This document shows positions 1 through 37,512 of a DNA stretch of 37,512 bases, piece after piece; within the stretch, counting starts at the first letter, position 1, and every line of letters begins with the position of its first letter. The position numbers and the translations under genes were made by a program. The stretch comes from a virus, in the IMG/VR virus record IMGVR_UViG_3300048912_000210, positions 1 through 37,512 of that record, one strand, 5' to 3'. The notes under the pieces are model-generated. The model saw only the letters and a list, made by a program, of their open reading frames with translations, ran no database searches and was not told the DNA's origin.

Positions 1-1663
1 CGTCCGCGCTCTGCTTCTGCGCATCCAACTTCGCCTGAGCCGCCTGCGCCGCCGCACCGAAAATACCCATGCTCTCGGCAGCCATCTGCTGCTCGAACGC
101 CTGGTCCTTCAGCGCATCGCTGTAGTCAGTGGTGAACTTCTTCAGGCGGTCCATGTCACCGCCGCCGGCCTTCCACGCCCTCTTCAGGATCTCGAATTGC
201 GCGGCAGCGAGTTTCGGGTTCCCGGCCTTGACGTTGTTCGCCATGACCTTGTCCCACGCGTCCAGGTTCTTCGTCGCGTCCGTGACTCCCGGCCCGGTGG
301 CGATACCCACCCAGGTGCCGAAATCGGAGGTGAGCTGGACGAACTTGTTGTCGCTCGCGCCCTTCGACAGCATGGCGATCGACGCGGACATCTCGTCCAG
401 ATTCGTCGACAGCGTGCCGGTCACCTTGCCCGTGGTCGCCAGCGTGTTCAGCGACGTCGACAACTCATCGACCGCGACCGGCGCCTTGTTCTCGGACAGC
501 GCGTGCATGGCCAGCGACAGCGCCCCGACCACGCCCAGAGCGAGCGCAGCCTTGCCGCCCGTGGACAGAGTGCCCAGCGCAGTCGTCATCCCGGTGATGC
601 CGCCACCCGCCGCAACTGCCGCAGCGCGGAGTTCCGTGATCTTCGTGGCCAGGGTGGCGTAGCCCCCCGCGATCGCACCGACTCCCGCCCCGGCCAGCTT
701 GATCAGCTTGAACGCTGCGTACACCGACATCAGCGTGCCGATGAGTTCCGGCGGTACCGCGGCCACCAGCTTCGCCATTGCGTTGACCAGGGTCAGCATC
801 CCCGGCCCCGCCTGCGACGCGCCCTCCATCAGGTTGGTGACGGCCTCCGCGACGCTGGTGAGGAGCTGCTTGACCGCCGGGCCCTGCGCCCGCGCATACT
901 CGAAGAACGAGGCGATCGGCCCGGACGCGTTGCCCTCCGACAACACCCGCATAAAGTGAATCGCCCGGTCAGTGGCGCCCTTCAGCGTGCTGTTCGCGAA
1001 GTCGGACACCTTCTTCGACAGCGTGTCGAATGCCGCCGAGTTCACCCCACCGCCGGCCACCGTCATCAGCCGGTCGAACTGGGTAGCCGTCCCCTCCACC
1101 ATCGGCTTCAGCTTCGGCAGAATCTGCCCCACCACCGCGAAGGACTTCTCGACCGGCGCCATCGTGAACTTCGCCGTGCTGTCAGAGAAGTCACTGAAGG
1201 TGTCCTTCAGCACCATCAGCCCGCCGGCCGCCCGCTGCGTGGCCTTCGGCATGGCGCCCATCACCTGCGCCGCCTGCGCTTGCGCCTGCGCTGCCTGCTG
1301 CGACCCGCGCCCGTACTGCCGGACCGCGTCGTTGTACTTCGTCTGAGCGGCGGACGCATCCTTCAGGTTCGAGATCTGCGGGCCAACCGCCGCCCCGAAC
1401 GCCGCCACCGCCAGGCCCGCCGCGCCCGCCTGCACAGCAATCGGAGCGAGCGACGCAGCCACCGGGATCGCAGCCGGGGCGAGGTTGAGCAGCGACGCAC
1501 GGACGTCACCCATCGCCCGCGTAATCACAGAGCTGGACCGGTTCATGTCTCCGGCCGTCCCAGCGAACCGGCCGCGCATGTCGCGGAGCCGGCCGTTGAC
1601 GTCGCGGAACCCGGACGCGGTGTCATCGTTCACCCGCACGGTGATCGTCACGTCATCCGACAT
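1..1663 (-). CDS. Tape measure protein (partial, N-terminal part)
   Basis: Runs off the left edge, so only about the first 554 residues are present. It begins MSDDVTITVRVNDD, preceded by a strong GGAGG ribosome site 5 bases before the ATG at 1663. The protein is rich in Ala, Gly and long helices, with hydrophobic stretches (around residues 65-85 and again near 300) typical of tape measure proteins, which set tail length and thread the tail tube. It lies directly downstream of the gpG/gpGT chaperone pair, overlapping the end of the frameshifted frame by 11 bases; this is the canonical position for a siphovirus tape measure gene. The C-terminal part and any peptidase domain lie outside the window. 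Confidence 0.92.
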   Translation of the reverse strand, partial: MSDDVTITVRVNDDTASGFRDVNGRLRDMRGRFAGTAGDMNRSSSVITRAMGDVRASLLNLAPAAIPVAASLAPIAVQAGAAGLAVAAFGAAVGPQISNLKDASAAQTKYNDAVRQYGRGSQQAAQAQAQAAQVMGAMPKATQRAAGGLMVLKDTFSDFSDSTAKFTMAPVEKSFAVVGQILPKLKPMVEGTATQFDRLMTVAGGGVNSAAFDTLSKKVSDFANSTLKGATDRAIHFMRVLSEGNASGPIASFFEYARAQGPAVKQLLTSVAEAVTNLMEGASQAGPGMLTLVNAMAKLVAAVPPELIGTLMSVYAAFKLIKLAGAGVGAIAGGYATLATKITELRAAAVAAGGGITGMTTALGTLSTGGKAALALGVVGALSLAMHALSENKAPVAVDELSTSLNTLATTGKVTGTLSTNLDEMSASIAMLSKGASDNKFVQLTSDFGTWVGIATGPGVTDATKNLDAWDKVMANNVKAGNPKLAAAQFEILKRAWKAGGGDMDRLKKFTTDYSDALKDQAFEQQMAAESMGIFGAAAQAAQAKLDAQKQSAD

Positions 1664-2209
1664 CGTCCACCTCCCTCCGGTCGCGTGCGCCGCCGAGCTC
1701 CTCGATCGCAACGAGGCGCATCAGCTCGGTGTCCTCCGCCATCAGGGAGGACAGGGTGTAGCCCGGGAACCGCTCCAACAGCCCGAGCAGGTACCGGGCC
1801 CGGGTCAGCTCGCCAGGCTCTCGGACAGTGCTTCCATCGGGACGGACTCCACCAGGGACGGCCCGCCAGAGGGCGAGCTCTGCGGCAAAGGGTCAGCATC
1901 GTGGACCCCGATCAACGCCTCCACGTAGGCGTTCTGCAGGGCGCGGGCCAGGCCCTGGTCGACCTGCTTCAGCCCGTCCTCGGTCGCGGGGATCGGCTTG
2001 CCTTCCCCGTCTTCGAGGTTCCAGGAGAGCAGGTTGCCGGCGAACCGCTTCATGCTCGCGGCGACGTCCTCGCCGTCCCCGCCGTCGAGCCCAGTCGCAG
2101 CCGTGTACTCGCCGAAGGCCATGCCCTTCAGCGTGGCCTCGGCGCCGTGGTACTTGTGGCCGTCGGCAAAGCGGATGTTCACCTTGCTGACGGATGCGTT
2201 GAATCCCAT
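1653..2209 (-). CDS. Tail assembly chaperone gpGT-like, made by -1 frameshift
   Basis: This is the long product of a programmed -1 frameshift in the gpG-like gene. Reading starts at ATG 2209, slips at CCCTTTG (1892 down to 1886, with base 1886 read twice), then continues in the -1 frame to a TGA at 1653-1655, giving about 185 residues. The extension ends with FPGYTLSSLMAEDTELMRLV and a short acidic tail, which resembles the T part of other siphovirus gpGT proteins. That frame has no convincing start of its own and stays open from the slip site to the tape measure start. gpGT recruits tail tube subunits onto the tape measure protein. The frameshift is inferred from sequence. Confidence 0.8.
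1805..2209 (-). CDS. Tail assembly chaperone gpG-like (unshifted product)
   Basis: A 134-residue protein starting MGFNASVSKVNIRFADGHKY. The ATG at 2209 is preceded by GAAAGG; an in-frame start 42 bases upstream would overlap the tail protein gene more deeply and is less likely. It sits between a tail-tube-like gene and the tape measure gene, where gpG-type chaperones always lie, and it carries a slippery heptamer about 80 bases before its stop. It is expected to coat the tape measure protein during tail assembly and to be absent from the mature virion. The identity rests on position, the overlapping -1 frame and size. Confidence 0.82.
   Translation of the reverse strand: MGFNASVSKVNIRFADGHKYHGAEATLKGMAFGEYTAATGLDGGDGEDVAASMKRFAGNLLSWNLEDGEGKPIPATEDGLKQVDQGLARALQNAYVEALIGVHDADPLPQSSPSGGPSLVESVPMEALSESLAS
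1886..1892 (-). other. Slippery heptamer for -1 ribosomal frameshift
   Basis: The minus strand reads GA[C CCT TTG]CC in the gpG frame, which fits the X XXY YYZ rule (CCC TTT G). Slippage moves the ribosome into the -1 frame, which is open to 1653 and encodes a T-like extension. I did not identify a firm downstream pseudoknot by eye. Confidence 0.78.
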
Positions 2210-2219
2210 GTGCTGCCTT

Positions 2220-2627
2220 TCACGCCCAAGTCGGGACAGAACCGTCCGCAAGGGACATGGGGACCGAGAAGGTGAGCTCGCCGCTGTCCGAGCGGGTCAG
2301 CTGGTAGTCCGTCGCGATCATCTCCATCGCGAGGGTCACGCCGTTGACGGTCTGCGTGACGGTGCGCTGCACCGACGTGCTGGGCACGGTCTTGAACACG
2401 TCATGCGACTGGTTCGACGCCGCGTTGAAGACCCCGTTCAGCGTGACGCTGCCGTCTGCGAGGAGCAGCAGCCGCTCGTTCGCCGACTTGTCCACACCGG
2501 TGATGTCCTGCACACCCCTGGGGGTGCTCATCTGCCAGTTGGTGATGTCGTTCTTGATGGCTCGTGCGGTGCCCGACGCATCGTCAACACTCAGCGTCGT
2601 CTGGCCCAACCCGCTGCTTTTCGCCAT
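2220..2627 (-). CDS. Tail-tube-like protein, short paralogue
   Basis: 135 residues starting MAKSSGLGQTTLSVDDASG. It shares an N-terminal pattern with the larger protein at 3101-3856: MAKxSGLG, then TG(V/I)DKSAxER, then a strand-rich region with FN and TDVV/TDYQ-type segments. This suggests the same tail-tube fold. AAGGGG lies about 10 bases before the ATG at 2627. It is directly upstream of the chaperone pair, the usual place of the major tail protein, so it may be the actual tube subunit while the larger one has another role. Which of the two builds the tube cannot be settled from sequence. Confidence 0.7.
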   Translation of the reverse strand: MAKSSGLGQTTLSVDDASGTARAIKNDITNWQMSTPRGVQDITGVDKSANERLLLLADGSVTLNGVFNAASNQSHDVFKTVPSTSVQRTVTQTVNGVTLAMEMIATDYQLTRSDSGELTFSVPMSLADGSVPTWA

Positions 2628-2633
2628 GCCAGG

Positions 2634-3101
2634 TCACCCCTTCTGAATTTCGTCGGCCAGCTTCTGCTGGTGCTCGGAGAAGTCCTCAACCCAGGTCGCC
2701 GGGTTCAGGTGCTGCCGCGCCCGCGTCCCGCGCGGATTTCCGCGGTGGTCGCCGTCACGGACGATGTACAGCGGCTCACGGCCTACCTGGATGCGGTGCT
2801 GCTTGTACTGAAAGCACGGCTGTCCTGCCGTGAAGACGAGATAGACGTGGCCGTCCTGGAGGGTCTGTACCGCGTACTGGTACTTGACCTCTCTGCCCTG
2901 GTGCTCGAACGTGGCGGACTTGACGGTCTCCCGCAGGTCCGGCGTGAGGTTCTCCAGCCGCACGCCCCACCCGTTGAGGTAGTGGGGGCAGTCGACCTCC
3001 GCGCACGTGGCAGGCCGCCAGTGCGTTGCGAGCGGCGACACGACGGCGTAGGTCTTGTATGCCTGTGACGGCATGAGCGGGTTGATCCGGTTGAGTGGCA
3101 T
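2634..3101 (-). CDS. Conserved-looking tail-region protein of unknown function
   Basis: 155 residues starting MPLNRINPLMPSQAYKTYAV. The ATG at 3101 overlaps the stop of the upstream tail-tube-like gene by one base (TGATG), indicating translational coupling. It contains Cys residues in WRPATCAEVDCPHYLNGW, which could bind a metal, and a mixed basic C-terminal half with HQQKLADEIQKG at the end. It lies between two tail-tube-like genes, so a minor tail or tail-assembly role is inferred. I do not recognise a family. Confidence 0.72.
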   Translation of the reverse strand: MPLNRINPLMPSQAYKTYAVVSPLATHWRPATCAEVDCPHYLNGWGVRLENLTPDLRETVKSATFEHQGREVKYQYAVQTLQDGHVYLVFTAGQPCFQYKQHRIQVGREPLYIVRDGDHRGNPRGTRARQHLNPATWVEDFSEHQQKLADEIQKG

Positions 3102-3856
3102 CAGAACACCTGCCCAGCGATCTCGTTCTTGATCACGTTCACGGAGAACGCCAGCGAGGTGAACCCGCCCGTCGTCACCGTGCTCACCCGGACATAGCGG
3201 CGGATCGTCGCCGTGTTCGACAGCGCGATCCGCTCCGCGAGCGGCGCGCCCCCGGTGATCTGCGTGAACGCGAAGGACGTCACATCGGCGAAGGTGGCAT
3301 TGTCGGCCGAGTCCTGGATCTTCACCGTGGCGTCCGTGCCCGTGAAGGAGAACACCTGGAGGTACGCCTGCCCGCCGAACGAAGCCGAGGCGGCCGTGTC
3401 GATGCCCGTCCCCAGCGTCGCCGCGGTATCCGTGCGCACGCCGGCCGTGAGCTGCCGGCCCCACTCGATGCCGTAGCCGGTGGACTGCGCGGACACCCCG
3501 AACGTCAGCATTCCGTCGTCGCCGCGGGTCGGGTCGTAGTTGACCTGCTTCCCGATCAGGGATGCCGCCGGGTCACCGAGGGTGGTACCGCGGCAGTAGG
3601 TCATGACCACGTCGGTGCGCGGCAGCGCGGACAGCTTCTCGTGCAGGCCGCCCGTGACCGCGACCGTGTTGAAAAACGTCGTCATCTCGAACTGGCCGGA
3701 CCGCAGACCGCCTTGCCGTTCGTAGGCGCTCTTGTCGATCCCGGTCATGTTCAGCAGCGCAGGGCCACCGCCGATGGTGCCGAGCTGCTGGATGTCGCCG
3801 CTCGCGTTGAAGCCCTGGATGTAGAGGGCATCCCCGAGCCCGCTTGCTTTTGCCAC
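3101..3856 (-). CDS. Major tail protein (tail tube fold plus extra C-terminal domain)
   Basis: 251 residues. The start chosen is GTG at 3856, with GGAGG 8 bases upstream and a one-base overlap with the preceding stop (TAGTG); an ATG 18 bases further upstream lacks this spacing. Residues 1 to about 140 look like a siphovirus tail tube protein and share MTGIDKSAYER with the short paralogue downstream. Residues from about 140 to 251 form a separate beta-rich region (FSFTGTDATVKIQDSADNAT) of the kind added to virion proteins as surface domains. Placed just after the tail terminator gene, it is a likely tube subunit. The added domain may decorate the tail surface. Confidence 0.78.
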   Translation of the reverse strand: MAKASGLGDALYIQGFNASGDIQQLGTIGGGPALLNMTGIDKSAYERQGGLRSGQFEMTTFFNTVAVTGGLHEKLSALPRTDVVMTYCRGTTLGDPAASLIGKQVNYDPTRGDDGMLTFGVSAQSTGYGIEWGRQLTAGVRTDTAATLGTGIDTAASASFGGQAYLQVFSFTGTDATVKIQDSADNATFADVTSFAFTQITGGAPLAERIALSNTATIRRYVRVSTVTTGGFTSLAFSVNVIKNEIAGQVF

Positions 3857-4314
3857 TAGGGGGCCTCCGTCCATACGTCGTCGATCACGAGGGGGATGGT
3901 CAGCGTGGCCACCCGGTACGTCGTCGAGTCGAGCCGCGTGTAGCCGAGCCGCGCCCGCAGCAGCGCGCCATACGCGCCCAGCAGGTCCACCTCGGCGACG
4001 CTGCCGCCGAGCTCGAAGTCCCCGGTGTACGCGTTCATCAGGCCGTTCACGGCGCCCGTCACCGCCACGTCCACGTCACCCGCAGGTTCCGTGTCCGCCG
4101 GCAGGAACACCCGGCCGTTCAGTTCCAGCCGCACCGTCACCGCGGACAGCCCGGACCGGGCAGGGATCGGTGCGATGTCGGTGACCCACAGGGCGTAGGT
4201 CAGTCCGCTGCCGGGCGCGGACACCGGTTCGTGGTCCAGGACTTGCTCGAACAGGCCGAGTCCCTGCGCGTGGGACATGGCCGCGCTGCGGTAGGCATTG
4301 AGGTCAAGCGGCAC
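3856..4314 (-). CDS. Tail terminator-like protein
   Basis: 152 residues, GTG start at 4314 (MPLDLNAYRSAAMSHAQGLG). The pattern of an N-terminal helix, a strand-rich middle (YALWVTDIAPIPARSGLSAV, TVRLELNGRVF) and a C-terminal strand resembles tail terminators of the lambda gpU / HK97 neck group. These cap the tail tube and join it to the head. Its position between the HK97-gp10-like neck gene and the major tail gene fits this role. The ribosome site is weak; an internal ATG (MSHAQ) is a less likely start. Confidence 0.65.
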   Translation of the reverse strand: MPLDLNAYRSAAMSHAQGLGLFEQVLDHEPVSAPGSGLTYALWVTDIAPIPARSGLSAVTVRLELNGRVFLPADTEPAGDVDVAVTGAVNGLMNAYTGDFELGGSVAEVDLLGAYGALLRARLGYTRLDSTTYRVATLTIPLVIDDVWTEAP

Positions 4315-4320
4315 GGGGCA

Positions 4321-4695
4321 TCACATCCGTCCCGTGTAGCGGCGCAGCAGCCGTTCGCCGATGCCGCGCTTGCGGGAGTTCAGCTCATGCCGCGTCTTGA
4401 TCCAGTGGTCGTAGCCCTTGAACTTCGTCACCGGGAAGTTCCGCGATCCGACCCCGGCGAGCCAGGGCCCGTACACGACCCGGGAGTCGGAGATGACGTT
4501 GCCGTCGACCACGACGCAGCGGGACTCGTAGTAGCCGGTCGGGTTGCGGAACACGGCGCGCATCTCACGGCGGAGGATGTTCAGGCCGTCCTCGGCGAGT
4601 TGGCGCTCCAGCCGGTTGACGTACTCGTTCGCTGCGCGCCGGGCACGCCCGTCGAACATCGGGCCGCGGCTGCTGGTGGATACGTCGAGGCGCAT
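4321..4695 (-). CDS. HK97 gp10-like neck / tail completion protein
   Basis: 124 residues from ATG 4695, which has GGAG at a 9-base spacing. A GTG at 4701 overlaps the preceding stop as GTGA and would add two residues. The N-terminal helical segment (RARRAANEYVNRLERQLAED) followed by GPWLAGVGSRN and a basic C terminus is typical of the small HK97 gp10 group, which helps close the head or join the tail. Its place between the connector and the tail terminator gene supports this. Function is inferred from order and general shape. Confidence 0.62.
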   Translation of the reverse strand: MRLDVSTSSRGPMFDGRARRAANEYVNRLERQLAEDGLNILRREMRAVFRNPTGYYESRCVVVDGNVISDSRVVYGPWLAGVGSRNFPVTKFKGYDHWIKTRHELNSRKRGIGERLLRRYTGRM

Positions 4696-4697
4696 GG

Positions 4698-5759
4698 TCA
4701 CACGCTCCGCATCCGGGCTTTACGCCCGTGGCTGGTGTAGACGCGGGCCCGCAGATCCGCGAGGCCCCTGCCCGACGTCTCGCGTTCGTTCTCCCCGGAG
4801 CCGGCCGTGCGCGCGTACCCGGACCGGCCTTGCAGCAGGTCGGTCAGGGCTTCGGCGAGGCAGAGTTGGCGGATGCTGCCGGGCGCATCCCAGCGGGCGA
4901 CCGCTGCCCCGGAGTCGTGGGCCGTGGCCGTGGTGCCGAGAGCGCCCCGCTCCACGGTCAGCGTCCGCGGGGCGAAGATCGCAGTGGTCGCCGTGTGCGC
5001 GGCCATCGTCGACCCGTCCCATGCACGGCGCACGATCAGGTTGTCGCCCGCGATGTCCTCGACGAGCATCCGCTCCCCGTCGATGAGGATGACCTCGCCC
5101 GCGGCGAAGCCAGTCCCGTCCGCGACCGTCACCACGACGTTGCTGTTCTGGTTGGTGAGCTCCCCGCCGAGGAGTTGCCCGGTGTAGAGCATGCTGCGCC
5201 CGGTGACGATGACCCGCTCGTCGTCGATGCGGAGCAGGGACCCGACACCCGAGGCGGCCGACGCTGCGGCGTCCACGTTGATCCCGGTCTCCGCGCTGTC
5301 GAGGGCCTCGGCGATGGTGCCGGCCGTGGTCTCGTCGTTGCGGTAGCCGAACACCCCGGTGACGGCAATGTCCTGCTGGTAGGTATCGCCCTGCCCGAAC
5401 GACGCGCTGGAGTTCAGGCTGAGTTCGATGCGGGTGTACGGGGGTTCGTCGAGGTCGTCGGCGCGGCGCAGCAGGTAGTCGTCCGAGCTGATGTCCACCG
5501 TGCCGCTGGTGAGGGTGGTCGCGGAGACCAGCTCGTTGGAGTCGAGGCGCAAGATCCACGGGGTGGACGTGCCATAGCGGGCGGGCCAGTCGAAGCGGCG
5601 GGTGGCCAGCGTCGGGTAGAACACGCGGTGTGTCAGGCCGTGCACGGACTCGGTTGCGTCGGCGAGCGCGCGGTCGATGCGGGCGTTGCTGCGGCTGGTC
5701 TCCTTCACGTCGAGCTCCGCCTTGATCTCCTCGCGGGCGGCGTACCAGGGTGTCGTCAT
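4698..5759 (-). CDS. Head-tail connector (adaptor) protein with long C-terminal insertion
   Basis: 353 residues, ATG 5759 preceded by GGAGGTGACGAGAG. The N-terminal part (AREEIKAELDVKETSRSNARIDRALADATESVHGLTHR) has the helical look of gp6/gp15-type adaptors that dock under the portal. Unusually long for an adaptor, it continues into a strand-rich region around residues 170-280 (DDERVIVTGRSMLYTGQLLG, VLIDGERMLVEDI) that includes two similar DGERMLV / DDERVIV repeats. The C terminus (LAEALTDLLQGRSGYARTAGSGE) returns to an adaptor-like helix. The middle may be an inserted beta domain exposed at the neck. Confidence 0.68.
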   Translation of the reverse strand: MTTPWYAAREEIKAELDVKETSRSNARIDRALADATESVHGLTHRVFYPTLATRRFDWPARYGTSTPWILRLDSNELVSATTLTSGTVDISSDDYLLRRADDLDEPPYTRIELSLNSSASFGQGDTYQQDIAVTGVFGYRNDETTAGTIAEALDSAETGINVDAAASAASGVGSLLRIDDERVIVTGRSMLYTGQLLGGELTNQNSNVVVTVADGTGFAAGEVILIDGERMLVEDIAGDNLIVRRAWDGSTMAAHTATTAIFAPRTLTVERGALGTTATAHDSGAAVARWDAPGSIRQLCLAEALTDLLQGRSGYARTAGSGENERETSGRGLADLRARVYTSHGRKARMRSV

Positions 5760-5798
5760 CTCTCGTCACCTCCTCTCGTCTGTCGTGCGGAATGCAGG

Positions 5799-6209
5799 TC
5801 AGGGCCGGCCGTGGATGGAGAAGGACACCCCGGTGAACGTCGGGCTGCTCGTGCCGCCGACGACCCAGCGGATGCGGCCCTGGTTGGTGAGGACGTAGCC
5901 GTTGTTGATCAGGCCGTAGGTGAACCCGGTCGAGGTCAGGAGCGCCCCGCCGATCGAGGTAGCGGACGACGTCTGCACGTAGGTGCCGTATGCGTCCGCG
6001 ACCTCGAAGAACACGGCCAGCGTCGGCGACGTCCCGGTTGGGGCGTTCGCCACCGTCACCACCAGCAGGCCACTGCTGACCCGGGAGATGTCGATCGGCC
6101 CGGTCTGGCCCGTCGTGCCGTTCGTAATCCCGGCGGTGTTGCTGTCGGTCGAACTGTTCAGGGTCAGACCGGTGGCCCTGAACAACTCCGTGTTCCGGAA
6201 GGCGCTCAC
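5799..6209 (-). CDS. Small head-region protein, unknown
   Basis: 136 residues, GTG start at 6209 sharing one base with the preceding TAG stop (TAGTG). It is rich in Thr, Ser and Gly with alternating strands (GPIDISRVSSGLLVVTVANA) and ends in SIHGRP. That composition resembles small virion surface or decoration proteins. Gene order places it with the capsid-associated proteins rather than with the tail. No family is recognised. Confidence 0.65.
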   Translation of the reverse strand: MSAFRNTELFRATGLTLNSSTDSNTAGITNGTTGQTGPIDISRVSSGLLVVTVANAPTGTSPTLAVFFEVADAYGTYVQTSSATSIGGALLTSTGFTYGLINNGYVLTNQGRIRWVVGGTSSPTFTGVSFSIHGRP

Positions 6210-6637
6210 TACTGGCCTGCCTCAGCGGAACCGTTCGCTGACGTGCCGTCCGCCTGGCCGCCACCCGTCGAACGGGCAGAAGAGCTCTCCGTCCGGTCCT
6301 TCGCGGAGCGGCTCGCCGTCTTGCGGGCACGCGACTGGGTCGGCTGTTCGCTCGGCTCGGGCTTGCTCGATGGCTTCTCGTCGGATGCTGAGGAGCTGCT
6401 CCCAGGCGATGACCCCTCACCCTCTTCCTCTGCTGCGGGCTCCGGCCACACGTCCGGGTCGCCCTCGCTGGACCAGCCGCCGGACACGACGGACGCACCG
6501 GCGATGCTCGGCCCGCCATGACGGGTGATCTTCGGCATTGCGCCTTCCTCTGCGTAGTCGGTACTCCCGCAGTGCGGGCAGCGCGGAGCGCCCACCGAGT
6601 AAGGGGTGGTGCACTCCGCGCAAACCCACGCCGCCAT
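6209..6637 (-). CDS. Zinc-ribbon protein with long disordered acidic tail
   Basis: 142 residues, ATG 6637. The N terminus carries a clear zinc ribbon with Cys at 6, 9, 20 and 23 (CAEC, CPHC). From about residue 45 the chain is low in complexity and rich in Ser, Glu, Pro and Ala, with an Arg/Lys patch near SRARKTASRSAKDR, so it is likely unfolded. It sits inside the head operon, one base before the next gene and one base after the previous stop. A structural or packaging accessory role is possible but unproven. Confidence 0.72.
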   Translation of the reverse strand: MAAWVCAECTTPYSVGAPRCPHCGSTDYAEEGAMPKITRHGGPSIAGASVVSGGWSSEGDPDVWPEPAAEEEGEGSSPGSSSSASDEKPSSKPEPSEQPTQSRARKTASRSAKDRTESSSARSTGGGQADGTSANGSAEAGQ

Positions 6638-6638
6638 G

Positions 6639-7097
6639 TCAGGCCGCCGTCACAGTGGCGCCGTTGTCGAGCGGCACCCAGGTGAGCGTCCACGTGATGC
6701 CGCCGTCCGCGCCGGTCGCGTTGACCTGCTCGATCGTTCCGGTGTTCACGACGATCGGCTGCTTCAGCGTCGGCGCCGCACCCACCCCGAAAACAATTGA
6801 GTCGCCCTTCAGCCCCTGGAAGGAGATGAGGTCACCGGCCGGGGTGTCGGTCGTGCCCAGGTCGGTGGCCGCGCACAGGTCACCGATCGTGCCCGTGGTG
6901 GGGTTGGCCTGGAGCTTGGTGGTGCCCGCGACGGTGATCGCGGTGGTCACCTCGCCGACGATGGAGGTGATGAGCACCTTCCCGCCGGTGATGGTGAACA
7001 GGGTCTTCGTCTCGACCGCGAGCGGCGTGTACGCCTTCGACACCGCAGTGCCGAACAGCAGCGTCCGCAGTTCGTCGCCCTGAATGAGAGTGGACAT
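6639..7097 (-). CDS. Capsid-operon protein, unknown (possible decoration protein)
   Basis: 152 residues starting MSTLIQGDELRTLLFGTAVS, ATG 7097. The body is strand-rich (KTLFTITGGKVLITSIVGEV, GGITWTLTWVPLDNGATV) and Thr/Gly-rich, like small beta proteins that bind capsid surfaces. It lies two genes below the capsid gene once the HNH insertion is set aside. No family is recognised. The neighbouring gene at 7101-7532 has a similar size and composition, so the two may act together. Confidence 0.68.
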   Translation of the reverse strand: MSTLIQGDELRTLLFGTAVSKAYTPLAVETKTLFTITGGKVLITSIVGEVTTAITVAGTTKLQANPTTGTIGDLCAATDLGTTDTPAGDLISFQGLKGDSIVFGVGAAPTLKQPIVVNTGTIEQVNATGADGGITWTLTWVPLDNGATVTAA

Positions 7098-7100
7098 AGG

Positions 7101-7532
7101 TCACGCCCCCAGTGCGGGCAGGTTGGCCGGGGCGCGCTGCACGACCAGGTCACGGGCGATCGCCTCGACGCGGCCGGCGCCGGTCGAGGTGAGCTTGACG
7201 TAGTCGTAGTCGTCGGACAGCTGCGCCCCGTCGACCTCCACCCACATCGCGTTCTGCGTGGCCGTAGCCGCGGTGACCACCGTCGCTGCGGCAGCCTGCG
7301 TGCGCTTCGTCCACGCGTCGGTGCCGTCACCGGTGCACGTGTAGTAGCGGGTGACCGCGGCGAGGTTCTGCGCCCCGGTCCCGGCCGCGTCCTTCGCCTC
7401 GACCAGGGTGTAGGTGTCGCCCGCCGCGCCGGCGAGGTAGCAGGAGAAGGCGACGCCGCCGCAGTCCCGCAGGCTGATGTACACGCCGTCCGCCACCGAA
7501 ATGACGTTCACCGTGCGTCCGAGTGCTTCCAT
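7101..7532 (-). CDS. Capsid-operon protein, unknown
   Basis: 143 residues starting MEALGRTVNVISVADGVYIS. A strong ribosome site AAGGAAGG lies before the ATG at 7532. The sequence (CGGVAFSCYLAGAAGDTYTL, then YYTCTGDGTDAWTKRTQAAA) is beta-rich and resembles small phage virion proteins that follow the capsid gene. It would be the first gene after the major capsid gene if the HNH gene between them is a later arrival. Confidence 0.66.
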   Translation of the reverse strand: MEALGRTVNVISVADGVYISLRDCGGVAFSCYLAGAAGDTYTLVEAKDAAGTGAQNLAAVTRYYTCTGDGTDAWTKRTQAAAATVVTAATATQNAMWVEVDGAQLSDDYDYVKLTSTGAGRVEAIARDLVVQRAPANLPALGA

Positions 7533-7563
7533 GAGATGCCTTCCTTACGGGGGGTTAATGCCG

Positions 7564-8271
7564 TTACGGGTGGGCCGGGCCAGGGGTGTCAGTGCCTGGT
7601 TCGGCTGGCACCATTTCAGGATTGGGTAGCGTTTTTTCGACGCTCCGGTCCCGAAGAATTTGGTTGGCCTTTTCGAGATTATCCGCGACCCGTCGCATCC
7701 GCTCCGGATCATCTCCGAACTGGCCGATTCCTTGGTTGCATTTCTGGCAGGCGAGCCCTCGCACGCACTTACCGCAGGCGCGCTTTCCAGGACAGCAAGA
7801 GTGGTCATGGTCGAGGTGGGGGTTCGATGACATCTCCTCATTGCACAGGTAGCACTTTCCTTCCTGTTCTTCGAGGAGTCTGTCCCACTGTTCCACCGTG
7901 ATCCCGTGGCGATATTTGAGGCCGTATCCGCGCTGCCGCTCTCGACGCTGAGCCGCGTCCTGCTGGAACCGCTTCGGGTCGAGTTTGCGCTGCTCACGCA
8001 TGTACTCGCGCTGACGGGCCCGCCTGCGCTCCACCGCCTCGGCGCGCTCCTCCTCGGTGTGCTTGTTGTGGGCAGGCGCATGCCTTCCGCACTTACATCC
8101 GGGAGCGCAATCCTCTCGCCCGTGCCGACCACAAGTGCAGCCGTCCGGGCATTTCCTTTTCTTCCATTCAGTGGAATGCCGACTGCACGTGCAGCCGGGC
8201 GCGCAAGGGCGCGCCTGGTGCTTTCTGCACGTACAGCCTTCATCACACTTCTTCCGCCATTCTTGGGTCAT
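7564..8271 (-). CDS. HNH (endonuclease VII-like) homing endonuclease with four Cys/His repeats
   Basis: 235 residues. The first 65 residues hold four copies of C-x3-C-x-C-x2-H (Cys 9/13/15 and His18; 23/27/29 and His32; 41/45/47 and His50; 55/59/61 and His64), likely small zinc-binding DNA-contact modules. A basic linker (about 75-115) leads to an HNH/recombination-endonuclease-VII domain at about 140-185, with CYLC, LDHDH, CGKC and CQKC. The gene sits between the capsid gene and its normal neighbours. Its bases are visibly more AT-rich than the flanks, with T-runs and less GC at third positions. Both suggest a homing endonuclease that inserted into the head operon. The ribosome site is weak. 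Confidence 0.85.
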   Translation of the reverse strand: MTQEWRKKCDEGCTCRKHQARPCAPGCTCSRHSTEWKKRKCPDGCTCGRHGREDCAPGCKCGRHAPAHNKHTEEERAEAVERRRARQREYMREQRKLDPKRFQQDAAQRRERQRGYGLKYRHGITVEQWDRLLEEQEGKCYLCNEEMSSNPHLDHDHSCCPGKRACGKCVRGLACQKCNQGIGQFGDDPERMRRVADNLEKANQILRDRSVEKTLPNPEMVPAEPGTDTPGPAHP

Positions 8272-8292
8272 TCACCAATGATATTGGCTACG

Positions 8293-9648
8293 TCACGAAC
8301 GGGTGGCCACCTTCACGAAAGGCGAAAGCGTATTGCTGCCCTTTCGCGGCGTGATCGCGGACTTGATCCACGGGGTGCCGTCGACGCGCTCGATGACGCG
8401 CATGGCGGTCTTGTCGTTGCCGAACTTGAACTCGGTGCTGGTGCTCATCTGCATGGCCTGGCGGTCACCGATGAGGTAGTAGCCGAGGTCCACGAAGTTG
8501 ATGTCGCCCGCGGTGCCGACGGTGGACACCTTCTCGGTGAAGACGACCGGGCGGCCGAGAATCCGCATGGGCGGGGCCTCTTCGCCGCCGCCGTCACCGA
8601 TCCAGATCGCCGACCCGCCGGTGCCCACGGACAGGGCCATGGTGGCGAGCTGCGGGAGGGTGTCGATGTGGGCGACCCACACGGCGTTGCCGAGGGAGGA
8701 GGGCAGCATGCGGGAGTACGCCTTGACGATGTTTTCCCACACGATGGTCGCGGCGGCCTGGCCGGACTCCTTCGTCACGGACACGGCGGCCGGGGCGTTG
8801 AGGAAGCCGAGAGGCTGGCCGACGCCGGTGCCGTCGATGAAAGCGTTGTCCTCGAACCAGAGGAGCGCCTCCGGGTAGGACTGGCTCATGAACTGCTCCA
8901 GCGAGATGAGGCTGTCCTGGAACAGCTCGTTGGGGATCTCGCTGTACAGGGTGAGCTTCTTCGCCAGCAGCTCGATGCGGCCGAACGTCGGGGCGCTGTC
9001 GGTGAGGGTGCCGCCCTCCTCGGTCCAGTAGCCGGTGATGCCACCGTGGACGCTGGTCGCGTTGCTGGTGGAGTCGATGGTCGGGTACGGGACCATGAGG
9101 GTTTCCATGGGCACGACGCGGGCGCGGGAGCGGACGAGGCCCTTCTCCATGGGGACGGTCAGCAGCTCCGAGCGCAGCGACTCGGGGATGAGGAACCCGC
9201 CGTCGGAGGGGACCGAGGACCCGAACGCGTTCTGGATTTGCTTGATCTCCGCGCGCGCCGCGAACGCTTCCTGCGTGTTCGCCCCGGCCCACGTCGCGAC
9301 GAGGTAGTCGGCCCAGCTCGTGAACTTCTTGTCGAGGCCGGCGCCCGGGGCCTTGCGGTTGTAGTACTTCGACCGGGCCGACGGGCCGCCGTTGTCCCAG
9401 GTCGGGGCGAGGTTGAGGCGGTTGATGTTGTCGATCTGGTCGCCGCGCAGGGTGTTGGCGAACTCCTGCTGTACCTGCTCGCGGATCTGCGTCGCGATGC
9501 TGTCGTCGCTGGTCGCCTGGCCCTTGGCGTAGTCGACGATGAAGTCCTTCAGCGTCTCGGCGTTCTTAACGATGGCGCTGGCCGTCGCGGTGTCGCCGAG
9601 CATTTCTGCCAGCTCGTCGGCGTTGCGCGGGATCGTGGGTGTTGCCAC
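8293..9648 (-). CDS. Major capsid protein, HK97 fold
   Basis: 451 residues. The GTG at 9648 is chosen because AAGGAGG lies 5 bases upstream. Residues 1 to about 110 form a charged helical region like the HK97 delta domain that is removed by the prohead protease. The rest has typical capsid features: SDGGFLIPESLRSELL, RVVPMETLMVPYPTID, then KKLTLYSEIPNELFQDS, and the late IGDRQAMQM and RVDGTPWIKSAITP segments. It follows the protease gene by 11 bases. It forms the icosahedral shell. Confidence 0.93.
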   Translation of the reverse strand: MATPTIPRNADELAEMLGDTATASAIVKNAETLKDFIVDYAKGQATSDDSIATQIREQVQQEFANTLRGDQIDNINRLNLAPTWDNGGPSARSKYYNRKAPGAGLDKKFTSWADYLVATWAGANTQEAFAARAEIKQIQNAFGSSVPSDGGFLIPESLRSELLTVPMEKGLVRSRARVVPMETLMVPYPTIDSTSNATSVHGGITGYWTEEGGTLTDSAPTFGRIELLAKKLTLYSEIPNELFQDSLISLEQFMSQSYPEALLWFEDNAFIDGTGVGQPLGFLNAPAAVSVTKESGQAAATIVWENIVKAYSRMLPSSLGNAVWVAHIDTLPQLATMALSVGTGGSAIWIGDGGGEEAPPMRILGRPVVFTEKVSTVGTAGDINFVDLGYYLIGDRQAMQMSTSTEFKFGNDKTAMRVIERVDGTPWIKSAITPRKGSNTLSPFVKVATRS

Positions 9649-9659
9649 TGCTGCCTCCT

Positions 9660-10676
9660 TCAGGCTGCTTCCGTCGCCGCGCTGGACGCCGACGTGCTGT
9701 GGGTGAGGCGGGCCACGACTGCGGCCCACGGGTCGGGTTGGGGCTGGATGAGGCCGGCGACTGCGGCCGCCCACTCGTCCACTGGTTCAGGTGCAGGCTC
9801 GATGGGTTCGGCGACGGCCACGGGCTCGGGGACGGCCGGGGCTTCCGGCTCGACCTCAGGCGGCGCCACGGCGGCTGCAAGCTGCGCCGCCACTTCCTCG
9901 CCGACCAGGGACCGGATGTCCTCCGACAGAACGGCCTGCTCGGTCTCCTGCGGGTCCAGCCCTGCCGCGATGAGCGACGTGACGGGACCCGGCTTCGGCG
10001 TCTCGGCCTTGGCCGGGCCCGTGTAGCCGTAGGCGGTGAGGTCGAACTGCCGCATCGCAGGCTCGGCTTCGTCGGGTGCTGCCTTCTGCTTCCGCGCGGG
10101 CAGCAACTCGTCAGCCAGCCCAGCCTCGACCGCTTCCTCGGCCGTATACCAGGTCTCCTTCACCATGACCTGGCGCCAGTCCTCGGCCGTCCCGCCGGCC
10201 TTCTCCGCGTAGGCCCCGGCGATGTTGTCCGAGATCTTGTCGAGGAGCGAGGCCATCTCGATCATGTCCTGCGCGTTCCCCAGGCAGACCCCGGCCGCGT
10301 CGTGCAGCATCAACATCGCCTGGGGCTGAACGACCACGCGGTCCGCTGCCATGGCGATCACCGAGGCGATGGATGCGGCGATTCCGTCCACTTGCACGGT
10401 GACTTCTGAGGGGTGGGACCTGAGGGCATTTGCCACGGCCAGACCCTCGAAGACCGAGCCGCCGGGGCTGTTGACCCTGAGACGGATCTTGGGTGCGGTG
10501 ATGGCCTTCAGCTCTGCAACGAAGTCGTCCGCGTATGTGCCCCACCCTCCGACCTCGTCGTAGAGCAGGATTTCCGCCTCGTCAGTGGAGACGTTCTTGA
10601 TCCTGAACCACGGCTGGTCGGTCCGGGCCTGCGCGCGCAGACCGGGGACGCGGTCGGGCAGGTCGATGAACGGCAT
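9660..10676 (-). CDS. ClpP-type (S14) prohead protease with scaffold-like C terminus
   Basis: 338 residues, ATG 10676 overlapping the portal stop by one base (TGATG). Residues 20-200 form a ClpP-like domain: VNSPGGSVFEGLAVANALR, then GIAASIASVIAMAAD with nucleophile Ser102, then MLMLHD with His125, and TWYTAEEAVEAGLAD at the end of the domain. Residues 230-338 are Ala/Pro/Glu-rich and probably act as a scaffold fused to the protease, since no separate scaffold gene lies between protease and capsid. The enzyme matures the prohead by cutting capsid subunits and itself. Confidence 0.92.
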   Translation of the reverse strand: MPFIDLPDRVPGLRAQARTDQPWFRIKNVSTDEAEILLYDEVGGWGTYADDFVAELKAITAPKIRLRVNSPGGSVFEGLAVANALRSHPSEVTVQVDGIAASIASVIAMAADRVVVQPQAMLMLHDAAGVCLGNAQDMIEMASLLDKISDNIAGAYAEKAGGTAEDWRQVMVKETWYTAEEAVEAGLADELLPARKQKAAPDEAEPAMRQFDLTAYGYTGPAKAETPKPGPVTSLIAAGLDPQETEQAVLSEDIRSLVGEEVAAQLAAAVAPPEVEPEAPAVPEPVAVAEPIEPAPEPVDEWAAAVAGLIQPQPDPWAAVVARLTHSTSASSAATEAA

Positions 10677-12754
10677 CAGTCGCCGCCTCCCGTCGTGTTC
10701 CACTGCGCGGTGACGGTGCCCCGGCAGCGAACGCCGCCCTGGCACGCGTGATAGGGGCCGGCCCCGTAGGCGGCGGTCACCTCGGCGAGCGTCGCGAAGC
10801 TGGTGCCGTCGATCGCCTTGCACGGGCCGCAGGTGTTGGCGTCGTTCTTCTCCGAAGCCACCCAGTGCGCCTCCGGGGCAACTTCGAGGGTGGCGATCCG
10901 GCCCACGTTCTGTGCGCGGTGGATGGCGCCGCCGAGCTGGTCGCGCTTGAACACGCCCTTCAGCGCGCGGAGCTTGTCCTTCACCGCGGTCGCCACGGTC
11001 TTGCCGGACACCCCGGGTACGAAGCGGCGTACTGCTTCCTGCGCCGCTGATGCGGCGAGTCCGGACGCGATAAGGGAGGCGACCGCGGTGGCGATTGCGT
11101 TCAGCTCGTCACCGAAGTTGACGATCATGCCCGGGCGCAGGCGCGCGGTCAGCGCCTCGTCCACCTTCGGCGCGGTCACCTTTACGCCCTGCTGCTTGGC
11201 TTCGTCCGCCATCCGGTCCGCGGCCTGCTGCGCCGCACTGCCGAGTGCGGCGCGGATGGTGTCGGCCGCGTCCGTCGAGTCGAGGCTCAGGCTTGCGAGT
11301 GCCTCGGTGTCGTTGTCGTCGATGGCCTGCTCGATCTGGTCGCCGAGCTCGTCGATCCAGTCGTCGTCGGTCGAGGCGAGGTCGGTGAGCAGCGTGTCGA
11401 GCGCGGCTTCGTGGTCCTGCCGCATCTGCTCCAGCGGGTCGCTGTCCGCGTTGCGGATGGCCGGGACCGCGAACAAGCTGGCCACGCTGTCACTCCACGA
11501 CGCCTGCGGCGACGCCGACCCCGCTGGGCCAGGGACGTCAGACGGACCCGCAAAGGGAATCTCCGGCAGACCCACCGCGGAAAGGATTCCGGCCGGATCC
11601 CACCCTGCCGTGCGCAGCTTGGCCGCAGCGTCCGCGCGGGCAGTGAGCTGCAGGGCCTCGCTCTCGACGTCGTCGGGGATCGGGTTGACGAAGTCGAACT
11701 CCAGCCCCTGGCCGGTGGTGCCGAAGAGGGGAAGGAGCCGGTGGTTGAGGGCGTCACGGACGGCTTCGAGGTCGGGGACGACGAGCCAGCGGGCGAACAT
11801 GACCGCGCCGGCGTCGGCGTTGGAGCGGTTGACGTCGTCGACAGCGCCGGTCATCGGCTTGGGGAAGCCGAACGCTTCGCGGATGATCTCCCTCGACATG
11901 TTGCGCAGTTCGGCGAACTGCATGTCCCGCTGGGTGAACTTGCGGTCGACCCACTTCCCGTGTTCCAGGATCGCGACACGGTGGGCGTTGGCGATGCCCT
12001 TGTGCTGCTCGTTCCATCGGTCGCGCAGCTCGTCGAACTCGTCATCACCGAGACGGTCGGGGACTTCGATGATCCCGCCGGGCTCCGCCGAGTTGAGGAA
12101 GAAGTTGCGGTTCCACTCGGCCGAGTAGCGGGTCGCGTCGAGGTCGGTGAGCAAAGCCTGGACCGGGCCGATGCCTCGGTACGGGTCGGTCGGGTGGGGG
12201 GTGCGGATGAAGATGACGTCGTTGATGCCGAGCGCGACCTGCTGCCCGTCCGGGCCGGTGTACATGTAGCCGAGGAGGAACTCCTCAGGGTCCGGGACCG
12301 GCTGGATACGGTCCGGGCGGACCGGCCACATCTCCAGCGGGATGTCCACGCCTTCGACGCGGCCGATCACCCACCACGTCTCGCCCGTCAACTGCTTGTG
12401 CTGCGCCCCGGCTTCGACGAACTCGGACTGCGTGTAGAAGCGGTTCGGCCGGTTCCACAGGTCGAGGGCCGCGTGCGCGGCGACCGGGGTTCGGTCTTCC
12501 TTCTTCCCGGACTTCGCCTTGCGGAAAAGCTGCCACTCGACGCTGGCCTCGGCCTTGGCGGTGCGGTTGACGATGGCGAAGAGGGTGGAGACGGATCCCA
12601 TTGCGTCGAGCTGCGAGGTGACGCTGCGGCTGGAGCCGAAGATCCCGCGGCCGTAGGACTGGCTGCGGGAGGCGAAGGGGACGGGGGTGTCGGTGGTGCG
12701 GGCGCGAAGGTTGCTGGCTGCGTTGGCGAGGGAGCCGAAGAGCGTCTTGCCCAC
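10676..12754 (-). CDS. Portal protein fused to MuF-like domain
   Basis: 692 residues, GTG start at 12754. Residues 1 to about 400 form an HK97-type portal: SVSTLFAIVNRTAKAEASVE, GETWWVIGRVEG, YRGIGPVQALLTDLDATRY, and FGFPKPMTGAVDDVNRSNAD. This ring is the DNA gate at one capsid vertex. The C-terminal part from about 440 is a helical linker ending in a MuF-type minor head domain with CGPCKAIDGTSF, YHACQGGVRCRG and conserved Cys pairs. In many phages portal and MuF are separate genes; here one reading frame covers both without interruption. Confidence 0.92.
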   Translation of the reverse strand: MGKTLFGSLANAASNLRARTTDTPVPFASRSQSYGRGIFGSSRSVTSQLDAMGSVSTLFAIVNRTAKAEASVEWQLFRKAKSGKKEDRTPVAAHAALDLWNRPNRFYTQSEFVEAGAQHKQLTGETWWVIGRVEGVDIPLEMWPVRPDRIQPVPDPEEFLLGYMYTGPDGQQVALGINDVIFIRTPHPTDPYRGIGPVQALLTDLDATRYSAEWNRNFFLNSAEPGGIIEVPDRLGDDEFDELRDRWNEQHKGIANAHRVAILEHGKWVDRKFTQRDMQFAELRNMSREIIREAFGFPKPMTGAVDDVNRSNADAGAVMFARWLVVPDLEAVRDALNHRLLPLFGTTGQGLEFDFVNPIPDDVESEALQLTARADAAAKLRTAGWDPAGILSAVGLPEIPFAGPSDVPGPAGSASPQASWSDSVASLFAVPAIRNADSDPLEQMRQDHEAALDTLLTDLASTDDDWIDELGDQIEQAIDDNDTEALASLSLDSTDAADTIRAALGSAAQQAADRMADEAKQQGVKVTAPKVDEALTARLRPGMIVNFGDELNAIATAVASLIASGLAASAAQEAVRRFVPGVSGKTVATAVKDKLRALKGVFKRDQLGGAIHRAQNVGRIATLEVAPEAHWVASEKNDANTCGPCKAIDGTSFATLAEVTAAYGAGPYHACQGGVRCRGTVTAQWNTTGGGD

Positions 12755-12772
12755 CGGTTACCCCCGTTCGCG

Positions 12773-12934
12773 TTAGTCGCTGTCGAGCACCCACTGGAGT
12801 ACGCAGGTGAGGACTCCTCCGGCGATGAGACCAACGCCCATACCGAAGATATTCCAGCATCCTGCTGTGATGAGTGTAAATCCTCCTGTCAACAGGCTCG
12901 CAGGCCGCAAATCTTTCAGATTCTTGGGGTTCAT
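12773..12934 (-). CDS. Small membrane protein between terminase and portal
   Basis: A 53-residue protein from ATG 12934, which has AGGA at 8-base spacing. An alternative ATG at 12949 overlaps the terminase stop as ATGA and would give 58 residues. After a short basic N terminus (MNPKNLKDLRPASLL) come two hydrophobic stretches, GGFTLITAGCWNIFGMGVG and LIAGGVLTCVLQWVL, ending DSD. It lies within the packaging genes and is co-transcribed with them. Function is unknown; a role in lysis is conceivable but unsupported. Confidence 0.68.
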   Translation of the reverse strand: MNPKNLKDLRPASLLTGGFTLITAGCWNIFGMGVGLIAGGVLTCVLQWVLDSD

Positions 12935-12945
12935 GCTCAGCTTCC

Positions 12946-14265
12946 TCATCCCAGCCACCTCACCCGCGTGCGCCCACCCAGATCGCGCTCGGCGCACATG
13001 TAGCGCAGCGAGTCGCAGCCGTGGTCGTTCTGCTTCACCGGCTCTTCCTTCAGCCCGGCCCCATTGCCCGGCTTCACCGCCCACACGTAGCCCGGGATCT
13101 CCTCCGATGTCCGCGTCGGCCGGCCCGAGTCCGCAAGCGTCTTGTCCTCCTCGACGAGGCCGCCGCGCATGATGAACAGGCGCGGCTTGCCGTCGCCTTG
13201 CGTCTTGAGGCGGGACTGCACGGCCTGGATCCCGTCGGACACGGTCTTCTTCGCCGGGACAGTGCTCATGCCGAGGTGCTTCTCCAGCGTGGCCCGGTCC
13301 TCCGCGTCGTGGTCGGTGATGATCGCGCGGGGGCGCGGCTCGTCCGGGTTCTGCCGCATGATCTCCAGGATCTGCTTCGCATGGTCCTCAGCGAGGCGCT
13401 TGGTCATGTAGATCTCGCGGACCAAATAGAGCCTGCCATCAGGGTCTTCACGCCAGTCCTGCCAACAGAAGGGGTTGGTGTACCCCAGATCGATCGACCA
13501 CCAGCGCGTCCAACTGGCGGGCGGCTCGAACCGGTCGACCATGTGGACGCTGTCGTCCCAGCCTTCGAAGACCACACCCTCGGACGCCACCCACAGCCCG
13601 TCGCGCAACCGCAGCCGCCGCGCCCCGGTGAGTGCGTCCAGCTTCGCCATGTACTCGGCGCCCGCCTCGGTGTACGTCCCGTCGCGGTTGACGTAGTGGG
13701 GGTTGTCCCGATGCGTCGACGTGATCATGCGCATGATCCCGGCGTCCGCCCGCCGCTTGATCCAATGACTTGGATGGGACGGGTTCGTCGTCAACAGGAT
13801 CTGACGGTACGTCTTCGCGCTACCCCGTAGACGACTGATGAGCGTCTCGTGCAGGTCGAGGCTGATCTCCACCGCCTCGTCCACGAAGATGCGGTCCAGC
13901 TCGGCGCTGAGGAACTTCTCCGGCTTGTCGCCGCCGGCCACCAGGATCGTCGACCCGTTGCCGTACCGGAACGCGGCCGGATCCTTGCCCGAGCCGCCGA
14001 ACCAGCGGACGCTGCCCTCCGCCAACGCTTCCGCGGCGACCTGCTTCTGGAACGAGACGAGGGTGGTGGACGTGAGCGAGATGTGCGTAGCCCGCAACAT
14101 CAAGCCCCGCATATTGGGGACTTGCATCGCAGTCAGGTGCATCTTCCAGCACGCGGCCAGCGTCTTGCCTGTGCCGGCCCGGCCGACGGCGGCGACTTCG
14201 GTGTCCCGGCAGCGCAGCAGGTCGGCGTTGGCGCCGCGGGGTTCGAAGCGGACCGTGGTCGTCAC
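12946..14265 (-). CDS. Terminase large subunit
   Basis: 439 residues, GTG start at 14265 overlapping the small-terminase stop as GTGA. It has a Walker A motif GRAGTGKT (residues 28-35), a Walker B with acidic pair RIFVDEAVE (Asp129, Glu130), and a C-terminal RNase H-like nuclease with WWSIDLGYTNPF (Asp259) and AIITDHDAED (Asp318, Asp320). It is the ATP-driven motor that packs DNA into the prohead and cuts it. The type of genome end cannot be told from this alone. Confidence 0.94.
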   Translation of the reverse strand: MTTTVRFEPRGANADLLRCRDTEVAAVGRAGTGKTLAACWKMHLTAMQVPNMRGLMLRATHISLTSTTLVSFQKQVAAEALAEGSVRWFGGSGKDPAAFRYGNGSTILVAGGDKPEKFLSAELDRIFVDEAVEISLDLHETLISRLRGSAKTYRQILLTTNPSHPSHWIKRRADAGIMRMITSTHRDNPHYVNRDGTYTEAGAEYMAKLDALTGARRLRLRDGLWVASEGVVFEGWDDSVHMVDRFEPPASWTRWWSIDLGYTNPFCWQDWREDPDGRLYLVREIYMTKRLAEDHAKQILEIMRQNPDEPRPRAIITDHDAEDRATLEKHLGMSTVPAKKTVSDGIQAVQSRLKTQGDGKPRLFIMRGGLVEEDKTLADSGRPTRTSEEIPGYVWAVKPGNGAGLKEEPVKQNDHGCDSLRYMCAERDLGGRTRVRWLG

Positions 14266-14837
14266 ACGACGTCCTGGGGGTCGACCCCGATGACCTGGTA
14301 GGTGACGCCGCCGGAGTGTTCGATCTTGTTGGGCTGCTTGAGCCCCCACAGGTCCTGGTACGCCTTGCGCACGTCGAGCGCTACGCGAATGGCCTGCAAC
14401 TTCGGGCCGTCGTCGGCGAGCGGCTCCTCCTGCCCGGTCTCCGGGTTGCGCCACATCACGATCCGGCCGTGGGAGACGGTGACGTGGTGGCGTTGGAGGA
14501 TGGCGACGGCCTCGGTGTACAGGGCGTCAAGCTCCTGCGACTCGTCCGCGATCAGCTTGGTGACGGCGGGCCTCGCGACGTCGGCTTTGGCTCGGTCGAC
14601 GCCGCGTCGGGCTTCGGCGCGGTCGTAGTAGCCGAAGAGGTCGGCCAAGTTTTGGTAGGTGGTGCCGGGGTGGTCGGCGAGGTAGTCGACGGCTGCGGCG
14701 TCGCGGCGGACGGTTTTGATGCTGCGGGTGAAGCGGCCGCGTCCGTCGCGTTGGCGACGGAGGTGGGCGGGGGTGGTGTCCGGGTCCGAGCTGTCCGGCT
14801 GCTCGGCCGGTACGGGTGGCTCGTTACCGGTAGTCAT
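14262..14837 (-). CDS. Terminase small subunit-like DNA-binding protein
   Basis: 191 residues, ATG 14837. An acidic, Pro-rich N terminus (EQPDSSDPDTTPAHL) leads to a basic stretch and a helix-turn-helix-like region (AAVDYLADHPGTTYQNLADLFGYYDRAEARRGV). A C-terminal helical region (PKLQAIRVALDVRKAYQDLW) is typical of terminase small subunits that oligomerise on the packaging site. It is the first gene of the late operon and is coupled to the large subunit by a GTGA overlap. Identity rests on position plus the HTH. Confidence 0.8.
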   Translation of the reverse strand: MTTGNEPPVPAEQPDSSDPDTTPAHLRRQRDGRGRFTRSIKTVRRDAAAVDYLADHPGTTYQNLADLFGYYDRAEARRGVDRAKADVARPAVTKLIADESQELDALYTEAVAILQRHHVTVSHGRIVMWRNPETGQEEPLADDGPKLQAIRVALDVRKAYQDLWGLKQPNKIEHSGGVTYQVIGVDPQDVV

Positions 14838-14890
14838 GGTCTGATGGTAACGACGTGTGCAACCGGGTGGCGGTGGTGCGCACGCAGGTA

Positions 14891-14919
14891 GGGCCCCGAC
14901 CGGGTGGCGGTCGGGGCCC
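14891..14919 (-). terminator. Hairpin terminator after the WYL unit
   Basis: A perfect 11-base-pair stem GGGCCCCGACC / GGTCGGGGCCC with a 7-base loop, lying 20 bases after the stop of the gene at 14939-15319. Like most actinobacterial terminators it has no clear U-run. It separates the WYL unit from the late operon. Confidence 0.75.
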
Positions 14920-14938
14920 TCTGCTGTGCGGGGTGCAG

Positions 14939-15319
14939 TCAGTCTTTGGCGAAGTTGAGCGCGAACGCGGGCGGCTCCTTCACCACCACGGCGACCGGGG
15001 TCCACTCCAACTCGTCGATGTTGTCGACGCGATACACGTACCTGTACGCCTCGGGGGCGAGGTAGAGGCCGAGGCCGTCCTCGGTCCAGACGGCGAGTGC
15101 CACGGCCTTGAGGCCCGCCGGTGCCTGCGGCGAGAGGTGCGTGGAGGAGCGGGCCCAGAGGTAGCCGCTGGTGTCTTGCGCTACGACGGCGTTGATCTGC
15201 CCCGTGGCCCCGGCGCTGAACCAGCCCCAACTGCCAGCGTGGGCGGGGACGGCGGAGAGGGAGGGCGGGCACGGGTATCCGGGGAGGTCCATGGCGCGTG
15301 CCTGCTTTCGGTCGGTCAT
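14939..15319 (-). CDS. Hypothetical protein downstream of the WYL gene
   Basis: 126 residues from ATG 15319, chosen because AGGA lies 8 bases upstream; the ATG at 15328 has AGG directly against it, which is too close. It begins MTDRKQARAMDLPGYPCPPS and has a strand-rich centre (YLWARSSTHLSP, AVALAVWTEDGLGLYLAPEA, YRYVYRVDNIDELEWTPVAV). It is co-transcribed with the WYL gene 26 bases upstream and ends before a strong terminator. No family is recognised. Confidence 0.68.
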   Translation of the reverse strand: MTDRKQARAMDLPGYPCPPSLSAVPAHAGSWGWFSAGATGQINAVVAQDTSGYLWARSSTHLSPQAPAGLKAVALAVWTEDGLGLYLAPEAYRYVYRVDNIDELEWTPVAVVVKEPPAFALNFAKD

Positions 15320-15345
15320 GCGGTCCATCCTGTCGTGTCGGCGGG

Positions 15346-15762
15346 TCAGGCGGCCAGCGCGTCGGCCAGCAGTTGGACGCGGTGGGCGATGGGGCAGTCG
15401 ACGGGGTACAGCACGGTCACCGTGGCGAGGCCGATGGTGCGGGCCGGCTTGTCGCTGGCGGCGGGGCGGGCGACGAGGTAGCGGGTCCGGTGGATCGAGT
15501 AGGTGCGGATGCGGTCGAGGCGGAAGCTGCGGGCTTCGCCGGTGCTGCGGTCCATGGCCTTGATGACGATGTCGCCGGCGGCGGTGACGGTGAAGTCGTA
15601 GATCTCGACGGTGCGGACGGTCTCGACGAGGGCGCCGGTCTTGCGGCCGTTGTCGTCCTTCTCTTCCTTGAGGTAGGCGAGGGTGATGGGGTGCTGGCGG
15701 TCGGCGGCCTTGATGAGGCGGGTGAGGGTGGCGGTGGTGGTCTCGGTCTTCGTGTGCCTCAT
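15346..15762 (-). CDS. Stand-alone WYL-type domain protein
   Basis: 138 residues, ATG 15762 with GAGGGGGA upstream. The core TVEIYDFTVTAAGDIVIKAM, DRSTGEARSFRLDRIRTYSI has the order of a WYL domain: an input strand, a G-D-I-V-I-K-type strand, R-S-F-R-L-D-R-I. WYL domains bind nucleic acid or other ligands and control transcription, phage response or defence systems. Here there is no attached HTH. It is transcribed away from a mirror-symmetric operator array shared with an HTH gene, so a partnership with that gene's product is an inference. Confidence 0.72.
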   Translation of the reverse strand: MRHTKTETTTATLTRLIKAADRQHPITLAYLKEEKDDNGRKTGALVETVRTVEIYDFTVTAAGDIVIKAMDRSTGEARSFRLDRIRTYSIHRTRYLVARPAASDKPARTIGLATVTVLYPVDCPIAHRVQLLADALAA

Positions 15763-15791
15763 CGTGGTCCCCCTCGTCGTGCCTGACTGGC

Positions 15792-15859
15792 TATGCCTAG
15801 TAGGTTAGGCCTAATCCGTGAGGCGTGTCAAGTAGACTAGGCCTACTCGATTAGGCATA
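15792..15859. promoter_or_regulatory. Mirror-symmetric array of four TAGGC(C/A)TA operator boxes
   Basis: Boxes lie at 15792-15799 (TATGCCTA, the reverse of TAGGCATA), 15806-15813 (TAGGCCTA), 15838-15845 (TAGGCCTA) and 15852-15859 (TAGGCATA). Centres are 14, 32 and 14 bases apart, and the whole arrangement is symmetric about 15825.5, midway between two divergent promoters. Boxes 2 and 3 overlap promoter elements. This looks like the operator of a switch controlling both operons at once. Confidence 0.75.
15802..15831 (-). promoter_or_regulatory. Promoter for the WYL unit
   Basis: On the minus strand a perfect -35 TTGACA (15831 down to 15826) is followed after 18 bases by TAACCT (15807 down to 15802), a TAnnnT-type -10. 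The ATG at 15762 lies about 40 bases further on with its own ribosome site. The -10 overlaps an operator box. Confidence 0.6.
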
Positions 15860-15861
15860 CT
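15833..15861 (+). promoter_or_regulatory. Promoter for the HTH/GIY-YIG operon, probably leaderless
   Basis: TAGACT (15833-15838), 17 bases, then CATACT (15856-15861). The ATG at 15868 follows after 6 bases, so transcription would start at or next to the start codon. Two operator boxes overlap these elements. Assignment is by eye. Confidence 0.5.
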
Positions 15862-15867
15862 GGGGGC

Positions 15868-16056
15868 ATGGTCACCCGAGACGACGTCACCAAGATCCGA
15901 CAGGCCTACGACGAAGCGATCGCCGAAGCCGAGCAGCGGCGCGCCAAGGGCCTCGCCGAAGCCGCCGACCACCTGCCGCAGAAAGAGATCATCGAAGCCA
16001 CCGGGTACAGCCGAGAGACCGTCAGGCGCCTGATCGCGGAGGGGCGCGCCCTATGA
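15868..16056 (+). CDS. Small HTH regulator
   Basis: 62 residues. An N-terminal helix (MVTRDDVTKIRQAYDEAIAE) is followed by a helix-turn-helix, PQKEIIEATGYSRETVRRLI, at about 38-57. It is the first gene of a plus-strand operon and its ATG is only 6 bases after a -10 element, so it may be translated from a leaderless message. Being next to the four-box operator, it is the leading candidate for the protein that binds those boxes. It overlaps the next gene by ATGA. Confidence 0.78.
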   Translation: MVTRDDVTKIRQAYDEAIAEAEQRRAKGLAEAADHLPQKEIIEATGYSRETVRRLIAEGRAL

Positions 16057-16550
16057 CCCGGACTGCGCTGTACCGGGCCTGCGCGGCAGACGACTCGCTG
16101 CTCTACGTCGGCGTCACCAACGACACGAAGGCGCGCTGGGAACAGCACGCCAAGGACAAGCCATGGTGGCCGCTGGTCGATTACGTGGACTACCGCTGGT
16201 TCTCCACCCGCCCCGAGGCGGAGTTGGCCGAGCAGTTCACCATCGCGCGGGAGTGCCCGCCTCACAATCGGAACATGCCGCCGTGGCGCGCGCCGATGCC
16301 AACCGAGCTGGTCGACACATGGCGGGAGACGTTCGACAGCGTGGCGAAGCTGGTCTTCAGCGCGCTCGCTGGTGGTGCCAGCATCGAGGCTGTGGCCGAG
16401 GCCGCCGAGTGGCACCCGCGCTACCTCGTCCGCCTCGGGCGGCAGCGCAACATCCCGTGGGCGATGAACTACACAGGCCAGTACGACGACATGCCCGCCG
16501 AGGGGTACGTGTGGGAGCGCCCGGTGAGCAGCGAGGGGAACAACGCATGA
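16053..16550 (+). CDS. GIY-YIG domain protein
   Basis: 165 residues. The N-terminal region TALYRACAADDSLLYVGVTN and TKARWEQHAKDKPWWPLVDYV has the GIY-YIG pattern: YR...LYVGVT, Arg at about 29, His at 33, and Glu in RPEAELAEQF. Residues 100-150 add a helical segment resembling an HTH (GGASIEAVAEAAEWHPRYLV). Stand-alone GIY-YIG proteins of this size occur in actinobacterial mobile elements, probably as nucleases. It is coupled to the small HTH gene upstream (ATGA overlap). Confidence 0.75.
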   Translation: MTRTALYRACAADDSLLYVGVTNDTKARWEQHAKDKPWWPLVDYVDYRWFSTRPEAELAEQFTIARECPPHNRNMPPWRAPMPTELVDTWRETFDSVAKLVFSALAGGASIEAVAEAAEWHPRYLVRLGRQRNIPWAMNYTGQYDDMPAEGYVWERPVSSEGNNA

Positions 16551-16879
16551 GCGAGACCGTGCCCGCGCCCGGGACCACCCGCTACCTCTGCCCTCTCGAA
16601 TGCGGCTGGCACCACGACGTCCCCCCGCCCAGCGCCGACCGGGTAGTTCAGCTCGGCTCTGCTGCCGACCTCACTGGGCTACCGCCGGGCGAGGCGATCA
16701 GCGCGATGGCAACGCAGGCGTACCTTCGGGAGGCCGAGCTGACGGAGCGGGCGCTGCGCGAGCACCTGGCCACGCACACCACGGAGCAGTTCGTACGGAC
16801 GATCCAGGGGCTCCGGGCGGAGGTTGCGCAACTGCGCGGCGCGGGTCTGGTGCGCCCGGGTGAGGAGCCCACCACATGA
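16547..16879 (+). CDS. Hypothetical protein with Cys/His N terminus and helical tail
   Basis: 110 residues starting MSETVPAPGTTRYLCPLECG, ATG 16547 overlapping the upstream stop. Cys15, Cys19, His22 and His23, followed by a later H-x3-H (HLATH), could bind zinc. Residues 60-105 form an amphipathic helix (AYLREAELTERALREHLATH, then TIQGLRAEVAQLRG) likely to self-associate. Function is unknown; it is the third gene of the HTH/GIY-YIG operon. Confidence 0.68.
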   Translation: MSETVPAPGTTRYLCPLECGWHHDVPPPSADRVVQLGSAADLTGLPPGEAISAMATQAYLREAELTERALREHLATHTTEQFVRTIQGLRAEVAQLRGAGLVRPGEEPTT

Positions 16880-17118
16880 ACGCACGCCTCGTCGAGACGT
16901 TGCCAGTCCGGGAGATCGCCGCACACCCCGAGACCATCAAGGCCGTTGGTCTAGACAGGTTCGCCCTGCGGGACGAACTACTGATGATCAGGTGGGGAAT
17001 CGCCAGTGGGGTCCCGCTCTATGAGGACCCCTCCCTGCCGATCGGCGAGATCCATGGGCGTCCTCGCTCAGATGCCGATCTGGTCCGGCGGCCGATGACG
17101 ATCAGCAAGGGCAAGTAG
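16876..17118 (+). CDS. Hypothetical protein, last gene of the plus operon
   Basis: 80 residues starting MNARLVETLPVREIAAHPET, ATG 16876 in an ATGA overlap with the preceding gene. It is mixed in charge, with a helical N-terminal half and a basic C terminus (RPRSDADLVRRPMTISKGK). Nothing recognisable is seen. A shared hairpin follows 18 bases after the stop. Confidence 0.62.
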   Translation: MNARLVETLPVREIAAHPETIKAVGLDRFALRDELLMIRWGIASGVPLYEDPSLPIGEIHGRPRSDADLVRRPMTISKGK

Positions 17119-17136
17119 CCCCCACCGCATGACGAA

Positions 17137-17164
17137 GGCCCCGCCCCATCCCGGGAGCGGGGCC
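17137..17164. terminator. Bidirectional terminator between convergent units
   Basis: An 8-base-pair stem GGCCCCGC / GCGGGGCC with a 12-base loop, between the plus operon ending at 17118 and the minus-strand lipoprotein gene ending at 17180. It can serve both. Confidence 0.65.
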
Positions 17165-17179
17165 CCTGTGTGTCTGCGT

Positions 17180-17419
17180 CTACCGGGTGTTCTCCTCGAT
17201 CACGCCCGTCACGATCTTCGACAGCTCGTCGTCCGACAGCCCGTCACACTCCGACGGCCGCTCCGGCTCACCCTTCAACTTCGCCGTCCCCGGCTCGTAC
17301 TGGGCCTTGATCGCAGTCCGGCAGGCAGCCGGGTCCGGATCGTGGTGGTCGCTTCCGCATCCGACGGCGGCGCCGAGTAGCAGGGTGGCGAGCAGGGTGG
17401 CGGTGGTGGTGTGGCGCAT
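17180..17419 (-). CDS. Small lipoprotein
   Basis: 79 residues, ATG 17419 with GGGGGGA upstream. It starts MRHTTTATLLATLLLGAAVG followed by Cys21: a short basic head, a hydrophobic stretch, then AVGC, an acceptable though not ideal lipobox. The mature part is small, polar and has two more Cys (ACRTAIKAQY, PSECDGLSDDELSKI), which could form a disulfide. It is a single-gene unit flanked by hairpins on both sides. Surface lipoproteins carried singly by temperate phages often block superinfection, but that role here is only inferred. Similar small lipoproteins also occur in Streptomyces mobile elements. Confidence 0.75.
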   Translation of the reverse strand: MRHTTTATLLATLLLGAAVGCGSDHHDPDPAACRTAIKAQYEPGTAKLKGEPERPSECDGLSDDELSKIVTGVIEENTR

Positions 17420-17487
17420 GGTGTCCCCCCAGGGCTGATGGTGCCGGGGATCGTAGCGGCGCGCGCTGACAACCGGGCGGGAACGCG

Positions 17488-17529
17488 GACAGGCCCACCA
17501 CATCGGGGGGGTGTTGTGGTGGGCCTGTC
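17488..17529 (-). terminator. Strong terminator after the membrane-protein operon
   Basis: A perfect 15-base-pair stem GACAGGCCCACCACA / TGTGGTGGGCCTGTC with a 12-base loop, 50 bases after the stop at 17579. It isolates the lipoprotein gene downstream. Positions 17420-17578 hold no gene. Confidence 0.8.
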
Positions 17530-17578
17530 TCCCAGGGGCCGGTTCGCGGCCGGCGTCCAACCAGTGTGGCAGCCGCGG

Positions 17579-17830
17579 CTACTTACCGAGGGTGCGAGCG
17601 ATGAACTCCGCGACCGCGAGGACCGCGAGCATCCCGAGCAGCGCGGCCGTGGACACGTACCGGCCGTCCGGATCCGGCGTGCTCCCCGGGACGCAGACGA
17701 TCTCCTCGCCGCGCGGGACCAGCCCTCCGTGCTCGGTGTCGCGGTGCTGCTGCCGGTGCTCCTCGGCGGCGCGCCGCGGGCCGGGTGGGGACGAGGCGCG
17801 GCACAGACGGCAGCGGTAGACGTAGGGCAT
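17579..17830 (-). CDS. Small Cys-motif membrane protein of spread-like cluster
   Basis: 83 residues starting MPYVYRCRLCRASSPPGPRR. The N terminus has a CxxC pair (Cys7, Cys10) and a His-rich segment (EEHRQQHRDTEHGG); the C terminus has one membrane span (STAALLGMLAVLAVAEFIA). The combination MPYVYRCxxCR plus a C-terminal span is one I associate with small genes beside conjugative transfer genes in Streptomyces integrative elements. It is the last gene of the operon and shares one base with the previous stop. Confidence 0.72.
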   Translation of the reverse strand: MPYVYRCRLCRASSPPGPRRAAEEHRQQHRDTEHGGLVPRGEEIVCVPGSTPDPDGRYVSTAALLGMLAVLAVAEFIARTLGK

Positions 17831-18510
17831 CAGGCGCTCTCCAACCGCTCTCCGGCCGACTCTCCACCCGGAGAATCTACGGCCTGACCTGCGTCTCCAT
17901 CCAGCTCTCCAGGCTCCGGGACGTCGGTCGGGGGGAGGGCCAGGAGGTCGGTCTTACGGACCCCTGAGCGGCCCGCTACGACGCCGATACGGAGGCTGCG
18001 TTCGACGGGGATACCGAGGGTTCGCAGGGCCGCCCGGAGCTGGGGATCGGTGCGGTCCTCGTGGCCGGGCAGACGGCGCATCGCGGGGTACAGCTCGCGG
18101 AGGTGGATGCCGGAGCGGTTGCCGATGAGGTCGAGGAGCCAGCGGACGAACGCGTCCCGGGTGCCCGGAGCGGCCTCCTCGTCGGGCTCCTCGACGGCGA
18201 CCGGCGGGGAGACCCACCATGCGACTACACACCATGCGACGACCGCCCCGGGGACAGCGAACTGGGCGACGTCCGGGGCGTGGCCGCAGGCGTACACGGT
18301 GACGTACCCGCCGAACGCCACCGCGCCGTACCGCTCCCACCCGTCGAGGTGGTGGCTGAGCAGGGTCCAGCCGCGGCGCAGCAGGAGCCAGGACCCGGAG
18401 ACGAGGGAGGCCCCCGCCCCGCGGACAGCGAGGAGGGGGCGCAGCTCGGCGCAGATACGGGCCGGGAGCCGAGGCCGGGGCTGCTCCCCTGCGTCCTTGG
18501 TGATCTCCAT
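17830..18510 (-). CDS. Membrane protein with C-terminal DNA-binding-like domain, spread-like cluster
   Basis: 226 residues, ATG 18510 overlapping the upstream stop by one base. Residues 35-100 hold two or three membrane spans (WERYGAVAFGGYVTVYACG, FAVPGAVVAWCVVAWWVSPP). From about 120 a soluble part (RDAFVRWLLDLIGNRSGIHL, RELYPAMRRLP, then DPQLRAALRTLGIPVERSLR) looks like a winged-helix fold. This layout matches the larger membrane proteins that accompany TraB and spread genes in Streptomyces plasmids and integrative elements. No TraB is present in the window. Confidence 0.7.
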   Translation of the reverse strand: MEITKDAGEQPRPRLPARICAELRPLLAVRGAGASLVSGSWLLLRRGWTLLSHHLDGWERYGAVAFGGYVTVYACGHAPDVAQFAVPGAVVAWCVVAWWVSPPVAVEEPDEEAAPGTRDAFVRWLLDLIGNRSGIHLRELYPAMRRLPGHEDRTDPQLRAALRTLGIPVERSLRIGVVAGRSGVRKTDLLALPPTDVPEPGELDGDAGQAVDSPGGESAGERLESA

Positions 18511-19022
18511 CAGAGGACACCGATCGCGTGCGCGCCGGTGAGAATCAGGGCTTGGGGCAGGCCCCAGATCCCGCCGGCCTGCGCCCACACCCCGGCGGCG
18601 ACAATCCCTGTGAACGCGGCCTTCCCCGGGGCGAGCTCGCGGAAATACATGAGCGCGGCCAGCCCCAGGGACACGGCGCCCATGCCTGCGGTGCCGAACC
18701 CGCCGCCGGTGAACACTCCGGCGAACGCGTTGGACACGTTGGTGCCGATGGTCCAGATCGATCCGGCGCCCATGTAGAAGGTGCCTGCGGCGACTCCGGT
18801 CCACTGTGCCTGGTCGGAGGTGAGGCGCTTGCGGATGCGGGACTTCTTCCCCCCGCCCCCGCCGCCGGGTCCGGCCGCGGCACCGCCTCCCTTGGGTTCG
18901 CGGATTCCGGCGACGAGGATCACGGTGAGGGCGGTGGCGATGCCGCCGGCTCCGACGGTGCCGAGGATGCGGCCGCCTTCGACGCTGATGGCGGGGGCGG
19001 CGGCGATGACGTGGTCGAACAT
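18510..19022 (-). CDS. Four-span membrane protein of spread-like cluster
   Basis: 170 residues, ATG 19022 with GGAG 6 bases upstream. One span lies near the N terminus (GAGGIATALTVILVAGI), followed by a Gly-rich basic loop (residues 44-70: KGGGAAAGPGGGGGGKKSRI). Then come spans at about 78-100, 108-125 and 135-160, separated by short loops (NAFAGVFTGGGFGTAGMGAV). The pattern suggests a small pore-like or scaffold membrane protein. It is coupled to the next gene and belongs to the DUF2637-led operon. Confidence 0.68.
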   Translation of the reverse strand: MFDHVIAAAPAISVEGGRILGTVGAGGIATALTVILVAGIREPKGGGAAAGPGGGGGGKKSRIRKRLTSDQAQWTGVAAGTFYMGAGSIWTIGTNVSNAFAGVFTGGGFGTAGMGAVSLGLAALMYFRELAPGKAAFTGIVAAGVWAQAGGIWGLPQALILTGAHAIGVL

Positions 19023-19035
19023 GTTGAACTCCTGG

Positions 19036-19566
19036 TCAGGCGGCGGGTGCCCAGAGGGCGAGCGCGAGGATGGCGGTGGCGAGGGGGATGCGGGCAGCCC
19101 AGGCGAGGCCGGGCCACCAGTGGCGGGTACGCCGGTCCCAGCAGTGGGCGACGATCAGGCAGGTGGCGATGCCGAGGGTGAGCGCGCCGCTGATGCTGTA
19201 CTGCTGGCCGCAGTCGGCGAGCGCGTGGGCGCACTGCTGGTAGAGGCCGAGGCCCCATCCGGCTCCGGCTGCGGTGGCGTTGTAGAGCGCGGTGCGGGTC
19301 TTGGGGCTGAGCGCTGTGGCGGCCCGGTCGGGGATGGCGGTGAGGGTGGCCGGCATGTGGGGGCGCGGGTAGTAGTCGGGGGCCGGGGCGAACACCGGAC
19401 CGCGCTGCTCCCCCTGCTCGGCGTCGGCCTTGGTGTCGGTGTCGTCGTAGAGGTCGTTCCACCAGTCGTCGGTGGCCATGGTGTCTCCGTGCGCGTCGGG
19501 GCCCACGCCGCGGCGGCGCAGCCAGTGGCGGATGCGGCGCTCGTCCGGTCCGGGTTGCGCATCCAT
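19036..19566 (-). CDS. Membrane protein of spread-like cluster
   Basis: 176 residues, ATG 19566 sharing one base with the DUF2637 stop and preceded by GGGAGG. The first 80 residues are charged and soluble (DERRIRHWLRRRGVGPDAHG, TDDWWNDLYDDTDTKADAEQ). The C-terminal half has about three spans (NATAAGAGWGLGLYQQC, SGALTLGIATCLIVAHCW, RIPLATAILALALWAP). Cys residues in the middle (QQCAHALADCGQQ) may pair. Function is unknown beyond membership in the cluster. Confidence 0.68.
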   Translation of the reverse strand: MDAQPGPDERRIRHWLRRRGVGPDAHGDTMATDDWWNDLYDDTDTKADAEQGEQRGPVFAPAPDYYPRPHMPATLTAIPDRAATALSPKTRTALYNATAAGAGWGLGLYQQCAHALADCGQQYSISGALTLGIATCLIVAHCWDRRTRHWWPGLAWAARIPLATAILALALWAPAA

Positions 19567-20333
19567 CACGCCTCCCGGACGGATGCGTTCGGCCGGTCTG
19601 GGAGCTGCGCCTGGATGCGCTGCGCCCGCTTCTGCCCGATGCGCAGCTCGGCTTGAAGCGTCCGCAGGGATACGCGCTGACCGCTCTCGGCGAGTGCGCG
19701 CTCGTTGAGTGCAGCGGCGGATGCGAGGAGGGCTGCGTCTGCATCTGCGGTGGGGAGTGCGGCGACTGCACTCGGCGGCTGAGCTGGAAGGAATGCGGGT
19801 GCGCACACGTCGGGATGCGGGCGGGCGGCGGGTGTGAAGTCGAGGACCAAGCCGCTGCGCGCATCCGGGTCGGCGACCTCGACGGCCTGCTCGGCTGCAC
19901 GCTCGAAGTCGTCGGCGGCAGGGGTGGATGCGGTCTGGATGCGGTCGAGTGCGTCGTGGACCTGCCGCATGAGTGCACCGAATGCGATGAGTGCGGCGGA
20001 CGGGGGGACGGCGGCGACGACGTACTCCATCGGCTGCGCTCCGTTGCCGACGCCGAAGACGTTGAGTGCGATGGAGCCGAGGGATCCGACTGCGGCGAGT
20101 GCGTAGGCCCATCCGTCGATTGCGCCGCGGAGGGATGCGCGGAGGACGAGGAGTTCGCCGGCGACGATGAAGAGGTCGACGGTTGCGGGCCATGCCCAGG
20201 CGCGGGCGCCTCCGAGGCCGTTGCCGCTGGCGATGTCGTGGAGGTGTTCGTAGGAGAGCCAGAACGCGGCGGCGGTGAGGGCGATGGTGACGATGGCGGC
20301 GCCGGCCGCGAGTGCGGCAGTCGGGTTCTTCAC
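19566..20333 (-). CDS. DUF2637-type membrane protein with C-terminal HTH
   Basis: 255 residues, GTG start at 20333 with GGAG upstream. Four membrane spans lie in residues 7-130, including the family-like signature YEHLHDIASGNGLGGARAWA, WPATVDLFIVAGELLVLRAS. Residues 195-250 form a helix-turn-helix tail (GQRVSLRTLQAELRIGQKRA QRIQAQL). This layout is known in the DUF2637 group found with conjugation and spread genes in Streptomyces. Alanine is often encoded by GCA in the C-terminal half, unlike neighbouring genes. It heads a five-gene operon after a strong terminator. Confidence 0.82.
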   Translation of the reverse strand: MKNPTAALAAGAAIVTIALTAAAFWLSYEHLHDIASGNGLGGARAWAWPATVDLFIVAGELLVLRASLRGAIDGWAYALAAVGSLGSIALNVFGVGNGAQPMEYVVAAVPPSAALIAFGALMRQVHDALDRIQTASTPAADDFERAAEQAVEVADPDARSGLVLDFTPAARPHPDVCAPAFLPAQPPSAVAALPTADADAALLASAAALNERALAESGQRVSLRTLQAELRIGQKRAQRIQAQLPDRPNASVREA

Positions 20334-20361
20334 GGTGGTCTCCGGGTGGGCGGGAGATGGG

Positions 20362-20397
20362 GCCGCCCCGAGCGGGGGGAATTTCGCTCGGGGCGGC
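20362..20397 (-). terminator. Terminator between two minus-strand operons
   Basis: A perfect 12-base-pair stem GCCGCCCCGAGC / GCTCGGGGCGGC with a 12-base loop, 11 bases after the stop at 20409 and just before the GTG of the DUF2637 gene. It ends the 20409-21036 operon. Confidence 0.78.
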
Positions 20398-20408
20398 GGT
20401 CGGTGGGG

Positions 20409-20591
20409 TCAGGTCCAGTCGCGGCGGCCGCGGAAGCGTTGACCGGCTTGGTCGCCGTCGCGGAAGACGCGGGCGCGGTGGCCCTCTCTGCGCTTGCGGG
20501 CGGCCGTCTGGCTGGCGGACTCGCGGTCGGGGTACTTCGTCTTGGCGAGCTGGCGGTCGTTGCCGCCGAACAGGTTGCCGAGGCGGCCCAT
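20409..20591 (-). CDS. Small basic protein
   Basis: 60 residues starting MGRLGNLFGGNDRQLAKTKY, ATG 20591 overlapping the preceding stop by one base (TGATG). It is strongly basic (SQTAARKRREGHRARVFRDG, then RFRGRRDW), which suggests binding to DNA or RNA. It is the last gene of a three-gene operon and is followed by a strong terminator. No family is recognised. Confidence 0.66.
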   Translation of the reverse strand: MGRLGNLFGGNDRQLAKTKYPDRESASQTAARKRREGHRARVFRDGDQAGQRFRGRRDWT

Positions 20592-20839
20592 CAGCGGACG
20601 CCGGCCCGGGTGCGCAGCCGTGCCGCGTACTCGGCGCGGGTGCTGGTGCGGTGCGGTTCGTAGGACAGGCCGCGGAGGGTGCTGTGGTGGGGCTCGTCTC
20701 CGTCGGTGAGTTCGGCGCAGAGGTCGAGTCGGGCTTCCTCGGTCATGGGTTCGTTGGGGTTGACGGCGTTGATGCGGTCGGCGAGGAGGATGAGGAGTGC
20801 GCGGGTGGTGTCGTCTGTGGGGGTGGGCTGCTCGCTCAT
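20591..20839 (-). CDS. Hypothetical acidic/helical protein
   Basis: 82 residues starting MSEQPTPTDDTTRALLILLA, ATG 20839 in an ATGA overlap with the upstream gene. It is helical with a basic C terminus (STRAEYAARLRTRAGVR). No family is recognised; it is the middle gene of the operon controlled from the palindromic operator region. Confidence 0.66.
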   Translation of the reverse strand: MSEQPTPTDDTTRALLILLADRINAVNPNEPMTEEARLDLCAELTDGDEPHHSTLRGLSYEPHRTSTRAEYAARLRTRAGVR

Positions 20840-21036
20840 GCCGCCACCGCGCCGGCGGCCGTCAGGTTCTGGTCGGCGCGCTGCCACAGGTCCCGGGCGC
20901 GGTGCTCGTCGCCCTGCTGTTCGGCGTCGGCCGCGGCGTTGGCGTAGAGGAGGCCGGCGAGGTGGGTGAGGTGCGCGGCCTCGGCGAGCGCCTCGGGGCT
21001 GGGCTGCATGGGGGTGGTGCGGATACCGTGGGTCAC
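20836..21036 (-). CDS. Small helical protein
   Basis: 66 residues from GTG 21036 with AGGAGG 7 bases upstream. It starts MTHGIRTTPMQPSPEALAEA and is almost wholly alpha-helical and Ala-rich (AHLTHLAGLLYANAAADAEQ). It is the first gene of the operon 21036-20409, whose leader carries a large hairpin (21070-21104). Function is unknown. Confidence 0.68.
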   Translation of the reverse strand: MTHGIRTTPMQPSPEALAEAAHLTHLAGLLYANAAADAEQQGDEHRARDLWQRADQNLTAAGAVAA

Positions 21037-21069
21037 GGCTGTTCCTCCTGGTGAAGCAGGTGGATGGCT

Positions 21070-21104
21070 GGCCCGGACGGGAGGTGCGAACTCCTGTCCG
21101 GGCC
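21070..21104. promoter_or_regulatory. Leader hairpin between operator and first gene
   Basis: GGCCCGGACGGGAG and CTCCTGTCCGGGCC pair over 14 positions (one G-U in RNA from the plus strand) around a 7-base loop. It lies in the untranslated leader of the minus-strand operon, about 35 bases before its GTG. An attenuator or a terminator against readthrough is possible; there is no U-run. Confidence 0.55.
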
Positions 21105-21129
21105 GTTGTGCATCAGCAGTGCGGACTGC

Positions 21130-21159
21130 TTGCTCTCGACTGTAGGTGGCACCTACAGT
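21130..21159 (+). promoter_or_regulatory. Promoter for the two HTH genes
   Basis: TTGCTC (21130-21135), 18 bases, TACAGT (21154-21159). The predicted start near 21166 leaves a leader of about 30 bases with AAGGGG before the ATG at 21195. The -10 lies inside the palindromic operator. Confidence 0.5.
21139..21159. promoter_or_regulatory. Perfect palindromic operator
   Basis: Arms ACTGTAGGTG and CACCTACAGT around one central base. It sits between divergent units (20409-21036 on minus, 21195-21750 on plus) and covers the plus-strand -10 element, as expected for a repressor that controls its own gene. Confidence 0.75.
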
Positions 21160-21194
21160 CCATGGCAAGCGGCCCGGCGGACGAAGGGGCCGGA

Positions 21195-21497
21195 ATGGGC
21201 GAAGAGGAGGTGCGCCGGGTGACGGACGCGCTTGACGCGGTCGAAGAGATCGCTGACGAGGAGCAGCGGGTGAAGGCGAAGAGCCGGATCATGGCCGAGC
21301 AGGTGACGCGCAACAAGGCATGGGCGCAGGAGCGCACACGCTTGATCCGGCGCCTTCACCTTGAGGGCGGCTTGTCGTACCGGCAGATCGCGGCGCGCCT
21401 TGAGATCAAGCCGAGCGCTGTGCAGGACGCGTTCCGGAACTACACGGCGGCGGGCGAGTATGCGGGGCGCGGCGGCGGGGCAAGGGTGGAGGAGTAG
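21195..21497 (+). CDS. HTH regulator, sigma-region-4-like
   Basis: 100 residues from ATG 21195 (AAGGGG 5 bases upstream). In-frame ATGs at 21162 and earlier would fall in or next to the operator and promoter, so they are rejected. The N-terminal half is a charged helix (MGEEEVRRVTDALDAVEEIA). The C-terminal half has a clear HTH (LIRRLHLEGGLSYRQIAARL, EIKPSAVQDAF). It is transcribed from the palindromic operator region, which makes it a good candidate for a self-regulating repressor. Confidence 0.74.
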   Translation: MGEEEVRRVTDALDAVEEIADEEQRVKAKSRIMAEQVTRNKAWAQERTRLIRRLHLEGGLSYRQIAARLEIKPSAVQDAFRNYTAAGEYAGRGGGARVEE

Positions 21498-21501
21498 CGC
21501 T

Positions 21502-21750
21502 ATGGCGTACCGGAAGCGCGTCGAGTGGCCGCCGCACGTGCGGCAAGCCTTGTTCGAGGAGGTTCGCCAGGGCATCAAGGACACTCGGGCCGCTCGCGCC
21601 GCGTTCAAGAGGAGCGTGTACCGGGCAGTCGAGATGGGCGTTACGACGCGGGAGATCGCCAAGACGCTGGGCATCTCGCAGGCTGCCGTGAGTCGATATC
21701 GGATCGAGGGTGAGGCCGAGTATCGGGCTTGTCTGGTGACCGCCGAGTAG
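21502..21750 (+). CDS. Second HTH protein
   Basis: 82 residues starting MAYRKRVEWPPHVRQALFEE, ATG 21502, four bases after the first HTH gene with GGAGGAG upstream. The C-terminal region (AVEMGVTTREIAKTLGISQA, AVSRYRIEGEAEY) is a helix-turn-helix. The N-terminal half is strongly basic. The two genes probably act as a regulatory pair in one message. Confidence 0.74.
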   Translation: MAYRKRVEWPPHVRQALFEEVRQGIKDTRAARAAFKRSVYRAVEMGVTTREIAKTLGISQAAVSRYRIEGEAEYRACLVTAE

Positions 21751-21810
21751 CGGCCCTTGCTGCGCCCCGTGTCCCGCGTGCCGGGCCGGGGGCGTTGCCG
21801 TGCTCGCGTT

Positions 21811-21816
21811 TATGAT
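21811..21816 (+). promoter_or_regulatory. -10 element placing transcription at a GTG start
   Basis: TATGAT at 21811-21816 is followed after 7 bases by the GTG at 21824, which suggests a leaderless message. No convincing -35 is seen. Confidence 0.42.
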
Positions 21817-21823
21817 CACCGGC

Positions 21824-22060
21824 GTGGACCTTCCCGATGATCTGATCAACCTCGAACGTGCCGCCGAGACAGCGCGTGCCCGGATGGCTGGGCTGGGTGA
21901 CGTAGAGCGTGATGCGCAGCGGCTGGTGTGGCGGGAGGCGGCCGCCCGGGTGCAGGCTGCGATCACCGCGCATGCGACGGCGATCAAGGGCAACCGGTTC
22001 GAGGTGGAGGCCGCGGTGAAGCGCGCGGTCCGGCATGAGACCGAGGACCCCGCCGAGTAG
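21824..22060 (+). CDS. Small helical protein, probably leaderless
   Basis: 78 residues from GTG 21824 (MDLPDDLINLERAAETARAR). Upstream in-frame starts (21800, 21812) would put the TATGAT -10 element inside the gene, so this GTG is preferred. It is helical throughout, with a conserved-looking AAARVQAAITAHATAIKGNR, FEVEAAVKRAVRH segment that I associate with small proteins of Streptomyces mobile elements. Function is unknown. It is a single-gene unit between the HTH pair and the folded intergenic element. Confidence 0.68.
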   Translation: MDLPDDLINLERAAETARARMAGLGDVERDAQRLVWREAAARVQAAITAHATAIKGNRFEVEAAVKRAVRHETEDPAE

Positions 22061-22074
22061 CCGGCCTCGGGGTC
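22046..22074 (+). terminator. Possible terminator overlapping the stop codon
   Basis: GACCCCG (22046-22052) can pair with CGGGGTC (22068-22074) across the stop codon of the gene ending at 22060. The stem is short and the loop long. Confidence 0.35.
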
Positions 22075-22089
22075 TGGACGTGGTGATCA

Positions 22090-22199
22090 CCCGGGCGTAG
22101 CGTCTGCCGCACCCCGTGAGGGGCCACCTTGGGGATGCCCGGCCCGCTGCTTCGCGGTATGGAGCAGCGGGCCGCGGCGTGTCCGGGCTACGCCCCGGG
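22090..22199 (+). ncRNA. Candidate branched RNA element
   Basis: The outer stem CCCGGGCGTAGC (22090-22101) pairs with GCTACGCCCCGGG (22187-22199), 12 pairs with one bulged C. Inside lie CCCC-GTGA-GGGG (22112-22123), whose loop would be a GNRA tetraloop on the plus strand only, and an 11-pair stem at 22141-22173. The palindrome GGTGATCACC (22082-22091) abuts the outer stem. The region has no gene. The loop points to a plus-strand RNA, but a compound terminator or a DNA site is possible. No known RNA family is recognised. Confidence 0.4.
22141..22173 (-). terminator. Hairpin ending the small-gene operon
   Basis: A perfect 11-base-pair stem GGCCCGCTGCT / AGCAGCGGGCC with an 11-base loop, 32 bases after the stop at 22206. 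It also forms the inner arm of the candidate RNA. Confidence 0.6.
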
Positions 22200-22205
22200 C
22201 GTTCG

Positions 22206-22337
22206 TCAGGTCGGGTGGCTGCTGCCCTGGCTCATCGGCCACTGACGTCCGCAGCGCACGCATTCGTAGCGGCCGCCCTTGACGGTCTTGATCCAGCCGG
22301 GGCGGCCTTTGCTGCTGCACGGGACGACGGCGGTCAC
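22206..22337 (-). CDS. Tiny Cys-motif protein
   Basis: 43 residues from GTG 22337, which overlaps the preceding stop as GTGA and has AAGGA 6 bases upstream. An ATG at 22355 lacks a ribosome site. It begins MTAVVPCSSKGRPGWIKTVK and contains ECVRCGRQW, so a CxxC pair plus an upstream Cys could bind zinc. It is the last gene of the small-gene run. Confidence 0.6.
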   Translation of the reverse strand: MTAVVPCSSKGRPGWIKTVKGGRYECVRCGRQWPMSQGSSHPT

Positions 22338-22453
22338 GGCTGTTCCTTGATCCATGCGGCGGGTTGGAGGGTGAGGCGTCCGTCGTCGCGGTTCCACCAG
22401 TAGGGCTTGCCGAACAGCCAGACGGTGCGGAGGGCGTCGGGGTCTCGGATCAC
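22334..22453 (-). CDS. Tiny aromatic-rich protein
   Basis: 39 residues from GTG 22453 (GTGA overlap, GGGAG upstream): MIRDPDALRTVWLFGKPYWW then NRDDGRLTLQPAAWIKEQP. The many Trp, Tyr and Phe residues suggest a small compact fold. No family is recognised; it is supported by coupling on both sides. Confidence 0.55.
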   Translation of the reverse strand: MIRDPDALRTVWLFGKPYWWNRDDGRLTLQPAAWIKEQP

Positions 22454-22803
22454 GGTTGCTCCCCGTCGATGGCGTGGGTGAGTTGGTCGAGGAGTCGGCG
22501 GACTTGGCCGGGTTCGAGGGTCGTGAGCAGCCACTGGTCGCGGAGGGCGCGGACCCGGGCGAGCTGGTCGGGCACAGGCGCCCACTTCTCGCGGTCGAGA
22601 GCGTCGGCGATCTCGGCTGCCGCGTCGGGCATGGAGATGTGGCCGGGGAGTTGCCAGCGTTCGGCGAGGGCGGCGATGCGGTGGCGGAGGCGGTCGCGTT
22701 GGCCGTAGGCGTCGGCGGCGCGCTGGCGGGCCTGGTCGCGGTCGGTGTACAGGTGGTCGAGTGCTTCGTCGGTGATGGTGTCGGCGGTGTGGCGGTGGGT
22801 CAT
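22450..22803 (-). CDS. Helical hypothetical protein
   Basis: 117 residues starting MTHRHTADTITDEALDHLYT, ATG 22803 in an ATGA overlap, with GGAAG upstream. It has long helices with heptad-like spacing (RDQARQRAADAYGQRDRLRH, RIAALAERWQ). No family is recognised. It is one of many small early proteins of this operon. Confidence 0.7.
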   Translation of the reverse strand: MTHRHTADTITDEALDHLYTDRDQARQRAADAYGQRDRLRHRIAALAERWQLPGHISMPDAAAEIADALDREKWAPVPDQLARVRALRDQWLLTTLEPGQVRRLLDQLTHAIDGEQP

Positions 22804-22973
22804 CGCTGCTTCCTTCGTGCTGCACGTTCCATGGCGCGTCGGGTGGCGCGGTTCGGTGTGGGGTCTGGGGTGTCGTCGGCGATGACGGTCTCGGTGCGGA
22901 TGAGGTGCTGCTCCCACGTGGCCCCGGGTGTGCCGGCGTGCTCGCCTCGGGGTGTGGACGACGGTCCGGTCAT
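22800..22973 (-). CDS. Small basic-tailed protein
   Basis: 57 residues from ATG 22973 with GGAGG 8 bases upstream: MTGPSSTPRGEHAGTPGATW, a short helical middle (EQHLIRTETVIADD), and a strongly basic C-terminal helix NRATRRAMERAARRKQR. Both ends overlap neighbours by ATGA. The basic tail suggests nucleic acid binding. Function is unknown. Confidence 0.65.
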   Translation of the reverse strand: MTGPSSTPRGEHAGTPGATWEQHLIRTETVIADDTPDPTPNRATRRAMERAARRKQR

Positions 22974-23206
22974 CGCTGCTCGCCTCCGCTGATGTACCGG
23001 TAGCCGGTGCTGGTGGGGCGGAGGCGGTCGAGGCGGATGCGGGTGCGGCGGCCGGGCTTGGCGCTGCTGACGGGCAGCCGGGGCTGGTGCAGTTCGACGA
23101 TCGCGTGGGTGTCGGTGAGTTCGACGATGCGGAGCTTGCGGCCGTAGCTGCGGGGGTCGTTGTCCTGCCAGATTTGGCCGATGGCGGGGGTCGGGGTGTC
23201 GGTCAT
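22970..23206 (-). CDS. Small beta-rich protein
   Basis: 78 residues starting MTDTPTPAIGQIWQDNDPRS. The pattern GQIWQDND...RKLRIVELTDTHAIVEL looks like a small SH3-like barrel, common in small phage proteins of unknown role. It ends YRYISGGEQR. It overlaps the next gene by ATGA. Confidence 0.66.
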   Translation of the reverse strand: MTDTPTPAIGQIWQDNDPRSYGRKLRIVELTDTHAIVELHQPRLPVSSAKPGRRTRIRLDRLRPTSTGYRYISGGEQR

Positions 23207-23337
23207 CGAGTCCTCCGGTTGCGGACGGTTCGGGTGAGGGCGCGCCCGCCCCGCCGGATGGTGGTGAGGGCGCAGTAGGCGAACGGGCTGACGATGACCG
23301 CGACGGCGGCGACCCAGCCCCAGTCGACGCCGGTCAC
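23203..23337 (-). CDS. Tiny single-span membrane protein
   Basis: 44 residues from GTG 23337 in a GTGA overlap: MTGVDWGWVAAVAVIVSPFA then YCALTTIRRGGRALTRTVRN. It has one hydrophobic span and a strongly basic cytoplasmic tail, consistent with a small inner-membrane protein. Function is unknown. Confidence 0.58.
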   Translation of the reverse strand: MTGVDWGWVAAVAVIVSPFAYCALTTIRRGGRALTRTVRNRRTR

Positions 23338-23816
23338 GACGGCGTTCCGTCTCCCGGTCGGGTGCGCCAGGCGGCGGGGTCGTGCTTGTAGTCGCGGTCG
23401 GGCATGACGATCTCGTTGCCGTGCCGGTCGTGGCCGATGACCATGCCGGGACGCAGCCATGGGTTACCTGTGGAGGTGCCGTTGCAGTCGTCGGCGGGGC
23501 CGCAGGGGTCGCCTTCGTGGCGGCCGTGGCGGCAGCGGTCGAGGTCGGCGGCGAGCGCGGCCCATACGCCGTCGCTGCTCTGGCTGTTGAGGGTGGGCAC
23601 GTTGGGCTGGTCGGTGCGGGCGAGGGCGTGTTCGATGCCCGCGATGGTGTTGGTGACCTTGGCGTGCAGCGGGGAGTACATGACGGTCGTGGCGCAGTGC
23701 AGTGCCGCGTTGGCCTCGGCGTGCGAGGCGAGGTGGGACTGGGCGTCGATCAACGCGAGTCGGGCCTTCTCCAGTTCGCGGCGGAGGTCGGTGATGGTGG
23801 GGTCGGCGTCGGGCAT
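23334..23816 (-). CDS. Coiled-coil hypothetical protein
   Basis: 160 residues starting MPDADPTITDLRRELEKARL, ATG 23816 with AGAGG upstream. The first 35 residues form a coiled coil (RRELEKARLALIDAQSHLAS). The middle has Cys/His pairs (LDRCRHGRHEGDPCG). The C terminus is MVIGHDRHGNEIVMPDRDYK. The upstream gene overlaps its start by 67 bases. Confidence 0.68.
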   Translation of the reverse strand: MPDADPTITDLRRELEKARLALIDAQSHLASHAEANAALHCATTVMYSPLHAKVTNTIAGIEHALARTDQPNVPTLNSQSSDGVWAALAADLDRCRHGRHEGDPCGPADDCNGTSTGNPWLRPGMVIGHDRHGNEIVMPDRDYKHDPAAWRTRPGDGTPS

Positions 23817-24172
23817 GGATGCCTCTCTTGGGCGCTGTGTGGGCGTGTGCGGGGTTGTGGTGGCGCGGGTGGGGCTCGGGTGGTCCGAGCCCCTGCCGTC
23901 GCCTCAGGTGGCCTTGTGTGGTGTCGGATTGGCTGGGCGGGCTTCTGCGGCCCGTTCCGGGGACGGGAGCAGCGAGGGGCCTCCGCCGGGGGTTCGGGCC
24001 GCAGACGGCCGCTGAGGGCCCGCCATGCCCGTCGCCACGCCCACGCGACGCCCGCCACCACGACGACGCACACCACCGTCGCGGCGAACGACAGGATCGC
24101 GATCCAGTAGGCGAGGGCGCGGCAGGTGACGAACAGAACGTCCACCGCCTCACCGAACTGCGGGCCGGTCAC
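23750..24172 (-). CDS. Membrane protein with disordered tail
   Basis: 140 residues from GTG 24172 in a GTGA overlap with the upstream gene. Two spans lie near the N terminus (GEAVDVLFVTCRALAYWIAI, SFAATVVCVVVVAGVAWAW), then a basic segment, then a Pro/Arg/Thr-rich tail (from about 65) that looks unfolded. The last 22 codons overlap the next gene in another frame, which is unusual here; the tail may be non-conserved. Function is unknown. Confidence 0.5.
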   Translation of the reverse strand: MTGPQFGEAVDVLFVTCRALAYWIAILSFAATVVCVVVVAGVAWAWRRAWRALSGRLRPEPPAEAPRCSRPRNGPQKPAQPIRHHTRPPEATAGARTTRAPPAPPQPRTRPHSAQERHPCPTPTPPSPTSAANWRRPDSR

Positions 24173-24483
24173 AGCTGGTACCTCGCGTAGTCCCACAGCG
24201 GCGCCTGCCCCATCGAGGCCCGGCTCGCCGCCTGCTCGTGCAGCGGGTACTGGAACCACCAGCCGCAGCCTTCCTCCAGCAGATCGCCGTCCTCGTCCGG
24301 GGCCCGGCAGTCGAAGCGGACGGCGTTCCCGCAGCCCATGCAGGCCATGAGCCGTCCGCCCTGCATGAAGCGCGGGCAGTCGGTGTCGATGGAGATGCGC
24401 CGGTTGCCCTGGCTGCCGCATCCGGGGCAGGTCTCGTCGGGCTGGGTCATCCAGTTGTCGGGGTTCGCGACGGGTTCGTCCAT
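24169..24483 (-). CDS. Zinc-ribbon-like hypothetical protein
   Basis: 104 residues starting MDEPVANPDNWMTQPDETCP. It has CPGC at 19-22, Cys36, CMGC at 48-51 and Cys59, then CGWW, so probably two zinc sites. The acidic middle (CRAPDEDGDLLEEG) and the C terminus PLWDYARYQL have no known match. It is translationally coupled downstream (GTGA). Confidence 0.68.
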   Translation of the reverse strand: MDEPVANPDNWMTQPDETCPGCGSQGNRRISIDTDCPRFMQGGRLMACMGCGNAVRFDCRAPDEDGDLLEEGCGWWFQYPLHEQAASRASMGQAPLWDYARYQL

Positions 24484-24486
24484 GGG

Positions 24487-25038
24487 TCAGGCCTCTGTGC
24501 CAGTGGCCGCCGCGGCCGTGCACCAGGGGCATCCGGTGACGGGCGTGTGGTGGTGGGTGTCGTGGATGGCTTTGACGTGGATGCAGCGGTCGACGGGCGG
24601 GGCGGGCTGGGGCTGCGGCGCCTCGTCGGCCAGGCGGCGTAGCTCGCGTGCGGAGTCGACGTCGTACCGGTCGAACCAGTCGGCGGCGAGATGGTCGGCC
24701 CGGTCTGCGGCGGCGAGCAGCGCCATCGCGAGACGGCGGGCACCGAGCGGGCTCATGGGCACGAAGTCGAGCTGCCGCTCCCAGTCGTAGGTCACGTAGG
24801 GGTCCGGCTGGGCGACGTAGACGGCGTCTCGGGTCTCCGTCTCGTCGACGGTGCGGATGACCCACAGCGGCTGCCTGGAGGCGTAGGGCGCTTCCTGCAT
24901 GACGCGCCATTCGTGTCCGGCCATGCTGTGGTCGGGCGGGTTGATCACGTCCGGCTTCGGGCGCTCCGCGCTGTCGGCGAGGGCGACAAGGTGCCGGAGT
25001 TCGGTGCGCAGCTCGTCGAGGGTCAGGCCGTCGCTCAC
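24487..25038 (-). CDS. Hypothetical protein with C-terminal Cys/His motif
   Basis: 183 residues from GTG 25038 (GTGA overlap, AAGGGGG upstream), starting MSDGLTLDELRTELRHLVAL. The middle is strand-rich (WVIRTVDETETRDAVYVAQ). The C terminus has CIHVKAIHDTHHHTPVTGCP then WC, a likely zinc site that appears in several small actinophage proteins. Function is unknown. Confidence 0.68.
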   Translation of the reverse strand: MSDGLTLDELRTELRHLVALADSAERPKPDVINPPDHSMAGHEWRVMQEAPYASRQPLWVIRTVDETETRDAVYVAQPDPYVTYDWERQLDFVPMSPLGARRLAMALLAAADRADHLAADWFDRYDVDSARELRRLADEAPQPQPAPPVDRCIHVKAIHDTHHHTPVTGCPWCTAAAATGTEA

Positions 25039-25361
25039 TGCTGCGCCCCCTTGGCGTGCTGCTCGCACTCCCAGTTGGCGCCGATGTTCTGGCGGTAGTA
25101 ATCCATCGTGATCAGCTCCATGCGCAGGCCCTCGCTGTCGGCCCTGTCGCGACTGCGCTTGCGCGGCAGCAGGTGCTGGAGTGCCTGCTCGGCGGTGGCG
25201 AGGACCCAGCCGCCGTCACCGTCGACGACCGCGACGAGGGCGGAGACGATGCAGCCGCAGGGTCGGCGTTGGATCCATCCGCAGTCGTCGAGGGGGACGG
25301 GCTGGCCGTCGATGGTGACGGTGAGTCCGGAGGTCATCGCTGCGCGGGCGGTGTCAGACAT
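25035..25361 (-). CDS. Hypothetical protein
   Basis: 108 residues from ATG 25361 with AAGGAAC upstream. It starts MSDTARAAMTSGLTVTIDGQ, continues with PVPLDDCGWIQRRPCGC and VSALVAVVDGDGGWVLATAE, and ends with NWECEQHAKGAQQ. The Cys and His residues (DCGW, PCGC, ECEQH) could bind metal. No family is recognised. Confidence 0.66.
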   Translation of the reverse strand: MSDTARAAMTSGLTVTIDGQPVPLDDCGWIQRRPCGCIVSALVAVVDGDGGWVLATAEQALQHLLPRKRSRDRADSEGLRMELITMDYYRQNIGANWECEQHAKGAQQ

Positions 25362-25363
25362 GG

Positions 25364-25645
25364 TCAGTTCCTTCGGGACGGGTAGGTCTGGACGGTGGTG
25401 ATGCCGTGGCGTTCGGCGAGGCGGACGCACGCCGTGCAGTCGGCGGTGACCTCGGGGCGGGGCTCCAGTCCCCAGAAGTCGCGGTTCGGCTGGCACAGGA
25501 CGTCGCCGGTGTCGCGGTGGAGGCGGCCGCTGTTGAGCGGCTGGTTCATCAGCAGGTGGTAGCTGCCGCGGCTGTTGGCGCCCTGCCTGGGGCTGTAGGC
25601 GTAGCGGACGTGGGCGGTGGGCGGGCCGTCGGTCGGGTCAGTCAT
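25364..25645 (-). CDS. Small Cys-motif protein
   Basis: 93 residues starting MTDPTDGPPTAHVRYAYSPR, ATG 25645. The segment GDVLCQPNRDFWGLEP then TADCTACVRLAERHG has Cys, then CxxC, then His in a spacing common to small actinophage zinc proteins. The N-terminal half is basic and polar with a YHLLMN motif. No clear ribosome site is visible. Confidence 0.64.
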   Translation of the reverse strand: MTDPTDGPPTAHVRYAYSPRQGANSRGSYHLLMNQPLNSGRLHRDTGDVLCQPNRDFWGLEPRPEVTADCTACVRLAERHGITTVQTYPSRRN

Positions 25646-25699
25646 GGCGGTGTGGCCTGCGCTTTCGGTGTGTCGGGGTGGGTGGGTGGCGGGACGGGG

Positions 25700-25903
25700 T
25701 CAGGCGGCGTCGGCTTGGCGGATGAGTCGGAGGTGGCGACGTCGGGCGGAAAGGCGGCTGTCGTCGGCCCACTGCCAGCCGCTGAGAGCGTCGAGGAGGT
25801 CCGTCCGGTGCTGCGCCTGCTCCTCGGGCGTCCACGGGGCCGTGGAGGGCCGTGGAGGGCGTACAGGGATGGCTTCCTGCATGAGGCGCTCGTACGGGTT
25901 CAT
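25700..25903 (-). CDS. Small helical protein after the initiator gene
   Basis: 67 residues from ATG 25903 in an ATGA overlap with the initiator stop and with AGGA 8 bases upstream. It starts MNPYERLMQEAIPVRPPRPS, continues with PEEQAQHRTDLLDALSGWQW, and has a basic C terminus (ARRRHLRLIRQADAA). Being coupled to the initiator, it may assist replication (for example in helicase loading), but this is inference only. Confidence 0.62.
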   Translation of the reverse strand: MNPYERLMQEAIPVRPPRPSTAPWTPEEQAQHRTDLLDALSGWQWADDSRLSARRRHLRLIRQADAA

Positions 25904-26691
25904 GAGGCGGTCCTCTCGCGGTGTTCGCAGCGGGCGTGGACGGTGCGGCCGGGCCGTCTCGGGTCGGGAAGGATCGGCCGCTCGCAGACCGCGCAGTGGT
26001 GCCACGTGGTGTGGTCGTCTGGGTCTTCCTGGATCTCGATGCGTCTTTCGGGAGCGCCTACTACCTGAGGTTGGAAACCGACCTCAGCCCGTTCTTGGGT
26101 AATCCCTGGGAACCCCCCTGGGTTGTTCGGGGCGCTGTCCCCCGAACCGTTCCGGGCGCTGTCCCCCGAACTCATACGGGGCGCTGTCCCCGGAACTTCT
26201 TCCGGCGTACCGGCGGTAAGTTCCGGGCGCTGTCCCCCGAACTCATACGGGGCGCTGTCCCCGGAACTTTCGGCGGACTGATCCCACTGCGGAGTCCGCT
26301 TCCGGGCGGTCCCGCGGAGGTAGTCCTCAGCGGCCTGCCAGTCCGGGAACGGCGACACGATGAGCGCGTACCGGGTCGCCTTGCCCCGCTTCCGCTCGCC
26401 GAGGACACGGACGACGCCGGCCCGGATCGCGGCGTCCATGTAGCGGCGGGCGTCCTTCTCGTCGCAGCACGCCGCCTTGGCGATGTCCTGGATACGGATG
26501 GGCTTTCGGTCGCCGTTGAAAGCGATCTCGCCGGACGCGGCGGCGAGGTTGCGGAGCTGGCACAGGAGCAGGGGCAGGCCGGACCGTCGTAGGTAGGCGG
26601 ACATCTGGCGCGTCCACTTCCACGAGAGGGCGTTGCCGTAGGCCACCGGCACGCTGCCGGGGGCTCGGGTCTCCTGCTCGTCTGTGCTCAA
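25900..26691 (-). CDS. Replication initiator-like protein with iterons inside the gene
   Basis: 263 residues. The reading frame starts with TTG at 26691 (AAAGAAG upstream); GTG 26652 is an alternative. Residues 20-125 look like a winged-helix DNA-binding domain (WKWTRQMSAYLRRSGLPLLL, IRIQDIAKAACCDEKDARRY, then AAIRAGVVRVLGERKRGKAT). Residues 140-195 are Gly/Ser/Pro-rich, encoded by five DNA iterons. The C terminus (HHCAVCERPILPDPRR, HARCEH) is a zinc-finger-like end. A DNA-binding N terminus, iterons in the linker and a separate C-terminal domain is the layout of lambda O-type initiators. The protein would bind its own gene as the origin. Confidence 0.72.
   Translation of the reverse strand: MSTDEQETRAPGSVPVAYGNALSWKWTRQMSAYLRRSGLPLLLCQLRNLAAASGEIAFNGDRKPIRIQDIAKAACCDEKDARRYMDAAIRAGVVRVLGERKRGKATRYALIVSPFPDWQAAEDYLRGTARKRTPQWDQSAESSGDSAPYEFGGQRPELTAGTPEEVPGTAPRMSSGDSARNGSGDSAPNNPGGFPGITQERAEVGFQPQVVGAPERRIEIQEDPDDHTTWHHCAVCERPILPDPRRPGRTVHARCEHRERTAS
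26125..26267. repeat. Five iterons, probable replication origin
   Basis: Five 23-base units with core GGGCGCTGTCCCC lie at 26125-26147, 26149-26171, 26174-26196, 26220-26242 and 26245-26267. Unit 1 is a clear inverted repeat (GTTCGGGG and CCCCGAAC around CGCTGTC). Units 2+3 recur as 4+5, forming a duplicated 50-base block at a 71-base offset. The offsets place the units in all three reading frames of the host gene, so the DNA rather than the protein is conserved. They are on the linker of the initiator gene. Confidence 0.82.
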
Positions 26692-26727
26692 CTCGTGCTT
26701 CTTTCTGCGATGTTGACGGTGAGCGGG

Positions 26728-26754
26728 GCGGGGCCGTCACTTGGACGGCCCCGC
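26728..26754 (-). terminator. Terminator between the ParB-like unit and the initiator unit
   Basis: An 11-base-pair perfect stem GCGGGGCCGTC / GACGGCCCCGC with loop ACTTG, 8 bases after the stop at 26763. Confidence 0.75.
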
Positions 26755-26762
26755 GGGTGGTG

Positions 26763-27644
26763 CTACTTGGGCTCGGGGTACGTCTCCGGGGTGGCGCCGC
26801 CCGGCTTGTACGTGAGGAGCCGGACCTGACGGCCCTCGCGGTAGGCGTTCCAGCCCTTGATGACCAGGGCCGTCATGTGCTCCTCGCCGATGCGCCCCTT
26901 GTCCTTGGCGAAGTTCTCCGCCACCCGCCGCAGGGCGTAGATCGGGTCATCGGTGTCGAGGCCGGCGCCGTCGGTGAGGCGGGCGAAGAAGAAGGCGCAG
27001 TCGCTCTGGTCGATCCGGCTGAACAGCCAGTGGCACAGCCCCGCGGTGCTGGAAGAGATGCTGACGGTGTTCCGTACGCGGGAGCCGATCTCGGCGGAGC
27101 GGCGCAGCTCGGGGTGTGCGTCGAGGAAGTGGAGGAGCTGGCGGTGGGTGGGCCGGGCGCGGTCGGCCTTCATGCTGCGTCGCTGGCCCTGGACGTCCCA
27201 CAGGTAGACACGCAGCATGACCGCGGCCAGCGGGACGTAGCGCTCCTCGCCCCGCAGTTTGAGGACGTCGGCGAGGCTGCGCTTGGCGCCGGTGTCCATC
27301 GTTTCCTGCGTGGCGTCGTCGAGGTTGGAGACGACGAGCATGCGGACGGGGACGCCCGCAGCGGCGATGGCGGACAGCCGGTGCTGTCCGTCGAGGAGCG
27401 GGCCGCCGACGATGGGCGGGGTGTCGAGGAGTACGACGTCGCCCTTGGAGAACTTGATGCTCTGGCCGTCCTCGACCCAGTTCCCGTCGCGCATGTCGGC
27501 GGCGTATCCGTTGACGACGCGCTCGCGGAGGTTGCGGTTGTGGGTGTTCTGCGCGAGCCACTTCTTGGCGAGGTCGGGGGTGATGTCGACGATGTTGTAG
27601 CGAGGACCCTCGGCGAGGGTGGCGGGTACGATGGAGGTATTCAT
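26763..27644 (-). CDS. ParB/sulfiredoxin-fold protein
   Basis: 293 residues, ATG 27644 sharing a base with the upstream TAA and preceded by AGGAGC. The N-terminal 120 residues have the ParB-like fold pattern: NIVDITPDLAKKWLAQNTHN, ERVVNGYAADMRDGNW, then GGPLLDGQHRLSAIAAAGVP, where the DGQHR segment is the motif box. The rest is helical (RRSMKADRARPTHRQLLHFL). In phages such proteins may bind DNA or act in partition or modification; the exact activity is not evident. It is followed by a terminator and lies next to the initiator gene. Confidence 0.78.
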   Translation of the reverse strand: MNTSIVPATLAEGPRYNIVDITPDLAKKWLAQNTHNRNLRERVVNGYAADMRDGNWVEDGQSIKFSKGDVVLLDTPPIVGGPLLDGQHRLSAIAAAGVPVRMLVVSNLDDATQETMDTGAKRSLADVLKLRGEERYVPLAAVMLRVYLWDVQGQRRSMKADRARPTHRQLLHFLDAHPELRRSAEIGSRVRNTVSISSSTAGLCHWLFSRIDQSDCAFFFARLTDGAGLDTDDPIYALRRVAENFAKDKGRIGEEHMTALVIKGWNAYREGRQVRLLTYKPGGATPETYPEPK

Positions 27645-28414
27645 TACTGCTCCTGGTTGAGGGAGTTGGCGACGTCGCGCAGGGCGTCGCTGATCGTGTT
27701 GAGGCTCGTCGCCCACCAGCGGCGGGCCTCTTCCGTCGTCTGGGCCGAGGGCAGGTCCATGTCCACGGCGAGTCGAGTGACGGATTCCAGGGCTCGGACG
27801 ATTTCGGGAGCCCGGTGGTGGGTCTGAGCCCGGTTGCGGATGAACCGGTCGTCGCCGCGCAGACGGTCAAGGCGCTCTGCGATGCGGACGAAGTCGTGGG
27901 CGGCACTGCCGAACTCCTCGGGCAGCGGGCGCCGCTTGGGCTTCGAGGGCTCGGGCCGGTCGGCCGGCTCGTCGACGATCTCGGCGTCGACGACCTCATC
28001 CGCGCCGGACTGGTCCCTGAAGCTCTCGTTGTATGTCTCGCGGACGGCTGCGGCGGTCGGGTGTCCGCCAGTGCGGTCGAGGGTCTCGTGCCACACTTCC
28101 GTGCGCGCTACCTCGGGGATCTTGCCGAGTTCCCGGGCTTGGGCCTCGTTGGGCAGTTCCACATTTGTGGAATCGGATGCCGCCTCGATCGACCGGACGA
28201 CCCGGGCCTGATCGAGCAGTTGGTACGCCCGGGACTGCGACATGTTGAACTCGGCCGTCGCATAGTCACGCCAGGACTCGTATCCGAGAGCGGCCCATGC
28301 CTCGCCTTCGTGGGCACGCAGAAGGAGGGCGTAGGTGCGCTCTTGAGACTGCTGGATCTCGTCGGTCAGAGCGCGCGCTTCTCCCGCCGTGAGGCGGTGC
28401 GCGAGGGTTGTCAC
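27644..28414 (-). CDS. HTH protein, ParB/KorB-like DNA-binding
   Basis: 256 residues, GTG start at 28414 (GTGA overlap, AAGGAGC upstream). The N-terminal helical domain (TAGEARALTDEIQQSQERTY) continues into WRDYATAEFNMSQSRAYQLL, DQARVVRSI, a helix-turn-helix of the kind in KorB/ParB-type regulators. The middle is acidic and Pro-rich (ADEVVDAEIVDEPADRPEPS). The C terminus is helical with RRWWATSLNTISDALRDV. It is paired with the ParB-like gene below. Confidence 0.7.
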   Translation of the reverse strand: MTTLAHRLTAGEARALTDEIQQSQERTYALLLRAHEGEAWAALGYESWRDYATAEFNMSQSRAYQLLDQARVVRSIEAASDSTNVELPNEAQARELGKIPEVARTEVWHETLDRTGGHPTAAAVRETYNESFRDQSGADEVVDAEIVDEPADRPEPSKPKRRPLPEEFGSAAHDFVRIAERLDRLRGDDRFIRNRAQTHHRAPEIVRALESVTRLAVDMDLPSAQTTEEARRWWATSLNTISDALRDVANSLNQEQ

Positions 28415-28953
28415 TTTTGCTCCTTGCTGTTGCAGGGGTCGCTACCGATGGGCATGTTCGGAAGCACGAGATGGAGGTCGGCGCCGAAGACTTCGCGGAC
28501 CGTGGTCGTTTCGGGGTGGCCGAAGTGCCGGATGATGTCCATGAATGTCTCGGCCTGCCGAAGGATCTGGTCGGCCTTCCGCCTTTGGACCCGTGCCCTG
28601 TGGGCCACGAGTTCCAGGTCGGCAAGCCTCAGTTCCTCCCACGCCACTTCGCGGCCGTTGAAGGGCGGGGCGAGGCGCTCGATCAACTGACCTTCGAGGC
28701 GGAACGCTTGGGCCCGGGATGCGCAGCAGATCCAGCGGAGTTCCGTGGCGCGCGGGTACCAGACCTTGCGCTCGTGCTCGCTGGCGCGACGCTGGAGGTC
28801 GCCGGTGCTTCCGACGTACAGGGGCTGGCCGTCGCCATCGGTGAACCAATAGGCCACGGATTCGCCGGTACCGGGCCAGTTGTCCTGCTGAGAATCGGAG
28901 AACGGAAGGCTTCGGGCGTGCTCGGTCGGAGCGGGGATCTGTGATTCCTGCAT
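28411..28953 (-). CDS. GIY-YIG domain protein
   Basis: 180 residues, ATG 28953. The core ESVAYWFTDGDGQPLYVGST, DLQRRASEHERKVWY, and later QAFRLEGQLIERLAPPFNGR fits GIY-YIG nuclease-like domains: Y-W, YVGST, Arg at about 59, His at 63 and Glu at about 93. The C-terminal part (VAHRARVQRRKADQILRQAE) is a basic helix. A -10 element TATGAT ends 6 bases before the ATG, so the message may be leaderless. It heads the minus unit with the HTH and ParB-like genes. Confidence 0.76.
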   Translation of the reverse strand: MQESQIPAPTEHARSLPFSDSQQDNWPGTGESVAYWFTDGDGQPLYVGSTGDLQRRASEHERKVWYPRATELRWICCASRAQAFRLEGQLIERLAPPFNGREVAWEELRLADLELVAHRARVQRRKADQILRQAETFMDIIRHFGHPETTTVREVFGADLHLVLPNMPIGSDPCNSKEQK

Positions 28954-28959
28954 GTGCCC

Positions 28960-29016
28960 ATCATAGCTAAGAAAGCGAACTCGCTGCCTTGCGTAACGTC
29001 GCAAGTTCGCTACGCT
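28960..29016. promoter_or_regulatory. Divergent promoters with inverted repeats
   Basis: Minus: TATGAT (28965 down to 28960), 6 bases before the ATG at 28953. Plus: TTGCGT (28989-28994), 16 bases, TACGCT (29011-29016), 6 bases before the ATG at 29023. Between them GCGAACT (28975-28981) pairs with AGTTCGC (29004-29010), and TTGCG (28989-28993) with CGCAA (29000-29004). The repeats cover the plus -35 and spacer, as for an autoregulated antitoxin gene. Confidence 0.55.
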
Positions 29017-29022
29017 GTGGGG

Positions 29023-29229
29023 ATGGCGACCACTCAGACCGAGCACCGGGCGAAGATCGCCGAGGCCCGTAACGTCCTCGGCGAGGTGATCGCGCGCACC
29101 CGTTTCGCTGGCGAGCCGACGATCCTGATCAACCGCGGCAAGGAGGCGGCTGTCCTCGTCTCGTACGATTTCTACGAGCGCGCCTGCGAAGCGCTGGGCA
29201 TCGAACGCGTTCCCGCTCCCGAGTCCTGA
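29023..29229 (+). CDS. Phd/YefM-family antitoxin, orphan
   Basis: 68 residues from ATG 29023, starting MATTQTEHRAKIAEARNVLG. The pattern ARNVLGEVIARTRFAGEPTI, LINRGKEAAVLVSYDFYERA is typical of Phd/YefM antitoxins, which bind their own operator and neutralise a partner toxin (Doc, RelE or YoeB type). No toxin gene lies next to it: downstream is a terminator and then a convergent gene. It may control itself, silence a host toxin, or be a remnant. The ATG is 6 bases after a -10, so it may be leaderless. Confidence 0.82.
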   Translation: MATTQTEHRAKIAEARNVLGEVIARTRFAGEPTILINRGKEAAVLVSYDFYERACEALGIERVPAPES

Positions 29230-29256
29230 CACCGTCGTCCTCCTCTCTTCTCTGTG

Positions 29257-29283
29257 GGCCCCGCGCCGTACTGGTGCGGGGCC
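29257..29283 (+). terminator. Terminator after the antitoxin gene
   Basis: GGCCCCGCGCC and GGTGCGGGGCC pair over 11 positions (one G-U) around a 5-base loop, 27 bases after the stop of the Phd gene. Confidence 0.72.
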
Positions 29284-29341
29284 TTCGTGCTGGGGGTCTG
29301 GGCCCGCTCCGCCTTGGGGGAAGTGCGGGGCGGGCCCGGGT

Positions 29342-29365
29342 GGCGGCCGCGGGGAGACGGCCGCC
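29342..29365 (-). terminator. Terminator after the gene at 29376
   Basis: A perfect 8-base-pair stem GGCGGCCG / CGGCCGCC with an 8-base loop, 10 bases after the minus-strand stop at 29376. With the hairpin at 29257 it separates convergent units. Confidence 0.62.
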
Positions 29366-29375
29366 GGGAGGGTGG

Positions 29376-29993
29376 TCAGTCGGCGTACTCGACGGCGGTT
29401 GCAGTCCACTTCTGCAGCTCGCCGGCGTACTGCGCGATGTACTTCGCGCTCGCCCCGTCCTGGGCACGCTGTTCACCGGCGCCCCGCCACACTTCGAGGC
29501 CCTCTTCGGCCTGCTTGGCGTGCGCCAACGCGGCCTCCCGTACCGCGGCACGAGTGGCCCACGTGTCGTCTGTGGCGATCGGCGTACCGCTGCGGACGCA
29601 CTCGCCGAGGTAGCCGTAGACGGTGGTCAGGGACATGAAGGCGTCGCGGTCGTAGAAGGCGGCCTTGTAGAAGATCGAGGCGCGGCGACGGCCCTGCGGG
29701 TCGATGATGTACGACCACATGGCGTGGTCCGAGCCCTCTCGTGTCCAGCCCTCGGGGAGCGTGGCCGGGGCGAAGAGCGGGTCGTGGCGGTCGGGCTCGC
29801 CGAAGGTGAAGCCGAGGGCTTCGAACTCGGCACGCGGGGAGTGGAGGGTGGTGGGCAGGCTCTGGGAGTGGACGACTTGCCGCTGTCCGGCTCGTTCCTG
29901 GTTGCCGATGACGGCGTCGGTGTCGCCGGTGGCGAGGAGGAGCATGGCGGTGAGGTTCATGCTGGCGGGGGTTTGGGTGTTCTCGATGCTCAT
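29376..29993 (-). CDS. Hypothetical early protein
   Basis: 205 residues starting MSIENTQTPASMNLTAMLLL, ATG 29993. The middle is compact (GWTREGSDHAMWSYIIDPQG, RRRASIFYKAAFYDRDAFMS). The C-terminal half is helical (AAVREAALAHAKQAEEGLEV). Proteins of this size with the same RRRASIFYKAAFYDRDA-type core seem common in actinophages, but I know no function. It forms its own unit between two terminators. Confidence 0.72.
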   Translation of the reverse strand: MSIENTQTPASMNLTAMLLLATGDTDAVIGNQERAGQRQVVHSQSLPTTLHSPRAEFEALGFTFGEPDRHDPLFAPATLPEGWTREGSDHAMWSYIIDPQGRRRASIFYKAAFYDRDAFMSLTTVYGYLGECVRSGTPIATDDTWATRAAVREAALAHAKQAEEGLEVWRGAGEQRAQDGASAKYIAQYAGELQKWTATAVEYAD

Positions 29994-30020
29994 GGCGTGG
30001 TCTCCTGTTGGTGGGTGGCG

Positions 30021-30041
30021 CCGGCCGGTTCGTGCGGCCGG
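30021..30041 (-). terminator. Terminator of the long early operon
   Basis: A 7-base-pair perfect stem CCGGCCG / CGGCCGG with a 7-base loop, 14 bases after the stop at 30055 and before the next unit. Confidence 0.55.
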
Positions 30042-30054
30042 GGCTGTCTGCTGG

Positions 30055-30246
30055 TCAGGTGGTCTTGGCCGGGCACTGGTCCCGGTGCTGGTCGATCGGA
30101 TCCGAGCGCAGGTAGTCGGTGACGAGGGCGCGGCCCGTGACCCGGCGGTGGAACCCGCAGCGCGTGCAGAGGAGATCGGCGACCGGGGTCTGACCGCGCT
30201 CCATTCGCCGCACCGCGAGACCGCCGGACCACGGGCCGCCGCTCAC
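30055..30246 (-). CDS. Small Cys/His protein
   Basis: 63 residues from GTG 30246 in a GTGA overlap, starting MSGGPWSGGLAVRRMERGQT. It contains LLCTRCGFHRRVTG (CxxCx2H) and later HRDQCP, giving a likely zinc finger, with basic residues around it. It is the last gene of the early operon and probably binds nucleic acid. Confidence 0.64.
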   Translation of the reverse strand: MSGGPWSGGLAVRRMERGQTPVADLLCTRCGFHRRVTGRALVTDYLRSDPIDQHRDQCPAKTT

Positions 30247-30935
30247 GCCGCGACCTTCGACGTGCCGGTGCGCCGCAGCCGGTTGTCCGCGTCCGTGTTC
30301 GCCTGACGACACGGATCGCACGGCTTCTCGCCACGCTTCAGATGCCGCTGGTAGCCAGGCCGGGTACCGCACAGGTCTTGCTGGTCCCGCTCCTGCTGGT
30401 CCATCAGGTGCGCGGGCAGTACGCACCCGTCGACAGCGCAGGTCCGGCGGACGATCCCGACCGGGGCCCGCTTCCGGTCGATGCGGAACGCGATCTGCGT
30501 CGGCGTGTAGTAGCGGCCCTGGAGCGAGATCGGGGTGGCCCCGGTCCAGCCCACATGGCCGTCGGGCAGGGGCTGCGTCCGCTCGTCCCACAGGGTTTGG
30601 AACGTCCGCTTCGGGCGGGGCTTCTTCACCGCGGGCTCCGGCTCGCCGCGAGCAGCCCGCTCGGCCTTCTGCCGGGCGGCCACCTGGCGGGCCATGTTGC
30701 GGCGTTCGCTCGGCTTCATGGCGCCGCGGATGCCGTGTTCGTTGTCGCCGGTGCGGAGCGCGTCGAGGACGCAGGGCACTTGCACGGGGCACTGTCGGCA
30801 GATGCTCTTGGCTTGCTCGATGTCGTGCTCGTTGTTGTCGGGGTGCATCTCGTCCCAGCGGCCGAGGCAGGCGGCGCGTGTCCGCCAGTCGGCGGCGCGT
30901 CGGGGGTCGGGGACGGACCCGGTGTAGTGGTTCAT
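30243..30935 (-). CDS. WhiB-family protein fused to a zinc/HNH-like C-terminal region
   Basis: 230 residues, ATG 30935. Residues 15-80 are a WhiB domain: Cys23, Cys46, Cys49 and Cys55 (C-x22-C-x2-C-x5-C) for a 4Fe-4S cluster, then NEHGIRGAMKPSERRNM at the place of the usual G(I/V)WGG turn. After a basic linker, residues 115-205 (DGHVGWTGATPISLQGRYYT, RTCAVDGCVLPAHLMDQQER) resemble an HNH-like zinc fold. The end (CGTRPGYQRHLKRGEKPCDP) has another Cys/His motif. Plain WhiB proteins are about 80-130 residues, so this fusion is long. It likely controls transcription through host sigma factor. Confidence 0.82.
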   Translation of the reverse strand: MNHYTGSVPDPRRAADWRTRAACLGRWDEMHPDNNEHDIEQAKSICRQCPVQVPCVLDALRTGDNEHGIRGAMKPSERRNMARQVAARQKAERAARGEPEPAVKKPRPKRTFQTLWDERTQPLPDGHVGWTGATPISLQGRYYTPTQIAFRIDRKRAPVGIVRRTCAVDGCVLPAHLMDQQERDQQDLCGTRPGYQRHLKRGEKPCDPCRQANTDADNRLRRTGTSKVAA

Positions 30936-31522
30936 TGCGCGACCGCCTGCTCGCGCTCCGGCCACGCGCAGCCGCCGAGTGCCGCCGTGTGCCGCTCCGG
31001 GACCACGGCCAGCGGCAGGCCCAGCCAGGCGTAGCCTGCCGCGGCGAGCGCGAACGCGTCGCACTCATCCGCGGCCGCCGGACCCTCGAACGTGCGCCCG
31101 TACCAGCGCTCGCCCGCCGCCCGCATCCCGCCCTTGGAGGCGTTGCCCGCGCCGGCGAACCACAGCTTCAGCGTGGACGGCGGGACCACCGCGTAGGGGA
31201 TCTCGCGGCGCCATAGCCAGTGCCTCACCATGACCCGCAGGCCGGCGAGTTCCTCGTGGCCGCCTTGTCCGGCGTGGCCGTAGGACGGGCCTTCGAGGAC
31301 GACGAGGTCGGCGTTCTTGAGGAACCCGCCGATCTCTTGCATGAGGTAGGCGAGGCGGGGGTGGCCGGTCATGCCGGTTTTGGGGCGGACGGCGTCGGTC
31401 CATTCGGCTCCGGCCACGCCGGTGGAGCGGAGGGAAAGGTCGGCGCCGATCACGAGCGGTTGGCCTGCGGCTGCCACGGCGGGCGGTGCTGCGGTGGTGA
31501 GGTCGAAGAGGGTGGTGGTCAC
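30932..31522 (-). CDS. RuvC-like Holliday junction resolvase
   Basis: 196 residues, GTG start at 31522 (GTGA overlap). The RNase H-like core is seen in LVIGADLSLRSTGVAGAEW (Asp28), DLVVLEGPSYGHAGQGGHE (Glu77) and PAAADECDAFALAAAGYAW (Asp152, Asp155), giving the four acidic residues expected for RuvC-type nucleases. It may resolve branched replication or recombination products before packaging. It lies in the recombination gene cluster with the DnaQ, ERF and YqaJ genes. Confidence 0.86.
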   Translation of the reverse strand: MTTTLFDLTTAAPPAVAAAGQPLVIGADLSLRSTGVAGAEWTDAVRPKTGMTGHPRLAYLMQEIGGFLKNADLVVLEGPSYGHAGQGGHEELAGLRVMVRHWLWRREIPYAVVPPSTLKLWFAGAGNASKGGMRAAGERWYGRTFEGPAAADECDAFALAAAGYAWLGLPLAVVPERHTAALGGCAWPEREQAVAQ

Positions 31523-31743
31523 GGGGTCCCCTCGGTGTCGTAGTAGTCGGCGACAGCGGCGCCGTAGGCCTGGAGGTGGGCGGTGAGCTCGTCGATGAAC
31601 TCCTCGTCCGCCTCCGTGAGTTCGGCGGGGATGACCGTGACGCGCGTGGTCACGGGCGGCCGGAGCCAGGCCCGGTAGATGACTGCGGCCAAGACGATCA
31701 GCCCGACCACGACAGCGACGTTCGCGACGTCAGCCCCGGTCAT
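31519..31743 (-). CDS. Small membrane-anchored acidic protein
   Basis: 74 residues, ATG 31743 in an ATGA overlap. One N-terminal span (VANVAVVVGLIVLAAVIYRA) is followed by an acidic soluble part (PAELTEADEEFIDELTAHLQ). Function is unknown. It is one of two consecutive single-span proteins in the operon. Confidence 0.66.
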   Translation of the reverse strand: MTGADVANVAVVVGLIVLAAVIYRAWLRPPVTTRVTVIPAELTEADEEFIDELTAHLQAYGAAVADYYDTEGTP

Positions 31744-32000
31744 CGGGCACCGCCGTGGATGTGGCCGCACGACCAGCAGATGAGGTCGTCCGTGACCCGC
31801 GTCCGGACGTGCACGGTGTCCCGGCCTTCGAAGCGGCAGCGCGTCGTTTCCTTCACGAGCGCCTGCACCGGCCGGAGCCACACACGGGCGGCCCGGTGCT
31901 TCGCGGTGGGCTCCGGCCGGAAGTACCAGCGCAGGGCGAGGAATCCGACGATCAGCGAGCCCATCAACATGGCGGCGCCGACGGTGATCTGCTCGTTCAT
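31740..32000 (-). CDS. Small membrane protein with Cys motif
   Basis: 86 residues, ATG 32000 overlapping the upstream stop. An N-terminal span (VGAAMLMGSLIVGFLALRWY) is followed by a basic region and, near the end, ICWSCGHIHGG (CxxCxHxH), a likely metal site. Function is unknown. Confidence 0.66.
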   Translation of the reverse strand: MNEQITVGAAMLMGSLIVGFLALRWYFRPEPTAKHRAARVWLRPVQALVKETTRCRFEGRDTVHVRTRVTDDLICWSCGHIHGGAR

Positions 32001-32503
32001 TCGGGGTCACCGCCCGCGCAGGTGCAGGCCTGGTTCGCCGCGGTCAGCTCCGCGACAACGGCCGCCAGCTTGTCCGCGCGCCCCTTCTCCCGGAGCAGCC
32101 CCGACGCCAGCGACTGCGGCGCCATCGAACCCCCGTCCACCGGACGGGACTCCTCGTCCGTGGCCTTCGTCTGCCGGGCCCGCGTCGCGTCGATGACGGA
32201 CTGCAAGCCATCCGCCCGAGTCCGCTCCTCACCCGCCGTCGCCATCCACTCCACGCCCGCCGCCTTCAGGCCGGCGACCTGGGTGAGGAGCTGCTCCCAC
32301 GTGTAGAACTGCCTGTCCTCACCGAGCGCGGCCGCGAGCGCTTTGCGGCGGACGTCGTCCTCGGCGACGACGGTGAGCTGCGCACGGACCGCGGCGAGGT
32401 CGTTCTGCGCGGTCGAGAGACGGCCCGTCAGATGGAGAACGGTCGCTCTCTCCGCGGCGAGAGCCTGTTCGTGACGGTCACGAGAGACGAATCCGAACAT
32501 CAC
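31997..32503 (-). CDS. Coiled-coil protein
   Basis: 168 residues from GTG 32503 (GTGA overlap) or ATG 32500. It starts MMFGFVSRDRHEQALAAERA and then runs as a long coiled coil (TGRLSTAQNDLAAVRAQLTV). It ends ACTCAGGDPE. Short coiled-coil proteins like this are frequent in actinophage early operons; no function is known. Confidence 0.68.
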   Translation of the reverse strand: MMFGFVSRDRHEQALAAERATVLHLTGRLSTAQNDLAAVRAQLTVVAEDDVRRKALAAALGEDRQFYTWEQLLTQVAGLKAAGVEWMATAGEERTRADGLQSVIDATRARQTKATDEESRPVDGGSMAPQSLASGLLREKGRADKLAAVVAELTAANQACTCAGGDPE

Positions 32504-33210
32504 GCCTCACCCCCGACCAGGCGCAGCGGCCACGTGCCGTCGACCACGGCGGTCTGATCCTTCTTCCGCAGGTACTCCTGGAACGAAGCCGCCTGCGCGG
32601 CAGCCCAGTCCTCCTGCTGGTCGTGCAACTCGTCGAGGAACGCGTTACCGATCTCCCCGAACTGAGAGGCGATACGCCACGCCACCCGGCACGCTGCGAT
32701 GGCGTCCGCGTCGGCGGAGTGCGCGCCGTCCAGCGGTACGCGGTAGTGGGCGCATAGGTCGGTCAGCGTCCGCTTGCCCTTGCGGTACGGGTCGACCCGC
32801 TTGTCCAGCACCCGAGGGTCGACCACCCGCAGGTCGGCGCCGACGGTGTCCGTGAGCGTCTTCAGCCCGTACCTGCGTGCCTCCCGATCGAGGAGCGTCA
32901 GATCGAACGGGGCGTTCATGATGACGACGGGGGTCCCGGCGAGGACGACCTGCGTCAGCCCGGCCACCAACTCGGCGATCCCCTCGGCCGCGTCCTGGCC
33001 CTCGGCTTTCGCCTTCTCCGTCGTGATCCCGTGCACCGCGGAAGCGGCTTCGGGGATGTCGACGTTCGGGTTCAGCAGCCACTTCGCCGTGAGCGGCGGC
33101 TGGTTGCCGCCGACCTCGACGATGCAAGCGGAGACGATGCGGTCCGTCTCGACGTCGACGCCCGTAGTTTCCGTATCAAATCCGGCCAGGCGGCCGAGAT
33201 GCCAGGTCAT
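32500..33210 (-). CDS. DnaQ-like 3'-5' exonuclease (DEDDh)
   Basis: 236 residues starting MTWHLGRLAGFDTETTGVDV. Exo I motif FDTETTG (Asp12, Glu14), Exo II VIMNAPFD (Asp103) and Exo III HSADAD (His164, Asp169) give the full DEDDh set of the DnaQ/epsilon exonuclease family. A C-terminal helical extension (DEWAAAQ-type, about 195-236) has no clear match. It may proofread or trim ends in phage replication or recombination. Confidence 0.9.
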   Translation of the reverse strand: MTWHLGRLAGFDTETTGVDVETDRIVSACIVEVGGNQPPLTAKWLLNPNVDIPEAASAVHGITTEKAKAEGQDAAEGIAELVAGLTQVVLAGTPVVIMNAPFDLTLLDREARRYGLKTLTDTVGADLRVVDPRVLDKRVDPYRKGKRTLTDLCAHYRVPLDGAHSADADAIAACRVAWRIASQFGEIGNAFLDELHDQQEDWAAAQAASFQEYLRKKDQTAVVDGTWPLRLVGGEA

Positions 33211-33980
33211 GCGCCACCCCCGACGCGCTCCTTGTAGATGCGCGGACCGAGGCTGTCGAGCGTCTCCATGTCACCGTTCTCGTTGGCGACCTTGGAGTTC
33301 AGCATCCGCAGGTTCGAGACCTCGTAGCCGATCTGCTGGATCCGCGGAGCAGACGTCTTCGGGTCGAGGATCTCGTCGCGGTACGACTCCGCCGACCGGG
33401 CCGGCGCCTCGACGCCCCGCTCGATGCGGTCCGCGTCCGGGTCCCGGTCGTTCGTCGGGATGAGCCCGCCGTTCAGCAGCAGGTTCCGCAGCGCGACGGT
33501 CTGCGCTTTCGTCGTCGACTTGTCGGAGGTGTCGAGCGCCTCACCGGCGGTCTGCGTGACGAGGAAGTCGCCCTTCGGACCGATGATGTGCCAGGTCACG
33601 GTGACCGAGCACTCGCGCATCGACCCGCCGGACTTGGTCTGCTTGGACCCGTATGTCGTCTCGGTCCTGAAGGGCAGGACGTTCACGCCGTGCTTGATCG
33701 TGATCGGACCGAAGTACTGCACGACCGTGTCAGCGGCGCGGTAGCTGTACCGGGTGCCGCGCTCGTTGTACTCCGAGCCCTTGCCGATGGCCCGGATCTC
33801 GCGCCGCACGCGCAGCCACGCGAGGTGGACGGGCACCATCTCGGGGTCGTCGTCGCCGGGCTCGTAGTCGGCCATCGGGTCGGGCAGCGGCGCTGCCTCA
33901 ACCTCGGCCGGGTTCTCGTGCTCGCCGGCGTCGGTCGGCGTGCGGCCGGCGGCGACGGCTGCGTTCTCTCGCAGTCCCAT
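33207..33980 (-). CDS. ERF-family single-strand annealing protein
   Basis: 257 residues, ATG 33980 sharing one base with the exonuclease stop. After an acidic N terminus, residues 50-200 carry the ERF pattern: LAWLRVRREIRAIGKGSEYN, TRYSYRAADTVVQYFGPITI, then ETTYGSKQTKSGGSMRECSV and GEALDTSDKSTTKAQTVALR. ERF proteins anneal complementary strands during phage recombination. Coupling to the YqaJ gene makes a classical exonuclease-annealase pair. Confidence 0.85.
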   Translation of the reverse strand: MGLRENAAVAAGRTPTDAGEHENPAEVEAAPLPDPMADYEPGDDDPEMVPVHLAWLRVRREIRAIGKGSEYNERGTRYSYRAADTVVQYFGPITIKHGVNVLPFRTETTYGSKQTKSGGSMRECSVTVTWHIIGPKGDFLVTQTAGEALDTSDKSTTKAQTVALRNLLLNGGLIPTNDRDPDADRIERGVEAPARSAESYRDEILDPKTSAPRIQQIGYEVSNLRMLNSKVANENGDMETLDSLGPRIYKERVGGGA

Positions 33981-35017
33981 CAGTTGACCCCCTTGTACTG
34001 CTTGGCGATGTCGATGCGTTCGGTCGGGTTCGGGGCCACGCACGCGGCGTAGGCGTCGGGGAAGCGCTCGGCCATCAGCTCGAAGTCGACCTTCGGCGCG
34101 GCGTTGCTGGGCTCCAGGGAGTAGGCGCGCTCGCCGCCGATGAGCGCGGACTGCGCGCTGCCGAGGGCGGCGATCATGCGGGCCTTCGCTGCGGCCTTCG
34201 CCTTCTTCGCGGCGGACTCGGCGCGCTGGTGGGTGCCGTAGTCGAGGAGCGCGTCGAGGGCGTCGTCTTGCCGGTCGATGTCCACCGCTCCGGAGCGGGT
34301 GGGGTGGAGCCGACGGAACAGGCGGGTCAGGGCCTCGCCGTCACCGGTCGGCGGGGGCGGCACCTCGGCCTGTACGTGGTCGAACCAGAACTTGTCGACC
34401 GCGGTGGTGATGTCGGCCATCACGTCCGTGTACTGGTCGGCGCGGACGGTGCCCTGGTGGTACTCGTTGCCGCCGATCAGGACCGCGTAGTGCATGTGCT
34501 CGTAGCCGTTGACGATGATCTGCCACAGCACCTGTGCGGTGACGTCGTCGGGGGCCCCGGCGTGCCACTGTGCGGACTTGAACGCGCTGCGGGTCTTGAC
34601 CTCCAGCGCGCAGGGAACGCGCTCGTCCTCGGCGAGCGGGCACTCGGTGACGCGCCGGTCGAGGGTGGTCATCCAGTGCGGGTGGTCGACGTGGGCTACG
34701 AGGCCGATGCGGCGGATCACGGATCGGTTCTGCATGGCCCAACGGCGGGCGACGTTCTCCTCGTTGACGGTGCCCCAGTAGGCGGCTTCGCCTGCGTCGT
34801 CGATGTCGTGGCCGGTCTTGTCGTAGTAGACCTTCAGCGGCGGGGTGTAGTCGACGAGGCCGAGGATGGCGGGGACGTCGGAGGAGCCGATGCCGGAGCG
34901 GCGGGCGGTGAGCCAGTCGGCGCGGTCGGCGGTGGCGGGGAGGATGAGGCGGCCGGTCGGGGTTACCCGGCGGCCGGCGGCCGGGCTGGTGGGCCCGGCC
35001 GGGGCTGCTGTCGTCAT
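33980..35017 (-). CDS. YqaJ-type recombination exonuclease
   Basis: 345 residues, ATG 35017. It has the YqaJ signature RRSGIGSSDVPAILGLVDYT (residues 40-59) and the PD-(D/E)xK active site: Asp120 in TTLDRRVTE, then Glu139 and Lys141 in LEVKTRSAFK. It resects double-stranded ends so that the ERF protein can load. The C-terminal part has a helical Ala/Lys-rich segment (SAAKKAKAAAKARMIAAL). Confidence 0.88.
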   Translation of the reverse strand: MTTAAPAGPTSPAAGRRVTPTGRLILPATADRADWLTARRSGIGSSDVPAILGLVDYTPPLKVYYDKTGHDIDDAGEAAYWGTVNEENVARRWAMQNRSVIRRIGLVAHVDHPHWMTTLDRRVTECPLAEDERVPCALEVKTRSAFKSAQWHAGAPDDVTAQVLWQIIVNGYEHMHYAVLIGGNEYHQGTVRADQYTDVMADITTAVDKFWFDHVQAEVPPPPTGDGEALTRLFRRLHPTRSGAVDIDRQDDALDALLDYGTHQRAESAAKKAKAAAKARMIAALGSAQSALIGGERAYSLEPSNAAPKVDFELMAERFPDAYAACVAPNPTERIDIAKQYKGVN

Positions 35018-35289
35018 CAGGCGTTCTCGCCCTTCGTGCAGTAGGTGTAGAAGCGGCGGTGCGGCGAGTCGTGGAGAACCATGTGGCCGTCCGCGTGCAG
35101 GGCCGCGAGGTCGCGGCGCATGGTCACGCGGAGGACGTGGGCGGGCAGGCGCTTGCGGTAGAGGCGCTTAACGCGGCCGGTGGTCCACTCGCCGCCCTCA
35201 CGCCGGATGACGGCGAGGAGGAGGGCGAGCCGGCCGGTGGGCCCGGAGGCCGGGACCACATGGGCCCCGGCCGTCACGGTCTTGGTCAT
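35017..35289 (-). CDS. Winged-helix-like small protein
   Basis: 90 residues from ATG 35289 (TGATG with the upstream stop), starting MTKTVTAGAHVVPASGPTGR. Its segments LALLLAVIRREGGEWTTGRV, KRLYRKRLPAHVLRVTMRRD and LAALHADGHMVLHDSPHRRF look like a winged HTH with wing strand. Probably DNA-binding; target unknown. Confidence 0.72.
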   Translation of the reverse strand: MTKTVTAGAHVVPASGPTGRLALLLAVIRREGGEWTTGRVKRLYRKRLPAHVLRVTMRRDLAALHADGHMVLHDSPHRRFYTYCTKGENA

Positions 35290-35468
35290 CAGCGGCCGCC
35301 CTTCCGGACACCGGGCGCACACGCCATCCCGGTCATGCACACCCCGGCCGCGGCCAGAACACCCGCGGTGTCGGCGTCGAGCCCGGTGAAGGGCAGGGCT
35401 GCGGCGAGGCTGGCCACTGCGGCGGCGAGGAGAACAGCCGCCCAGTACGCGGCGAGACGGAAGCTCAT
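35289..35468 (-). CDS. Tiny membrane protein
   Basis: 59 residues from ATG 35468: MSFRLAAYWAAVLLAAAVAS, a second hydrophobic stretch (TAGVLAAAGVCMTGMACA), and a basic end PGVRKGGR. Both ends overlap neighbours (TGATG, ATGA). Function is unknown. Confidence 0.62.
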   Translation of the reverse strand: MSFRLAAYWAAVLLAAAVASLAAALPFTGLDADTAGVLAAAGVCMTGMACAPGVRKGGR

Positions 35469-35908
35469 GCGGTCCGCCTGTCCTGCTGCTCCGGCAGCGG
35501 CTGCGCCTTCAAGCGCGCCCGCGTCGCCCGCATCGACGGGTGCCGGATGTCCGACGCACCCTTCGACCCTTGCGGGTTGAACCGGGACAACACCCGGCCC
35601 ACCTCGGTCATCTCCGCGAGCAGCCGGCGTGCGTCCGGGATGGCGACCTCGACCTGCGCCGTGTCCATTCCTGCCACGTCCTCGACCTCCTCGACCGCGG
35701 CGTCCAACTCACCCTCCCGACGGGCGCTCTGCACCACGGCGGCGAGTTCGTCGAGCGCGGCGATCACGCTGTCCCGGGTGTCCTCGTCCGCCCACCCGGC
35801 GACGAGCTGGACGAGGGTGTCGACACGGATCTGGTCGACGCGGAGCACGGCGTGCAAGTGGTTGGCGCCGAGGCTCACGGACTGCTGGGGCTTGGAGGAG
35901 CGGTTCAT
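35465..35908 (-). CDS. Helical hypothetical protein
   Basis: 147 residues starting MNRSSKPQQSVSLGANHLHA, ATG 35908 in an ATGA overlap. It continues with VLRVDQIRVDTLVQLVAGWA and an acidic helix (ELDAAVEEVEDVAGMD), and ends basic (MRATRARLKAQPLPEQQDRR). No family is recognised. Confidence 0.68.
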   Translation of the reverse strand: MNRSSKPQQSVSLGANHLHAVLRVDQIRVDTLVQLVAGWADEDTRDSVIAALDELAAVVQSARREGELDAAVEEVEDVAGMDTAQVEVAIPDARRLLAEMTEVGRVLSRFNPQGSKGASDIRHPSMRATRARLKAQPLPEQQDRRTA

Positions 35909-36096
35909 GACGTGGCGCCCTTCGTGGGTGCGGTGAGGATGAGGAGGAGGAACCCGGCGGTCAGCGGCAGTTGCCGCACCCAGCGGGGAAGCAGGTGCTC
36001 GGCACCCGCCCACCGCAGGGCCGCGGGGAACGTGACCGCGAACGCGACGGCGGCGAGGGCGATGCAGGCGAGGACGTCGCCACGGGACTCGTGCAT
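35905..36096 (-). CDS. Small membrane protein
   Basis: 63 residues, ATG 36096. It starts MHESRGDVLACIALAAVAFA and has two spans (VLACIALAAVAFAVTFPAAL and LPLTAGFLLLILTAP) joined by a basic loop. Function is unknown; it is coupled to the XRE gene upstream. Confidence 0.66.
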   Translation of the reverse strand: MHESRGDVLACIALAAVAFAVTFPAALRWAGAEHLLPRWVRQLPLTAGFLLLILTAPTKGATS

Positions 36097-36428
36097 CACT
36101 GGGCACCGCCCAACTCGGCCTCGACGAGGCTGGAGATCTGCTGAAGCAGCGAGGTGCGGCGGGCCAGGTCGCGAGACGTGAAGCTCTGCGAGTCGTCCGG
36201 CTTCAGCCCGAGCGCGACATCGAGCGTCGCGCCGAACAGACCGGCGAAGGCGACCGCTTCGTCGAGACGGACCGGCCGCTCGCCGCGCTCGATCTTCGCG
36301 ACGGTGGTCTGCTGAAAGACGGTGAACCCCTGCGCCTTCAGAGCGTCGGCGACCTTCTGCTGAGACAGGCCAGCAGCGGTACGGGTGCTCTTGAGCCACG
36401 CGGTGAAGACTTGGTTGGTGTCAGCCAT
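36096..36428 (-). CDS. XRE-family HTH regulator
   Basis: 110 residues, ATG 36428. It starts MADTNQVFTAWLKSTRTAAG and has a clear XRE HTH: LSQQKVADALKAQGFTVFQQ, TTVAKIERGERPVRLDEAVA. The C-terminal helix (SRDLARRTSLLQQISSLVEA) may mediate dimerisation. Together with the next XRE gene upstream it forms a regulator pair at the head of the recombination operon. Confidence 0.82.
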   Translation of the reverse strand: MADTNQVFTAWLKSTRTAAGLSQQKVADALKAQGFTVFQQTTVAKIERGERPVRLDEAVAFAGLFGATLDVALGLKPDDSQSFTSRDLARRTSLLQQISSLVEAELGGAQ

Positions 36429-36745
36429 CACGCACCACCCGTCCCGCAGGTGTTGCAGGTGAACCCGGCAGGCGGCTGGCCGTCGCACGCTCGGCACGGC
36501 GGCGCCGGTTCGAAGAGGTCACCCACCGGCACGTCGAACAACTCAGCCAGCGCGGCAACCTCGTTCGCGGTCCAGGACTTCGACCGCCCCGTCTCCGCCG
36601 CGCGCTCCCCGGCGGACCAACTCGCCTTCGACATCGCAGGGGCACCGGTGATGCGGCTGAAGCGCTGGGTGGCTTCCTCCTGCGTCCAGTTGCGGGCGCG
36701 GCGGAGACGTCGGACGTTGCGGCTGATGTTCTCGGCGGCGGTCAC
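36428..36745 (-). CDS. XRE-family HTH protein with C-terminal zinc ribbon
   Basis: 105 residues, GTG start at 36745 (GTGA overlap). The HTH lies at about 5-75 (NVRRLRRARNWTQEEATQRF, then SKSWTANEVAALAELFDVPV, GDLF). The end has PPCRACDGQPPAGFTCNTCG, two CxxC pairs forming a zinc ribbon. The HTH contains an insert (ITGAPAMSKASWSAGERAAE). A regulator with a metal-binding tail is unusual. Confidence 0.78.
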   Translation of the reverse strand: MTAAENISRNVRRLRRARNWTQEEATQRFSRITGAPAMSKASWSAGERAAETGRSKSWTANEVAALAELFDVPVGDLFEPAPPCRACDGQPPAGFTCNTCGTGGA

Positions 36746-37437
36746 TGGCCACCGTCCAGCGGGGGCAGGTCCCGGGGCACGAGGTACCGGTGCGCGAGCG
36801 GCCCGTCATGCGGATCCTCAACTCCGGCACGCTGCCCGGCGAGCAGGGCCTGCATCGGGGTCACGTCCTCGCGGAGGGCCTGCACCGGAGCGATCTGCCG
36901 CGTAATCCCGTCCAACGGAGCAGCCAGCGGAATCCCGAAGACCTCCCGCAGCTCGGGCTGCGAGACGGTGTCCTCGCTCACCAGCCGGCCCCGCTGCCAC
37001 GTCTGGCCGGTACGCAGCCGCTCGGCCAGTGCCGCACGCTGCCCTTCCAGTACGGCGAGCCGGGCCCGCAGCGCGGCGTTCGTCGACTCCAGCCCGTCGA
37101 TCCGGTCCCGGTCGGCACGCATCCGCTCACTGGCCAGGGACACGGACTCGTTCGTCTCGTGCCGCTCCTTCAGCAGCGCCGCGACCTCAGCCCGCAGACG
37201 CTCCAACTCCGGCACCTGCGGCGCCGGGCCCACCGGCATCGGCAGGGCGAACGCCACCGACGCCAACCCGTGCTCCGCGAGATCAGCCAGCGTCGCGAGC
37301 ACCGCATCCGGCGCACCGGCCACCATGTCGGCCAGCGCGTACAAGCCACGGCCCTCGCGGGTCACCGCACGCCGCATCCAGCACGACCCGTCCTGCGTGT
37401 TCACGACCAGCGGGTCACGCGACACCGGGGCGCTCAT
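36742..37437 (-). CDS. Coiled-coil hypothetical protein
   Basis: 231 residues starting MSAPVSRDPLVVNTQDGSCW, ATG 37437 in an ATGA overlap. A globular N terminus is followed by a long coiled coil (ELERLRAEVAALLKERHETN, ESTNAALRARLAVLEGQRAA) at about 75-140, then a polar C terminus with the segment PLAHRYLVPRDLPPLDGG. Function is unknown. Confidence 0.7.
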   Translation of the reverse strand: MSAPVSRDPLVVNTQDGSCWMRRAVTREGRGLYALADMVAGAPDAVLATLADLAEHGLASVAFALPMPVGPAPQVPELERLRAEVAALLKERHETNESVSLASERMRADRDRIDGLESTNAALRARLAVLEGQRAALAERLRTGQTWQRGRLVSEDTVSQPELREVFGIPLAAPLDGITRQIAPVQALREDVTPMQALLAGQRAGVEDPHDGPLAHRYLVPRDLPPLDGGQ

Positions 37438-37512
37438 GCCAGCACCTCGTTCGCGTCCGCAGCCGCCTCCAGCACCGCGACAACCGACTCCGTGGTCCGA
37501 CCCTCCAGGTCA
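37434..37512 (-). CDS. C-terminal fragment of an upstream gene
   Basis: Only the last 25 residues are in the window, ending in EGRTTESVVAVLEAAADANE followed by VLA and a TGA that overlaps the next ATG (ATGA). The frame stays open to the window edge. It is helical; no function can be given. Confidence 0.55.
   Translation of the reverse strand, partial: DLEGRTTESVVAVLEAAADANEVLA

Follow-up and report, generated by a model that had tools for sequence, protein, structure and literature searches.

The box array between the WYL-domain gene and the divergent HTH-led operon of this virus is quite probably the cognate operator of the 62-residue HTH protein. The operon that it would serve is best read as an accessory one of temperate Streptomyces phages, autorepressed and exchangeable. 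In the loci that we compared, the boxes and the HTH gene travelled together, and they did so independently of WYL. Other WYL loci carried regulators of other classes at the same place, each with its own repeats, and the operator and rightward operon were replaceable as a block.

Box array and predicted promoters

The window that we analysed is a virus record of 37,512 bases (G000). A preliminary description had placed four boxes in a mirror-symmetric operator between a WYL gene and an operon of HTH and GIY-YIG genes, and on recheck their positions, centre spacings (14, 32 and 14 bases) and symmetry about 15825.5 were exact (Table 1). The array lies within the 105-nt gap between the leftward WYL-domain gene and the rightward operon. 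The pattern TAKGCMTA occurred four times in the window against 0.09 expected, a count reached in none of 100 shuffles; when the 105-nt intergenic region was itself shuffled 2000 times with its dinucleotides preserved, the mean was 0.03 boxes and the maximum two. A search for boxes beyond the array, which the preliminary description had proposed, found TAKGCMTA in the array only across the 37,512 bases.

Table 1. Positions of boxes, dyads, predicted promoters, genes and hairpins in the window
Feature	Position	Strand	Remarks
Strong hairpin between gene after WYL and TerS-like gene	14890..14920	-	-37.3 kcal/mol, z -6.2
Gene after WYL, no assigned function	14939..15319	-	Pfam-searched as 14939-15328
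WYL-domain protein, 138 residues	15346..15762	-	PF13280, E 1.8e-5; Shine-Dalgarno GAGGGGG at 15775-15769
Box 1, TATGCCTA	15792..15799		TATGCC retained in L037-L041 and L146
Dyad GCCTA-N6-TAGGC	15795..15810, centre 15802.5		
Predicted WYL promoter	15802..15831	-	-35 TTGACA 15831-15826, 18-nt spacer, -10 TAACCT 15807-15802
Box 2, TAGGCCTA	15806..15813		Adjoins -10 of predicted WYL promoter
Dyad GCCTA-N6-GAGGC	15809..15824, centre 15816.5		Next copy 32 bp away
Fifth box, GAGGCGTG	15820..15827, centre 15823.5		From comparison with relatives; AGGCATG in close relatives
Predicted HTH promoter	15833..15861	+	-35 TAGACT 15833-15838, 17-nt spacer, -10 CATACT 15856-15861
Box 3, TAGGCCTA	15838..15845		From sequence and aligned promoters
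Dyad GCCTA-N6-TAGGC	15841..15856, centre 15848.5		
Box 4, TAGGCATA	15852..15859		Overlaps -10 of predicted HTH promoter
HTH regulator, 62 residues, likely box binder	15868..16056	+	Long N-terminal helix 4-33; HTH helices 38-45, 49-61
GIY-YIG nuclease-like, operon gene 2	16053..16550	+	PF01541, E 6.8e-5, just above cut-off; PHROG endonuclease 1.6e-14
Operon gene 3, no assigned function	16547..16879	+	C-terminal tail VRPGEEPTT, also on cargo of other loci
Operon gene 4, no assigned function	16876..17118	+	
GC-rich hairpin, convergent end of rightward operon	17137..17164		-27.0 (+) and -28.3 (-) kcal/mol, z about -3

The mirror symmetry held for these four boxes, but a degenerate fifth box had been overlooked, and it breaks the symmetry. 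Self-complementary positions make up 44 of the 68 positions of the array and the boxes account for 32 of them, so the symmetry is confined to the boxes. Aligned promoters of close relatives have five boxes spaced 14, 14, 18 and 14 bases apart. The unit TAGGCCTA-N6-GAGGCAT is directly repeated 32 bp apart, with one copy for each divergent promoter, plus one extra box. Mirror symmetry as a conserved design was rejected, since relatives keep the fifth box and the direct 32-bp repeat. Read as half-sites, the boxes form dyads of the type GCCTA-N6-(T/G)AGGC with half-sites 11 bp apart, the separation expected for an HTH dimer.

The spacing of 32 bp (about three turns), to which attention had been drawn previously, was kept as GCC-N28-GGC in 12 of 13 aligned promoters, a figure inflated because several of the 13 had been found through that very pattern; GCC-N10-GGC was present in nine of 13. 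A 3-bp insertion in L041 makes the spacing 35 bp instead of 32. More distant TAGGCCTA loci (L044, L048, L052, L055, L067 and L120) keep the inner pair, and their outer boxes are weak or altered. Of two further distant loci, L059 has TAGGCCCA boxes with spacings of 32 and 14, and L062 has TAGGCCA boxes with spacings of 33 and 15. We also considered and rejected an RNA hairpin: the array folds at -33.3 kcal/mol (z -2.85), but it takes in both promoters, and most of it falls beyond the two predicted transcripts.

The perfect minus-strand TTGACA reported earlier is present. Divergent promoters inside the array were supported by comparison among loci, but a generic scan for sigma-70 promoters, set to require at least 9 of 12 matches, detected none in the array region, and the two predictions therefore rest on comparison. 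In 43 of 49 distinct loci, a -10-like hexamer began at position -12 or -13 relative to the regulator start (29 + 14), where about 1.5 would be expected per position; our choice of start had rewarded such a hexamer, and removing this bonus left 40 of 49. RNA would therefore start about at the ATG, and the regulator promoter is probably leaderless, as are known genes in actinobacteria. A WYL promoter-like element was found in 26 of the 49 distinct loci, mostly ending 29-41 nt upstream of the WYL ATG, so that space remains for a Shine-Dalgarno sequence.

The HTH gene, its operon and its boxes

AlphaFold modelled the HTH protein with a pLDDT of 95.5 as a long N-terminal helix plus an HTH, and the helix would be suited to dimerisation. 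The HTH_23 match in Pfam scored 22.3 bits, under the cut-off of 24.6. PHROG 575, a Cox-like excisionase and repressor family, was weakly similar (E 0.0023), and a fold search listed Fis among its weak matches. PDB sequence and fold searches returned no significant relative of the protein, and tblastn at E 0.01 gave zero matches in 50,697 phage records and 72,556 plasmid records.

The HTH/GIY-YIG operon is present as previously described, but it comprises four ATGA-coupled ORFs rather than two. Leftward past the WYL gene come a gene without assigned function, a hairpin and then TerS-, TerL- and portal-like genes, names that we read from gene order and sequences. Neither tabulated hairpin has a U-tract, so both are only putative terminators. 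Elsewhere in the window we labelled by eye a second GIY-YIG-like ORF away from the array (28411-28857, minus strand; MAYWFTDGDGQPLYVGSTGDLQRR...), a solitary ORF resembling a Phd/YefM antitoxin and oriented against the ORFs around it (29023-29229, plus strand) and a Cro/C1-type HTH-like ORF (36096-36428, minus strand), a candidate true lysogeny repressor.

We scanned viral contigs for TAGGCCTA-N24-TAGGCCTA using DNA only and no protein. The scan returned 16 stretches. In 13 of them, a distance of 24-44 nt separates the array centre from the start of an HTH homologue (E <= 6e-21). L046 makes a 14th: the data edge truncates it, and its DNA matches L044. The remaining two (L043 and L051) are unrelated. 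A WYL gene stood opposite in five of the 14 scan loci (L036, L042, L049, L053 and L056). Genes kept without the boxes had been named as the case that would speak against the operator. The WYL gene is indeed kept without these boxes, but all 14 HTH-homologue loci have TAGGCC-type boxes upstream; these 14 HTH-profile loci include L042, L048, L052, L055 and L067, which share their contigs with L057, L058, L061, L060 and L063, respectively. The composite site occurred in two of 392 Streptomyces genomes, each time adjoining this HTH gene. The boxes thus follow the HTH gene across loci, and this comparison supports the earlier choice of the 62-residue protein as the likely binder.

In L037 and L151, the unit of HTH gene and boxes faces a cysteine-rich gene (SWIM-like by eye) and not a WYL gene, with a TerS homologue still downstream. 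Positions 1-200 of L051 hold tandem TAGGCCTAGACACC-type repeats that are unrelated to the HTH operator.

A DNA-only scan for a second operator class returned 27 stretches, with the cognate regulator nearby in 16 and a WYL gene as well in ten of these 16. The other 11 were mostly chance-like, and two of them (L154 and L167) resemble the class without a regulator call. Scanning for GTATATACAC-N20-40-GTATATACAC returned 29 stretches, although the real sites of the class differ from the pattern used.

Regulators and operators opposite the WYL gene

A WYL profile identified 80 viral loci, of which 62 could be parsed, that is, the match reached the WYL start and upstream DNA was available. Dropping L066 and L114, which had no credible divergent regulator, and collapsing duplicates left 49 distinct loci. 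Opposite the WYL gene, these loci encode 14 clusters of mostly small regulator proteins; the clusters reflect similarity and do not imply separate folds. Several are HTH clusters, which differ from one another in recognition helix and boxes; several are RHH-like, one is Phd-like (PF02604, E 6.7e-8), one is HTH_23/MerR-like, and there are others. The operators of other classes include TTGGCCAA and TGTATATACA. The label RHH-like is a reading of the sequences, because the AlphaFold model of one such protein was poor (pLDDT 67.5, no strand). Pfam gave weak support for the L122 type and none for four others searched, and blastn with part of one RHH-like regulator matched no phage record. In L079, the WYL gene faces a 160-residue regulator whose N-terminal domain is a Phd/YefM antitoxin domain, and the promoter contains AAGGT-type repeats.

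Operator similarity followed the regulator when WYL was controlled (partial Spearman 0.286; largest of 999 permutations 0.118) and did not follow WYL when the regulator was controlled (partial Spearman -0.019, p 0.70), with shared ancestry partly controlled in both comparisons. Mean operator similarity was 0.321 for 74 pairs with similar regulators versus 0.017 for 43 pairs with similar WYL and unrelated regulators. Among 23 pairs whose WYL DNA was at least 90% identical, a set that leaves identical phages uncounted because exact duplicates had been removed beforehand, the regulators were unrelated in 19, similar in three and intermediate in one.

Once the classes had been fixed, sequenced genomes were scanned with a profile, which found eight loci, all in Streptomyces, versus zero loci with a single WYL protein. 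In all seven readable loci, as judged by eye, regulator and operator were matched in class as they are in the viral loci: TAGGCCTA for L142 and L146, the TATGCCTA class of L113 for L143, TTGGCC for L144, TGTATATACA for L145, TGTGGGTACACA for L147 and GCGCAA for L148. The eighth locus, L149, was left out of this count, and L142 is not independent because it is the apparent isolate counterpart of L071/L038.

Block replacement was visible between L087 and L089, which come from different metagenomes. The two are 99.5% identical over 1328 columns that include the WYL gene, and this identity ends 16 nt ahead of the WYL ATG. The middle parts (1079 and 630 bp) have no blastn match to each other, and beyond them identity is 96.4% over 2365 columns. 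Both promoters and the operator fall inside the replaced block, as do the regulator (RHH-like versus HTH) and the small genes after it; in L087 the block holds an XRE-type gene (PF13560, E 2.1e-8).

At the regulator end, 48 junctions were readable, and in 43 of them the stop codon and the following start codon overlap (ATGA/GTGA). A Shine-Dalgarno sequence lies within the regulator tail in 36 of 48, and a tail motif such as PVSSEEKTA is common to regulators of different types in 22 of 48. A boundary in the regulator tail is thus common, not general, and we read the tail as a preferred, not obligatory, site of exchange. An ungapped breakpoint walk upstream of the WYL gene was uninformative (median 0).

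Proposed circuit, alternatives and related systems

We propose that the HTH protein would dimerise by its long N-terminal helix and bind the GCCTA-N6-(T/G)AGGC dyads, two of them about three helical turns apart with one over each promoter. It would repress two promoters: its own, predicted to be leaderless, from which the GIY-YIG accessory operon is driven, and that of WYL on the other side. We infer repression rather than activation from the operator position only. When naked phage DNA enters a cell, the two operons would be expressed in a burst and then shut off as the regulator accumulates, and in a lysogen both would stay low. Such negative feedback, which has no second DNA-binding partner, would give a burst followed by shut-off and not bistability. 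A joint swap of regulator and operator would keep the circuit working and alter its specificity, so that the phage might escape a resident regulator. Since the same WYL protein faces unrelated regulators, a dedicated protein partnership between WYL and regulator is unlikely.

A wider reading can be offered tentatively, at somewhat less than even chances. In a lineage of temperate Streptomyces phages, the locus may be a fixed docking site, bounded by translation-start sequences, that exchanges whole cassettes of regulator, operator and cargo whose regulators have unrelated folds. The wiring of the circuit would persist through a wholesale change of its specificity. There would be at least 14 potentially orthogonal classes, and swaps driven by the regulators of resident prophages would create fold-independent immunity groups.

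Alternatively, the locus might be an immunity region proper, with the regulator as the main lysogeny repressor, the structural operon held off at the WYL promoter, superinfection immunity as the outcome and swaps that create immunity groups. We regard this as possible but rather unlikely. The WYL gene or an alternative partner does lie upstream of TerS-TerL-portal in most loci, but in the window a strong hairpin stands between TerS and the two genes formed by WYL and its neighbour. A temperate lifestyle would agree with loci inside Streptomyces genomes and with integration genes in related records: a tyrosine integrase in ten of 29, one of which (G027) is a chance pattern match, and a serine recombinase in five of 28, which gives 14 of the 28 relevant records with G027 removed (9 + 5), in a set of virus records that may be fragments. 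Differing classes also occur in one metagenome (L067 and L073 in 3300047447; L107 and L109 in 3300046660), as immunity groups would. Yet the regulator is very small for such a role, the Cro/C1-like ORF at 36096-36428 could itself be the lysogeny repressor, and the cargo of some cassettes, such as that of L087, includes a further XRE gene.

The HTH protein might also be an activator or a DNA-bending, excisionase-like factor, as its weak resemblance to PHROG 575 and to Fis would allow. This is improbable: the boxes lie on or right beside the two predicted -10 elements and the region where WYL starts, a placement typical of repression, and the window ORFs that were read by eye include no apparent integrase gene beside the locus. 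Binding of the boxes by a host protein or by WYL, and not by the adjacent HTH protein, is very improbable, although WYL proteins can act in transcription control (PMC10693628). Box changes track the regulator, not WYL. Moreover, the palindromic GCCTA-N6-TAGGC, read on both strands, occurred once in the whole 10.3-Mb genome of Streptomyces sp. BK340, at the homologous locus; the reversed control pattern occurred seven times per strand. Such a single site is unlike a host regulon, and we rejected that explanation of the boxes.

The bistable switch of the preliminary description, in which WYL and HTH products would each control the other's promoter, accords with the one operator array common to the divergent genes but is hardly credible: Pfam matched WYL at residues 12-87 of 138 with no further match and no recognisable DNA-binding domain, the association between operator and WYL vanishes given the regulator, near-identical WYL (19 of the 23 pairs above) faces unrelated regulators and operators that it could hardly match in every case, and the HTH gene and its boxes also face other genes. 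The WYL protein thus lacks any recognisable joined DNA-binding domain such as a WYL transcription factor has, and the two DNA-binding products in mutual repression that make up a double-negative toggle were not found.

The preferred reading, an autorepressed and exchangeable operon, has relatives among known systems. Lambdoid phages exchange immunity genes between conserved flanks, and regulator and cognate operator were likewise swapped as a unit between conserved flanks here. In the lambdoid immunity regions (cI-cro of lambda, 434 and 21), repressor and operator also change jointly, which alters specificity; lambda/434 heteroimmunity is described in PMC6550527. By contrast, the regulators exchanged here are of different types (HTH, Phd-like and RHH-like) and not homologues; there is no cI/cro pair, and one regulator would preside over two small operons.

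Aca proteins offer another parallel. They are small phage DNA-binding proteins that autorepress an anti-CRISPR operon through inverted repeats in its promoter, a role filled by several distantly related HTH families (PMC9410906). In the window, too, the phage encodes a small HTH protein, and conserved repeats lie within the predicted promoter of its gene. However, the regulator gene here comes first in its operon, is divergent from a conserved gene and does not follow an acr gene; the cargo of these loci consists of GIY-YIG, endonuclease VII, XRE and genes without assigned function, and the regulators are not only HTH proteins. The repressors of cluster A mycobacteriophages diversify together with their sites (PMC6550527), and these phages have scattered stoperators (PMC9283540). 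The window differs, with TAKGCMTA confined to the array and no genome-scattered sites.

Streptomyces phage ZL12 (GQ919031) has a WYL gene divergent from a regulator (pZL12.31 and pZL12.30c) with GCAATAC-type repeats between them. Its regulator is homologous to that of L123; the class differs from that of the window, and so do the surrounding genes. In the open-access PMC literature, no paper apparently describes this locus. Exchange of repressor with operator and small autorepressors are already known, and what appears new, provisionally, is the presence of unrelated regulator types at one fixed site.

If this holds, phages would renew repressor-operator specificity by a one-step swap of unrelated regulators and not only by co-evolution within one family, which would bear on the origin of new immunity specificities. 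For Streptomyces genetics, the locus also provides a set of small repressor-operator pairs that are probably orthogonal. It likewise supplies a natural series in which an HTH recognition code could be read, with TGYSRETVRR and TAGGCCTA or TGWTREYLRR and TTGGCC(A/T)A as examples.

The locus can further serve as a landmark for locating phage accessory genes. In L105, L082, L068 and others, the operon past the regulator is an array of small genes, mostly without assigned function. Recurring C-terminal tails of operon genes (LVRPGEEPTT and RPVSSEEKTA) contain the ribosome site of the next gene, and a recurrent small operon protein carries TLYLDAEHF.

Follow-up and report, generated by a model that had tools for sequence, protein, structure and literature searches.

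A gene of Streptomyces phages very probably encodes a replication initiator and holds a candidate origin in its own coding sequence

In phage lambda, four inverted-repeat iterons are located centrally within the gene of the initiator O with an adjoining AT-rich tract, and the lambda and Stx iterons that have been compared are nearly identical to each other (PMC7466680). In the staphylococcal RepA_N plasmids pSK41 and pTZ2162, the Rep boxes are central in rep and the linker of the initiator is encoded by the ori (PMC5703833); moreover, the C-terminal domain of the pSK41 protein contacts the host DnaG (PMC5703833). Finally, RepA of the PLE satellites of Vibrio cholerae has a RepA_N-like fold and binds semi-palindromic iterons (PMC7145576).

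Here, we analysed a 37.5-kb virus record (IMGVR_UViG_3300048912_000210; the whole stretch of 37,512 nucleotides is referred to as the window) that contains a gene for a 263-residue protein. The TTG start of this gene is backed by an N terminus, [LVM]STDEQ, that is conserved among relatives. Its named relatives are in the Streptomyces phages OnionKnight and Chymera, further ones are in Streptomyces genomes, and all relatives with a named host belong to Streptomyces phages or Streptomyces genomes. We propose a function for this Streptomyces phage gene, for which OnionKnight gp46 and the Chymera homologue carry the annotation 'hypothetical protein' only, and map a candidate origin to it: the product is very probably a phage replication initiator, and the origin would lie within the coding sequence of the gene itself. 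We infer binding of the protein to the iterons from coevolution, and origin activity, unwinding and replisome recruitment from the anatomy of the locus, which has the following features.

25900..26691, minus strand: putative initiator gene, 263 aa, TTG start
26308..26655, minus strand: predicted N-terminal winged-helix DNA-binding domain, residues 13-128 (AlphaFold2 pLDDT mostly >90)
26419..26463, minus strand: predicted recognition helix, residues 78-91, with D77, the putative specificity residue, at its N-terminal start (AlphaFold2 secondary structure and covariation)
26245..26267: iteron unit 1, first in the coding direction
26220..26242: iteron unit 2
26208..26218: small palindrome TACCGGCGGTA (TACCGnCGGTA), located between units 2 and 3
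26174..26196: iteron unit 3
26149..26171: iteron unit 4
26125..26147: iteron unit 5, adjoining the unstable segment
26060..26122: candidate DNA unwinding element of low stability; contains three NCCA repeats at intervals of about one helical turn
26065..26087: inverted repeat CTGAGGT-N9-ACCTCAG, unique in the window
25927..25995, minus strand: C-terminal CxxC...HxxC putative zinc domain, residues 233-255 (pLDDT ~83-91)

A preliminary description of the window had reported five shared 23-base units at 26125-26267, and these are exact and lie within the gene. GGGCGCTGTCCCC is present exactly in all five units, the shuffle expectation being 0 for 23-mer matches and 0.25 for a 13-mer allowing one mismatch, and the five units are found nowhere else within the record. 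Their offsets of 0, 24, 49, 95 and 120 correspond to frames 0, 0, 1, 2 and 0; therefore, all three reading frames are used, as had been claimed, with three units sharing one frame. The units are all interrupted inverted repeats, with CGGGG-N7-CCCCG as the 17-bp core, a symmetry that had been missed. The 50-base block noted earlier is an exact duplication (26149-26198 is identical to 26220-26269); however, the suggestion that it reflects expansion did not hold because the five-unit spacing is ancestral across relatives, and the identity of the 50-mers more probably reflects homogenisation among units that were already present. The palindrome at 26208-26218 is kept with at most one mismatch in 24 of 51 relatives and is a possible site for a second factor.

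Homologues were drawn from phage records, IMG/VR and Streptomyces genomes, and 51 were left after removal of duplicates and fragments; one set of homologues was fetched with two degenerate patterns taken from the N-terminal domain and was, thus, not chosen for the repeats. A later set added 11 family members, all scoring >120, and brought the full-length relatives examined, which are from Streptomyces phages and prophages, to 62; a search of the genus Streptomyces that was redone from another centre turned up the genomes already collected. To determine whether any homologue keeps the gene while losing the repeats, we examined both sets and found none: 4-7 dyad units are present in the linker in 62/62 full-length relatives (51/51 in the first set and 11/11 new members), and arrays are absent only from relatives that consist of the DNA-binding domain alone and also have no linker. 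The last three units are spaced by exactly 25 and 24 nt in 49 of 53 loci, 38 of which have a further unit 46 nt before.

The unit types among the relatives are diverse and include GGGGGACAGCGCCCC, GGGGGACCGCCCCCC, GGGTCACCGCGACCC, GGGCCACTCCGGCCC and GGGCCACAGTGGCAC. Mismatches per 17 positions amount to 0.69 within one phage (different array positions) versus 4.50 between phages (same array position), i.e. the array type is homogenised inside each phage and divergent between phages. The arms change in a compensatory manner, with pair 5:13 being GC in 145 cases, CG in 45 and TA in 33, and dyad symmetry is kept across 97 distinct 17-mers. Moreover, synonymous-codon identity rises from ~0.6 in the larger part of the DNA-binding domain to mostly 0.7-0.9 in the array, and high values are also seen close to the C terminus. 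The sites are confined to the array in the window, in OnionKnight and in five of six other records, with two stray matches carrying one mismatch; the variant of the sixth record fell outside the search pattern. A scan of viral contigs with the divergent member L075 found no relatives.

The base at position 5 of the half-site follows residue 77 of the protein. In the first set, Asp occurs with G in 30/30 cases, Arg with C in 8/8, and Ser, Asn or Ala with T in 11/13, the two exceptions being L040, which is a tie, and L077. Residue 77 stands alone among 116 variable columns of the domain in tracking this base: its raw mutual information (MI) is 91% of the site entropy compared with 38% for the next column, and the corrected values are 0.81 and 0.25, respectively. 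Residue 77 and the site base each change ~10-11 times on the tree. An independent-pairs sign test on the starred branches yielded 1-2 pairs, which is short of significance; therefore, we used simulation of the base on a tree built without the residue-77 column, and the observed MI of 1.23 bits exceeded 5000 of 5000 simulations, in which the maximum was 0.50. Finally, the rule predicted the site correctly in 11/11 relatives fetched afterwards. Read on the opposite strand, Asp pairs with C, Arg with G, and Ser, Asn or Ala with A:T, in agreement with ordinary side-chain/base preferences. These data strongly support that selection maintains the iterons as the target of the protein encoded by the same gene; the covariation is the main evidence for this and argues against a different binder. 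We lean slightly towards the view that origin identity is set by one residue, located where the recognition helix begins, through the code D:G, R:C and S/N/A:T, and that phages repeatedly switch this residue and rewrite all internal iterons in concert.

Beside the last iteron, the DNA is unusually unstable. In the window, 60-nt segments starting at 26020-26060 are in the 96-99th percentile of instability; in the relatives, duplex instability of the 60 nt that follow the final iteron reaches at least the 90th percentile in 49/49 loci (median 99.4). The segment is less stable than synonymous recodings with the gene's own codons at z >2 in 51/51 relatives (median z +5.5) and, thus, its instability exceeds the needs of codon choice. 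Three NCCA repeats, 9-13 nt apart, are present in 43/51 relatives, and the inverted repeat CTGAGGT-N9-ACCTCAG is kept with at most two mismatches in 39/51.

The AlphaFold2 model agrees with the earlier placement of the array in a linker between a winged-helix N terminus (residues 13-128) and a zinc-like CxxC...HxxC C terminus: residues 130-227, which coincide with the array, are predicted to be disordered. Within the winged-helix domain, the model has a helix at 67-73 and the recognition helix at 78-91, followed by a two-stranded wing. In VIA-align, the top matches to this domain are the N-terminal domains of staphylococcal RepA initiators (4pql, Z 8.2; 4pt7, Z 8.0; 5kbj, Z 7.1), a Z of ~8 being near the winged-helix background, and the BFVD fold matches include GpO-N proteins. 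Pfam HTH_36 is matched weakly in 8/15 members and the O-like PHROG_391 weakly in 9/15 (E 0.004-0.008), whereas RepA_N is absent from the Pfam matches of P0001 or A1 members at E up to 1, and a PDB sequence search with the family profile gave nothing significant.

The locus had been described as a lambda-O-style origin. This stands for the layout and the probable mechanism, but not for homology to lambda O, for which hhalign gave an alignment that is in register with a probability of 0.1% and is not significant. As in lambda, the initiator gene encodes an N-terminal DNA-binding domain and carries inverted-repeat iterons in its central part; the array is comparable to the 4-6 imperfect inverted-repeat iterons, ~20-24 bp apart, of lambdoid/Stx phages, and the unstable segment is on the C-terminal side of the iterons, although here it is a relative instability in a GC-rich genome rather than absolute AT-richness. 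Unlike in lambda, the iteron centres are GC-rich instead of A tracts, the C terminus is zinc-like and no P-like loader gene was recognised; moreover, the iteron type varies strongly among the Streptomyces relatives, while those of lambda and Stx phages are nearly identical (PMC7466680).

The RepA_N initiators are the top-ranked, though near-background, structural match for the predicted winged-helix N-terminal domain, and the Streptomyces genes resemble theirs in that repeats within the initiator gene encode the linker; a contact of the C-terminal domain to the host replisome would be a further similarity. However, the Streptomyces protein lacks a RepA_N match in Pfam and is from a phage rather than a plasmid, the plasmid iterons are A-tract iterons, and the C-terminal domains are unrelated. 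PLE RepA is likewise the initiator of a mobile element with semi-palindromic iterons, but its origin is in a non-coding region and its replication needs the helper phage ICP1. Based on sequence comparisons, we file the putative Streptomyces initiators as a separate, unannotated family that shares the layout of lambda O and the RepA_N plasmids; in the literature searched, the coverage of which was partial, we found no description of this family.

Among the genes at 19 loci compared, the initiator gene alone is common to all and the neighbouring genes are mosaic, as expected for a self-contained module. A YqaJ/RecE-type exonuclease, an Erf annealing protein, a DnaQ-like exonuclease, RuvC and WhiB are among the window genes tested, and no helicase, primase, replicative polymerase or other initiator was recognised in this set; similarly, no helicase, primase, replicative polymerase or other initiator is annotated in OnionKnight or Chymera. 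No helicase loader was recognised among the neighbours of the initiator gene, loaders being diverse as a class. Two weak matches to DnaA boxes, which is below chance expectation, were found, none of them near the array. GC skew was considered as an origin signal and rejected as uninformative since it tracks gene strand. The gene directly upstream of the initiator gene (26763-27644, minus strand) belongs to PHROG 5931, the function of which is not known (E 1.7e-71).

We suggest that homodimers of the N-terminal winged-helix domain would bind the five dyad iterons, a binding mode that follows from the dyad symmetry, and that residue 77 would read base 5 in each half-site. The bound initiators would wrap the iterons into a complex, and this would open the unstable DNA that adjoins the array on its C-terminal side. 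Host helicase and primase would then be recruited by the zinc-like C-terminal domain, which is a probable contact to the host replisome, perhaps together with a partner; this step is proposed because the phage is without a recognisable helicase, primase or replicative polymerase.

Because the evidence from covariation all bears on binding and not on replication, and because the winged-helix regulators MarR, CRP and Fur are equally good fold matches, the protein could instead bind the internal array as an autoregulator or roadblock, i.e. the array would be an operator rather than a place of replication start. We consider this improbable: the array is in the middle of the gene and not at a promoter, its 4-7 sites are widely spaced, the linker is predicted to be disordered, the array is followed by a conserved unstable segment that is not explained by codon choice, and the exact layout is shared by known initiators (PMC7466680; PMC5703833). 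A chance GC-rich coding repeat or a low-complexity peptide repeat without DNA function would fit a GC-rich linker in a disordered region, but is scarcely credible given that three frames are used, that the dyads change in a compensatory manner over the 97 17-mers and that the units covary with a distant codon, all of which are comparative or sequence data that contradict it.

The array could also be a centromere or partition site, or an incompatibility or immunity site, of an extrachromosomal phage with the protein acting as an adaptor. TubR is among the weak fold matches and the flanking gene at 26763-27644 has a marginal ParB-like PHROG match (E 7e-4); however, this gene is not conserved alongside the initiator gene, no ParA or TubZ partner was found, and OnionKnight and Chymera both encode tyrosine integrases according to their annotations and, thus, do not need extrachromosomal partition. 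We regard this alternative as very unlikely, and the reading as initiator and internal origin is the one we retain.

On the initiator reading, the relatives would represent naturally occurring initiator/origin pairs whose specificity has been switched many times at one residue, and the co-change of an initiator and a multi-copy origin inside one gene becomes directly testable. The origin type could switch while the layout stays fixed, and the module could plausibly supply compatible replicons for use in Streptomyces vectors. If the residue-77 code is true, switching would give mutually compatible replicons and, more speculatively, could help phages to avoid being titrated by ectopic origins or satellites.

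Divergent relatives extend these observations. In L113, from a Streptomyces genome, the winged helix is divergent and the array consists of six similarly spaced CCGGACAGCGTCCATGG units, while the C-terminal zinc domain is close to that of the window protein, a pattern in line with the initiator reading; it looks like a swap of domain plus origin, similar to the pPR9 hybrid among RepA_N plasmids, which swaps the N-terminal domain plus ori. The very distant L112 (score 39), also in a Streptomyces genome, differs again in its DNA-binding domain and has five linker units around TCGTCCGCACGTGCGGA at similar spacing, which suggests that the layout extends beyond the family of the window protein; L112 departs from the residue-77 code at a place where the alignment is unreliable. 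A plasmid search returned one distant relative, L083 (5974-6803), on a Streptomyces cellulosae plasmid, which consists of the DNA-binding domain only, without linker or repeats, and is therefore neither support nor refutation. L083 and L111, which has the same DNA-binding-domain-only form, are each followed by a gene for a small cysteine-containing protein, possibly representing a two-gene version of the initiator module. Elsewhere in the window, a short ORF at 28954-29229 (plus strand) looks like a Phd/YefM-type antitoxin and the ORF beside it at 28411-29409 (minus strand) like a GIY-YIG nuclease, both as judged by eye.
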